Assembly: GCA_009599575.1 (NCBI GenBank)
Contig: VWND01000039.1
Coordinates: forward strand, 114,309-178,308
From: Blumeriella jaapii
Taxonomy: Eukaryota > Ascomycota > Leotiomycetes > Helotiales > Drepanopezizaceae
Length of the DNA: 64,000 nucleotides
Direction of reading: 5' to 3'
Under the pieces are notes generated by a model that saw only the letters and a program-made list of their open reading frames with translations, was not told where the DNA came from and did not search any database. The position numbers and the translations under genes were made by a program. This document shows positions 1-64,000 of the stretch, piece after piece (position 1 is the first letter of the stretch; each line of letters begins with the position of its first letter).

Positions 1-29
1 GCGTTTTATAAACACGTTACGAAAAGCAA

Positions 30-3000
30 ATGCGAATCGCAAAAAAAAAAAAATTACTATTATTTAGCGATTATACGTTTATTACTTTTATATATAATAT
101 AAATAAAAAACGTTTCCGCCGTACGAAAGTCGCCGAATTTGCAAAAATTATACAATTCGCGGTAATAAAAAGTATTTTCGTTTCCGACGCTTTACAAGCC
201 AAATATAACGATAACGTAGTTTTTATAAAAAAGCTTTTTCCAGTTTAATATTTAAAATTCGAAAAACTGTTTTACAAATAAAAAAGCGATAAGTTCGTTT
301 TTCGCCGCTTCGGTATAAATTACAAAATACATTTGGCCACGGAAAATACGCTTTTTATAAAACTATTTAAACGCTTTACGAATAAACAATTTACAAAAAT
401 CAAAAGTTATATTTTCGACAATTTGCATAAAAGCTTTATTAAACCTTTTAATGCTTTTTTCGCCGCCCCGATTTTATTTATTAAAAAATCAAACGGCTTT
501 ATACGCTTATATATCGATTACCGCAAGCTTAACGATTTTACGAAAAAGAATTTCTATTTTTTATTTTTAATCGACGAAATGCTAGCGCGAATTATTAAAG
601 CCAAAATATTTATAAAAATTAATATTTAATAAATATTTAATCGAGTCCGGATATTCGAAAAATCTAAAAAACTAATTAGTTTTCGCATCCGATACGGCAT
701 ATACAAATATAAAATTCTTTCGTTCGGTTTTATTAATAGGCCCGTTATATTTCAACGTTTTATTAATAATATTTTTATAAAACATTTAAATGATTTTTGT
801 TCGGCGTATTTTAACGATATTTTTATTTATTCCGCGAATAACTTAAAATATAAAATCCACGTTAAAAAGATTTTATCGATTTTAAAAAAACACGGCTTGG
901 AAGCTAATATTAAAAAATACGAATTTAATATTACGAAAATCAAATTTTTAAATTTCGTTTATTAGCACCTAAAGCATTAAAATAAACTCGGAAAAAATCG
1001 CTATTATTAAAAACTGGTAATATACAGCGAATATACGAAGCGTGCAAAACTTTTTAGGCTTTTGCAATTTTTATAAACGTTTTATAGCCGGTTACAGCCG
1101 CATTTGCCGTTTTTTTATTGCTTTTACAGGCAAAAACGTTTTTTTCGTATTCGAAAAAACAAAAAAACGTATAAAAAGCATTGCGCAAAGCTCTGCTAAA
1201 TGCTTTTATTTTATGCCATTACGATTTTTATAAGCAAACGCGCCTGGAAACCGATTCTTTTAATAAAATAATAACTGGCGTATTATCGCAATTGCAAAAA
1301 AATAACTTTTATTATCCGGTCGGTTTTTTTTTTTAAATTATAATCGACGCCGAATTTAATTACTCGATTTACGACAAAAAGCTTTTTGTTATTTTTCGCT
1401 TTTTTAAAAATTATAAGCCGGAGCTGTTAAAAGCTTAAAAAAAAGTATATATATATACCGATCACCGCGCTTTAAAATATTTTATAATAATTAAAAACCT
1501 TTCGGCCCGATAAGCCCGATAAGCCGAGTTTTTCGTCGATTTTTATTTTACAATTATATACCGGTCGGAAATTATTAATACGCTCGCTAATACCTTTTTT
1601 CGCAAAAACCAAAATATTTTCTTATTAAAAACGCGACAGCGAACGGCTCGAAAGCAGCAAATGCTTTTAAACGATAAATTAAATTTTTAAATTTTAAAAA
1701 AAATAGCTGCTAAAAGCATAATTACGTTGGCGCTTATAAAAATACCGTTCGATAAACGCGACAACGATAGTATTTTTTCCGAAAAAAACAGCGAAAACGA
1801 AAAAAATAAAATGCTTACAAAAAAACCCGCAAATTTAATTTTCGTAATCGCATACGATATATATAATTATACAATTATAAACAATTTGCTGTAAATTAAC
1901 AAAAACTTTTTTTTTTTCGAAGCGCAACGAACGTAAGCTCGTAATTATAACTTTAATTACCAATTACGATAAAACAAATTGTTTTTCCAAAGCAAATTAA
2001 TAATATTTTTAAAATCTTCCGAACTGCGAACTTTTCTGATCCGACATATTTACGAACAGCTTTGCGTAGCATACGCTAAAATAAAAAAAATAAAACTTTT
2101 GATCGGTCGCAAATATTATTAAAAAGTTATAAAAGCAAATATATAATAATACGTTTCGAATTATCGTTATATACAAATAAAAGCTAGACGCGATAAAACC
2201 CCGAGCTTTTTAAAGCTTTTGCTTATATTCAGCAAATTTTATTAATATTTAACGATAAATTTTACGAAGCTTTTATTAAACGAAAATAGTTACGATTTCG
2301 CTTTTGTAATAATAAATCGCTTATTTAAAAAGCTTTTGTCAGTTTTTTGCTACAAAACTATTACAGCGAAAAAACTAGCAGCTTTGTTTTTAATTTATTA
2401 AATGCGCTATTTCGGCATGCCGGATTTAATTATTTCGGACCGAAAAGTTTAGTTTATTTCGGTTTTTTAATAAAAACTCTGCCGTATATTAAAAATTAAA
2501 ATCAAATTAATTATTGCGTATAATTTTAATATCGATAGACAAACCGAAATAATAAACCAATATATTAAGCAACGCTTTCGCCCTTTTTGCTTTTACTATC
2601 AAAACAATTAAAAACGCTTTTTACTTTTAATAAATATTATATAGCTGATTTTGCCGTACGAATCTTTCGGCAACGTTTTTTTTTTTAAATTTTAAATAAA
2701 TACGAAGCTCGCATATTTTAATATAAACAATTTCCGTTTTTTTCGCTCGGCTACCGAAAAGCTTAACCGCGACAAAGTTTTGCATTTGGCTTTTCGAACT
2801 AAAAAAATTATAAAATACGCATAATCGTTTATTGCGTAATAACAAGCCAAAATAAAACGCTTCGCCAATTTGTATAAATAACCGGTGAATTAAAAAATAA
2901 ACGACGAAGTATTAGTAAATATTAAAAATTAAAAGTTCGACCGATTTTTCCGGAAGCTTTCGGATAAATAATACGGCTTAATTAAAATCGTTAACAAAAT

Positions 3001-3330
3001 AAAAAAAAGTTGAAAGCTTAATTTTTCCGCAAATTGATTAATTTATTTAATTTTTTATTTATATTCGCTCCGAAAGCATATCAGCAATCTTTTACCCGGC
3101 CAACGCCGCCCCGAACCAGCTTTTATTTAATTACTTTTTGAACAAACGAAATAAAAAATCGAAAAAATAATAAATTCGAAATTATACAAAAAAATATTGC
3201 AATACCAAATCAATTAAAAAAACGCTAATAAAAATCTCGAATAATATTTTTGTTTTAACGCTATAACGGCCCCTTATATTTTTTAAATATTCCACCGATC
3301 GCATCCCACCGTTAAAAGCTTTTTACGAGC
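30..3330 (+). pseudogene. GypC pol remnant: RT, RNase H, integrase, chromodomain
   Basis: A broken polyprotein that would copy the element RNA and integrate the cDNA. RT is readable at 333-1100, with a primer-grip-side segment (AAPILFIKKSNGF, then YIDYRKLND), a FGFINRP block near 720 and the connection motif FLGFCNFYKRFI at 1048-1083. RNase H lies at 1236-1615 (ETDSFN and TDHRALKYF). Integrase has a zinc-finger-like HIYEQ...YYRYIQIKARR region (2040-2225), then ISDRK near 2430 and a DRQTE block near 2535. A chromodomain-like end (EIEKIINSKLYKKILQYQI, FHRSHPTVK) lies at 3147-3325. Many TAA/TAG codons sit where Gln or Trp is expected, as RIP predicts. It is not functional; the domain calls come from family knowledge applied to degraded frames. 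Confidence 0.8.
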
Positions 3331-3430
3331 ACTTTCCGTATAATTGCAAATTTACAACGAAAGCAGAAAAGATTACACTGAATTGAAAAACGATAAATCT
3401 ATAACTGCAACTGCGAGGACGCAGTTTTTC

Positions 3431-3442
3431 GGAAAGGAGGGG
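3431..3442 (+). other. GypC polypurine tract
   Basis: A run of 12 purines (GGAAAGGAGGGG) ends three bases before the 3' LTR. It is the expected plus-strand primer site for second-strand DNA synthesis, and it is conspicuously G-rich inside AT-rich sequence. Confidence 0.7.
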
Positions 3443-3445
3443 TAA

Positions 3446-3702
3446 TATTACGATTCTGGTTGCCAATGGTATGGTTGCCAGTGGTATGGATGCTAATAGT
3501 AAATGCTGGTGATGTTGGATTAAAATTTGGATACGGACCACCTCGGCCACTAGGCCTCGCGCTAAGTCACGTGACCCATAAGCGCAACCCATTGTATATA
3601 AAGTTCGCGACCCCGAGCATTCTAGCTCGGTGTTTTTCTTTTAATTTACATACGTACCTTTTGGTCCATATCATCCCGATCACTCTTAAGCTAGCTGTGA
3701 CA
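3446..3702 (+). repeat. GypC 3' LTR (C1)
   Basis: This matches the solo LTR at 53397-53658 along its length, from TATTACGA (a RIP form of TGTTACGA) to AGCTGTGACA. It carries a CACGTG box at 3568-3573, a TATA box (TATATAAA near 3594) and, just downstream, a short GAGC/GCTC stem followed by a T-rich stretch; together these look like the LTR promoter and start of R. Open frames across it (3323-3592 minus, 3460-3711 plus) are chance frames. Confidence 0.85.
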
Positions 3703-4246
3703 AAAAGTTGATTTGCAGCGTTTGTTAATTAAAACGAAACGTTGCGAAAAAAAAAAAAGCAGCAAATTCGCGATTAGCAAAAGCACGTTCGATAGATTTT
3801 ATTAAACGCTTTAATTAAAAAGTCTGTCGCAATCGTATAATTTTCAGAAGTTATCGTTTACGTTTTTACGCTTTTTTCAATTGATTTTGCAAAAGTTTTA
3901 ATTAAACGTTTTTAGCGCTAAGCTGCAAAAAAAAAATGACAGGCGAAATGGTTAGCGCTTTGCTTTTTCTTTTGTTTTTTTTTCTTCGGAGAAAAAACTG
4001 TTTTTCAGAAAAAAAAGCTTTTGGAAAAAGCTGCTTTTTCGCTGATTAAAAAAAGAAAAATTAAAATATAATAGCAGAAGCTGAAAAGTTTTGCTAAAAA
4101 AAGAATCGTTAAACAAAAGCCATTTTTCGCAAAATGCGAAAATAAACTTTTTTACGACCGGTCGATTATTTTGGTATAATTCGTAAAAAATTCGAAGAAA
4201 AAAATAGTTTACGCCGTCGCTAGCGTAGAAAAAAAATTGTTAATAA
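3703..4246 (-). mobile_element. GypB copy B0, 5' leader region
   Basis: This is the reverse complement of the leader that follows every GypB 5' LTR (compare 4569-5110 on the plus strand). It runs from the LTR boundary at 4246 leftward to 3703, where GypC interrupts it. Together with B1 it makes a head-to-head inverted repeat, because B1 landed inside the B0 LTR in the opposite orientation. Heavily RIP-mutated, with long A/T runs. No coding region is visible. Confidence 0.8.
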
Positions 4247-4298
4247 TATAACGATTTAATTAGTCGAAAGGTTAAGAAATTAATTAATTAATCGCCGT
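4247..4298 (-). repeat. B0 5' LTR, inner fragment
   Basis: The last 52 bp of a minus-strand GypB LTR, broken by B1. The rest of the same LTR lies beyond B1 at 46655-46877. The final five bases GCCGT (4294-4298) are repeated at 46655-46659, the B1 target-site duplication. Confidence 0.85.
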
Positions 4299-4568
4299 TG
4301 TGACGATTCACTCTTTTGCCACCTCTCGTGTCACCCCAGCAACTACGTGTAGCTGCAAGCCCTCTGGTCTCCTGGTGGGTCTTCCTATCAACTGTGGAGA
4401 CTATTTATAAATATAAGGCTTTTTTTTTTTAGCAATTTCTGCTTTCTGCAGTTGTTGATTTTAAATAAATATTTTTGTTACAAAACCAAAGGCTCGTTTT
4501 TTTATATTATATAAATACGACGACCAGTTGATTGATTTTCTAGCTTTTCGATTAATTAGATCGTTATA
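4299..4568 (+). repeat. B1 5' LTR
   Basis: 270 bp, starting TGTGACGATTCAC and ending GATCGTTATA (from ...GTTACA). It contains a TATA-like box near 4404. The outer ~100 bp are almost unmutated while the inner ~60 bp are RIP-mutated; the partner LTR at 46385-46654 shows the opposite pattern. Confidence 0.9.
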
Positions 4569-5139
4569 TTATTAATAATTTTTTTTTAACGCTGGCGACG
4601 GCGTAAATTATTTTTCTTTTCGAATTTTTTACGGGTTATATCAAAATAATCGACCGGTCGTGAAAAAGCTTATTTTCGCACTTCGCGAAAAATGGCTTTT
4701 GTTTAACGATTTTTTTTTTTAGCAAAGCTTTTCACCTTTTGCTACTACATCTTAACCTCTTTTTTAATTAACAAAAAAGCAGCCCTTTTCAAAAGCTTTT
4801 TTTTTTGAAAAACAATTTTTCCTCCGAAAAAAAAAAACAAAAGAAAAGGCAAAGCGCTAATTACTTCGCTTGCTATTTTTTTTTTATAGCCTAGCGCTAA
4901 AAGCGTTTAGTTGAAATTTTTGCAAAATCAATTAAAAAAAACGCAAAAGCGTAAACGATAACTTTTGGAAATTATACGATTGCGACAAACTTTTTAATTA
5001 AAACGTTTAATAAAATTTATCGAACGTGCTTTTGCTAGTCGCGAATCTGCTGCTTTTCCTTTTTTTCGCAACGTTTTATTTTAATTAACAAACGCTGCAA
5101 ATGAATTTTTACGCTTTTCGCGAATTTTTTTTAAATTTT

Positions 5140-6172
5140 TTTCTGACGGCTAAGACTTTAGCGCGCTTTTTAAACGCTATAATTTCTATTTGTCTGCTGA
5201 TTTTCGACTAGCTCGTATAAAACGCGTTTCGAATTTTAAATTTAAGCTAAATAATAATAAATTACAAAACACGCTATTAAAAAACTAAAGTTTTCGATAA
5301 TTTCGAATTTTGATACGATTATTTCGCTAGCGATCGATTTCGCAAAAATTATATATTCGATCAGACCGAAAGCGTAATAAAAAAGTTTTTTACTTCGCGT
5401 ATTTTAAACCGTTTCGATTTTATATTTTCCGAAAAATTAATAAAAAAAATCGCCGATTTTCTGGCCGATTTTTCCGACGTTTAAAAAGCCGAAAACGAAT
5501 TTAAAATGCTTGTAATAAATACGTACGACGATTTTTAGCGTTTTTATTTGCGATTTTTTATTTTCGTAGCAAACGCTTAAATACGAATTAATAAACAGCT
5601 TCGAAACGCTTTTCGCGATAAAATACTAAAGCGTTTACAAAAAAAATTGCATTTGAAATAAGCGCGTATAACGATTTTTAAAAATTGGTTTATCGCCGTC
5701 CGATAAAAAAAACAAAATTAATTGGCTGAACGAATTTTATACGCGAATCGCTTTTTAATTAAATTTATTATTTATTAAAATAATAAGTTTTTAATTAAAG
5801 CGTACTACGAGTCAAATCGTACGTACGAAAAACGTTTAAATGTTTCATAAGCTTTTTTTCAGCTTTTTTTTTTTTTTTTTTTTTTACGCTAAAACGCTTT
5901 TTTTGGCGTTTTTTTTTTTCGATCGGACCAACGATAACGCTCGTTTTTTATTTTATATCAGAAAGTTTAAAAAAGCCAATTTGCACGACTTTTTACGGGC
6001 CGATTTTCGGTTTTATTTAAAGGTTTTTAGGCTAATAAATATAAACGAAATCGAACCGGTCGAAAATTCGCTTTTTAATAATAATAATAAAAACGAAAAC
6101 TTTTTTTTAAACGATTTTCAAAACGCATACGAGAAAATTAAAAGCTTTTCCGTTAATCGGAAAAACGCTTAG
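5140..6172 (+). pseudogene. GypB gag remnant (B1)
   Basis: Capsid-protein region of B1, recognised by comparison with the better-preserved B3 copy (24300-25380). In B3 one frame reads through blocks such as FWRFYLRFSIFA and KQLRNAFRDKIPKRLRKKLHLK before an Asn/Glu-rich tail. In B1 the last part is open at 5840-6172 and ends with the shared tail NINEIEP...FSVNRKNA. I see no convincing zinc knuckle. The start codon cannot be fixed. Broken by RIP stops. Confidence 0.65.
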
Positions 6173-6199
6173 GCTTAAATAAAATCTTTTTTTTAAGCG

Positions 6200-7241
6200 T
6201 ATTGCGCGATATGCGTTATTTTAACGTTCGAAAACTTTTTAATAGCGATTTATTAACAATTCCCGTTACGCTTATTAAAAATGGCCTTTCGTATAAAATA
6301 AAAGCGTTCGCCGACTTTGAAGCGAACGGTTATGCGTTGATCGATTCGGCGTTGATTAAGTTTTTTTTTTTTTTTTTTTAACTTTTGATTTAATTTTTTT
6401 CGGCTTTTTTTTCTGTAAAAAGGTATAATAAAGCTTATGGCTATTTAATTATATATTTTACGCTTTTTAATTTTATTATTAACAACCGAATACAATCGTT
6501 TACTTTTTTTTTAATTATTAACTTCGGAAATTATAATATAATTTTAGGAAAAGCTTGGTTGGCCGAATACCAAGTTTTATTAAATTGTAATAAACGCAAG
6601 TTTTATTAGCCGAAGTCTTATTTTTTATAGCTTTTTACGCTTGTTATATTAAAGTCTTTTATTTGCATTTTCGAAAGATTTAATCTCGCTATCAAAACGA
6701 CGCTGTAAAACGTAATAAAAACTTTTATTAATTGTAGCAGACTTACGACGCTATGCGGAGCGCGAAAAGGTCGAATTTTATTCGCGGTGCTAATTTCGAT
6801 AGCGACGCTAATAGAATAATATAAAAAATTATATTATTTTTCCAGGCTGCCGATTTCTTTTTTTTCATTTTTTTTTTTTTTTTTTTTTTCGTTAGAACAG
6901 CTTTTTCATTTTACGAAAAACAGTTATACCAAAGACCGAAGAAAAGCTTTCGCCTCGATAGCCTTTCAGCTTAATATAATCGATAATTTAAACAAACCAC
7001 TTTTTGAATTTTACAAACGACCAGTTCGAAAACGAGTTTTTTAATTTATTGTTTATTTAATTTCCATTTGCCAGATTATTACATACGTTTTTAAGCTGAT
7101 TTTCAGAAAAAAAGCAATTGAAATGTTTTCAATCTTTTTGTACGAAATCGATAGAATATTAAACGATCTTACGTATAACACTTTTTTTAAAATTTAATCT
7201 TATAGTTTTTTCGAACGTTTCAGAACTAACGAAATATCGAT
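6200..7241 (+). pseudogene. GypB protease and start of RT (B1)
   Basis: Just after gag comes a retropepsin remnant: in all copies a block reading ALADFKANDYVLID or similar (about 6300-6350 here) fits the D-[ST]-G-A-N-G-Y-x-F-I-D active-site region, with Ser and Gly lost by G-to-A/C-to-T changes. From about 7110 the N-terminal RT linker (FLYEIDRILND) begins and is cut at 7241 by GypL. The remainder of this pol is at 43188-46370. Confidence 0.7.
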
Positions 7242-7508
7242 TGTAAAACGGTGATACCTTATATTAATAGAAGTTGGTAGTTTTAGCTATGGTCGAGGCA
7301 TAAACCCCTCCGAAACCCTCTGCCATTGACTATTTTCAACAGATATAAAAACAAAGCATTTTTTTAGATAGTATCATAAGCACGCAGTCCAATTCATATT
7401 TTTATTCATTTTTCTTTTCCTTTTTTCAGTTTTTTTTAAGGATTTCCTAAGCTATTTTATTTACCGATATATGGCCGTATTAATCTGGTTTTCCTATCTA
7501 CTTTTACA
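7242..7508 (+). repeat. GypL 5' LTR
   Basis: 267 bp, TGTAAAACGG to CTTTTACA, matching the 267-bp partner at 42921-43187. The pair defines the ends of the element. A CT-rich stretch (7405-7435) and a possible TATA motif (GATATAAAAAC near 7341) are visible. Confidence 0.9.
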
Positions 7509-7510
7509 TT

Positions 7511-7540
7511 TGATAATCTACGCAAAGATTCAAACTTCGG
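7511..7540 (+). other. GypL primer binding site, tRNA-complementary
   Basis: Two bases after the LTR comes TGATAATCTACGCA, then AGATTCAAACTTCGG. Allowing for RIP (G to A), this fits the complement of a tRNA 3' end: TGG for CCA, a 7-nt acceptor strand, then a GGATTCGAACC-like T-arm complement. The match appears to extend unusually far into the T arm. The tRNA cannot be named from this. Confidence 0.45.
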
Positions 7541-8279
7541 TGTTTCGTTTTTATATATTCGCCGATGCATTTTTTAAATTCGCAATTAAAATCGATTTTA
7601 ATATTTCGCTATTACGGCTTAAAAAACTTTTTATATAATATTATTCGCAGCTGTATTATATAAAAGATTTTTAATAGCTTTTTTTATTTTGCGCATAGTT
7701 ATTAAATTATAAAAATATAATATATTTTAAAAACGTTTAAAATTACGGTTAAGCAATTCTAAACCGTGCGAAATTCAAAGTTCGAAAGTCGCTTTTTTAT
7801 TTAAAAATAACAAATCGAATATTGGTTCGTACGCTTCGACCGCTGCGTTCGATCTTTTTAAATTAGATTTTTTTTGATTAAACGCTTGGCGAAAACTTAA
7901 CTTTTTGATTTTACGCTTTATAATTATAACAATTACAATTTGCGACTTTTTATTAGAAATAATAAAAAAATGGCTATACGTGCATTGGCCTGAGCCACGG
8001 AATATCGAAACCGTGGATTATATAACAATATTATATTAATCCAATTAATTTACTAAAAAACAAGTTTTTTAATATATTATTTCAATATTTAAACGCAATT
8101 TTATTTTATTTAACTTTTTCAAAAAACACAAAAACCTTTTTAATAGCTTCTTTTTTAAAAACGATTTTTTTCGTATTAAAAACTTTTAACCTGCAACTTC
8201 AAAAAACATTTATTTATTTAATTCAAACCCCACCAACACTTTTACTAATATTATAAATAACGACGCTTTTCGTTTTCTT

Positions 8280-9170
8280 ATGCGAGGCCGTATATCTTTC
8301 CCTGGCTCCTTTGGTGCATTTTTATTTAATAGCGCCAACGTTACCGATTTTATCGAGAAATATAAAAAAATCTGTAAGAATTTCGAAATTTTTAAAACTA
8401 AAATATTCGACAAACTTTTTCGCTATTATAACTTAATTATTAAAAATATTATTAAATCGATAAATAAATAAAAAGCTATTAAGGCTCGAAACTAGCGTAA
8501 GTTAATTAAAGTTTTAAAATCGGAATTCCGAAATTACGATCGCTAGCAAATTCGCGATACTATCGCTTTTTTTAAACAGTTTATTATAATAATTCGCCAA
8601 ATCAAAAAACTCAAAGCTTATTATCGTATTTATACGAAAGTTTTTAACGTTTTCGTTAACAAAAAAGTTTTAAGCGAAATTAAACAAAAAAGATTGTTTT
8701 TACTTAGCCTTTCAACTAATATTCGCAATAAAACCATTAAGTATTTTAAAGTTAATAAATAAAACCTTAAAACTTTCGATTAATATTTTAAATTTATAAA
8801 ATTCGTTTTCAAACAAAACTAAAGCGAACGTATTATCGAAGCTATAAATCAAAAGAAATTTCCTTTTTTCATTTATAAAAAAAACGTGGAAGCTTTAATA
8901 CAAAAATATGCCTAGCCATTAAAAATTACCGAAATCGCCAAAAAATAATTAATTATTATATTATTCAATCGTTTTGCAAAGCTTATTAGCTTGAAAAAGC
9001 TTAATAAAAATATCGAAACTTTCGTATCAAAATTTACCGATATTAAAATTCAAAAATTTTAAAACAAAATCGAAAGTTTTATATAGCAGTAAAAAAAACT
9101 TTTTTACGTTAATTCGGATAACGAAAACGATTAAAATAGCTTTTATAATAATTATTTTTTTTAAAATGCG
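8280..9170 (+). pseudogene. GypL gag-like remnant
   Basis: A reading frame with RIP-type stops runs through SFPGSFGAFLFNSANVTDF and FIEKYKKICKNFEI, followed by a long Lys/Ile-rich segment. Position (first coding block after the primer site) and the pattern of an FxG...F...W/Y-rich capsid start suggest Gag. 9170-10400 continues as degraded coding or linker sequence with a hint of a Cys-rich patch near 9470; nothing in it is firm. Confidence 0.5.
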
Positions 9171-10399
9171 CGAAGCGATCAGCTTCGCCAAGCTATCGTA
9201 AAAGTAATAACTGCTTAATAGCAATTTCTTCGTGCTAGCGATTAAAATCAGCGAAATATTAATTATAATAACGATTATTAAAAAAAAAAAGAAAACCAAC
9301 GCGGAAATTAAAATCGCGGCTATTAAAATAATAAAAGTAATTATTAAAATAAATCCCGTAGTTTTAAGTATAAATTTTGTAATAATAAAAAAATTTATTG
9401 CGAAAAACTTTATATTCGCTTAAAATACAAAGCATTTAATTTTTATATAAATAATAATATCTGTTATATTAATAAATACGAAACGATTTGCTTCGGACCG
9501 ACGGAAGCAGAAATAAGCTTTTTTAATAAAACTGAAAATCAAAGCTAATTAAATATTATTCGCTTAAAAATAAAAGGTACGAAATAAAACGACTGCTTAA
9601 AAAAACAAAAAAAATGCGAAAACGATTTTTTTATTAATAAAAAAAAAACATTTCCGAAAGCGTATTAATTAAAAAAAAAAAACTTTTATCCCAAGCGTAA
9701 ATAAAATTTAAATATATAAATAAAAAACAAATACATATATTGCTAATACAATTATCGCATTTACAAATATTATAATTGTATAATTAAACCAGCGAACCAT
9801 AAAAAAGCAAAATGCTTCTGTTTTATTCGCTAAACTCACTAATATAAAAAAAAACGTTAAAATCGAAAAAAACAAAAACTTTGAAATTCGAAAAAAAACC
9901 GATTAAATTATCAAAAAAACGCTTACGATAAAAAAAATTAACGACGATATAAAAAATATCGATACCGACATTCCGGTTTAAATTATTCAGAAAATACCAG
10001 CTTTTAAACGCTTATTATTAATACGAAACGAAAAATAAATCGATAAATATATTAGTTCCGAAGCCGTCGACGAAGCTATTAAAAAAATTATAAAACAAAA
10101 AATTAAATTAAAATTCAACGATTTATTTAATATAAAAAAAAAATTCGACAAAGTTATTAATAAATAAATTCCTGTATTAAAAAAAAACGAAAAAATTAAA
10201 ATTATTCGAAAAAAAAACGATTTTAAATTAAAAAAAAATCAGAAAGAAATTTATAATACCGCAATTAATTTAGCCGATAAAAAGAAATCTTCGAAAAAAA
10301 TCAGCCTTATAGCTTTCGTTATAAAAACCTAAAAGTCAAAACGACAAAACTGCTTTTATACGGCTATAAAAGCGCTAAAAATAAAAATTATATTTAAAA

Positions 10400-10645
10400 A
10401 AAGTACGACCGCCCTTATTTTACTCGATAATAAAGCCGAAGTTAATTGCATAAACCAAAAAACAACCGAAGCTAATAATATTCCGATTATCACCGATAAG
10501 CGAATAATTTATATTATCGTTAATAAAAATACAATTAAATTCGATGAAATTGTACGAAATATTAAAATCGACGTTAAAAATATTATTATTTATAAAAACT
10601 TTTTAATAATAAAAAAATGCTTTTATTTTATTATTTTTAAAATGC
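10400..10645 (+). pseudogene. GypL aspartic protease remnant
   Basis: The frame reads LDNKAEVNCINQ (about 10421-10456), which fits the retropepsin active site D-[ST/N]-G-A-E with Gly changed to Lys/Arg-type codons by G-to-A. A typical downstream stretch of alternating hydrophobic residues with FDEIVRN and FLIIKKC follows. This enzyme would cleave the Gag-Pol precursor. It lies between gag and RT, as expected. Confidence 0.6.
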
Positions 10646-11159
10646 TTTAAATCCTGGAAAATTTCGTCAGCTTTAAATATACCGAAAACGATCAGATAAA
10701 AGCTTTTTTCTGAAATTAAAACCGATTTTTTCAAAATCAAATCATCGTCGCCGGCGATAAAATCTTTTTAATCGACGTTTTATCGGAAAACGAATAACCG
10801 GCTTTGGTTTTAAAACAAACGCTAAGCTATAACAAAACCTGGAAAATACTCGGCTAAAAGCATTTACGTCGCTAATCGAAATAACATCGCGAATAAAATT
10901 AATTAATATTAATATTTTTGGCTATTAATTCGAAAATAAAAGTTTCGAAGATTTCGTTTTCGTATTAAACAAATCCGATTTATATATCCTACTTTTTTGT
11001 ATTAATATCAGCATTTTTTACAAGCGTAAAGCTAATAAAATACGATTCGTAAATCTTAGCGAATCTGAAAAAAATATTTCCGAAGAAATAAACGATTAAT
11101 TTAAAAAAGATAAAATAATAAAACCATTTTAATTAATTACTGGCGAATTCGAAAAACTT

Positions 11160-12700
11160 ATTACCGGCCGATTTTCCAGCTTATTATTTAATAGCCGATT
11201 TACAAAAAAACGATTTAATAATCTAGCAATCGGAGGTTAATTTTTGCTAAAAAAAAAAAAGTTTTATACGAAATTCTACGCAACCGAAAAAAGATTATAG
11301 CTTTCGATTTTACCGAAATAGGCCAATTCAGCTTTAACGTTACGTTTTATATCGATATTAAAACCGTACTCCACGAAGCCTGGCAAAAAAAGACTTTTTT
11401 AGTTTTTAAAATCTTTTAAAATAAAATAATCGAAATACTAAAAAAACAAATTAAACAAAAAATCCTCGAATTTTGCTACGGCTTATACAAAAACAAATAG
11501 TTTATCGTTGCGAAAAAAAAAAAAACATTTACAAATTTATTACCGCAATCGTCGAAACAAACAAAATAATAATACGAAACGCTAATATGCCATTCAACGT
11601 CGATTAATTTTCGAACGAATTCGCAAAACTAACGATCGTTTTTCTTTTCGATTTATTTTCAGGCTATAACCATTTAATGCTTAATCTACGATTTTAAAAC
11701 ATAACGGCAATTTAAATTTTAATCGAATTGCTGCGTATAATTAAAATATTTATAAAAATTATTAATTTAATCGCTTAATTCGTAAAAATCGTATATAAAA
11801 TCCTTATGATTTGCATTTTTAATATTGCTTTTTTTACGTTGACGACGTTAAAGTAAAAAGCTTTAAATTATATTATAATAATAAAAAGATTTTTTCTAAA
11901 ATTCGACGTTATATAATAAAATATATTTAAAATATCGATAAAATTATAATTTGCTTCGAAAAAGCCAAAGCTATTATTGGCCTTCGATTAAAATTCTGTA
12001 TATCCGAAATAAATATCGTTAGCTATATAATTAACAGCGTTGGCCGCCATTTTTAACGAAAAAAAATTGAAAAAATCTGCGAATAAAAAAAATATAAAAA
12101 TATTACCGAAGCCAAAGCTTTTATTAGCGTTATAATTTACTATCGCAATTAAATTAAAAACTTTTTTTAAAAAGCTGCATTTATTTACGCTACGATAAAA
12201 AAAAAATCGATTTCGTTTAAAAAAAAAAACAAAGCAAAATTATAAAAGTTTTTAAAAACGATCTTTTATCGGCTTTATCGCTTATGCGAATCGATTACAG
12301 CCTAAACGCAAAAAAAATTATTTTAATTATCGACGCTAATATTTTCGGTTAGAAAGCTGTATTACAATAAATCGATAAAAACAAAAAACGATATTTTTCA
12401 CGATTCGAAAGCGGCTTATAATTTTCCGCTAAAACACGCTACGATATTACTAAACGAAAATATCAAAGCGCTTTTAAAACAATAAAAAAAATAAAAAACG
12501 AATTATACGGCGTATATTTTATTTTAAAAACAAACGCAAAAATTCTTATCGATTAATTAAATAAAAAAGCTAATAACTTAGTAAAAGCGCTCGTTATTAA
12601 TTAAATAGCTTAAATGCGATTTATAAACTTCGAAGTCAGGCATATCAAAAAAATAATTAATACAACGGCAAACGGCCTTTTTAAACGAAAACGCTTTTAT
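11160..12700 (+). pseudogene. GypL reverse transcriptase and RNase H remnant
   Basis: RT is recognised by LFSGYNHLML (11651-11690; the canonical block is DLFSGYDQ) and the catalytic YVDDV (11836-11850), followed by KKIEKICE and a YYRN connection block near 12140. RNase H follows at about 12310-12640 (IIDANIF for the usual DAS block; ESGL, KRKYQSAFKTIKK; NFEVRHIK near 12630). The two catalytic Asp of YVDD survive, but dozens of RIP stops make the frame dead. Family: Ty3/Gypsy by motif order. Confidence 0.8.
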
Positions 12701-13299
12701 TCGTTTAATTTCGCTAAATAAAGCGAATAAAATATCGACGAATAAATCGCTAACGAAATCGGCTGCTTCGCTATTTGCGTTTTAAGTTTTATAAAGCCAA
12801 AACTATTCACGTTGCTATTTCGGCTGGCACCGCGAATAAAAAATACTAATTTTCGGGCCGAAAAAGCATTCGCGTTACTATTTCGGCTAGTATCGCAAAT
12901 AGATTTGACCGAAAACGATCGAAATAAACCGATTAACGACGAAAATAAACTTTTAATTAACAATTACAAAACCGAAGACTTTTATTTAATCGCATATTAT
13001 TTAATTATTTTATTCAAATTATTTAACGTATCAAATTATTAATTTAAATTATTTAAAAACTAAGTTTTCGATTATATTTTAGCCGACAAAAAGCTATATA
13101 AAATAAAAAACAATATATATTAAAAACGCTTAATAATAAATAACAAAGCTAATAAATTTCAAATTATAAAAAAAACCTACGAAAAAATGTTTTATAAAAA
13201 AGCTAAAACTATTTATGACCGAACCAAAAACGATTTTTAATAAAAAAAATATTTCGAAAATTACAAAACCTTCGTTAAAAGCTGTATTTTTTATTAAAA

Positions 13300-13646
13300 A
13301 CGAAAGCTTGGCCGAAAAAAAAACCTATTATATCCGACGTAATTTTTTAAAATTTAAAAAAAGATTAATTTCGACGTTATACGCGTACCGATTATCGACC
13401 GCGGATATATAAGCTTCGTATTCGCTATCGACGATCTTTTTAAATAATTTGAAAAAAAACTTTTCCGAAACGTTATTTTCGAAGCTATAACGATTTTTTT
13501 TTAAAAAAACGTAACATATCGATACGGTTTGTTTAATAAATTAAACGTCGACGATAAATCCGAAAACAAAAATATTATCGAAACTTTTATAAAAAAATAC
13601 AGCATCCAGCGTATTTAAATTTTAACTTATAATTCGAAAAGCAACG
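13300..13646 (+). pseudogene. GypL integrase, first part
   Basis: Integrase core with RIP-modified residues: FVFAIDDLF near 13425, then VDDKSENKNIIETFIKKY (13543-13600), corresponding to the second catalytic Asp region. The frame reads SKSN and breaks at the B2 insertion (13646); after the 5-bp duplication it continues in frame at 20068 as GSVKRSYRDI, where the catalytic Glu position has become Lys (GVKR for MVER-type blocks). B2 therefore split an integrase gene. Confidence 0.75.
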
Positions 13647-13912
13647 TGTGACGACTCATTCGTTTGCCCCTCGTGTCACCTCAGCAACTACGTATAGTTG
13701 CAAGCTCCCTGGTCTTCTGGTGGGTCTTCCTATTAACTATGGAAACTATTCATATATATAAAGCTTTCTTTTTTTAACAACTTCTGCCTTTTGCAATTGT
13801 TGATTTTAAATAAATATTTTTATTACAAAATCAAAGGTTCGTTTCTTATATTATATAAACACGGCGACCAATTAACTGATCTTCTAGCCCTTCGACTAAT
13901 TAAATCGTCACA
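13647..13912 (+). repeat. B2 5' LTR
   Basis: 266 bp, TGTGACGACTCATTCG to TCGTCACA. The outer half is nearly unmutated, including a TATA box (TATATATAAAG near 13752). The leader 13913-14480 follows. It has long A/T runs, and no gene is seen in it. Confidence 0.92.
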
Positions 13913-14479
13913 TTATCAATAACTTTTTTTCTACGCTGACGACGGCGTAAACTATTTTTTCTTTCGAATTTTTTACGGATTATACTAAAATGATCGACCG
14001 GTCGTAAAAAGGCTTATTTCCGCACTTTGCGAAAAATAGCTTTTGTTTAACGATCTTTCTTTTAGCAGAGCTTTTTAGCTTCTGCTATTATATTTTAATT
14101 TTCCTTTTTTTAATCAGCGAAAAAACAGCCTTTTTTAAAAGCTTTTTTTTTTAAAAAACAGTCTTTCCTCCGAGAAAAAAAAAAAAACAAAAAAAAAAAC
14201 AAAGCGCTAACCACTTCGCTTACCATTTTTTTTTTGCAGCCTAACGCTAAAAACGTTCAGTTAAAACTTTTGCAAAATCAATTGAAAAAAGCGCAAAAAC
14301 GTAAACGATAACTCTTGGAAATTATACGACTGCGACAAACCTTTTAATCAAAGCGTTTAGTAAAATTTATCGAACGTACCTTTGCTAATCGCGAATTTGC
14401 TGCTTTTTTTCGCAACGTTTTATTTTAATTAACAAACGCTGCAAATTAATTTCTACGCTTTTCGCAAATTCTTTTTAAA

Positions 14480-15514
14480 TCTTTTTTTAACGGCCAAAAT
14501 CTTAGCGCGCTTTTTAAACATTATAATTTTTATTTATTTGCTAATTTTCGATTAGCTCGTATAAAACGCGTTCCGAATTTTAAATTTAAATTAAATAATA
14601 ATAAAAATTACAAAGCACGCTATTAAAAAACAAAAATTCTCGATAATTTCGAATTTTACTACAATTATTTCGCTAGCGATCGATTTCGTAAAAATTACAT
14701 ATTCGATTAAACCGAAAACGTAACAAAAAAATTTTTAACCTCGCGTATTTTAAACCGTTCCGATCTTATTTCTTTCGAAAAATTAATAAAAAAAATCGCC
14801 GATTTTCTGGCCGACTTTTTAAACGTTTAAAAAATCGAAAACGAATTTAAAATGCTTGTAATAAATACGCACGACGATTTTTAGCGATTTTACCTACGAT
14901 TTTTTATTTTCGCAACGAACGCTTAAATACGAACCGACAAATAGCTTCGAAACGCTTTTCGCAACAAAATTCTAAAGCGTCTACGAGAAAAGCTGCATTT
15001 GAAATGAACGCGTACAACGACTTTTAAAAATTAGCTTACCGCCGTCCGTTAAAAAAAACAAAATCAATTGGCTAAACGAATTTTATACGCGAATCGCTTT
15101 ATTAAATCTATTATTTATTAAAATAATAAATTTTTAATTAAAACGTATTACGAGTCAAATCGTACGTACGAAAATCGTCCAAATGCTTTATAAGCTTTTC
15201 TCAGCCTTTTGTTTTTCCTTTTTTTTCACGCCAAAACGCTCCTTCTGACGTTTTTTCTTTTCGATCGGATTAACGATAACGCTCGTTTTTTATTTTATAT
15301 TAAAAGGTTCGAGGCCAATCTGCACGACTTTTTACAGGCCGACTTTCGGTTTTTTTTAAAAACCTTTTTAAGCTAATAAATATAAACGAAATCGAACCGG
15401 CCGAAAATTCGCTTTTTAATAATAATAATAAAAACGAAAACCTTTTTTTAAACGACTTCCAAAACGCATACGAAAAAATCGAAAGCTTTTCCGTTAATCG
15501 GAAAAACGCTTAGG
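14480..15514 (+). pseudogene. GypB gag remnant (B2)
   Basis: Matches the gag of B3 and B4. The block encoding RFYLRFFIFATNA lies near 14890 and the conserved Asn-rich tail (repeated AAT codons, then AFPLIGKTL in a shifted frame) ends near 15512. Riddled with TAA/TAG at Gln and Trp codons. It would have encoded the capsid protein. Confidence 0.65.
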
Positions 15515-15559
15515 CTTAAACAAAGCTTTTTTTTTAGACGTATTACGCGATATACGTTA

Positions 15560-18500
15560 TTTTAACGTTCGAAAGCTTTTTAATAACGATTTATTAACAA
15601 TTTCCGTTATACTTATTAAAAATAGCTTTTCGTATAAAATAAAAGCGCTCGCCGACTTTAAAACGAACGGTTACGCGTTAATCGATTCGGCGTTAATTAA
15701 ATTTTTTTTTTTTTTTTAAAACTTTTAATTTAACTTTTTCCGGCTTTTTTTTTTATAAAAAAATATAATAAAACTCGTGGCCATTTAATTACACATTTTA
15801 CGTTTTTCAATTTTATTATTAATAATCGAATACAATCGTTTACTTTTTTTTTGATTATTAATCTCGGAAATTATAATATAATTTTAGAAAAAGTTTAGTT
15901 GGCCGAATATCAAATTTTATTAAATTGTAATAAACGCAAGCTTTATTGGCCGAAGTCTTACCCTTTCATAACCTTTTACGCTCGTTGTATTAAAATCTTT
16001 TATTTGCATTTCCGAAAAATTTAATTTCGCCATTAAAACGACGCTATAAAACGTAACAAAAACCTTAATTAATTGTAGCAGGCCTACGACGCTGTGCGAA
16101 ACGCGAAAAGGTCGAATTTCATTCGCGGTACTAATTTCGATAGCGACGCCAATAGAATAATATAAGAAATTACACCACTTTTCCAGGCTGCCGATCCCTT
16201 TTCCATTATTTTTTCTTTTTTTTTTTTTTTTTTTTTTTTTCGTTAAAACAGCTTTTTCGTTTTACGAAAAACAATTATATTAAAAACCGAAGAAAAGCTT
16301 TCGCCGCGATAGCCTTTTAGCTTAATATAATCGATAATTTAAATAAGCTATCTTTTGAATCTTTTAAACGACCAGTTCGAAAACGAATCTTTCAACCTAC
16401 TATTTATTTAATTTTTATTTGCCAGATTATTATATATGCTTTCAAATTGATTTCTCGAAAAAAAGCAATTAAAATGTTTTCAATTTTTTTATACGAAATC
16501 GATAAAATACTAAACGATTTTACGTATAATATTTTTTTTAAAACTCAATTTTATAATCTTTTCGAACGTTTCAAAACTAATAAAATATCGATTTCGATTT
16601 TTTTAATTAATTTAATAAAACTAATTTCGAATAAACTTTTCTTCGAATTTTTTCTTTCGGAATACAAAAACTTCGAATACGTATTTTCTAAAGCCGCTAA
16701 TAACGAGCTAGCTTTTTACCGGCCTTACGATTATAAAATCGAATTTATTATAAATAAAAAAAAGCTAAAATACACTTTTTTATATAAAATATCGATTCCA
16801 AAGCTCGAAATTATTAAAATTTACTTATAAAATAATTTTAATAAAAGTTTTATCGAATTTTTCACCGCTTTTTTCGCTGTTTTAATACTTTTCGCTAAAA
16901 AACCCGACGGTTTATTACGTTTTTATATCGATTATCGAACTTTTAATAATATTACTCGTAAAAATCGCTATTTTTTTTTTTTTATTAATAAAACCTTTGC
17001 TTATTTTTCGAAAGCGCGAATTTTTACGAAGCTCGATATTCGTTAAGCTTTTTATAAAATTCGAATAAACTCCGTTAATAAAAAACTAACGACGTTTCGT
17101 ACGCGTTACGGCGCTTATAAATGCAAAATGCTACCTTTTGGCTTTATTAATAAATCCGCAATTTATTAATATTATATAAACGACGTTTTTTTCGATTATT
17201 TAAACGATTTTTGCATTATATATTTAAATAATATTTTTATTTATTCGTTCGATTTTTTAAAATACGCTATATACGTTCGCAAAATGCTTTAAAAGCTCGC
17301 TAACGCTGAATTACAGGCCGATATTCGGAAATTTAAATTCAACGTTACGCGGATCCGTTACTTAAGCTTTATTATTTCGACTAAAAGCTTAGAAATAAAT
17401 TTAAAAAAAGTTTCCGTGGTCGCTTATTAAAAACCTTTTATTATTATAAAAAATATACAAAGCTTTTTTGGTTTTTGTAATTTTTACCGATGTTTTATTC
17501 GAAATTACGATATAATTGCAAAGCTTTTGATTTATTTAACCAAAACTAACGTTTTTTTCAATTTTATTTTTAAATATCAGAAAAGTTTCGATTTTTTTAT
17601 ATTAGCCTTTATTATTATATCAGTTTTATAATATTACAAGCAAAACTTTTTTTATATATTAAAAACTGACGCTTTCGACGGCGTAGTAGCTTTTGTGTTT
17701 TTTTAATTTTATAGCGACGATTAACTTTTAATCGTTTATTTTAGCAAAACTATAGCTTTCGCAAAGCTAAACTACGTCGTATACGATAAAAAAATATTCG
17801 CAATCGTAAGATTTTTAAGCAATTTTCGTATTAAACTAGCTGATTTAGTTTATTAAATTAAAATAATTATTAATTATAAAGCTTTGAAATATTTTATAAC
17901 TTTTAAATTTTTAAACGCTCGATAAGCACGCTAGGCCGAGCTTTTCGCCGATTATAACTTTTTTATTACGTATAAATCAAATAAACATAACTTTTTAGCT
18001 GACGTATTAATACGTCGTACGAGCGAATTCGATCGTTAAAACTTTTTTAAACGCATTAACGCTTGCAAACTTTTTTCCGAGCCGATTAAATCGATCACCG
18101 CTTTTTAATTAAAAAATTTCGATTTTCCACGGCTTTCGAAACAGCTGTTTTTATCGTTAAAATAATTGATTTTTTTTTCGCATTTCGTATCGTTAATTAA
18201 ATTTTCTACGCTAATCGCATAATTAACAATTTAATAGCCTTTCGAAAAAAAGCTATACGAAACGTTACGAAAAAAAACGACGATAATAATATTTCGTTTT
18301 CGTATATATTTAAACGCGATCTGCTGTTATATTACAGTCGTTTAATAATATCAAACGTCGATTATTTTCGTTTGGCTTTTATACGAAAAATACACGATCA
18401 GATTTCCATCGCTTATTTCAGCGTTCGCAAAACTACGCAATTGTTTTCGGACCAATATTATTAGCGAGGTATAACAGCTTTCGTAAAATAATATTATCGC

Positions 18501-19796
18501 AATTGCTACGCTTATCGAAAAAGTTTTATTTTAAAAAATAAACGCTCCGGCTTTTTTTAGCTTTTTTTTGTTTTTAATTATTTTTAAAAGCACGTTATAA
18601 TAGATTTTTATAGTTTTAACAAAAACAAACACGATTACAATAACGTGTTCGTAATAATAAATCGCTTTTTTAAATAAGCTATTTCGATTTTTTATTATAA
18701 AAATATCGACGCTCGAAACTTCGCCAAATTGTATATATTTCACGTATATAAGTATTTTAACCTTTTAAAAAATATTATTAACGATCGTGGCTTTTAATAT
18801 TAATTTATCTTTTGATTTGAATTAAATAAAATATTCGATACGCAATTAAAGCTTTCGATAGCCGCTTATTTTAAAACCGATGGTCAGATCGAAATTTATA
18901 ATTAATATCTGTAAAAACGCTTTCGACCTTTCGTAAATTTCTATTAAAACGATTAAAACGAATTTTTTTTAATAATAGATTTCGCTTAAATAATTTTTTT
19001 ATACGAAAATTTAAATAGCTTTTTATTTTTTGAAATTATATACGATTACATTTTTTATATTAATTAAAACTGGAAGCTCGATACTTCTCTTTTTTTTAAT
19101 TTTTTATATAAGCTAAACGCAAACGAAACTCGTGCGTACGCTCGCCGCTATTACGACGCTTAAAATCTCGCCAAATCGCATTTTTAATAAACTTATAACA
19201 AAATAAAAAAAAATACGAATAAATCTCGCCGCGCGATCGATTTTAACGTTAGCAATTACGTATAATTCGATATGCGTTTATTTTCGATCTTCCGGCCCTT
19301 TCGCAAGCTCGATAATTTTATAAACGGCCTTTTTAAAATTATAGCCAAAATTTTCGACAACGCTTTTAAGTTAGATTTTCTTAGTATTATAAACGTACAT
19401 TCAGTTTTTCACGTTAATCGACTGCGTAAAGCAGTTAACGACGCGCTTCCAAATTAAATTAATTTAGCTCCTGAATTTATTAATATAACTGATAAGCTTA
19501 AATACGAAATCGAAAAATTAATCGCTTATCGAATGCAGCGAAAAACCTTTTAGTATAAAGCTTTTTAAATAAATTTAAATAAAAATTTTACGTGGTATTC
19601 CGCGTTTGATTTTATGTAAGCTTTTTTAAAAATGCGCGATTTTCATTTGGCGCATAAAAAGCTTTCCGGTCCTTTTGCAAAATTTGTAAACTGGCTGAAA
19701 ACGTATTTCGAAAGTTTAAATTCGTACGATTATTTGAATAGCGACGTACCAATAAATAAAAACTCGAGGGCGCGCTTTTTTCGGACGGGAAAATAG
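15560..19796 (+). pseudogene. GypB pol remnant with chromodomain (B2)
   Basis: Protease block ALADFKTNGYALID lies at about 15640-15690. RT is open at 16447-16830, with KKPDGLLRFYIDYR at 16901-16942, MLPFGFINK near 17130 and YLNNIFIYS (from Y-L-D-D) at 17221-17247; connection block FFGFCNFYR near 17464. RNase H has KTDAFDGVVAF at 17662-17700. Integrase zinc finger is near 18380-18510 and the core follows. GPY-like end and INVHSVFHVNRLRKA are open at 19272-19457, then a chromodomain (KYEIEKLIAYRMQRK, YSAFDF, DFHLAHKKL) and a tail ending in SRARFFRTG just before the LTR. Family order is clear; the gene is dead. Confidence 0.85.
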
Positions 19797-20062
19797 TATA
19801 ACGATTTATTCGTTTGCTCTTCGTATTATTTTAGCAATTACGTATAATTGCAAGCTTTCTGATCTTTTAATAAGTTTTCCTATCAATTGTAAAAATTATT
19901 TATATATATAAAACTCTTTTTTTTTAGCAATTTCTGCTTTTTGCAATTATTAATTTTAAATAAATATTTTTGTTACAAAATCAAAGGCTCGTTTTTTATA
20001 TTATATGAACACGGCGACCAGTTGACTGATCTCCCAGCCCTTCGACTGATTAGATCGTTATA
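19797..20062 (+). repeat. B2 3' LTR
   Basis: 266 bp, TATAACGATTTATT to GATCGTTATA. Its inner ~150 bp are heavily RIP-mutated compared with the 5' LTR, while its outer end (19990-20062) keeps CCAGTTGACTGATCTCCC. The purine stretch GGACGGGAAAATAG just before it is the polypurine tract. Confidence 0.9.
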
Positions 20063-20067
20063 CAACG

Positions 20068-20724
20068 GATCTGTTAAACGAAGCTATAGAGATATTTTCG
20101 ACGGCTTTTTAAAAGCTATTCGAAAAAGCTATAAGCGTTGGTCGCGGAAATTTTCGAAAATGCTTTTTGTTATGCGTATATATATATACGTTTTTATTAA
20201 AATAATTTTATTTTTTATTTAATATAGCAAAAACGTTCGACTGTTTTTAAAAACAAAATGACTTATATAAAAGTTTTATAACGTAATTAAAATAAAAACG
20301 AAAGCAGATTTATTAATAATAAAATTTAAATAATTAAATTACCGCGATATAAATATAAAAAAAATAATTTTTAAAAAAAAAAATATAAAAAAACGGCTAA
20401 AAAAATTTAAAATAAAACCAAAATTTAAAAAAAAACGCTAATTAGAAAAAGAATTTTGATTTTAGTTTACGACGTTTAACGCGCTATCGATAAATCGGCC
20501 GATATTAAGCTTAATTATAAATGGCTCGAATTTTACGAAATATGCGAAGCCGAATTAAATAAAAGTTATTATAAGTTTACGGAATTCGATAAAACAAAAT
20601 TAAAAAAAACGTTCGCCGCCAACCGGTTAAAGCGATTTTATAAAAAAAACCAGCAAATCTATTTTTTGGATTTTAAATTAAAAAGCGATTTCGATTTCAG
20701 CGATTTCGACGACGATACCGATTA
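20068..20724 (+). pseudogene. GypL integrase, C-terminal part
   Basis: Picks up the integrase frame broken at 13646: GSVKRSYRDIFDGFLKA, then KRWSRKFSKMLF. A C-terminal module with LNYKWLEFYEICEAE and FAANRLKRFY at 20505-20640 fits the end of Gypsy integrases (a GPY/F-like strand followed by N-x-L-K-x-F-Y). The frame ends in an acidic tail (DFDDDTD) and TAA at 20722-20724. No chromodomain follows, unlike the other three families here. Confidence 0.72.
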
Positions 20725-21399
20725 AAGCGATTATATTTTTTAAAAAAAAAAAACCTTTGAAAAGATCTGAAAACGACCGGACGATAATCCCGTTGCTAAA
20801 AACATAATTTAAATCGTAATTCCATTTATAACCGAAAAAAAGAAAAATGCATATAAGATTGTTTATTAATTGTTTTACTGTTTTTGCTATTTATCAATTT
20901 TTTTTTTATTATATACTATTTTATTATTTTTGTTTTGCTTTGCTTATATATAATTTAATTTTTTTGTTTTATATATATTATTTATTTTTAAAACTTTTTT
21001 TTATATTATTTAAAATATTTACTATACTTTTTTTTATTTAATTATATTTTTATTTATTAAAACAAAAGCTTTGTATATATTTAAGCCGCATATCTAATAT
21101 ATTTATATTACTCGCATATTTTACGAAAACTATCTTTTATATATTTTATTGTTTGCTACTTTCTGTAATATTTTTTTTTTTTTTTTTAAACAAATGCCTG
21201 CCTAAATAATTATAATTTATTAGAAGAATAATATGCGAATTCCCGTGATTTTTAAATATAAATATTATACAATTTTCGTATTTTTTCCCAATTATTTTTT
21301 AACAAATATAATATATTTTTTTAATTAATAAATTCATCGATATTATATCGTTTTTTAAGCAAAGCGTTGCTAAACTTAGCAAATTCATTTTTAATTTAT

Positions 21400-23487
21400 T
21401 TTAAAACGAAATTATTATACGTAATTTTTTCGAATTTAAATAAGCATATAATACCGCCACTTTTGATTAATAAACAACTTTCGTAAAAACATTTATAAAA
21501 CAATTCGATATAATAATTAAAAACGTTAACGAATTTTTATTCGATTACGAAAACTTCGTTAAAATTAAATTTATTCGCAAAAGCTTTAATTACGATAAAT
21601 TTCTGCTGAATTACGACAACGCTTTAAAAACTTTCGCCGAAGCAAAAAAAGCTCGAAATAATAAAAAAAAAGTAACAGACCGGATTTTACGCTTTTTATT
21701 AAACTAACGAAAAAAAAATATTTAAAAATACGTTTTTAACAAAATCACCGGTGTTATTTCATTTCGGCATTTCGTTCGCTTTTTCGAAATTATTATTTTT
21801 ATTAAAAAAAAAGTTTAAATACTAAACGTTTATATTTTTAAAACGCAAATCCTAAAAGCTAATAATTTAAAAGCTCGCAAATTTACAAACTTTTTTACAA
21901 TTGTTTACAAATTGGTCGACGACGTTATATAATCGTTAAAAAAAGTTTTAATCGGCTGCGAAATTTTAAATCTGATTTTTTTTTAAAATAAAAAACTAAG
22001 CGTCGCTAAATGCGGCATTTTTATATTAAAAAAAAAAAAAACGCTATTTCGATATTTTAAATTTACAACGACGAAAAAAACGAAAAAGCTAATATTATTC
22101 TCGTTTAGTTCGAAAAAACATACGCGATAGCAATTAACATTTTTAAAACAGCTAAAACAATTCGGCGATTTTTATTTTTAATTATCGAAAACGAATTCGA
22201 AAACGAAATTAAAAGCGTAATAGCAAATAACCGCTTATTCGAATATAAAAAACCTATTATATTTATAAAAACGATTTCGGAAAAAATAAAAATAAAAAAC
22301 GTAAAAAAGCGCGCCGATATTTCCGAAATCTTTTTTATTCGAAAAAAAAAATTATTCGCGTCGTTAGCAAAAAAAGCACCGCGAATAAAAACAGCCGGAA
22401 ATCGACCCGAATTATAGCTTTTAAGCTAATTAATAAAAAACGCGACGATTTTACGGAATTAAATTTAAAAAACGCCGGTATTCCGAAAAAAAAATATTTA
22501 AACGATTTTAAATTTGATTTTTCGAATTTAAATACGCAAATATTAAAAACGCTTACTGCGTTTAAAAACGTTGTATTATTATCGCTAATATTTTAAATTT
22601 TAATAAAAGTATTTAAAATCTCGATTATTATACGATTCGACCGAAAAAGCTTAAAAAAAAATATCGAAATTATCGCGGAAAAAATTATACAAAAAGCACA
22701 AAATCAAATTATTTTGCTTAAAACTTTCGCTTTCGACGACGAAACGATTTAAAAGTTTTATTTCGATATTTTTATATAAAAATTAAATAAATCCGTCAGT
22801 TTTTTTTTTTTTTGCTTCGAACGAAAACTAAATTAAATTTTTTTCGGAAAATTGCAAATATAATACGCCGAAATAAATAAAAAAAATGTTAAAAACGGTG
22901 ACCCGTTTTTATTTAAGCTTTTTTTCGCCGAAAAACTCCGATTTTTTAATTTCGTTTTTACGAATAACGTTAACGCTAAAAAAAACGGCAAGTTTTATTA
23001 TTTTTATATACGTTATTACGCGGCGTATTACGATTTAATTACAAAAAAAATCGACGTTATCGGTTTTGCTAATCGATTCGCTATTATTAAAAATTCGGAT
23101 TACGACGTATTCGAAATTGATTTTAATAATTAATTTATATTCCGACGAAAAACTGCGAAAATTATTTAAGCGCGTACTAAAACTTATTTAGGCTACGCGA
23201 ATTTCAAAGCAAATCTTAAGGTTTTTAACGCGATTATAAAACTCGATTAAAACAAAAAAAATAAAAAATAATAAGTATTTCCAAAAGCCGATTTTTTTGG
23301 CTTTTCGACCGAAAATATGCTTTAAAATCTATTTAAACTAAGCTGCGAATTCGTTAATTACGTAAAGTTTTATAACGGAAAAAACAAACTATTATTATAT
23401 TTTATAAAAAAAAAAAAAATTATATATAAATATTATTTCCGATTAATCAAAATTTAAAAAGCGTTTACAGCTTTTTTCCCTAATATA
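21400..23487 (+). pseudogene. GypL extra 3' reading frame, unknown product (part 1)
   Basis: After pol there is a long plus-strand stretch that reads as protein if TAA/TAG at Gln codons and small indels are ignored. Blocks include DYENFVKIKFIRKSFNYDKF (21542-21600), VYKLVDDVI near 21910, IENEFENEIKSVIANNRLFE near 22190, and FYYFYIRYYAAYYDLITKK near 23000. The composition (charged, with regular hydrophobics) is unlike the flanking T-rich stretch. I recognise no domain. It could be an element-specific third ORF or a captured host gene. It appears to continue at 41710. Confidence 0.4.
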
Positions 23488-23769
23488 TGTGACGACTCAC
23501 TCTTTTGGCCGACTCACTCTTTTGGCCCCTCGTGTCACCCCAGCAACTACGTATAGTTGCAAGCTCCCTGGTCTCCTGGTGGATCTTCTATCAACTGTGG
23601 AAACTATTATATATATAAGGCTTTTTCCCCTTAGCAACCTCTGCCTTCTGCAGTTATTAATTCTAAGTGAATATTTTTGTTACAAAACCAAAAGCTCGTT
23701 TTTTATATTATATAAACTCGGCGACCAATTAATTAATCTCCTAGCCTTTCGATTAATTAAATCGTTATA
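23488..23769 (+). repeat. B3 5' LTR with 17-bp tandem duplication
   Basis: 282 bp. The excess over the 266-bp norm comes from an exact tandem duplication of CGACTCACTCTTTTGGC (23493-23509 and 23510-23526). The outer half is almost free of RIP. The bases before it, ATATA (23483-23487), are repeated at 41705-41709. The 190-residue open frame across this LTR and leader is a by-product of low mutation, not a gene. Confidence 0.88.
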
Positions 23770-24299
23770 TTATCAACAATTTTTTTTCTACGCTAGCGAC
23801 GGCGTAAACTATCTTTTCCTTCGAATTCCTTACGAATCACACCAAAATAATCGACCGGTCGTAAAAAAGCCTATTTCCGCATTTCGCGAAGAATGGCTTT
23901 TGTTTAACGATCTTCCCTTTAGCAGAACTTTTCAGCTTTTGCTACTATATTATAACCCCCCTTTTAATCAGCGAAAAAGCAGCCTTTTCCAAAAGCTTTT
24001 TTTTCTGAAAAACAATCCTCCCCCCGAAGAAAAAAAAACAAAGGAAAAAGCAAAACGCTAACCACTTCGCCTGCCATTTTTTCCTTGCCGCCTAGCGCTA
24101 AAAGCGTTCAGTTAAGACTTTTGCAAAATTAACTAAAAAAAGCGCAAAAGCGTAAACGACAACTTTTGAAAACTATACGATTACGACAAACCCTTTAATC
24201 AAAGCGTTTAGTAAAATCTATCGAACGTGCTTCTGCCAGTCGCGAATCTGCTGCTTCATTTTTTCGCAACGTTTCATTTCAACCAACAAACGCTGTAAA

Positions 24300-25380
24300 T
24301 TAATCTTTACGCTTTTCGCGAACTTTTTTTAAATCTTTCCATAACGGCCAAAATCTTAGCGCGCCTTTTAAACGTTATAATTCCTATTTATTTGCTAATT
24401 TTCGATTAGCTCGTATAAAACGCGTTTCGAACCTTAAATTTAAATTAAATAATAATAAAAATTACAAAACACGCCATTAAAAAATTGAAGTTTTCGACAA
24501 CTTCGAACTTTACCACGATTATTTCGCTAGCGATCGATTTCGCAAAAATTACATATTCGATCAGACCGAAAGCGTAGCAAAAAAGTTTCTGACCCCGCGT
24601 ATTTTAAACCGTTCCGACCTTATATTTTCCGAAAAATTAATAAAAAAAATCGCCGATTTCCTGGCCGACTTTTTAAACGTTTAAAAAGCCGAAAACGAAT
24701 TCAAAATACTTATAATAAATACGCACAACGACTTTTGGCGCTTTTATCTGCGATTTTCCATTTTCGCAGCGAACGTTCAAATACGAATCGATAAACAGCT
24801 TCGAAACGCTTTCCGCGATAAAATACCAAAGCGTTTACGAAAAAAACTGCATTTGAAATAAACGCGTATAACGACTTTTAAAAATTAGCTTACCGCCGTT
24901 CGATAAAAAAAACAAAATCAATTAACTAAACGAATTTTATACGCGAATCGCTTTTTAATTAAATTTATTATTTATCAAAATAATAAATTCTTAACCAAAG
25001 CGTATTACGAATTAAATCGTACGTACGAAAGTCGTTTTAATACTTTATAAGCTTTTTTTCAGCCCCCTGCTGCTTTTCCTCCTTCTCCACGCCAAAACGC
25101 CTCCTTTGGCGTTTTTTCTTTTCGATCGGACCAACGGCAACGCTTGTTTTTTATTTCATATCAAAAAATTCGAGGCCAATTTGTACGACCTTTTACGGGC
25201 CGATCCTCGGTTCCATCCAAAAGCCCTTCCAAGCTGATAAATATAAACGAAATCGAGCCGGCCGAAAATTCGCCTTTTAATAATAATAATAAAAACGAAA
25301 ACCCCTTTCCAAACGATTTCCAAAACGTATACGAAAAAATTAAAAGCTTTTCCGCTAATCGAAAAAACGCTCAGGCCTAA
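24300..25380 (+). pseudogene. GypB gag remnant (B3, best preserved)
   Basis: Capsid-protein remnant. Reads AKKFLTPRILNRSDLIF near 24570, FLADFLNV (24657-24680), ENEFKILIINTHNDFW (24697-24740), FYLRFSIFAANVQIRIDKQL and NAFRDKIPKRLRKKLHLK (to about 24855). The last part is open at 25144-25380 and ends NPFPNDFQNVYEKIKSFSAN...NAQA before TAA. Remaining defects are mostly W/Q-to-stop changes, e.g. after FLADFLNV. The start codon is uncertain because the leader is AT-rich. This copy is the reference used for the other gag calls. Confidence 0.72.
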
Positions 25381-25419
25381 GCAAAGCCTTTTTTTTAAGC
25401 GTATTACGCGATATGCGTT

Positions 25420-26476
25420 ATTTTAACGTTGGAAACTTTTTAATAGCGATTTATTAACAATTCCCGTTATACTTATTAAAAATAGCTTTTCGTACAAAAT
25501 AAAAGCGCTCGCCGATTTTAAAGCGAACGATTACGTATTAATCGATTCGGCGCTAATCAAATCTTTTTTTTTTTTTTTTAAAATTTTTAATTTAACTTTT
25601 CCCGGCTTTTTTTTTTATAAAAAAATATAATAAAACTCGTAGTTATTTAATTATACATTTTACGCTTTTTAATTTTATTATTAACAACCGAATATAATCG
25701 TTTATTTTTTTTTTAATTATCAACTTCGGAAATTATAATATAATTTTAAAAAAAGCCTGATTAGCCGAATACTAAGTTTTATTAAATTGTAATAAACGCA
25801 AGCTTTATTGGCCGAAATCTTATCCCTTTACAGCTTTTTACGCTCGTTGTATTAAAATCTTTTATTTGCATTTCCGAAAGATTTAATTTCGCTATTAAAA
25901 CGACGTTGTAAAACGTAATAAAAACTTTAATTAATTATGGCAGATTTACGACGCTATGCGAAACGCGAAAAAATCGAATTTTATTCGCGGTGCCAATTTC
26001 GATAACGACGCTAATAAAATAATATAAAAAATTATATTATCTTTTCAAGCTGCCGATTTTTTTTCTATTATTATTTTTTTTTTTTTTTTTTCTTTTCGTT
26101 AAAACAGCTTTTTCGTTTTACGAAAAACAATTATATTAAAAATCGAAAAAAAACTTTCGCCGCGATAATTTTTCAGTTTAATATAATCGATAATTCGGAC
26201 AAATTATTTTTTAAATCTTTTAAACGACCAGTTCGAAAACGAATCTTTTAACTTATTGCTTATTTAATTTTTATCTGCTAAATTATTGCATACGCTTTTA
26301 AACTGATTTTTAAAAAAAAAGCAATTAAAATGTTTTTAATCTTTTTGTACAAAATCGACAAAATACTAAACAATTTTACGTATAATATTTTTTTTAAAAT
26401 CTAATTTTATAATTTTTTCGAACGTTTCAAAACTAATAAAATATCGATTTCGACCCTTTTAATCAGTTTAGCAAAA
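25420..26476 (+). pseudogene. GypB protease and start of RT (B3)
   Basis: Begins with FNVGNFLIAIY-type residues after gag, then ALADFKANDYVLID (near 25510-25550), the protease active-site block with Ser-Gly lost. The N-terminal RT linker FLYKIDKILNNF begins near 26340 and is cut at CTAAT (26477-26481), the RIP form of the CTAAC duplicated around A2. Confidence 0.68.
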
Positions 26477-26481
26477 CTAAT

Positions 26482-26655
26482 TGTAAAGGAATAAAACGTT
26501 AATTCGTTAATTACGTAGTCCGAAAATCACGTTGTTATCACGTGATATCGGAGCCCGCATATATTATATTTTAAATTTTACGATATTTCTAAATTTAAAA
26601 TTTCGTAATTAATACAATTTATTTACGAACCTTCTGCTCGTTTATATTTTTGATA
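26482..26655 (+). repeat. A3 5' LTR
   Basis: 174 bp, TGTAAAGGAATAAAACG to TTTTTGATA (a RIP form of CCCCTGACA). Shares length and ends with the A2 LTRs. Confidence 0.85.
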
Positions 26656-27655
26656 TATTAATTATCAAACCCTTTTTAATACTTTTATTTTAGCTTTTAA
26701 GCTAAAAAAGTCTGCTAATTTTGTTTTGCTTTTGCGCATACGAAAAATTAACAAATCTTATCGCGATAATAATTTCGATAACAACTTTTACGATTTTTTA
26801 AAAACTTTTACGATACGAAATTATAAAACGACAATTTTTTCTAATACAAAACTTATATTTAAAAAACTCCGTTTTGTTTTTGCTTATATTCCGAAATATA
26901 TATTTCACGCTTTTTTTTTAACGAGTTATATCGGACCATTTCAAATTGTCGAAACCTTTTAATTGCTTTATTTTAAAACATTTTAAATACCCCGACCAAA
27001 TCGTCGCCGTTTTAATCGCTAATACGAAAGCCTGTTTTTAAAAAATTTTCGATATTTTCGTTTACGCGATAAAATAAAACGATATAATAATATTATTTAA
27101 AACTAAATTAAATAATTTCGCTTAAAAGCTGAATATTTAAACGGTATAATACTGGAAAAAAAAAGCTTTTCAAAAAAAAATGATTTAAAACCGCGAAGCC
27201 GAGCTTGCCAACTTTCGAAAATAAGTTTTTATTAATTAAAATACATCGAATATTTTAAACGCAAAAAAAAAAACATTTGCTTTTTCCGATCCCGATAAAT
27301 TTATAAGTTCGGATAACACCGGTAATATTACGAAGCATTTTACCACTTTTTTTTAAAATATAATTTTAAAATTCCGTTTTAATCAGAATTGATATGCGAC
27401 CGAATAAAATCGTATAAGTTATTTTTTCTTCCGCTTTTTCGATATAATCAAAAGCGTTTTACAAAAAGGTTTACGTACGAACGATATTTTTTTCTATTTG
27501 ACTATTGCAAAAATAATTCAAATCTTTTAATAATCGTTCGGTGTTTTTAATTAATAAGCAAATATATTTAAAAAAATTTTGTTTTTTAAATAAAACAATT
27601 AACTTCTGTTTATTTTTTTTTTATTTAATTGGAAATTAAAAATTATATTAAATTT
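26482..27655 (+). mobile_element. GypA fragment A3 (5' LTR and start of gag)
   Basis: Matches A2 32317-33524 base for base apart from C/T and G/A differences and a 35-nt stretch present only in A2. It inserted at the same GypB position (CTAA[C/T]), so it is a duplicated copy of the A2 junction and not an independent insertion. It stops at 27655, where an inverted GypB segment begins. Confidence 0.85.
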
Positions 27656-30600
27656 TAAAAAAGCTTACATAAAATCAAACGCGGAATACCACGTAAAATT
27701 TTTATTTAAATTTATTTAAAAAGCTTTATATTAAAAGGTTTTTCGCTGCATTCGATAAGCGATTAATTTTTCGATTTCGTATTTAAGCTTATTAATTATA
27801 TTAATAAATTCAAAAGCTAAATTAATTTGATTTAAAAGCGCGTTGTTAGCTGCTTTACGCAGTCGATTAACGTGAAAAACTGGATGTACGTTTATAATAC
27901 TAAGAAAATCTAGCTTAAAAGCGTTGTCGAAAATTTTGGCTATAATTTTAAAAAGGCCGTTTATAAGATTATCGAGCTTGCGGAAGGGCCGGAAGGTCGG
28001 AAATAAACGCATATCGAATTATACGTAATTACTAACGTTAAAATCGATCGCGCGGCGAGATTTATTCGTATTTTTTTTATTTTGTTATAAATTTGTTAAA
28101 AATGCGATTTGGCGAGGTTTTAAGCGTCGTAATAGCGGCGAGCGTACGCACGAGTTTCGTTTGCGTTTAGCTTATATAAAAGATTAAAAAAAAAAGAAGT
28201 ATCGAGCTTCCAGTTTTAATTAATATAAAAAATATAATCGTATATAATTTTAAAAGATAAAAAGCTATTTAAATTTTCGTATAAAAGAATTATTTAAGCG
28301 AAATCCATTATTAAAAGAAATTCGCTTTAATCGTTTTAATAGAAATTTACGAAAGGTCGAAAGCGTTTTTGCAAATATTAATTATAAATTTCGATTTGAT
28401 TATCGGTTTTAAAATAAGCGGCTATCGAAAGCTTTAGTTACGTATCGAATATTTTATTTAATTCAGATTAAAAAATAAATTAATATTAAAGGCTACGATC
28501 GTTAATAATATTTTTTAAAAGGTTAAAATACTTATATACGTGAAATATATACAATTTAGCGAAGTTTCGAGCGTCGATATTTTTATAATAAAAAATCGAA
28601 ATAGCTTATTTAGAAAAGCGATTTATTATTACAAATACGTTATTGTAATCGTATTTGTTTTTATTAAAATTATAAAAATTTATTATAACGTGTTTTTAAA
28701 AATAATTAAAAACAAAAAAAAGCTAAAAAAGGCCGGAGCGTTTATTTTTTAAAATAAAACTTTTTCGATAAGCGTAGCAATTACGATAATATTATTTTAC
28801 GAAAGCTGTTATACCTCGCTAATAATATTGGTCCGAAAACAATTGCGTAGTTTTGCGAACGCTGGAATAAGCGGTGAAAATCTGGTCGTGTATTTTTCGT
28901 ATAAAAGCCAAACGAAAATAATCGACGTTTGATATTATTAAACAATTGTAATATAACAGCAAATCGCGTTTAAATATATACGAAAACGGAATATTATTAT
29001 TGTCGTTTTTTTCGTAACGTTTCGTATAGCTTTTTTTCGAAAGGCTATTAGATTGCTAATTATGCGATTAGCGTAGAAAATTTAATTAACGATACGAAAT
29101 GCGAAAAAAAAATCAGCTATTTTAACGATAAAAACAGTTGTTTCGAAGGCCGTAGAAAATCGAAATTTTTTAATTAAAAAGCGGTGATCGATTTAATCGG
29201 CTCGGAAAAAAGTTTGCAGGCGTTAAATGCGTTTAAAAAAGTTTTGACGATCGAATTCGCTCGTACGACGTATTAATACGTCAGTCAAAAAGTTGTGTTT
29301 ATTTAATTTATACGTAATAAAAAAGTTATAATCGGCGAAAAGCTCGGCCCAGCGTGCTTATCGAGCGTTTAAGAATTTAAAAGTTATAAAATATTTTAAA
29401 ACTTTATAATTAATAATTATTTTGATTTAATAAATTAAATCAGCTAGTTTAATACGAAAATTGCTTAAAAATCTTACGATTACGAATATTTTTTTATCGT
29501 ATACGACGTAGTTTAGCTTTGCGAAAACTATAATTTTGCTAAAATAAACGATTAAAAGTTAATCGTCGTTATAAAATTGAAAAAACACAAAAGCTACTAC
29601 GCCGTCGAAAGCGTCAGTTTTTAATATATAAAAAAAGTTTTGCTTATAATATTATAGAACTGATATAATAATAAAGGTTAATATAAAAAGGTCGAAACTC
29701 TTCTGATATTTAAAAATAAAATTGAAAAAAACGTTAGTTTTGGTTAAATGGATCAAAAGCTTTGTAATTATATCGTAATTTCGAATAAAACGTCGGTAAA
29801 AATTATAAAAACCAAAAAAGCTTTGTATATTTTTTATAATAATAAAAGGTTTTTAATAAGCGACTACGGAAACTTTTTCTAAGTTTATTTTTAAGCTTTT
29901 AGTCGAAATAATAAAGCTTAAGTAACGGATCCGCGTAACGTTGAATTTAAATTTCCGAATATCGGCCTGTAATTCAGCGTTAGCGAGCTTTTGAAGCATT
30001 TTGCGAACGTATATACGTGTTTCAAAAGATCGAACGAATAAATAAAAATATTATTTAAATATATAATGTAAAAATCGTTTAAATAATCGAAAAAAACGTC
30101 GTTTATATAATGTTAATAAATTGCGGATTTATTAATAAAGCCAAAAGGTAGCATTTTGCATTTATAAGCGCCGTAACGCGTACGAAACGTTGTTAGTTTT
30201 TTATTAACGAAGTTTATTCGAATTTTATAAAAAGCTTAACGAATATCGAACTTCGTAAAAATTCGCGCTTTCGAAAAATAAGCAAAGGTTTTATGAATAA
30301 AAAAAAAAAAATAGCGATTTTTACGAATAATATTATTAAAAGTTCGATAATCGATATAAAAACGTAATAAACCGTCGGGTTTTTTAGCGAAAAGTATTAA
30401 AACAGCGAAAAAAGCGGTGAAAGATTCGATAAAACTTTTATTAAAATTATTTTGTAAGTAAATTTTAATAATTTCGAGTTTTGAAATCGATATTTTATAT
30501 AAAAAAGTATATTTTAGCTTTTTTTTATTTATAATAAATTCGATTTTATAATCGTAGGGCCGGTAAAAAGCTAGCTCGTTATTAGCGGCTTTAAAAAATA

Positions 30601-31099
30601 CGTATTCGAAGTTTTTGTATTCCGAAGGAAAAGATTCGAAAAAAAGTTTATTCGAAATTAGTTTTATTAAATTAGTTAAAAAAGTCGAAATCGATATTTT
30701 ATTGGTTTTGAAACGTTCGAAAAGATTATAAGATTGAGTTTTAAAAAAAATATTATACGTAAAATCGTTTAGTATTTTATCGATTTCGTATAAAAAAATT
30801 AAAAATATTTTAATTGCTTTTTTTCGAGAAATCAATTTGAAAGCATATATAGTAATTTGGCAAATAAAAATTAAATAAGTAGTAGGTTGAAAAATTCGTT
30901 TTCGAACTGGTCGTTTAAAAAGTTTAAAAAATAGCTTATTTAAATTATCGATTATATTAAGCTAAAAGGCTATCGCGGCGAAAGCTTTTCTTCGGTTTTT
31001 AATATAATTGTTTTTTTGTAAAACGAAAAAGCTGTTTTAAACGAAAAAAAAAAAAAAAAAAAAAAAATAATGGAAAAGGGATCGGCAGCCTGGAAAAGT
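27656..31099 (-). mobile_element. Inverted GypB segment derived from B2
   Basis: A 3.4 kb reverse-complement copy of GypB protease-to-chromodomain sequence with no LTRs. Junction-proximal bases match B2 and no other copy: CTTACATAAAATC at the left (B2 reads GATTTTATGTAAG; other copies have TATAC or TATAT) and CCTGGAAAAGTG at the right (B2 CACTTTTCCAGG). It fits B2 16176-19632 in length. The right end fuses to GypB gag at 31100 and the left end to GypA at 27655, so it did not arrive by retrotransposition. Confidence 0.85.
27731..30835 (-). pseudogene. GypB pol remnant in the inverted segment
   Basis: Chromodomain/GPY end at 27731-28012 (INVHPVFHVNRLRKA, KYEIEKLIAYRMQRK). Integrase follows at about 28100-29250, then RNase H and RT, with RT open at 30236-30835 (FAKKPDGLLRFYIDYR). 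The 199-residue RT frame is the longest in the RIP-mutated GypB copies. Differences from B2 are transitions, so both were mutated after the copying. The plus-strand frame at 28540-28752 is antisense to integrase. Confidence 0.75.
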
Positions 31100-32316
31100 G
31101 AAAATTCGCCTTTTTTAATAATAATAATAAAAACGAAAACCCCTTTCCAAACGATTTCCAAAACGTATACGAAAAAATTAAAAGCTTTTCCGCTAATCGA
31201 AAAAACGCTCAGGCCTAAGCAAAGCCTTTTTTTTAAGCGTATTACGCGATATGCGTTATTTTAACGTTCGAAAACTTTTTAATAACGATTTATTAACAAT
31301 TTCCGTTATACTTATTAAAAATAGCTTTTCGTATAAAATAAAAGCGCTCGCCGATTTTAAAGCGAACGATTACGTATTAATCGATTCGGCGCTAATTAAA
31401 TCTTTTTTTTTTTTTTTTAAATTTTTAATTTAATTTTTCCCGGCTTTTTTTTTTATAAAAAAATATAATAAAGCTCGTAGTTATTTAATTATACATTTTA
31501 CGCTTTTTAATTTTATTATTAACAACCGAATATAATCGTTTATTTTTTTTTAATTACCAATTTCGGAAATTATAATATAATTTTAAAAAAAGCCTGATTA
31601 GCCGAATATCAAGTTTTATTAAATTGTAATAAACGCAAGTTTTATTGGCCGAAGTCTTATCCTTTTACAGCTTTTTACGCTCGTTGTATTAAAATTTTTT
31701 ATTTGCATTTCCGAAAAATTTAATTTCGCTATTAAAACGATGTTGTAAAACGTAATAAAAACTTTGATTAATTATAGCAGATTTACGACGTTATGCGAAA
31801 CGCGAAAAAATCGAATTTTATTCGCGATGTTAATTTCGATAACGACGCTAATAAAATAATACAAAAAATTATATTATTTTTCCAAGCTGCCGATTTTTTT
31901 TTTATTATTTTTCTTTTTTTTTTTTTCCTTTCGTTAAAACAGCTTTTTCGTTTTACGAAAAACAATTATATTAAAAACCGAAAAAAAACTTTCGCCGCGA
32001 TAATTTTTCAGTTTAATATAATCGATAATTCGAACAAACTATTTTCTAAATCTTTTAAACGATCAGTTCGAAAACGAATCTTTTAATCTATTGTTTATCC
32101 AATTTTTATTTGCTAAATTATTGTATACGCTTTTAAGTTAATTTTTAAAAAAAAAGCAATTAAAATGTTTTCAACCTTTTTGTATAAAATCGACAAAATA
32201 CTAAATAATTTTACGTATAATACTTTTTTTAAAACCTAATTTTATAATTTTTTCGAACGTTTCAAAACTAATAAAATATCGATTTCGACCTTTTTAATCA
32301 GCTTAGCAAAACTAAC
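31100..32316 (+). mobile_element. GypB B3 segment, second copy (end of gag to RT start)
   Basis: Repeats 25264-26481: end of gag (Asn-rich tail), protease frame at 31251-31433 with ALADFKANDYVLIDSALIK, and N-terminal RT, ending at CTAAC (32312-32316) where A2 is inserted. It joins B3 sequence at 38368 after A2. Differences from 25264-26481 are almost all C/T or G/A, which places the duplication before RIP ended. Confidence 0.82.
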
Positions 32317-32490
32317 TGTAAAAAGATAAAACGTTAATTCGTTAATCACGTAGTCCGAAAATCACGTTGTTATTACGTAATATCGGAGCCCGCATATATT
32401 ATATTTTAGATTTTACGACATTTCTAAATTTAGAATTTCGTAGTTAATATAATTTATTTACGAACCTTCTGCTCGTTTACACTTTTAATA
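32317..32490 (+). repeat. A2 5' LTR
   Basis: 174 bp, TGTAAAAAGATAAAACG to CACTTTTAATA. Its CACGT boxes are partly RIP-mutated (AATCACGTAG, ATTACGTAAT). The leader to about 32860 contains the TTTTGCGCATACGAAAA stretch shared with A1. Confidence 0.88.
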
Positions 32491-32633
32491 TATTAATTAT
32501 TAAACCCTTTTTAATACTTTTATTTTAGCCTTTAAGCTAAAAAAGCCTGCTAATTTTGTTTTGCTTTTGCGCATACGAAAAGTTAACAAATCTTATCGCG
32601 ATAATAATTCCGATAACAACTTTTACGATTTTT

Positions 32634-32668
32634 CCTTTAGCAGAGCTTTTCAGCTTCTGCTATTACAT
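32634..32668 (+). other. 35-nt GypB leader patch inside GypA
   Basis: Absent from the sister copy A3 (26800). It begins CCTTTAGCAGAGCTTTTCAG and ends TGCTATTACAT. The same sequence is part of the GypB leader (compare 14055-14090 and 23918-23955). A short templated insertion fits. Confidence 0.7.
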
Positions 32669-32859
32669 TAAAAATTTTTACGATACGAAACTATAAAACG
32701 ACAATTTTTTCTAATACAAAACTTATATTTAAAAAACCCCGTTCTGTTTTTGCTTATATTCCGGAATATATATTTCACGCTTTTTTTTTAACGAGCTATA
32801 TCGGACCATTTCAAATTGTCGGAACCTTTTAATTGTTTTATTTTAGAACATTTTAAATA

Positions 32860-35800
32860 CTCCGACCAAATCGTCGCCGTTTTAATCGCTAATACGAAAG
32901 CCTGTTTTTAAAAAATTTTCGATATTTTCGTTTACGCGGTAAAATAAAACGATATAATAATATTATTTAAAACTAAACTAAATAATTTCGCTTAAAAGCT
33001 GAATATTCAAACGGTATAATACTGGAAAAAAAAAGCTTTTCAAAAAAAAATAATTTAAAACCGCGAAGCCGAGCTTGCCAACTTTCGAAAATAAGTTTTT
33101 ATCAGTTAAAATACACCGAATATTTTAACGCAAAAAAAAAAACATTTGCCTTTTCCGACCCCGATAAATTCATAAGTTCGGATAACACCGGTAATATTAC
33201 GAAGCATTTTACCACTTTTTTTTAAAATATAATTCTAAAATTCCGTTTTAATCAAAATTGATATGCGACCGAATAAAATCGCATAAGTTATTTTTTCTTC
33301 CGCTTTTTCGATATAATCAAAAGCGTTTTACAAAAAGGTTTACGTACGAACGATATTTTTTTCTATTTGATTATTGCAAAAATAATTCAAATCTTTTAAT
33401 AATCGTTCGGTGTTTTTAATTAATAAGCAAATATATTTAAAAAAATTTTGTTTTTTAAATAAAACAATTAACTTCTGTTTATTTTTTTTTTATTTAATTG
33501 GAAATTAAAAATTATATTAAATTTAATAACAAAGCCGCTATCGTTATTCTGCGCAAAGCTTTTTATTCTGATATAATTATCCGTTTGTCGTATATTAATC
33601 TTTTCGATTTAAAAACCGATTTTATTAGTTTTTGCGTTTAAATGCGCGAAACCGATACCGTTTTTCGATAACTGAATCCTAATTATTATAAAACCGAAGG
33701 CCGTAATACGGGAATCACTTTTTCTGCCCTTATATTTAAAACTGCTAATAATACTACGATTATTATTCAGAGCGACCTTATAAATTTCAGCGTTATTCAA
33801 ACCAAAGCAATTATATAAACCGCAGCTAATATAACAAAAAACAGACGCTCAGTCGGTAACGCCGAAAAGCTAGCTCGCCGAATTTATTTTTTTGCTAACA
33901 ATTTCTGCCTATAATATGCCAACGATAAACACCGAGCTGTTAATTGCCCCGACTTTCTTTAAATCAAAAAAGCTAAAGCCGAAGCAAAAAAGTCGGGAAA
34001 CTAATTGTTTTTGATAATTGTTATTATCAGAAACTTTTAAAAAATAAATTAAAATTATTTGCTTTAAATAGCGTTCCGGAATCATATTTGATATTGCTTT
34101 ATATTATAACTGTTAATAATATATATATTAAAACTTATTTTTTAAACGATTCCGGAGCTACCGATAATTTTATTAATTATACTTTCGTGCAACACTACGA
34201 ATTAACTTTTGTTTTATTTATTAATCTACGTAAACTTATCGTAATTAACGAACGTTTTTCTATTTACAGCGACGTTATTTATCAAATCTTTTTTTAAATT
34301 AATATCGCCCGTTATACCGAACGAATTACAGCTTTTATTATAATATTTAAAAAATACGATTTTATTTTGGGCAAACCTTAGCTTAAAATATACAATTCTT
34401 ATATTAATTAAATTACGAATACCTTTTGTTTTAATTCAGACTTTTGCCGTTCGAATTATTTATTCCAAAACTTTTATTAATTAGCTGTTTTAAATTTAAT
34501 TTAAAAACGCCACTCTTACAAATCAATCGTTTAATCAGCCTTTTCTCGCCGTACAAAAGCTGCTGCTTTTAATATCCTATTTTTCCAGCCCGGAATCGAA
34601 GTATTTTCAGTTTTATTATACGAAATCGACCAACGTTTACAAAAACTCGGCGCTATAATTAAAAACGACCTTTTTGCATTTTCAAAAATAAACCAGTTAC
34701 GATAAAAACTTTTTTAAGCTAAACGATAATATTTATCAGCTGAATTTTATTTCGTTAGAATCTTTTTAAAAAATATTCGTTTGATTTTTTAAATTAAATT
34801 ATTAATCGATTTTCGAATAAAACTTTTTTAATACTATTATTATTATTTGGCCGCTTTCGATCCTATTAAAACTAATAAACTTGCGCTTTATAAAAAAAGC
34901 GTTGATTATACGATAAAACTCCGTTTTAGCGCAATACTTTTATACGGTTTTTTATATAATATATTAATTAACGAACTTTAAGTTTTACGCAAGTTTCTGA
35001 AAGAAAACCTCGAAAAAAGCTGAATTCGAGCTAGCTTTTTTCCCGCCGCCTTTCCAATTTTATTTGCGAAAAAACCAAAAAGCGAATTACGTTTTTGCGT
35101 CGATTACAAAGCTTTCAACGCTATAACAATTAAAAACCGGTATTTTTTTGTTATTAATTTAAAAAATATTTTTTTTCGATTGAATAAAACGAAATTCTAT
35201 ATTAAACTTAACGTTTTTGCCGCTTTTAATAAAATTCGAATAAAAAAAGGCTATAAATAGCTTATTGCGTTTAATATAAAATACGGTTTATTCGAATCGT
35301 TGGTTATGCTTTTCGGTTTATACAACGCTTTTGCCATTTTTTAATTTCGCATAAACGATATTCTACGATTTTATTTAAATATCTTTTGCATAATTTATAT
35401 AAACGATATTTTAGTTTATTTAAACGACTTTTAAAAACACAAAAAACACGTTAATTTCGTTTTTCAAGCTTTTTCCGACGCTGGCCTGTAATTAAATATA
35501 AAAAAATACGAATTTAAAATTTAAAAAATCGTTTATTTAAAAATAATTATTTTTATTACTAAAATCAAAATAAATTTTAAAAAATTGAAAACTATTATTA
35601 GCTGAAATCTTCTATTCAACGTCAAAAACGTACAAGCGTTTTTAGATTTTGCAAATTTCTACCGACGCTTTATCAAAAGTTTCTTTCGCATCGTTATTCC
35701 TTTAATAAATCTGACGAAAAAAAATATTAAATAAAACTTTAATAATAACTGTATTAAAACCTTCGAATTCTTTAAATCAGCTTTTATTATTACATTTATA

Positions 35801-37990
35801 TTATTTCATTTTAATTTTAATAAAAAGATTTTTGTTAAAACCGACGCTTTTGATTACGTTTTTTTAAAAAAAAATTTTTAAAAAAACGATATAAAAGTAT
35901 TTTATCCAATCGCTTTCATATCGAAAAAATTCGATTTAGCCGAATGTAATTACGAGATTTATAACAAAAAACTTTTCGCTATTATACGTTGCTTCGAAAA
36001 TTAACGAGCCGAATTACAAAAAGCTGCCTATTTAATTCGAATATTTACAAATTATCGAAACTTAAAATATTTTATAACGATTAAGCAATTCAATAAGCGT
36101 CAAATACGCTAAAGCGAATTTTTAGCTGATTTTGATTTTGTAATTATATTCAAACCTGAAAAACAAAATGGCAAACCTAACTTTTTAATCCGACGTTTTT
36201 AAAACCTTTTCTAAAACTTTTCAAACGAGAAAATTCAGTTTCAAAATCAAGCTTTTTTTAAAAAGCACTATTTAACTAAAGTTTTAAACGCTTTTCCAAT
36301 TCTACTTAAACAAATACCCGAAGCAAACGACGAAAAGCTTTTACGATTGTTAAACGAATATTATTCCATTAACAAGCTATAAATTGCTATCAAAAAAAAA
36401 AATGCTTAAATCAAAAAGTATTTCGAAATCGAAAAACTTATAATTTTCCGAATATTTTATACGCAATAATAAATTATATTTTCGAAACCGATTATACGTT
36501 CTAGATATATCGAATTTAAATATTTCTATTCGCACCTGGCTTTTGCAAATGGCTTATGATTTAATAAAAACAAATTATTCCGGAAAAAACAAATTATATA
36601 TACGAAATTATCAGCAGAAATTATTATTAGCTATTAATTTCTAAAAATTGCAAAAGATTTGTACGCAATTTGCAACAGTTATTTTCGTAATACAAGTATT
36701 AATCAACGCTATCAAAGACTTTTCAAACTTTTGCCTATTCTTTTACGCCGTTAAAGCTATATATCAATCGATTTCATAAGCTTTTTTCTTTTTTTTTTTC
36801 CCCGTAAAAAAGCATAAAAGTCGAAACAATCTGATTATAATAATAATATATCGCTTTATTAAAAAACGATATTATACAGCCTGCCATTCAGCTATAAAAA
36901 CGTTAAATCTAGCCAAGTTGTTTTGTAAAAATATTTGGCGCTTATATAACTTTCCGAATTTTATAATTTCAGACCGAAGCTTTTTGTTTATTTTATAATT
37001 TTGAAAAGCTATTAATCACCGTTTCGGAGCCAATATTACGCTATCCACCAGCTTTTATCCCGAAACAAATAGCCAAACCGAAAACGCAAACGCTTATTTA
37101 CTTTTTTATTTAAAACAATTTGTTAAATACGCCCAAAAAGACTGGAAACTGGCTTTTTCTAGCCGAATTCGCAGCAAATAACGCTATAAACGCTTCTACC
37201 GGAGTTTTTTTTTTCTACGCTAACAAAAGCTTTTACCTCCGACTAAGCTTTTTTCTATCCAAATCTATTCTAGCCTCGATTTTTCGCACGTTACAAATGG
37301 CAAACGCGAAAAAAAACGATTTTGCAAATAAAATAAAAAAAATAAAACTATTATTACGCACGAATCTGACTTCAGCGCTGGCCGACCAAAAATACTATTC
37401 TAACCGACACCGCCAACCAGCATTTGCTTACCGAATAAAAAATAACGTGTTTTTTAATAGACGTAATATTATTTTTATTAAATTAATTAAAAAGCTCGAT
37501 AACAAATTTTACAATTTTTATAAAATCGCCGAAGTTTTAAACTTTTATAATTATAAATTAAAATTATTTTTCGAATAAAAATTATTATATTCCGTTTTTC
37601 ACACCAATTTGCTTAAACCTGCTTACAACGACCCTTTTTCAGAACAGAAAAACCTCCTTTCATCATTTATTTTTATCGACGCCGACGGCAGCTTATTATA
37701 AGTTATAAACGTTATTTTCGATTTTAAACGAAATTTCAATTTTTTTTATTTTATATAATAGCGCGGCTATAACGCCGAAGACTAGTTTTGGAAACCACTA
37801 AAAAACGTTATCAACGCATATAATTTTATAATTGAATTCGCTATACGTTTTTTTCAGAAATCTTACCCGACCAAAGCAAAACTGGCTAAAACCAGAATTG
37901 CTAATAAAAAACGTGCCAAGTCGACGAATAACAAAAACGAGCTTTTACTATTAAAAAAAACTTTTACAACCGTTATTAAATATAAAAAAC
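32860..37990 (+). pseudogene. GypA gag-pol remnant (A2)
   Basis: Gag region from about 32860 to 34000, containing the 35-nt foreign patch at 32634-32668 just upstream. Protease is open at 34088-34297 with NDSGATDNFINYTF, so the catalytic D-S-G is intact here. RT follows from about 35000 ([19 protein letters not shown] near 35060-35115; RDVFLKT-type losses later), then RNase H with KTDAFDYV (35839-35862), which keeps the catalytic Asp that A1 has lost. The integrase C-terminal half is open at 37120-37578 (NWLFLAEFAANNAINASTGV), followed by a chromodomain region to about 37860 and a basic tail. All killed by stops at Q/W codons. Confidence 0.8.
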
Positions 37991-38193
37991 TACTACCAAT
38001 TCCTTTTTTATTACAAAAAAACCAGTTGTTTTGCTTTCGAAACTAAAAAAGCCTGCTTTTTTTATTATTTTTTTTATTATTTCAGCTGAACTCCGCATTC
38101 GTTTACAAAAACGCTTCGCAGACAAAGCTCGATTTATAAAAGTAGATTCCGACGACAAAAAAATTAAATAAAAAAATAAAAAAAAGAATCATA

Positions 38194-38367
38194 TATAAAA
38201 AAATAAAACGTCAGTTCGTTGGTTACGTGGTCCGAAAATCACGTTGTTATCACGTAATATCGGAGCCCGCATATATTGTATTTTAGATTTTACAACACCT
38301 CTAAATTTAAAACCCCGTAGTCAATGCAATTCATCCACGAACCTTCTGCTCGTTCACACCCCTGACA
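38194..38367 (+). repeat. A2 3' LTR
   Basis: 174 bp, TATAAAAAAATAAAACG to CACCCCTGACA. Its outer ~60 bp are unmutated (CAATTCATCCACGAACC, CACACCCCTGACA) where the 5' LTR is RIP-mutated, again sparing the element edge. Confidence 0.88.
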
Positions 38368-41300
38368 CTAACTTCGAATAAACTTTTTTTCGAATCTTTT
38401 TTTCCGAAGTATAAAAACCTCGAACACGTGTTTTCTAAAGCCGCCAGTAACGAGCTAGCCTTTCACCGATTCTACGATTATAAAATCGAGCTTATTATAA
38501 ATAAAAAAAAGCTGAAATATATTTTTTTATACAAAATATCGATTTCAAAATTCGAAATTATCAAAACTTATTTGCAAAATAATCTTAACAAAAGCTTTAT
38601 CGAACCTTTTATCGCTTTTTTCGCTGTTTTAATACTTTTCGCTAAAAAACCCGACGGTTTATTACGTTTTTATATCGATTATCGAGCTTTTAATAATATT
38701 ATTCGTAAAAATCGCTATTTTCTTTTTTTTATTAATAAAACCCTTGCTCGTTTTTCGAAAGCACGAATTTTTACGAAGCTCGATATTCGTCAAACTTTTT
38801 ATAAAATTCGAATAAATTTCGCTAATAAAAAACTAACGACGTTTCGTACGCGTTACGGCGCTTATAAATGCAAAATGCTACCTTTTGGCTTTATTAATAA
38901 ACCCGCAATTTATTAACGTTATATAAACGACGTTTTTTTCGATTATTTAAACGATTTCTGCATTACATATTTAAATAACATTTTTATTTATTCGTCCGAT
39001 CTTTTAAAACACGTTATATACGTTCGCAAAATATTCCAAAGGCTCGCTAACGCTGAATTACAGGCCGATATTCGGAAATCTAAATTCAACGTTATTCGGA
39101 TCCGTTACTTAAGCTTTATTATTTCGATTAAAAGCCTAAAAGTAAACTTAAAAAAAATTTTCGTAATCGCTTATTAAAAGCTTTCTACTATTATAAAAAG
39201 TGTATAAAACTTTTTTAGTTTTTGTAACTTTTACCGACGTTTTATTCGAAACTACGGTATAATTGCAAAACTTCTAATTTATTTAACTAAAACTAACGTT
39301 TTTTATAATTTCACTTCTAAATATCAGAAAAATTTCGACCTTTTTATATTAATTTTTATTATTGCACCAATTTTATAATATTACAAACAAAATCTTTTTT
39401 GCATATTAAAAACTAACGCTTCCGACGGCGTAATAACTTTTATGCTTTCGCAATTTTATAACAACGACTGACTTTTAATCGCTTATTTTAACAAAATTAT
39501 AATTTTCGCAAAGCTAAACTACGTCGTATATAACAAAAAAATGCTCGCAATCGTAAAATCTCTAAGTAATTTCCGTACTAAACTAATTAGCTTAATTTAT
39601 TAAATTAAAATAATTATTAATCATAAAGCTTTAAAATATTTTATAATTTTCAAATTTTTAAACGTTCGATAAGTACGCTGGACCGAGTTCCTCGCCGACT
39701 ACAACTTTCTTATTACGTATAAACCAAATAAACACAATCTTTTAGCTGACGTATTAACACGTCGTATAAGCGAATTCGATCGTTAAAACTTTTTTAAACG
39801 CATTCAGCGCCTGTAAACATTTTTTCGAACCGATCAGATCGATTACCGCCTTTTGATTAAAAAACTTCGATTTTCTACGGCTTCCGAAACAATTGTTTTT
39901 ATCGTTAAAATAGCTAATTTTTTTCTCGCATTTCGTATCGTTAACCAGCTTTTCTACGCTAATCGCACAGCTAGCAGCTTAATAATCCTTCGAAAAAAAG
40001 CTGTACGAAACGCTACGAAAAAAAACGACGCTAATAATACTTCGTATATATTTAAACGCGATCTGCTATTATATTACGGTCGCCTAATAATACTAAACGT
40101 CGATTATTTCCGTTTGGCTTTTATACAAAAAATGCACGACCAAATTTTCACCGCTTATCCCAGCGCTCGCAAAACTACGCAATTGCTTTCGAACCAATAT
40201 TATTAGCGAAATATAACAATCTTCGTAAAACAATACTATCGCAACTGCTACGCTTATCGAAAAAATTCTATTTTAAAAAATAAGCGCCCCGGTTTTCTTC
40301 AGCTTTTTTTTGTTTTTAACCATTTTTAAAAGCACGTTATAATAAACTTTTGCAATTTTAACAAAAACAAACACGATTACGATAACGTATTCGTAATAAT
40401 AAATCGTTTTTTTAAATAAGCTATTTCGATCTTTTATCATAAAAATATCGACGTTTAAAGCTTCGCCAAATTGTATATATTTTACGTATATAAATATTTT
40501 AATTTTCCAAAAACTATTATTAGCGATCGTAGCTTTTAATATTAATTTATTTTCTGGTTTGAATTAAACAAAATACTCGATACACAATTAAAGCTTTCGA
40601 CAGCCGCTCATTCCGAAACCGACGGTCAGACCGAAATTTATAATTAATATCTGCAAAAACGCTTTCGATTTTTCGTAAATTTCTATTAAAACGATTAAAG
40701 CGAATTTCTTTTAATAATAAATTTCGCCTAAATAATCCTTCCTCACGAAAGTCTAAATGGCTTTTTATTTTTTGAAATTGTACACGGTTATATTCCCTAT
40801 ACTAATTAAAACTGAAAGCTCGATACTTCCCCTTTTTCCAATCTTTTATATAAACTAAACGCAAACGAAGCTCGTACGTACGCTCGCCGCCACTACGATA
40901 TCTAAAACTTCGCCAAATCGCACCTTTAACAAACCCACGATAAAATAAAAAGAAATACGAATAAGTTTCGCCGCGCGATCGATTTTAACGTTGGCGATTA
41001 CGTTTGGCTCGATATGCGTTTATTTCCGACCTTCCGGCCTTTCCGCAAGCTCGACAATTTTATAAACGGCCTTTTTAAAATTATAGCCAAAATTTTCGAT
41101 AACGCTTTTAAATTAAACCTTTTTAATATTATAAACGTATATTTAATTTTTCACGCTAATCGATTGCGTAAAACAGCTAACGACGCGCTTCCAGATCAAA
41201 TTAACCTAATTTTTAAATTTATTAATATAATTAGTAAGCTTAAATACGAAATCGAAAAATTAATCGCTTATCGAATGCAGCGGAAAACCCTTTAATACAA

Positions 41301-41538
41301 AGCTTTTTAAATAGGCTTAAATAAAAATCTCACGTAATACCCCGCGTCTGATTTTATATATGCTCTTCTGAAAATACGCGACTTTCACTTAGCGTATAAA
41401 AAGCTCCCCGGTCCTTCTGCAAAACTTATAAACTGGCTGAAAGCGTATTCCGAAGGTTTGGATTCGTACGATTATTTAAATAGCGACGTACCAATAAATA
41501 AAAGCTCGAAGGCGCGCTTTTTTCGAACGGGAAAATAA
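38368..41538 (+). mobile_element. GypB copy B3, 3' part (RT to chromodomain)
   Basis: Continues B3 after A2. RT is open at 38428-38916 (FAKKPDGLLRFYIDYRAFN, MLPFGFINKPAIY), YLNNIFIYS near 38972; RNase H TDASDG-like block near 39415; an integrase frame at 39853-40206 with the zinc-finger region (HDQIFTAYPSARKTTQLLSNQYY); GPY end and chromodomain at 41014-41295; tail SYDYLNSDVPINKSSKARFFRTG up to the LTR. Stops at Q/W codons show RIP; the 3' end (41330-41540) is less mutated. Confidence 0.82.
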
Positions 41539-41708
41539 TATAACGACTCACTCTTTTGGCCCCTCGTGTCACCCCAGCAACTACGTATAATTGCAAGCTC
41601 CCTGGTCTCCTGATGGGTCTCCCATCAACTGTGGAAACTATTATATATATAAGACTCTCTCCCCTTAGCAACCTCTGCCTTCTGCAGTTGTTGATTCTAA
41701 GTGAATAT
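41539..41708 (+). repeat. B3 3' LTR, truncated
   Basis: The first 170 bp of a GypB LTR, little mutated, ending abruptly at AAGTGAATAT. GypL sequence starts at once with ATATGCTTTACAG. The missing ~96 bp would carry the LTR end. The ATATA here matches the 5-bp sequence before the B3 5' LTR, so the deletion seems to have run from the LTR to the TSD through the shared AATAT. Confidence 0.8.
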
Positions 41709-41749
41709 ATGCTTTACAGTTTTATTTAATAAGTTTTTAAAATATACTC

Positions 41750-42780
41750 CGGCCTTTACTTCGCTGTTTTAATTATTCGAAATCCTGAAAACTGCTGCTT
41801 CGTAGCATATTTTAACGTTTCGATCGTTTTAGGCTTCGCTAATCCCGACCGTATTACAATTACAAAATTCGATATCGCCGATTTTAAAAAAAAAAAAAAA
41901 ATCGAAAATCTTACCGACGCCATTTTCGATTATTACGTTTTACTTATATTCGCATATAATTCGGAAATAATCGAAATTTATTTGCAATTATATTACGACG
42001 CTAAATTAATTAAAACTATTTAGAAAAGCTTAGCTTTTTCGTATTTCAGCGCGTTAAAACAATAGCCTTAATTGTTTTATCGGATTACGAAACCGAAAGC
42101 TACGAAATAAAAAATAAAATAATTTTTATTAGCTTTTCGATTAAGCAAAAGGTTTTCGTTAAATTCGGAATTTAAAAAACCGACGGCGCGATGCTAATTT
42201 ATTCGAATAATTATACGGCGCAAAAATATAAAAATTATTTCGAAAACGACGCTTCGATAAACAATTTAATATTATTTGTTTTGCGACGAAAGCAATTATA
42301 GCATTTTCGATGGTTTCGATTGCAAACGATTATTTTCGAATTATTCCGTGAAATAATTTCTTTTACAAATTTCGAAACTTTTTTAAAAGCATTCGTCGAT
42401 AAACAACCGTAGTCCGATCTATTAATTTTACGCGAAGCAAAAATGTTAATCGGTTTTAATTATAACGAATTAATCGATTATTTTTACGATTTTAATACAA
42501 AACTTTTCAGCGTTTTTTGCAAAACGTAAAATTACGTTTAAAAGCTGAAATTTATTATTTACGAAAAAAAATCGTAAAAGATATTCGTCGCAGCGATATT
42601 TAATAATATTATCGACGAAAAAATTATTAAAACGTTCGTAAATCTAAACGATACTTCGATTAATATTTTATCGAACCATTTTTTAAAAAAGCAAAATAAA
42701 CAAAATAATTTAAACGACAAGCGAAACGCTATTCTTTCGCAAAAGCCAATAGCAAAAAGATTAAAAACGGATTAAAAAAC
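41750..42780 (+). pseudogene. GypL extra 3' reading frame, unknown product (part 2)
   Basis: Reads FANPDRITITKFDIADFKKK (41830-41890), ENLTDAIFDYYVLLIFAYNSE (41908-41970), then in another frame NYFENDASINNLILFVLRRK, LLILREAKMLIGFNYNELIDYFYDF (42420-42495) and ILSNHFLKKQ near 42670. Stops fall mainly at Gln codons. No domain recognised. If it joins 21400-23487 the product would have been about 1000 residues, a length without a counterpart in the other Gypsy families here. Confidence 0.4.
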
Positions 42781-42920
42781 CGAAGAAATATAAAACTAAA
42801 AAGTTCGGTTTTTAATTATTTGATTTTTAAACCATATGAAATAAACTAAATTGCATTTATTAAAATTATATTTTTTCAGGTCGTAATTAAAAACGATTAC
42901 GTATATTATTTAAAACAGAA

Positions 42921-43187
42921 TATAAAACGGTAATATTTTATATTAATAAAAATTAATAGTTTTAGTTATAGTCGAGGCATAGACTTTTTCGAAACCCTTT
43001 GCCACTAACTACTTTCAACAGGTATAAAAGCAAAGCATTCCTTTAAATAATACCATAAGCACGCAGTTCAATTCATACTTTTATTTATTTTTCTTTTCCT
43101 TTCTTCAGTTTTTTTTAGAGATTTCCTAGGCTATTTTACCCACCGACATGTGGCCGTATCAGTCTGGTTTTCCTACCTACTTTTATA
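42921..43187 (+). repeat. GypL 3' LTR
   Basis: 267 bp, TATAAAACGG to TTTTATA, matching 7242-7508. It is followed by CGAT (43188-43191), the TSD, and then GypB RT sequence. The outer part (43130-43180) is unmutated. Confidence 0.9.
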
Positions 43188-46100
43188 CGATTTCGACCTT
43201 TTCGACCAGCTTAGCAAAGCTAACTTCGAATAAACTTTTTTTCGAATTTTTTTTTTCGGAGTATAAAAATTTCGAACACGTGTTTTTTAAGGCCGCTAAT
43301 AACGAGCTAGTTTTTTATCGGCCCTACGACTATAAATCGAATTTATTATAAATAAAAAAAGCTAAAATATATTTTTTTATATAAAATATCGATTTTAAAG
43401 CTCGAAATTATTAAAACTTATTTGCAAAATAATTTTAACAAAAGCTTTATCGAATTTTTTACCGTTTTTTTCGCTGTTCCAATGCTTTTCGTTAAAAAAC
43501 CCGACGGTTTACTACGTTTTTGTATCGATTATCGAATTTTTAATAACGTTATTCGTAAAAATCGCTATTTTCTTTTTTTTATCGATAAAACCTTTATTCG
43601 TTTTTCGAAAGCACGAATTTTTACGAAGCTCGATATTCGTTAAACTTTTTATAAAATTCGAATAAATTCCGCTAATAAAAAACTAACGACGTTTCGTACG
43701 CGTTACGGCGCTTATAAATGCAAAATGCTATTTTTTGGCTTTATTAATAAATTCGCAATTTATTAACGTTATATAAACGACGTTTTTCGATTATTTAAAC
43801 GATTTTTATATTATATATTTAAATAATATTTTTATTTATTCGTCCGATTTTTTAAAACACGCTATATACGTTCGCAAAATGCTTTAAAAGCTCGCTGACG
43901 CTAAATTATAGGCCGATATTCGGAAGTTTGAATTCAACGTTATTCGGACCCGTTACTTAAGTTTTATTATTTTTATTAAAAGCTTAGAAATAAACTTAGA
44001 AAAAGTTTTCGTAATCGTTTACTAAAAGCTTTTTATTAGTGTAAAAAATATATAAAACTTTTTTGGTTTTTGTAATTTTTACCGACGTTTTATTCGAAAC
44101 TACGATATAATTGCAAAGCTTTTAATTTATTTAACTAAAGCTAACGTTTTTTATAATTTTATTTTTAAATATCAGAAAAATTTCGATTTTTTTATACTAG
44201 CTTTTATTATTGCATCAGTTTTATAATATTACAGGCAAAACTTTTTTTGCATATTAAAAACTGACGCTTTCGACGGCGTAATAGCTTTTGTATTTTCGCA
44301 ATTTTTTAACGACGATTGGCTTTCAATCGTTTATTTTAGCAAAACCATAGCTTTCGCAAAGCTAAACTACGGCGTATACGATAAAAAAATACTCGCAATT
44401 GTAAAATCTTTAGGCAATTTTCGTATTAAACTAATTAACTTAGTTTATCAGATTAAAATTATTATTAATTATAAGATTTTGAAGTATTTTATAATCTTTA
44501 AACTTTTAAACGCTCGATAAACACGCTAGGCCGAGCTTTTCGCCGATTACAATTTTCTTATTACGTACAAATCAAATAAATACAATTTTTTGGCTAATAT
44601 ATTAATACGTCGTACGAACGAATTCGACCGCCAAAACTTTTTTAAACGCATTTAGCGTTTGCAAACTTTTTTCCGAGCAAATCAGATCGATTATCGCTTT
44701 TTAATTAAAAAATTTCGATTTTTACGGTTTTCGAAACAACTGTTTTTATCGTTGAAATAGCTGATTTTTTTTTCGCATTCCGTATCGTTGATTAAATTTT
44801 CTACGCTAATCGTATAGCTAGCAGCCTAATAGCTTTTCGAAAAAAAGCTATATAAAACGCTATAAAAAAAAACGACGATAACAATATTTCGTATACGCTT
44901 AAACGCGATCTGCTGTTATATTACGATCGCTTAATAATTTCAAACATCGATTATTTTCGTTTGGCTTTTATACGAAAAATATACGATTAAATTTTTACCG
45001 TTTATTTTAGCGTTCGCAAAACTACGCAATTGCTTTCGGACCAATATTATTAGCGAGGTATAACAGCTTTCGTAAAATAATACTATCGCAATTGCTACGC
45101 TTATCGAAGAAATTTTGTTTTAAAAAATAAACGCCCCGGCTTTTTTCAGCTTTTTTCTGTTTTTAACCACTTTTGAAAATACGTTATAATAAACTTTTGC
45201 AGTTTTAATAAAAATAAACACGATTACGATAACGTATTCGTAATAATAAATCGCTTTTTTAAATAGGCTATTTCGATTTTTTATTATAAAAATATCGACG
45301 TTCGAAGCTTCGTTAAATTATATATATTTTACGTATATAAATGTTTTGATTTTTTAAAAAGTATTATTAGCGATCGTGGCTTTTAATATTAATTTATTTT
45401 TTGGTCTGAATTAAACAAAATATTCGATACGCAATTAAAACTTTCGACAGCCGTTTATTCCGAAACCGACGGTCAAACCGAAATTTACAATTAATATTTG
45501 CAAAAACGCTTTCGATTTTTCGTAAATTTTTATTAAAACGATTAAAGCGAATTTTTTTTAATAATAGATTTCGCTTAAATAATCCATTTTTACGAAAGTT
45601 TAAATAGCTTTTTATTTTTTAAAATTATATACGGTTATATTTTTTATATTAATTGGAATTAAAAGCTCGATACTTTTCCTTTTTCCAATCTTTTATATAA
45701 ACTAACGCAAACGAAGCTCGTGCGTACGTTCGCCGCTATTACGACGCTTGAAATCTCGCTAAATCGCATTTTTAATAAGCTTACGATAAAATAAAAAAAA
45801 ATGCGAATAAGTTTCGCCGCGCGATCGATTTTGACGTTAGCGACTACGTATAGCTCGATATGCGTTTATTTCCGACCTTCCGGCCTTTTCGTAAGCTCGA
45901 TAATTTTATAAACGGCCTTTTTAAAATTGTAACCAAAATTTTCGATAACGTTTTTAAGCTAGATTTTTTTAATATTATAAATATATACTCAGTTTTTTAC
46001 GCTAGTCGATTGCGTAAAGCAGCTGACGACGCGCTTTTAGGTCAGGTTAATTCAACTTCTGAATTTATTATTATAATTGGTAAGCTTAAATACGAAATCG

Positions 46101-46370
46101 AAAAATTAATCGCTTGTCGAATACAGCGGAAAACTTTTTAATACAAAGTTTTTTAGATAAATTTAAATAAAAATCTTACGTGGTACTTCGCGTTTGATTT
46201 TATATACGCTTTTTTAAAAGTGCGCGACTTTTATTTGGCGTATAAAAAGCTTTCCGGTTTTTTTGCAAAACTTGTAAATTGGCTAAAGGCGTATTCCGAA
46301 GATTTGGATTCGTACGATTATTTGGATAGTGACGTACTAATAAATAAAAGCTCGAGGGCGCGCTTTTTTC
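43188..46370 (+). pseudogene. GypB RT to chromodomain remnant (B1)
   Basis: RT is open at 43422-43643 (FVKKPDGLLRFCIDYRIFN), with a FGFINK block near 43735 and FFGFCNFYR near 44060. RNase H (KTDAFDGVIAFVF) lies near 44256. Integrase zinc-finger region is near 44960-45070, with core to about 45700. GPY end and chromodomain are open at 45860-46141 (INIYSVFYASRLRKA, EIEKLIACRIQRK), and the tail has SYDYLDSDVLINKSS and RARFFRTEK to 46384. Non-functional through RIP stops and frameshifts. Confidence 0.8.
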
Positions 46371-46384
46371 GGACGGAAAAATAA

Positions 46385-46654
46385 TATAACGATTTATTCT
46401 TTTGCTATTTTTCGTGTCACCTTAGCAACTACGTGTAGCTGCAAGCTTTCTGATCTTTTGATAGGTCTTTCTATTAACTGTGGAGATTATTCATATATAT
46501 AAGGCTTTTTTTTTTTAGCAACTTCTGCCTTTTGCAGTTATTGATTTTAAATGAATATTTTTGTTACAAAACCAAAGGCTCGTTTTCTTATATTATATAA
46601 ACACGGCGACCAGTTGACTGATCTCCCAGCCCTTCGACTAATTAAATCGTTACA
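46385..46654 (+). repeat. B1 3' LTR
   Basis: 270 bp, TATAACGATTTATTC to AATCGTTACA. Inner part RIP-mutated, outer ~80 bp spared (CGGCGACCAGTTGACTGATC). Followed by the duplication GCCGT. Confidence 0.9.
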
Positions 46655-46877
46655 GCCGTGTTTATATAATATAAGAAAACAAGCTTTTGGTTTTGTAACA
46701 AAAATATTTATTTAAAATTAACAATTGCAAAAGGCAAAGATTGCTAAAAAAAGAAAGCTTTATATATATAAATAGTTTTTATAATTGATAAAAAGACCTA
46801 CCAGGAGATCAGGGAGCTTGCAGCTACACGTAGTTGCTGGGGTGACACGAGAGGTGGCAAAAGAGTAAGTCGTCACA
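46655..46877 (-). repeat. B0 5' LTR, outer fragment
   Basis: Remainder of the minus-strand LTR interrupted by B1, ending CGTCACA at 46877 (start of the LTR on its own strand). The outermost ~90 bp are free of RIP. The LTR therefore faces the B1 3' LTR head-on and forms an inverted repeat around 46654. Confidence 0.88.
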
Positions 46878-46999
46878 AAAACTGATTTAAATTACTTTTA
46901 TTTCATTAAAAATAAATGTTTCGACTTAAAATCTAATATAATTTTTATAAAATCTATTTTAATATAAGCTGATCTTACTTTTTTTTAGTTTAATATAAT

Positions 47000-47171
47000 T
47001 GTAAGGGGGCGAACGAGCAGAAGGTTCGTAGATGATTTGCATTGACTACGAGGTTCTAAGTTAGAGGTGTCGCGAAGTCTAAGATACAGTGTGTGCGGGC
47101 TCCGATGTCACGTGACAACAACGTGACCTTCGGACCACGTGACCAACGAACTGACGTCTCATCCTCTTACA
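47000..47171 (-). repeat. A1 3' LTR
   Basis: 172 bp. It differs from the 5' LTR only within the first eight bases on its own strand (TGTAAGAG versus TGTGAAGG). It carries CACGTG at 47109-47114 and 47136-47141 and a third half-site between them. Confidence 0.95.
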
Positions 47172-47176
47172 TATGG

Positions 47177-47187
47177 TCTTCCTTCCC
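47177..47187 (-). other. GypA polypurine tract
   Basis: On the minus strand GGGAAGGAAGA lies just upstream of the 3' LTR, the expected primer for plus-strand DNA synthesis. Confidence 0.7.
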
Positions 47188-47192
47188 ATTTT

Positions 47193-47719
47193 TTATTTAA
47201 TTTCTTCGTCGTCGGAATCTACTTTTATGAATCGAGCTTCGTTCGCGAGGCGTTTTTGTAAACGAGTGCGGGGTTCAGCTGGAATAGTAGAAGAAGTGGT
47301 AGTAGAGGCAGGCTTTCCTAGTTTCGGAAGCAGAACAACTGATTCTTTTGTAATAGGGGAGGAATTGGTAGCAGTTTTCTTGTGTTTGGTGACGGTTGTA
47401 AAGGTTTTTTTTGGTGGTAAAGGCTCGTTTTCGTTATTTATCGATTTGGCACGTTTCCTGTTGGCAATTCTGGCTTTAGCCAGTTCTGCCTTGGTCGGGT
47501 GAGGTTTCTGAGGGAAACGTGTAACGAATTCAGCTATAGAATTGTGTGCGTTGACAACGTTTTTTAGTGGTTCCTAAGACTGGTTTTCGGCGTTGTAGCC
47601 ACGCTATTGTATTAGATAGAAGAAGTTGGGGTCTCGTTTAGAGTCGAGAATGGCGTTTATAGCCTATAGCAAGCTTCCGTTTGCGTCGATAGAAACAGGT
47701 GGGGGGGGGGGGGTTTTTT
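47193..47719 (-). pseudogene. GypA chromodomain and C-terminal tail (A1)
   Basis: Read on the minus strand after a 13-G/10-T homopolymer (47701-47723) that has shifted the frame. The chromodomain spans about 47525-47680: AINAILDSKRDPNFFYLIQ, stop, RGYNAENQS, stop, EPLKN. Both stops are TAG where Trp is standard, i.e. TGG-to-TAG. Chromodomains bind methylated histone H3 and steer integration to heterochromatin. A basic, Pro/Lys-rich tail (AKARIANRKRAKS) runs to a DSDDEEIK end and TAA at 47193-47195. The plus-strand 109-residue frame here is antisense. Confidence 0.85.
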
Positions 47720-48950
47720 TTTTGCTCTGGGAGGGGGTCGTTTGTAGGCAGGTTTGAGCAGATTGGTGTGGAAAACAGGGTGTAATAGTTTTTGTTCGAA
47801 AGGTAATTTCAGCCTGTAACTGTGAGAGCTTAGAACTTCGGCGATTTTGTAAGGACCGTAGAATTTGTTGTTTAGTTTCTTGATTGGTCTGGTGGAGGTT
47901 ATATTGCGTCTGTTAAGAAATACGTTATCTTTTATTTTGTAAGCAGGAGCTGGTTGGCGTTGTTGATTAGAGTGGTGTTTCTGGTCGGCTAACGCTGAAG
48001 TCAGATTTGTACGTAAGAGTAGTTCTAACTTTTTTATTTTGTCGGCGAAGTCGTTTCCTTCCGTATTTGCTATTCGCAAGGTGCGTGAAGTGGAACCTAG
48101 AATAGGCTTAGGTGGAGAAAAGCTTATTCGGGGGTGGAAGCTTTTGTTGGCGTAGAAGGGGGAAACTCCGGTGGAAGCGTTTACAGCGTTATTCGCTGCG
48201 AATTCAGCTAGAGGGAGCCAGTTTTCCCAATCTTCTTGAGCGTATTCGACGAATTGTCTCAAGTAGGAGAGTAGGTAGGCGTTCGCGTTTTCGGTTTGGC
48301 CGTCTGTCGGGGTGAAAGCTGGTGGATAGCGTAATATTGGTTCCGAGACGGTGATTAATAGCTTTCCAGAACTGTGAAACAAACAGGGAACCTCGGTCTG
48401 AAATTATAGAGTCGGGGAGACTATGTAAACGCCAGATATTTCTGCAAAACAACTTGGCTAAGTTTGTCGCTTTTATAGCTGTATGGCAGGCTGTGTAGTG
48501 TCGTTTTTTGGTAAGGCGACAAACTACTACTATGATCAGGTTGTTTCGACTCTTATGCTTTTTTACTGGAAAGGGGCCTATAAAGTCGACCGATATATGG
48601 CTCCAACGGCGTAAAGGGATAGGTAGGGGTTTGAGGAGTCCTTGATAGCGTTGATTGGTGCTTGTATTGCGGGAGCAGCCGTTGCAATTGCGAACAAATC
48701 TTTTGCAATCTTCGGAAACTAATGGCCAATAGTAATCTCTACTGATGATTTCGTAAAGCTTGTTTTTGCCAGGATGGCCTGTTTTTACTGAATCATGGGC
48801 CATTTGTAAAAGCCAGGTACGGATAGGAACGTTTAAATTCGGTGTATCGGGGACGTAAAGTCGGTTTCGGAAGTACAACTTGTTATTGCGTATAGCGCAT
48901 TCAGAGAGTTGTAACGTTTTAGATTTCGGAATACCCTTTGGTTTGAGCAT
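47657..48950 (-). pseudogene. GypA integrase (A1)
   Basis: Inserts the cDNA into the host genome. A zinc-binding HHCC region lies near 48660-48800 (MAHDSVKTGHPGKNKLYEI, then NCNGC). Core: SVDFIGPFP (first Asp, about 48575), SIISDRGSLFVSQF (second Asp, about 48400), then a one-base deletion near 48308 shifts the frame and the DGQTENANAYLL block with the catalytic Glu continues in the frame 48382-47657. The GPY module (FYGPYKIAEVL) and LLHPVFHTNLLKPA follow near 47760-47860. All D-D-E residues are present across the two frames, so the loss is recent. Confidence 0.88.
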
Positions 48951-49179
48951 TTTTTTTTTGGTAGCGATTTACAGTTTGTTAATGGGGTAGTATTTATTCA
49001 GAAGTCGTGAAAGCTTTTCGTCGTCTGCTTCGGGTTGTTTTAGCGAAGCCGGAGAAGCGATCAAAACTTCGGTCAGGTGGTGTTCTTTGAGAAGGGCTTG
49101 GTTTTGGAACTGAATTCTTTCGTCTGAAGAGTCTTGAGGGAGGTTTTGAGAGCGTCGGGTTAAAGAGTCAGGTTTGCCA

Positions 49180-50324
49180 TTTTGTTTTTCAGGTCTGAAT
49201 GTGATTACAAAGTCAAAATCAGCTAAAAACTCGCTTCAGCGTACTTGACGCCTGTTGAGTTGCTTAGTCGTTATGAAATATTCTAAGTTTCGGTGGTTTG
49301 TGAGTATTCGAATTGGGTAGGCAGCTTTTTGTAATTCGGCTCGCCAACTTTCGAAGCAACGTATAATAGCGAGGAGTTTTTTGTTATAGATCTCGTAGTT
49401 GCATTCGGCAGAATCGAACTTCTTCGATATGAAAGCGATTGGATGGAGTACTTCTGCATCGTCCTTTTGGGAGAGAATCCCCGAAGAAACGTAGTTAGAA
49501 GCGTTAGTTTCAACGAATATCTTTTTGTCAGAGTTGAAATGGGACAACGTAGGTGCAGTCGTAAAGGCCGATTTGAGGAACTCGAAGGCTTTTATACAGT
49601 CGTCGTCAAAGTTCCATTTAGTATTTTTTTTCGTTAAATTTATCAAAGGTGTAACGATTCTAGAGAAACTTTTGATAAATCGTCGATAAAAATTCGCAAA
49701 ACCTAAAAACGCTTGTACGTTTTTCTGACGTTGGAAGGGAGATTCCAGCCCGTAATCGCTTCGAGCTTCTTAGGGTCCATTTTGATTCCAGTGGTAGAAA
49801 TAATTATCCTAAGGTAAACGACTTTTTGAACTTCGAATTCGCACTTTTTTATATTTAGTTGCAGGCCTGCGTCAGAGAGAGCTTGAAGAATAAGGTTGAC
49901 GTGTTTTCTGTGTTTTTGAAGGTCGTCTGAATAGACTAGAATATCGTTTATGTAAGCTGTGCAGAAGATATTTAGGTAGGGTCGTAGAATATCGTTTATG
50001 CGGGATTGAAACGTGGGCGGGGGCGTTGCATAGTCCGAAAGGCATAACCAAAGATTCGAACAGGCTATATCTCGTGTTGAATGCAGTAAGCTATTTATGG
50101 CTTTTTTTTATTCGAATCTTATTGAAAGCAGCGAAGACGTCGAGTTTAGTGTAATATTTGGCTTTGCTTAGTCGTGAGAGCGTTTCTTGAACCAATGGTA
50201 AGGGGTATCGGTTTTTGATTGTAATAGCGTTAAGAGCCTTGTAATCGACGCAAAATCGTAGTCCTCCTCCTGGTTTTTTCGCGAATAGGACTGGAGAGGC
50301 TGCGGGGGAGGAGCTCGCTCGGAT
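49180..50324 (-). pseudogene. GypA reverse transcriptase and RNase H (A1)
   Basis: Continues the protease frame after a TGA at 50325-50327 where Trp is expected. Reads [20 protein letters not shown] (50230-50290) and MPFGLCNAPA, then an extra base near 50020 shifts the frame. The catalytic block appears as YINDILVYSDD (about 49920-49960) where Y-[IVL]-D-D is usual, so one Asp is Asn. A second indel near 49725 restores the frame at [14 protein letters not shown]. RNase H (49236-49646) reads VETNASNYV: the catalytic Asp of ETDAS is Asn, again G-to-A; A2 still has Asp there. A TGA replaces Trp at 49236. The linker to integrase (49180-48951) holds one more stop. Confidence 0.88.
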
Positions 50325-51317
50325 TCAGCTTTTTTCGAGGTTTTCTTTGAGAAATTTGCGTAAGACTTGAAGTTCGTCGACTGATATGTTGTACAAAGGG
50401 CCGTGTGGAGGTACTGCTCCAGGTCGAAGTTCTATCGTATGATCAACGCTTTTTTTATGAAGTGCAAGTTTATCAGCTTCGATAGGGTCAAAAGCGGCTA
50501 GGTGGTGATGGTAGTGAAGAGGGAGTTTTATTCGAGGGTCGATTGGCGGTTTGGTTTGGAGGGCCAAACGGATATTTTCCAGTGAAGCTCCAGCGAGGTA
50601 GAGTTCGGCTGAAAGTTGTTGTCGTGCAGTCTGAGAAAGCTTATTCTTTTGCAATTGATCGATTTTAAATGATGTGGTGGGGGGAGATTCGTCGGTTGGG
50701 GCGTTTAGTTTGTGTAGTTGTTGATTGATTTCGTACAAAGAGGCAGAGAATACCTCGACTTTTGGTTGAGAGGCTAAGGTGGTAAACACAGCTGCTTTTG
50801 TACGACGAGGTGGAGCTGGTAGAACGACAGTTTTGTAAGAGTGGCGTTTCTGGACTAGGCCTGAAACGGCCAATTGATGAATGCGTTGAGGTAAGCAATT
50901 CGTACGGCAGAAGTCTGAATTGAAACAAAGGGTGTTCGTGGTCCAGTCAATATGAGGGTTGTGTGTCCGAAGCCAGGGCTTTCCTAGAATAAGGTCGTAT
51001 TTTCCTAGTGTTGTAATGAAAGCTGTAATTAGTTCGGTGTGGCCGGCGGTATTAACTTGAAAGGAGATTTGGTGAGTAACATCGCCGTGGGTGGAGGAGC
51101 GTCCGTCAACCACGGTAAGTTTACGTGGGTTGGTAAGTAAAACAGGGGTCAATTCGTAGTGTTGCACGAAAGAATGGTTAATGAAATTATCGGTAGCTCC
51201 GGAGTCGTTTAAGAAGTAGGTTTTGATGTGTGTACCATTAGTAGTTATAGTATAAGGCAATACCAAATGTGGTTCCGGAACGCCGTTCAAAGCAGATAAC
51301 TTTAATTTATTTTTCAA
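50325..51317 (-). pseudogene. GypA aspartic protease and N-terminal RT linker (A1)
   Basis: An uninterrupted 330-residue frame. The retropepsin active site NDSGATDNF lies at residues about 36-44 (51184-51210), and the second hallmark YDLILGKPWL follows about 80 residues later, as in Ty3/Gypsy proteases. The second half is the linker leading into RT (LYNISVDELQVLRKFL). In the intact element this is part of a Gag-Pol or Pol polyprotein; the isolated start at 51317 is not a true initiation site. It ends at a TGA that replaces Trp. Confidence 0.88.
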
Positions 51318-51359
51318 AGGTTTCTGATAGTGACAATTATTAGAGACAGTTAGTTTCCC

Positions 51360-52525
51360 GACTTTTTTGCTTCGGTTTTAGCCTTTTTGACTTAAGGGGA
51401 GTCGGGGCAATTAGCAGCGCGGTGTTTATCGCTGGCACATTATAAGCAAAGGTTATTAGCAAAGAGGTAGGTTCGGCGCGCTAACTTTTCGGCATTACCT
51501 ACTGGGCGTTTGTTTTTGGCTATATCGGCTGCGGTTTATGTAATTGCTTTGGTTTGAGTGGCGCTGAGGTTCATAGGGTCGCTCTGAATGGTAGTCGTAG
51601 TAGCAGTTTTGAATGTGGGAGCAGAAGAAGTGATTTCCGTATTGCGGCCTTCGGTTTTGTAGTAGTTGGGATTTAGTTGTCGAAGGACGGTATCGGTTTC
51701 GCGTATTTGGGCGCAAAAACCAATAAGGTCGGTTTTTAGATCGGAAGGGTTGGTGTAAGACAGGCGGGTGATTATATCAGAATGAAGAGCTTCGCGCAGA
51801 ATAGCGATAGCGGCTTCGTTATTAAACTTAGTGTGACTTTTAATTTCCAGCCAGGTGGGGAGAAAGGTGGACAGGAGTTGATTGCTTTGCTTGAAGGATA
51901 GAATTCTTTTAGATGCATCTGCTTGTTGGTTAAGGACACCGAACGATTGTTGAAGGACTTGAATCATTTCTGCAACAGTCAGGTAGGAGAAGGTGCCGTC
52001 CGTACGTAAACCTTTTTGTAAAGCGCTTCTGGCTGTATCGGAGAGGCGGGAGAAGAAGTAACTTATGCGATCCTGTTCGGTCGCATATCAGTCCTGATTG
52101 AAACGGAGCTTTAGGATTATATTTTGAAGGAAGGTGGTAAGGTGCTTCGTAACGTTGCCGGTGCCACCCGAACTTGTGAACTTATCGGGGTCGGGGAAGG
52201 CAGGTGTTCTTTTTTCTGCGTTTGAGGTGTTCGGTGTATTTTGACTGGTAGGAGCTTGTCTTCGGAGGTTGGCAAGATCGGCTTCGCGGTCTTGAATCAC
52301 TTTCTTTTGAGAGGCCTTTTCTTCCCAGTATTGTACCGTCTGAACATCCAGCTTCTGAGCGAGATTATTCAGTTTGGCTTTGAGTGATACTACTACATCG
52401 TTCTGCTTTACCGCGTAGGCGAAGATATCGAGGATTTCTTGAGAGCAAGCTTCCGTATTGGCGATCAGGGCGGCGACGACTTGGTCGGGGTATTCAAGGT
52501 GCTCTAAAATAGGGCAATTGGGGGT
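51360..52525 (-). pseudogene. GypA gag (A1)
   Basis: Capsid protein. The frame is open from about 52525 (VVETPNCPILEHLEYPDQVV) with a likely coiled-coil stretch (SLKAKLNNLAQKLDVQTVQY), then QDREADLANLRRQ. TGA at 52088 replaces Trp in NQD-YATEQ; the frame continues with FFSRLSDTARSAL and MIQVLQQSFGVLNQQ. TAA at 51536 replaces Gln. A CCHC zinc knuckle C-L-stop-CASDKHRAANC sits near 51405-51450 with one more CAA-to-TAA. The true start is unclear: an ATG near 52550 (MSELPKL) is one frame off. Stops are of RIP type. Confidence 0.85.
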
Positions 52526-52814
52526 TTCGACAACTTGGGAAGTTCCGACATTTCGGTATTGGTGTCCGTTAAGGAAGGAGCGTGAAATGTGTTTTGTTCC
52601 GGGATGTAGGCAGAAGCAGAACAGGGTTTTTTGAATGTAAGTCTTGTGTCAGAGGGGGTTGTCGTTTCGTAGTTTCGTGTGAGGGGTCGTAGGGGTCGTA
52701 AGGTTGTGTCGCGATGAGGTTGATTTTCTGTATGCGCAAAGGCAGAACAGAGTTGGCAGGCCTTTTCAGCTCGAGGGCTGAAATAGGGGTGTCAGGGGTG
52801 TTTGGTAGTTAATA

Positions 52815-52986
52815 TGTAAGGGGGCGAACGAGCAGAAGGTTCGTAGATGATTTGCATTGACTACGAGGTTCTAAGTTAGAGGTGTCGCGAAGTCTAAGAT
52901 ACAGTGTGTGCGGGCTCCGATGTCACGTGACAACAACGTGACCTTCGGACCACGTGACCAACGAACTGACGTCTCATCCCTTCACA
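52815..52986 (-). repeat. A1 5' LTR
   Basis: 172 bp, on its own strand TGTGAAGGGATG to CCCTTACA. Identical to the 3' LTR apart from the first few bases, giving a recent insertion. Confidence 0.95.
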
Positions 52987-52991
52987 ATAAT

Positions 52992-53385
52992 TAAATAACT
53001 AGCGTTGTTAGTATTTTAATTTAAACTGCGAAAATAAAAAATAACAAATTAAAACAAAACATTTTATTCAATAACTTTTAGTTAATAAAAATAATTTTTT
53101 TTTTTATAATCTAATAGTAGCTTTCTGTTTTTATTACTTTTCAATTTAGCATAATTAAATATCTGACGTTGGTAGTGTTTTAGTACAAAATGCGATAATA
53201 AAAAATAAAAAATAAAAAAATAAACTTTTAATTTAATAACTTTTAATTAAGAAAAATGAAAATTTTAGTTTAATATCTAAAAAATAGCTTTCTGTTTTAT
53301 TACCTTTCAATTTGATGTAATTACATATCTGGCGTTGATGGTGATTTAATATAAAATGCGATCGTAAAAAATAATAATCTGAAAT
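52992..53385 (+). repeat. TirM subterminal repeat array (M1)
   Basis: Three units of about 165 bp, each with TAATTAAATATCTGGCG-type sequence followed by AAAATGCGATCGTAAAAAAT (units at about 52990, 53154 and 53322). The same array occurs in mirror orientation at 55040-55430 in M2. Subterminal repeats of this kind are typical transposase-binding regions. Confidence 0.65.
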
Positions 53386-53396
53386 GGGACACTTGG

Positions 53397-53658
53397 TGTT
53401 ACGATCCTGGCCTGGCTAGTGGTAGTTGCCAGTGGTATGGTTGCCAGTGGTATGATTGCTGGTGGTGTTGGATTAAGGTTTGGGCACGGACCACCTCGGC
53501 CACTAGGCCTTGCCCTAAGTCACGTGACCCACAAGCGCAACCCACTGTACATAAAGTTCGCGACCCCGAGCATTCCAGCTCGGTGTTTTTCTTTTAATTT
53601 ACATGCGTACCTTTTGGTCCACATCACCCTTCTGATCACCCTCAAGCTAGCTGTGACA
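53397..53658 (+). repeat. Solo LTR of GypC (C2)
   Basis: 262 bp, TGTTACGATCC to GCTGTGACA, flanked by CTTGG on both sides (53392-53396, 53659-53663), so it arose by insertion and later LTR-LTR recombination. It carries CACGTG at 53521-53526 and only modest RIP compared with C1. It splits one of the TGGGACACTTGGATGCA motifs of TirM. The 98-residue frame across it is not a gene. Confidence 0.92.
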
Positions 53659-54535
53659 CTTGGATGCAATGGAACACTTGCTTTCCCCTATATTATCCGA
53701 GTGCCCGCAGGATAAATGTGGGAAGGCAGCCCACTATTTTTCTGCTTCGAAAAAATAAAACAAAATCATTGCAATCGAAAAAGTTTAAAGTTCGTACCAA
53801 GCACCGCGCACAAATATTGAATTTAGCCCGCGAGATCGACGTCGTCGACGGCCTCGTATTCCGAAGGACGGCTTCTTCCGCTTATAAAACTTAAAGTAAA
53901 GTTAAATTAATATAATAAAGTTTATTCCGAATCAAGCCGTGAAATAATTAAAAAATTCTTTTATTGCATTTTGAATTTCAATAATTAAACGAAATTATAT
54001 TAGATTTAAATTCGTATAAGATTCTAATGGTTTGTATTGCAAAGAAGTATTTTCAAAATGATTTATTATTTAATACTTTAATTATTAAGGATTTGTCGGC
54101 ATCGGAAAAAAAAGTACTCGTTTTTAAAAGATTCCACGCTATTTTATTGGCCGGAAACGCTTTATTATTCCTTTTGTCGCGGCATAAATTTGACTTTTAT
54201 TCAAGGGATAGGATACTATAAAATAAGATTTTCAAGTAGTCTTGGAAGGTTTAAGTTTTTCAAATCCCTGATCTTTCATTTCAGAATGTATTTTGAACAT
54301 ACTAAGTAGACTTACAGAGTTATGACTAGCAACCACTACAAAACGTACTCGTATTTACTAGGGATAAAAGTAACATGCTCAAAAAAGATAAAAAAGGTCG
54401 CCCGCCCTCCATTTCGTTATTTCCAATCCCAAGTACTGATTACATTCCATTTATACTTGCATACCTCGCTTTATTTAATATTCTATTATATTATCAGACC
54501 TTTCGCTTATCGATTTGTTCAAAATACTATTCAAG

Positions 54536-54740
54536 ATGAAATTCTTCAACCTTTTTATTTTTGCTGCAATCAGCTCTGTCGTAATTGCTACATGCAAATC
54601 TGACAAGGATTGTATCTATCCGGTAAGTGACTTTTATTAATAAAAACAAACCAATAATATTAATAAATATTTGAAAATAGACCTCCTGTCTCCCACGCTC
54701 TACACTCCGTTGTGTAAATGGGAACTGCGTATGCATATAA
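54536..54740 (+). CDS. Candidate small secreted cysteine-rich protein (effector/defensin-like), two exons
   Basis: Exon 1 is 54536-54622, the intron 54623-54680 (58 nt, GTAAGT...AATAG), and exon 2 54681-54740 with TAA. The product is 48 residues. Residues 1-18 form a signal peptide (Lys at 2, hydrophobic core FFNLFIFAAISSVV, V-I-A before the predicted cut after Ala18). The mature ~30 residues hold six cysteines at 20, 26, 32, 40, 45 and 47: C-X5-C-X5-C-X7-C-X4-C-X-C. This spacing and the C-x4-C-x-C end resemble knottin/defensin-like and nodule-type cysteine-rich peptides, but I cannot assign a family. Fungal proteins of this type often act outside the cell on hosts or competitors; that role is inferred. 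A TATA-like TATTATATTATC lies about 45 bp upstream. No RIP damage is seen, although the gene is walled in by repeats. The start is the only ATG giving a signal peptide. Without the intron the frame ends soon after exon 1. Confidence 0.72.
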
Positions 54741-54765
54741 AAAGTGGACGAATAGCCCGTTGCAT

Positions 54766-54821
54766 TGTAACGGCCCGGCCATTCGGCTGTTCGGCTTTCG
54801 GCTATTCAGCCTTCCGTTACA
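54766..54821. repeat. Small inverted repeat downstream of the peptide gene
   Basis: TGTAACGG at 54766-54773 pairs with CCGTTACA at 54814-54821, enclosing three tandem TTCGGCT-like units. It starts 26 bp after the stop codon and could fold as a hairpin in the 3' UTR, or be the scar of a mobile element. Confidence 0.4.
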
Positions 54822-54943
54822 TTTCTAGCTTAGCGCCAGGGCCAGGGGGTTCTACAGTGTGTATAGTTCGCTCTGAGAGCTTCCTTCCTTTCAGCTCTCT
54901 GTTTGTATCTTAAGGGAAATATATGAGGTTCGTTATATGCATA

Positions 54944-55135
54944 ATAATGGGCTGCCTTCCCACATTTATCCTGCGGGCATTCGGATAATGTGGGGGAAAG
55001 CAAGTGTCCCACTGCATCCAAGTGTCCCATCTCAATTTATGATTTTTTACGATCGCATTTTATATTAAAACATTATTATTTAATTACACCAAATTGAAAG
55101 GTAATAAAAGCAAAAAGCAATTTTTAAATTTTAAA
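54944..55135 (+). repeat. M2 left terminal inverted repeat
   Basis: Aligns to the reverse complement of 62540-62717 from the TA-adjacent end through ACGATCGCATTTTATATTAAAAC and beyond. It carries the hairpin and the two CAAGTGTCCCA repeats, unmutated. Confidence 0.75.
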
Positions 55136-55772
55136 TTAAAATCTTTATTTTTATTAATTCAAAGTTATTAAATTACATATTTTCGTTGAATTTTTATTTT
55201 TTAATATCGCATTTTGTATTAAAACACTATCAACGCCAGATATTTAATTATAATAAGTTGATAAATAATAAAAACAGAAAGCTATTATTAAACTATAAGT
55301 TAAAAGTTTTATTTTTATTAATTAAAAGTTTTAAAACGAAATGTTTTGTTTTAATTTATTATTTTTTATAATCGCATTTTAAATTAAAATACTTCCAACG
55401 CCAATTATTTAATTATAATAAACTAAAGAAAAGTAAGTTCAGATTGCATTCGAATAGAATTTATAAAAATTATATTAAATTTTACGTCGTAACATTTATT
55501 TCTGATTAAATAAAAATAATTTAAATCGTTTTTGTACGCATTTCCAATCAGAAATTGTATTAATTAAACGGCTATTAATGGTACAAATACAATATACTTT
55601 TATTAAAACTAAATAAAGCTTATGTTTTTTTTTAGCTTTCTAGCTATTTTACATATACTTTTCAGCTTTTAAATATCGGTATAATATTTATATTCGGAAG
55701 GTAAAAAACAAAACGCAAAAAATAAAAAAAAACCGTTAGTTTTACGAAAAGCTTTTGCTTAAGCGTATAATA

Positions 55773-56038
55773 TGTAACGATCTAATCAGTCGAAGGGCTG
55801 GAAGATTAATCAACTGGTCGCCGTGTTCATATGGTATAAGAAACGAGCCTTTGGTTCTGTAATAAAAATATTTATTTAAAATCAATAATTGCAGAAGGCA
55901 GAAATTGCTAAAAAAAAAAAGCTTTATATATATAAATAATTTCTACAGTTGATAAGAAAACCTATTAGAAAATCAGGGAGCTTGCAATTATACGTAATTG
56001 CTGAAATGATACGAAAGGCAAACGAATAAGTCGTTATA
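55773..56038 (-). repeat. B4 3' LTR
   Basis: 266 bp. The outer end (55773-55840, CAGTCGAAGGGCTGG) is spared by RIP and the inner end (56000-56038) is mutated, the reverse of the 5' LTR at 61918-62183. Confidence 0.9.
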
Positions 56039-56039
56039 C

Positions 56040-59000
56040 TATCCTTCCGTCCGAAAAAAGCGCGCTCTCGAGCTTTTATTTATTAATACGTCGTTATTTA
56101 AATAATCGTACGAATTCAAATCTTCGGAATACGCTTTTAGCCAATTTACAAATTTTGCAAAAGGACCGGAAAGCTTTTTATGCGCTAAATAAAAGTCGCG
56201 CACTTTTAAAAAAGCATATATAAAATCAGACGCGGAATACTACGTAAGATTTTTATTTAAATTTACTTAAAAAACTTTATATTAAAAAGTTTTTCGCTGC
56301 ATTCGACAAGCGATTAATTTTTCGATTTCGTATTTAAGCTTATTAATTATATTAATAAATTTAAAAGCTGAGTTAATCTGATTTAAAAGCGCGTCGTCAG
56401 CTGTTTTACGCAGTCGATTAGCGTAAAAAACTGGATATACGTTTATAATACTAAAAAAATCTAGCTTAAAAACGTTGTCGAAAATTTTGGCTATAATTTT
56501 AAAAAGGCCGTTTGTAAGATTGTCGAGCTTGCGAAAGGGCCGGAAAATCGGAAATAAACGCATATCGAGCTATACGTAATCGCTAACGTTAAAATCGATC
56601 GCGCGGCGAAACTTATTCGCATTTTTTTTCATTTTGTCGTAAGCTTATTAAAAATGCGATTTGGCGAGGTTTCAGGCGTCGTAATAGCGGCGAGCGTACG
56701 CACGAGCTTCGTTTGCGTTTAGTTTGTATAAAAAAATTAAAAAAAAAAAAAATATCGAACTTTCAGTTTTAATTAATATAGGAAATATAACCGTATACAA
56801 TTTCAAAAAATAAAAAGCCATTTAAACTTTCGTATAAAAAAACTATTTAAGCGAAATCTATTATTAAAAAAAATTCGCTTTAATCGTTTTAATAGAAATT
56901 TACGAAAGGTCGAAAGCGTTTTTGCAGGTATTAATTGTAAATTTCGGTCTGACCATCGGTTTCAAAATAAACGGCTATCGAAAGCTTTAGTTGCGTACCG
57001 AATATTTTATTTAATTTAAACCAGAAAGTAAATTAATACTAAAGGCTACGATCGCTAATAATACTTTTTAAAAAGCCAAAATACTTATATACGTAAAATA
57101 TATACAATTTGGCGAAGCTTCGAGCGTCGATATTTTTATAATAAAAAATCGAAATAATTTGTTTAAAAAAGCGATTTATTATTACGAACACGTTATCGTA
57201 ATCGTGTTTGTTTTTATTAAAGCTGCAAAAGTCTATTATAACGTGCTTTTAAAAATGGTCAAAAACAAAAAAAGGCTAAAAAAAGCCGGGGCGCTTATTT
57301 TTTAAAATAAAACTCCTTCGATAAACGTAGCAGTTGCGATAATATTGTTTTACGAAAGCTGTTATACTTCGCTAATAGTATTAATTCGAAAGCAATTGCG
57401 TAGTTTTGCAAGCGCTAAAATAAACGGTAAAAATCTGGTCGTGCATTTTTCGTATAAAAGCCAAACGGAAATAATCGACGTCTGATATTATTAAGCGATC
57501 GTAATATAACAGCAGGTCGCGTTTAAATATATACGAAAACGAAGTATTATTATCGTCGTTTTTTTTCGTAGCGTTTCGTACAGCTTTTTTTCGAAAAGCT
57601 ATCAGGCTGCTAGCTATGCGATTAGCGTAAAAAATTTGGTTAACGATACGAAATACGAAAAAAAAATCAGCTATTTCAATAATAAAAACAGCTGTTTCGA
57701 AAGCCGTGGAAAATCGAAGTTTTTTAATTAAAAAGCGATAATCGATTTAATCGGCTCGAAAAAAAGTTTGCAAACGCTAAATACGTTTAAAAAAATTTTA
57801 GCGGTCGAATTCGCTCGTACGACGTATTAATACGTCAGCTAGAAAATTGTATTTATTTGGTTTATACGTAATAAAAAAATTGTAATCGGCGAAAAGCTCG
57901 GCTCAGCGTGCTTATCGAACGTTTAAGAATTTAAAAGTTATAAAATATTTCAAAATTTTATAATTAATAATTATTTTAATTTAATAAACTGAGCTAGCCA
58001 GTTTAATACGAAAATTGCTTAGAAATTTCACGATTGCAAGCATTTTTTTGTCGTATACGACGTAATTTAGTTTTGCGAAAATTATAGTTTTGTTAAAATA
58101 AGCGACTGAAAGCTAGTCGTCGCTATAAAATTAAGAAAGCACAAAAGCTACTACGCCGTCGAAAGCGTTAATTTTTAATATGCAAAAAAAATTTTGCTTA
58201 TAATATTATAAAACTGATGTAATAATAAAAGCTAATATAAAAAAATCGAAACTTTTCTGATATTCAAAAGTGAAATAAAAAAAAAACGTTAGCTTTAATT
58301 AAATAAATCAAAAGTTTTGCAATTATACCGTAGTTTCGAATAAAACGTCGGTAAAAATTACAAAAACCAAAAAAGTTTTGTATATTTTTTACAATAGTAA
58401 AAAGCTTTTAGTAAGCGACCACGAAAACCTTTTCTAAATTTACTTTTAGATTTTTAATCGAAATAATAAAACTTAAATAACGGATCCGCGTAACGTTAAA
58501 TTTAAATTTCCGAATATCGGCTTGTAATCCAGCGTCAGCAAGCTTTAAAACATTTTGCGAACGTATATAGCGTGTTTCAAAAAATCGGACGAATAAATAA
58601 AAATATTATTTAAATATGCAATGCAAAAATCGTTTAAATAATCGAAAAAAACGTCGTTTATATAACGTTGATAAATTGCGAATTTATTAATAAAACCAAA
58701 AAATAGCATTTTGCATTTATAAGCGCCGTAACGCGTACGAAACGTCGTCAGTTTTTTACTGGCGGAGTTTATTCGAATTTTGTAAAAAGCTTAACGAATA
58801 TCGAGCTTCGTAAAAATTCGCGCTTTCGAAAAACGAATAAAAATCTTATCGATAAAAAAAAAAAATAGCGATTTTTACGAATAATATTATTAAAAATTCG
58901 ATAATCGATACAAAAACGTAATAAACCGTCGGGTTTTTTAGCGAAAAGCATTAAAACAGCGAAAAAAGCGGTGGAAAGTTTAATAAAGCTTTTGTTAAAA

Positions 59001-60290
59001 TTATTTTGCAAATAAGTTTTAATAATCTCGAGTTTTAAAATCGATATTTTATATAAAAAAATGTATTTTAGCTTTTTTTTATTTATAATAAGCTCGATCT
59101 TGTAATCGTAAAGCCGGTAAAAAGCTAGCTCGTTACTGGCGGCTTTAGAAAATACGTGTTCGAGGTTTTTGTATTCCGGAGAAAAAAATTCGAAAAAAGA
59201 TTTATTCGAAGTTAGCTTTGCTAAATTAATTAAAAAGATCGAAATCGATATTTTATTAATTTTGAAACGTTCGAAAAGATTATAAAATTAAGTTTTAAAA
59301 AAAATGTTATACGTAAGGTCGTTTAGTATTTTGTCGATTTCGTACAAAAAGATTGAAAACATTTCAACTGCTTTTTTTTTAAAAATCAGCTTAAAAGCAT
59401 ATGCAGTAATTTAGTAAATAAAAATTGAATAAGCAATAGATTAAAAGATTCGTTTTCGAACTGGTCGTTTAAAAGATTTAAAAAATAGCTTGTTTAAACT
59501 ATCGATTATATTAAATTAAAAAGCTATCGCGGCGAAAGTTTTTTTTCGGTTTTTAATATAATTGTTTTTCGTAAAACAAAAAAGCTGTTTTAACGAAGGA
59601 AAAAAAAAAAAAAAAAAAAAAAAAATAATAAAAGAAAAATCGGCAGCCTGGAAAAATAATATAATTTTTTGTATTATTTCACTAGCGTCGCTATCGAAAT
59701 TAGCATCGCGAATAAAATTCGATTTTTTCGCGCTTTGCATAGCGTCGTAAATCTGTTATAATTGGTTAAAGTTTTTGTTACGTTTTATAGCGTCGTTTTA
59801 ATGGCGAGATTAAATCTTTCGAAAATGTAAATAAAAGATTTTAATACAACGAACGTAAAAGGCTATAAGAAAATAAGATTTCGGCCAATAAAGCTTGCGT
59901 TTATTATAATTTAATAAAACTTAATATTCGGCCAACCAAGCTTTTCTTAGAATTATACTATAATTTCCGAAATTAGTAATTAAAAAAAAAATAAACGATT
60001 ATATTCGATTATTAATAATAAAATTGAAAAGCGTAAAATATATAATTAAATAGCCATAAGCTTTATTATACTTTTTTACAAAAAAAAAAGCCGGAAAAAG
60101 TTAAATCAAAGGTTTTAAAAAAAAAAAAAAAACTTAATTAACGCCGAATCGATTAACGCGTAACCGTTCGTTTCAAAATCGGCGAGCGTTTTTATTTTGT
60201 ACGAAAAGCTATTTTTAATAAATATAACGGAAATTATTAATAAATCGCTATTAAAAAGCTTTCGAACGTCAAAGTAACGTATATCGCGTA
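56040..60290 (-). pseudogene. GypB pol remnant with chromodomain (B4)
   Basis: Minus strand. Protease near 60110-60280 (ADFETNGYALID block). RT around 58770-59400, partly open at 58769-59011 (FAKKPDGLLRFCIDYRIFN). RNase H near 58150-58180. Integrase about 56650-57780. GPY end and chromodomain are open at 56282-56563 (INVYPVFYANRLRKT, KYEIEKLIACRMQRK). The SYDYLNNDVLINKSSRARFF tail lies at 56045-56130. Many stops at Q/W codons. The frame at 59562-59750 (plus) is antisense. Confidence 0.8.
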
Positions 60291-60329
60291 ATACGCCTAA
60301 AAAAAAGATTTTGCTTAAACTTAAGCGTT

Positions 60330-61476
60330 TTTTCGATTAGCGGAAAAGCTTTCGATTTTCTCGTATGCGTTTTGGAAATCGTTTAAAAAAAGGTTTTCGT
60401 TTTTATTATTATTATTAAAAAGCGAATTTTCGGCCGGTTCGATTTCGTTTACATTTATTAGCCTGGGAAGGCTTTTGGAAAGAACCGAAGGTCGGCCCGT
60501 AAAAAATCGTGCAAATTGGCCTCGAATTTTTTAATATAAAATAAAAAACGAGCGTTGTCGTTAGTTCGATCGAAAAAAAAAAACGCTAAAAAGGGCGTTT
60601 TGACGTAAAAAAAAAGGAAAAACAAAAGGCTAAAAAAAAGCTTGTGAAGCATTTAAACGATTTTCGTACGTACGATTTGACTTGTAATACGCTTTGGTTA
60701 AAAACTTATTATTTTAATAAATAATAGATTTAATAAAACGATTCGCGTATAAAGTTCGTTTAGCCAATTGATTTTGTTTTTTTTAATAAACGGCGGTAAG
60801 CCAATTTTTAAAAATCGTTGTACGCGCTTATTCCAAATGCAACTTTTTTCGTAAACGCTTTGGAATTTTATCGCGAAAAGCGTTTCGAAGCTGTTTGTCG
60901 GTTCGTATTTAAGCGTTCGCTGCGAAAATAAAAAATCGCAAATAAAATCGCCAAAAATCGTCGTACGTATTTATTATAAGCATTTTGAATTCGTCTTCGG
61001 CTTTTTAAACGTTTAAAAAATCGGCCAGAAAATCGGCGATTTTTTTTACTAATTTTTCGGAAAATAAAATCGGAACGGTTTAAAATACGCGGGATTAAAA
61101 ATTCTTTTGCTACGCTTTCGATTTGATCGAATATGTAATTTTTGCGAAATCGATCGCTAGCGAAATAATCGTAATAAAATTCGAAGTTATCGAAAACTTT
61201 AGTTTTTTAATAGCGTGCTTTGTAATTTTCACTATTATTTAATTTAAATTTAAAGTTCGGAACGCGTTTTATACGAGCTAATCGAAAATCAGTAAATAAA
61301 TAAAAATTATAACGTTTAAAAAGCGCGCTAAGATTTTGGCCGTTAAAAAAAAATCCAAAAAGAATTCGCGAAAAGCGTAAAAATTGATTTGCAACGTTTA
61401 TTAATTGAAATAAAACGTTGCGAAAAAAAGCAGCAAATTCGCGATTAGCAAAAGCACGTTCGATAGATTTTACCAA
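60330..61476 (-). pseudogene. GypB gag remnant (B4)
   Basis: Minus strand, matching B3 gag. 60458-60652 and 61207-61476 stay open in different frames, and the ENEFKML...RRFLAILF region lies near 60900-60990. The Asn-rich tail is at 60330-60450. The leader (61477-61917) contains long A/T runs and no gene. Confidence 0.65.
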
Positions 61477-61917
61477 ACGCTTTAATTAAAAGGTTTGTCG
61501 CAATCGTATAATTTTCAAAAATTGTCGTTTACGCTTTTGCGTTTTTTTTAATTGATTTTGCAAAAGTTTCAACTAAACGCTTTTAGCGCTAGGCTGCAAA
61601 AAAAAAATGGCAGGCGAAATGATTAACGTTCTGCTTTTTCTTTTATTTTTCTTTTTTCGAAAAAAAAACTGTTTTTTAAAAAAAAAAGTTTTTAAAAAAA
61701 GCTGCTTTTTCGCTAATTGAAAAAAAAAAGATTAAAATATAATAGCAAAAGCTGAAAAGCTCTGCTAAAAGGGGGATCGTTGAACAAAAGCTATTTTTCG
61801 CAAAATGCGGAAATAGACTTTTTTACGACCGGTCGATCATTTTAATATAATCCGTAAAAAATTCGAAAAAAAAAATAATTTACGCCGTCGCTAGCATAAA
61901 AAAAAAGTTGTTAATAA

Positions 61918-62183
61918 TATAACGATTTAATCAGTCGAAAAGCTGGGAAATCAATCAATTAATCGTCGTGTTTATATAATATAAAAAACGAGCTTTTGGT
62001 TTTGTAACAAAAATATTCATTTAAAATCAACAATTGCAAAAAATAAAAGTTGCTAAAAAAAAAAAGCCTTATATACATAAATAATTTCCATAATTAATAG
62101 GAAGACCCACCAGGAGACCAGGGAGCTTGCAACTATACGTAGTTGCTGGGGTGACACGAGGAGCAAACGAGTGAGTCGTCATA
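61918..62183 (-). repeat. B4 5' LTR
   Basis: 266 bp, outer ~90 bp (62095-62183) unmutated with GGTGACACGAGGAGC and GAGTGAGTCGTCATA, inner part RIP-mutated. Confidence 0.9.
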
Positions 62184-62539
62184 TAATAAGTAAAAGAAGC
62201 TGCTTACGAGCCTTGGATCTTAGGTTGTGAAAGCAATAAAGCTGTAAAACAAAAAAAATCGTATTAAAAATATTAAATTGCATTTTTTTAGCGGAAAATT
62301 TTAATATATAATAAAACGCGAGCTTAATAAAGCTTTTATAATTATCGAATATTTTATAACCGATTAAAAAGGTTAATTTGAATTATAATATAAAACATTT
62401 TAATTGCAAACAAATGTAAATAGGCTTTTTAAAAGCGAAAAAGCGAAAAAAAAATTGAAAATGCGTATAAAACATTTGTTTAAATTAGTTTTTATTAATA
62501 AAATTTAATTTTTTAATTTGAAATCTGAAAATAATTGCT

Positions 62540-62717
62540 TGGTTTTATTATATTTTAATTTAATATAATTAAATATCTGGCGTTAGTAGTGTTTTAATAT
62601 AAAATGCGATCGTAAAAAATCATGAACTGAAATGGGACATTTGAATGCAATAGGACATTTGATTTCCCCCATATTATCCGAGTGCCCGCAGGATAAATGT
62701 GGGAAGGCAGCCCACTA
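62540..62717 (-). repeat. M2 right terminal inverted repeat
   Basis: Mirror of 54944-55135. It contains TGGGACATTTGAATGCA and TAGGACATTTG (RIP forms of the direct repeats) and the hairpin ending GGATAAATGTGGG. It ends CAGCCCAC next to TATTA. 62189-62540 is the remaining interior of M2, AT-rich without a gene. Confidence 0.75.
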
Positions 62718-63145
62718 TTAACCGGAAATTGCAAATACATAAGATAAGGGCATTAAAAGAAAAGGGCATTGGACAACGTGACGCCTTGTATTAATACAAG
62801 AATATCACGGCGGCGGATATTTCTGGCTAATAATCTTTCAACACCCTTCGAATTTTTTATTTCTGTTGGTATCACTTAAGAGGGTGTGTATACACAGGGT
62901 TGAGATATTGCAATAACTGGGGTTGTATTGCGAAAGAAATCTAAGAAGTAAACTAGCTATCGCACGGAGTATGTGTAGGTAGGGCTGCACGCTGCAGCCT
63001 ACGGTCACGTGGTATAATTATATAATTGTGCGTATGACCAACCATTATATACCTATATTGGCAACTTTTTTATAAAGATTAACCATAGCTAGGACTAGCT
63101 AAACTCTTTTTAATTGTATATGTAATCGTTTTTTTTTCTACTGTT
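62718..63145. other. Second non-repeat island
   Basis: 428 bp with balanced composition and no RIP pattern, between M2 and B5. I find no convincing ORF on either strand. Perfect palindromes CTTGTATTAATACAAG (62785-62800) and TGTGTATACACA (62885-62896) and a CACGTG box near 63008 stand out. It may be former intergenic or promoter DNA. Confidence 0.5.
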
Positions 63146-63512
63146 TGTGAAGATCTAATCAGTCGGAGGGCTGGGAGATCAGTCAACTGGTCGCCGTATT
63201 TATATAATATAAAAAACGAGCCTTTGGTTTTGTAATAAAAATATTCATTTAAAGTTAGTAACTGCAAAAGGCAGAGATGCTAAAAAGAAAATGCTTTATA
63301 TATATAAATAGTTTTCACAATTGATAAAAAACCTATCAGAAAACCAAAAAGCTTGCAGCTATACGTAATTGCTGGAATAATACGAAAGGTGGCAAAAAAA
63401 TAAATCGTTATATTATTTTCCCGTCCGAAAAAAACGCGCCTTCGAGCTTTTATTTATTGGAAAGTCGTTATTCAAATAATCGTACGAATTTAAACCTTCG
63501 GAATACACTTTT
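63146..63512 (-). mobile_element. GypB copy B5, 3' LTR and end of pol only
   Basis: A 267-bp minus-strand LTR (63146-63412, starting TGTGAAGATC) followed by the polypurine tract and about 85 bp of the pol tail (reverse of RARFFRTG...SYDY...). It ends at 63512 in unrelated sequence, so most of the element is deleted. The outer LTR end is unmutated and the inner end RIP-mutated. 63513-63611 shows no feature. Confidence 0.85.
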
Positions 63513-63611
63513 TGTAAGGATTGAAAGGCAGGGAAACATTAGTTCAGACAATAAAGCTTAAATAAAATCGGGTTAATAGTCAGACTGATTTTTACTTTTT
63601 ATATTTTTAGT

Positions 63612-64000
63612 AAAAAGCGCTTATAAATATAAAAGGAGAAATGGAGCCCTCGAAAAAAGTATTTCCTAAAAAACTAGGCGAATATCAGGAACCAATATTA
63701 CGTATATAAGTCAGGTGATCCGCCAAGACCCCCTGCCTCCTACCAACCCTCGAATAATACTTTCTGCGGATAGGCCGTAGGGGCCGGATAGTATTATAAG
63801 GGTTGGAAATAATATTTAAATAAAACATTTTATAGAAATGATTGCTAAAGAACCAATTATTAGAATTATATTGAAAAAAAATTGAAAAAAGATCGGGATG
63901 GAGGCTGGAAAAGCATATTAAATAAGATTCGCTTAGTTTCTTAGGAAATACTTTTTTCGAGGGCTTTATCTTTTTTTTTTTTGTATTTATAGGCGCTTTT
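63612..64000. mobile_element. TirN, inverted-repeat (MITE-like) element cut by the window end
   Basis: About 70 bp at 63612-63683 (AAAAAGCGCTTATAAATA, then GCCCTCGAAAAAAGTATTTC, ending GGCGAAT) recur inverted at 63927-64000. Inside lies a second inverted repeat (CCAACCCTCGAATAATACT at 63743-63761 with AGTATTATAAGGGTTGG at 63790-63806), so the whole unit could fold back on itself. It has no coding capacity. The right end and TSD lie outside the window. Confidence 0.7.

Follow-up and report, generated by a model that had tools for sequence, protein, structure and literature searches.

Can a 48-residue, cysteine-rich peptide be the product of a real gene when the gene is split by an intron and lies in an AT-rich block of repeats, and, if so, what would the peptide do? 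The question is raised by a locus in a window of 64,000 nucleotides of the Blumeriella jaapii genome (C39:114309-178308, reaching the contig end). Judged from the sequence, the gene is very probably real, and its product is probably a small secreted three-disulfide peptide, a derived and diversifying branch of the fungal defensin-like peptides that acts against other organisms. On reading the sequence we recovered, to the base, the gene model of the preliminary description: 48 residues with cysteines at positions 20, 26, 32, 40, 45, and 47 and a 58-nt intron (Table 1). Two of the cysteines come from exon 1 and four from exon 2, at a spacing of 5-5-7-4-1, and without splicing the frame runs into stops within the intron. 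Both strands of the window were scanned for a hydrophobic leader, a GTANG donor, a YAG acceptor, exactly six cysteines past residue 18, a CxC, and a length of at most 70 amino acids; this gene was the sole match, and 60 order-1 Markov replicas of the window gave none, a null that serves as a sanity check only, since the criteria were set once the gene had been seen.

Stronger proof comes from relatives in the same genome, which comprises 47.4 Mb in 91 contigs and was searched at the DNA level, at the protein level, and with a leader-codon pattern. We count no fewer than 14 predicted intact genes, among them the one in the window, with a total of 15 six-cysteine modules (a single gene contributes two), and broken copies besides; the figure of 14 is a lower bound, the protein searches having scored the best candidates only. 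The leader-codon pattern had 15 matches in the genome and 0 in a reversed control: nine intact members, three broken or unclear ones, two leader-like starts without a recognizable module, and one, C1:2108852, that was neither. The remaining five intact genes were recovered through the protein searches. Two weak matches, C1:2108852 (without a leader) and C2:845291, were excluded from the count, and the C67 copy is broken, its exon 2 differing in length by one base. That the reading frame and splice sites of the window gene arose by chance is practically out of the question: its product is short and its model predicted from sequence, but 13 further predicted intact genes share one architecture, the leader-codon control was empty, and so were all 60 replicas.

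Table 1. Features of the gene block and its surroundings (window coordinates) and family members in the genome (contig:position)
Feature	Location	Strand	Remarks
Exon 1	54536-54622	+	87 nt, ATG at 54536, phase 0; Cys1 and Cys2
Hydrophobic leader	54536-54589	+	18 residues, within exon 1; judged by eye and conservation only
Intron	54623-54680	+	58 nt, phase 0, GTAAGT...AAAATAG
Exon 2	54681-54740	+	Cys3 to Cys6, TAA stop
5' flank common to C15:847252 copy	53901-54535	+	blastn; presumed promoter and leader sequence
5' flank common also to C67 copy	from 54241	+	blastn
3' flank remnant common to C67 copy	54741-54765	+	about 25 nt, then repeat
Repeat adjoining 3' end of gene	54766-54931	.	54764-54931 recurs in reverse orientation upstream of the C15 copy
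Possible small element or LTR end (by eye)	54766-54821		starts TGTAACGG, ends CCGTTACA
Inverted repeat copies flanking gene block	53649-53738 / 54943-55032		90 nt, 91% complementary
Gypsy-type LTR element	47000-52986	-	protease, integrase, Tf2-like domains; 172-nt direct repeats, 98% identical
Intact genes	window, C15:844001, C15:847252, C15:853180		three on one C15 stretch
Intact genes, single module	C10 (L041), C16 (L024), C71, C74, C25, C26, C29, C64, C5
Position of the C71 gene listed above (L023)	C71:883914	-	GC-AG intron model
Intact two-module gene (L042)	C17:193300-194500	-	12 Cys
Broken or unclear members	C14 (L021), C67, C15:813662
Leader-like start, module not recognizable	C1:133285, C71:1195445
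Relic	C15:839767
Cys2-Cys3 spacing 3	C25, C26, C29, C64, C5, C17 (twice)		7 modules
Cys2-Cys3 spacing 4	C15:844001, C74, C10		3 modules
Cys2-Cys3 spacing 5	window, C15:847252, C16, C71		4 modules
Cys2-Cys3 spacing 1	C15:853180		1 module

The predicted members are built on one plan. All 14 intact genes have a leader and carry a phase-0 intron in the Cys2-Cys3 interval, each module of the two-module gene having its own intron. The introns measure 50 to 76 nt; 14 of the 15 are GT-AG, and the other, on C71, is GC-AG with a GCAAGT donor. The members' splice sites are predictions picked to yield a six-cysteine frame, which favors the pattern; they are supported because phase and position are shared across members and the introns are conserved. 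All six cysteines are invariant across the 15 modules, and Cys5 and Cys6 form a CxC in 12 of them (CVC in the window peptide). A GxC, as in the gamma-core, reads GNC in the window peptide and occurs somewhere in 7 of the 12 mature peptides tested. We read the family as lineage specific, dispersed, and partly tandem. Searches of a set of 5.8 billion proteins returned 0, 1, and 71 candidates, none of which scored, so that no homologue outside this genome was found there; this carries little weight, since the set probably contains few short spliced genes. A literature search, which covered few subscription papers, found no such fungal family described.

The surroundings of the window gene agree in part with what had been described. 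GC content is 21 to 36% per kb throughout the window save for 40 to 48% at 47 to 53 kb, where the Gypsy-type element lies; with an RIP index of 0.86, weaker than that of the surrounding repeats, this element is a younger insertion into an old desert. The claim of an intron-containing, leader-bearing six-cysteine gene of defensin- or knottin-like kind in an AT-rich repeat block finds support. The description also spoke of RIP-affected blocks, and this label holds for the surrounding repeats, where four desert stretches show RIP-like depletion [(CA+TG)/(AC+GT) of 0.63 to 0.76], but not for the gene block itself, where the same index is 1.04 (53001-54240) and 1.07 (54241-54765), without an RIP signature; the corresponding C15 and C67 stretches give 1.16 and 1.18. 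Transitions on the window branch lean toward A/T, at 25:7 versus 9:10 on the C15 branch (P = 0.034). RIP within the window gene itself is not supported, only 8 of these 25 A/T-ward transitions being in a CpA/TpG context. Most other family members lie outside AT-rich sequence; the C67 copy is in a GC-rich setting near a dihydroxy-acid dehydratase gene, and the C15 cluster is in sequence of 38 to 47% GC. Membership of the family therefore does not depend on an AT-rich desert setting. Further AT-rich inverted repeats lie outside the 90-nt inverted pair.

The rate of change is uneven along the gene. The window copy is 91% and 87% identical to the C15:847252 and C67 copies, respectively, in the leader DNA, 79% and 84% in the intron, 84% and 72% over the 250 bp upstream of the ATG, and 57% and 56% in exon 2, with the mature exon parts at 45 to 61%. 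Among eight genes compared pairwise (the window gene, the three on C15, and those on C10, C16, C71, and C74; the other six intact genes are outside this set), mature identity was lower than intron identity in 28 of 28 pairs, and mean identities were 0.74 for the leader, 0.67 for the intron, 0.60 for the 100 bp upstream, and 0.48 for the mature part. When changes on the window branch were polarized with the C15:847252 and C67 copies as references, they fell at 26 of 292 upstream sites, 5 of 58 in the intron, 1 of 54 in the leader, 20 of 92 in the mature part, and 3 of 25 on the 3' side. The mature part thus exceeded upstream plus intron (31/350; P = 0.0015); the leader differed strongly from the mature part (P = 0.0005) and less clearly from upstream plus intron (P = 0.10). 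On the C15 branch, an excess in the mature part (9/92 versus 20/350) was not significant (P = 0.16). The picture is of a leader, recognized by eye and by conservation, joined to a mature part that differs more than the intron does, with dS raised too: Nei-Gojobori estimates for the mature non-cysteine codons, window versus C15, were 0.89 for dN and 0.79 for dS on shaky alignments, and the ratio is close to 1 because both are high. Positive selection on the mature part is suggested by these values rather than proven, and gene conversion of leader and intron offers an alternative cause of the contrast between mature part and intron.

These rates also bear on the rival that survives best, namely, that within a genuine family the window copy has lately become a relic and is intact only through the short time elapsed. 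The copy is indeed stranded among repeats, one of which takes the place of its 3' flank from about 25 nt past the stop; other copies (C67, C14, and C15:839767) are broken; and its branch has the A/T-ward lean given above. Neutral survival of 19 key positions (cysteines, ATG, and splice sites) at the window-branch rate of 0.089 changes per site would have a probability of 0.17, so intactness alone proves little. A relic would nonetheless have to keep its frame, its splice sites, and all six cysteines and, on the same branch, a leader almost free of change beside a heavily changed mature part, and we consider this history unlikely, though with an appreciable residual chance.

The preferred reading remains a functional, secreted, defensin-derived peptide. 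Removal of the leader and secretion would leave a mature peptide of about 30 residues, which would fold oxidatively to a helix and a hairpin, probably with the Cys1-4, 2-5, and 3-6 pairing used for variant 1 of NCR13. The peptides may then serve as diversifying weapons or ligands aimed at competitors or at a host, perhaps with a separate target for each paralogue. Mature net charge ranges from -4 to +3 across 12 mature peptides, a range that does not indicate a uniformly cationic antimicrobial role and that favors specific targets over one membrane-lytic function shared by all. The same range could also befit a secreted self-signaling or developmental peptide of the fungus, and the fungal defensin-like anisin1 is reported in PMC4165938 to be tied to stress signaling and development; conservation would be expected of such a signal, yet no segment is less conserved than the mature part, which makes this role quite unlikely.

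Profile searches drew attention to peptides of another kingdom. The best Pfam match of the window peptide was Nodulin_late (PF07127; E = 5.4e-6, 27.1 bits, below the curated cutoff of 30.4), which was also best for the C15:847252 (2.5e-5) and C25 (9.4e-6) copies. At E values up to 10, Nodulin_late matched 9 of the 12 single-module peptides scanned (C5 was outside the scan), with no match for C74, C29, C64, or the two-module C17 product, and no scanned family member attained the curated cutoff. The model includes a leader and is known to produce false matches (PMC2912341). Stripped of its leader, the window peptide still matched at 0.0014; six of seven leaderless members matched at E values up to 10, the window peptide alone falling below 0.01. 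None of eight shuffled window controls (six in which the mature part was shuffled around unmoved cysteines, and two full shuffles) produced a Nodulin_late match. PF07127 gave no match over the whole genome or in control genomes, in a search that is blind to spliced genes, and NCBIfam yielded nothing useful for the family. The E values for a profile of the 15 modules were 6.1e-5 with NCR13, 0.0042 with xanthusin-1, 0.041 with a scorpion K+ toxin-like peptide, and 0.042 with a defensin. With one shuffled profile that kept the cysteines only, NCR13 fell to 0.57 while xanthusin-1 stayed at 0.027; the NCR13 match thus rests partly on noncysteine residues and the xanthusin-1 match mostly on spacing.

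Since Nodulin_late and NCR13 are the top matches for the window peptide and the family profile, one might suppose that a legume-type NCR gene reached the fungus by horizontal transfer from a plant. The match scores are weak, however; the same genome has members with the defensin CxxxC and the same intron, whose position between Cys2 and Cys3 is that of fungal defensin-like genes (PMC4165938); and the 5.8-billion-protein set, whose plant content is unspecified, contained no plant match. We regard such a transfer as very improbable.

The gene structure has parallels among fungal defensin-like peptides. According to PMC4165938, these peptides belong to multigene families; in some of them a phase-0 intron interrupts the helix region, and in some the precursor has two domains. 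The peptides of families fDEF1 to fDEF8 have in common with the present family the leader, the six cysteines, and the phase-0 intron between Cys2 and Cys3, and multigene organization and occasional two-domain precursors recur here as well. There are also differences: the fungal defensin-like CxxxC between Cys2 and Cys3 is found in 7 of the 15 modules and is absent from 8, the window copy (C-x5-C) included; dermatophyte-type genes have two introns, whereas the family has one per module; and the mature part is short, at about 30 residues. We found no sequence match to known fungal defensin-like peptides.

With legume NCR peptides the family has in common xD/E-C2 and xGxC-like residues and hypervariability behind a conserved leader. 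It differs from them in scoring below the Pfam cutoff, in belonging to a fungal genome, and in having some CxxxC members, and the likeness is partly one of spacing. NCR13 (PDB 7th8 and 8ulm) has a spacing of 5-4-7-4-1, which is that of the C74 and C10 members and differs in one position from that of the window peptide; it occurs in two disulfide variants, one of which was solved with a predicted Cys1-4, 2-5, and 3-6 pairing backed by NMR contacts (PMC11637438). The bacterial defensin xanthusin-1 (PDB 7unx; PMC11561630) has in common with the family the spacing of a three-disulfide CS-alpha-beta peptide, and the shuffled profile indicates that its match is mostly a matter of that spacing. Scorpion short toxins (PF00451 and alpha-KTx structures) have cysteine spacing like that of the CxxxC members. 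PF00451 (Toxin_2) was the sole Pfam match of the C29 peptide (E = 0.0064, 17.2 bits) and reached 9.3 bits with the window peptide, both below the cutoff of 25.1; a scorpion- or spider-toxin label was rejected, these matches being weak.

How NCR-like spacing might arise in a defensin-derived family is suggested by the variation in Cys2-Cys3 distance, the interval that holds the intron. Length change around the exon junction may have taken eight modules (the window copy and seven others) off CxxxC and given four of them the NCR-like five-residue spacing. CxxxC would then be ancestral and the NCR-like spacing a later product arising within the family, a direction drawn from the wide occurrence of CxxxC in defensins and not from a rooted tree. 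A bolder proposal, which we hold to be speculative and rather unlikely, is that the fungus has an independent NCR-like arsenal, built from defensin-type CxxxC genes, in which codon gain and loss at the splice junction between Cys2 and Cys3 eased the helix constraint, leaving the peptides NCR spaced and hypervariable at their surfaces, and which perhaps steers co-living organisms; a fungus checking its associates in this way would be likened to legumes with their rhizobia. The origin of NCR-type peptides becomes testable, because defensin and NCR-like spacings occur side by side in a single genome and the length change between them lies at the exon junction. If the genes are expressed, fungi gain a diversifying family of three-disulfide miniproteins in which a constant gene frame carries a free mature part. 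Conotoxins and NCRs combine a constant gene frame with a free mature part in the same way. Peptides as small as those of the family tend to be overlooked by ordinary gene calling.

Two further observations concern sequence next to family members. At C15:840651-840950, a weak match to the family model lies near a multicysteine frame, which may represent an exon of a different cysteine-rich gene. Just 3' of the stop in the C10, C14, and C16 copies there is a partly palindromic element of 25 to 26 nt, AATCTCCGGGG-CTT-AGGAGATTGG; similar post-stop sequence can be seen by eye in the C71 and C74 copies, and the element may be a shared 3' UTR signal.
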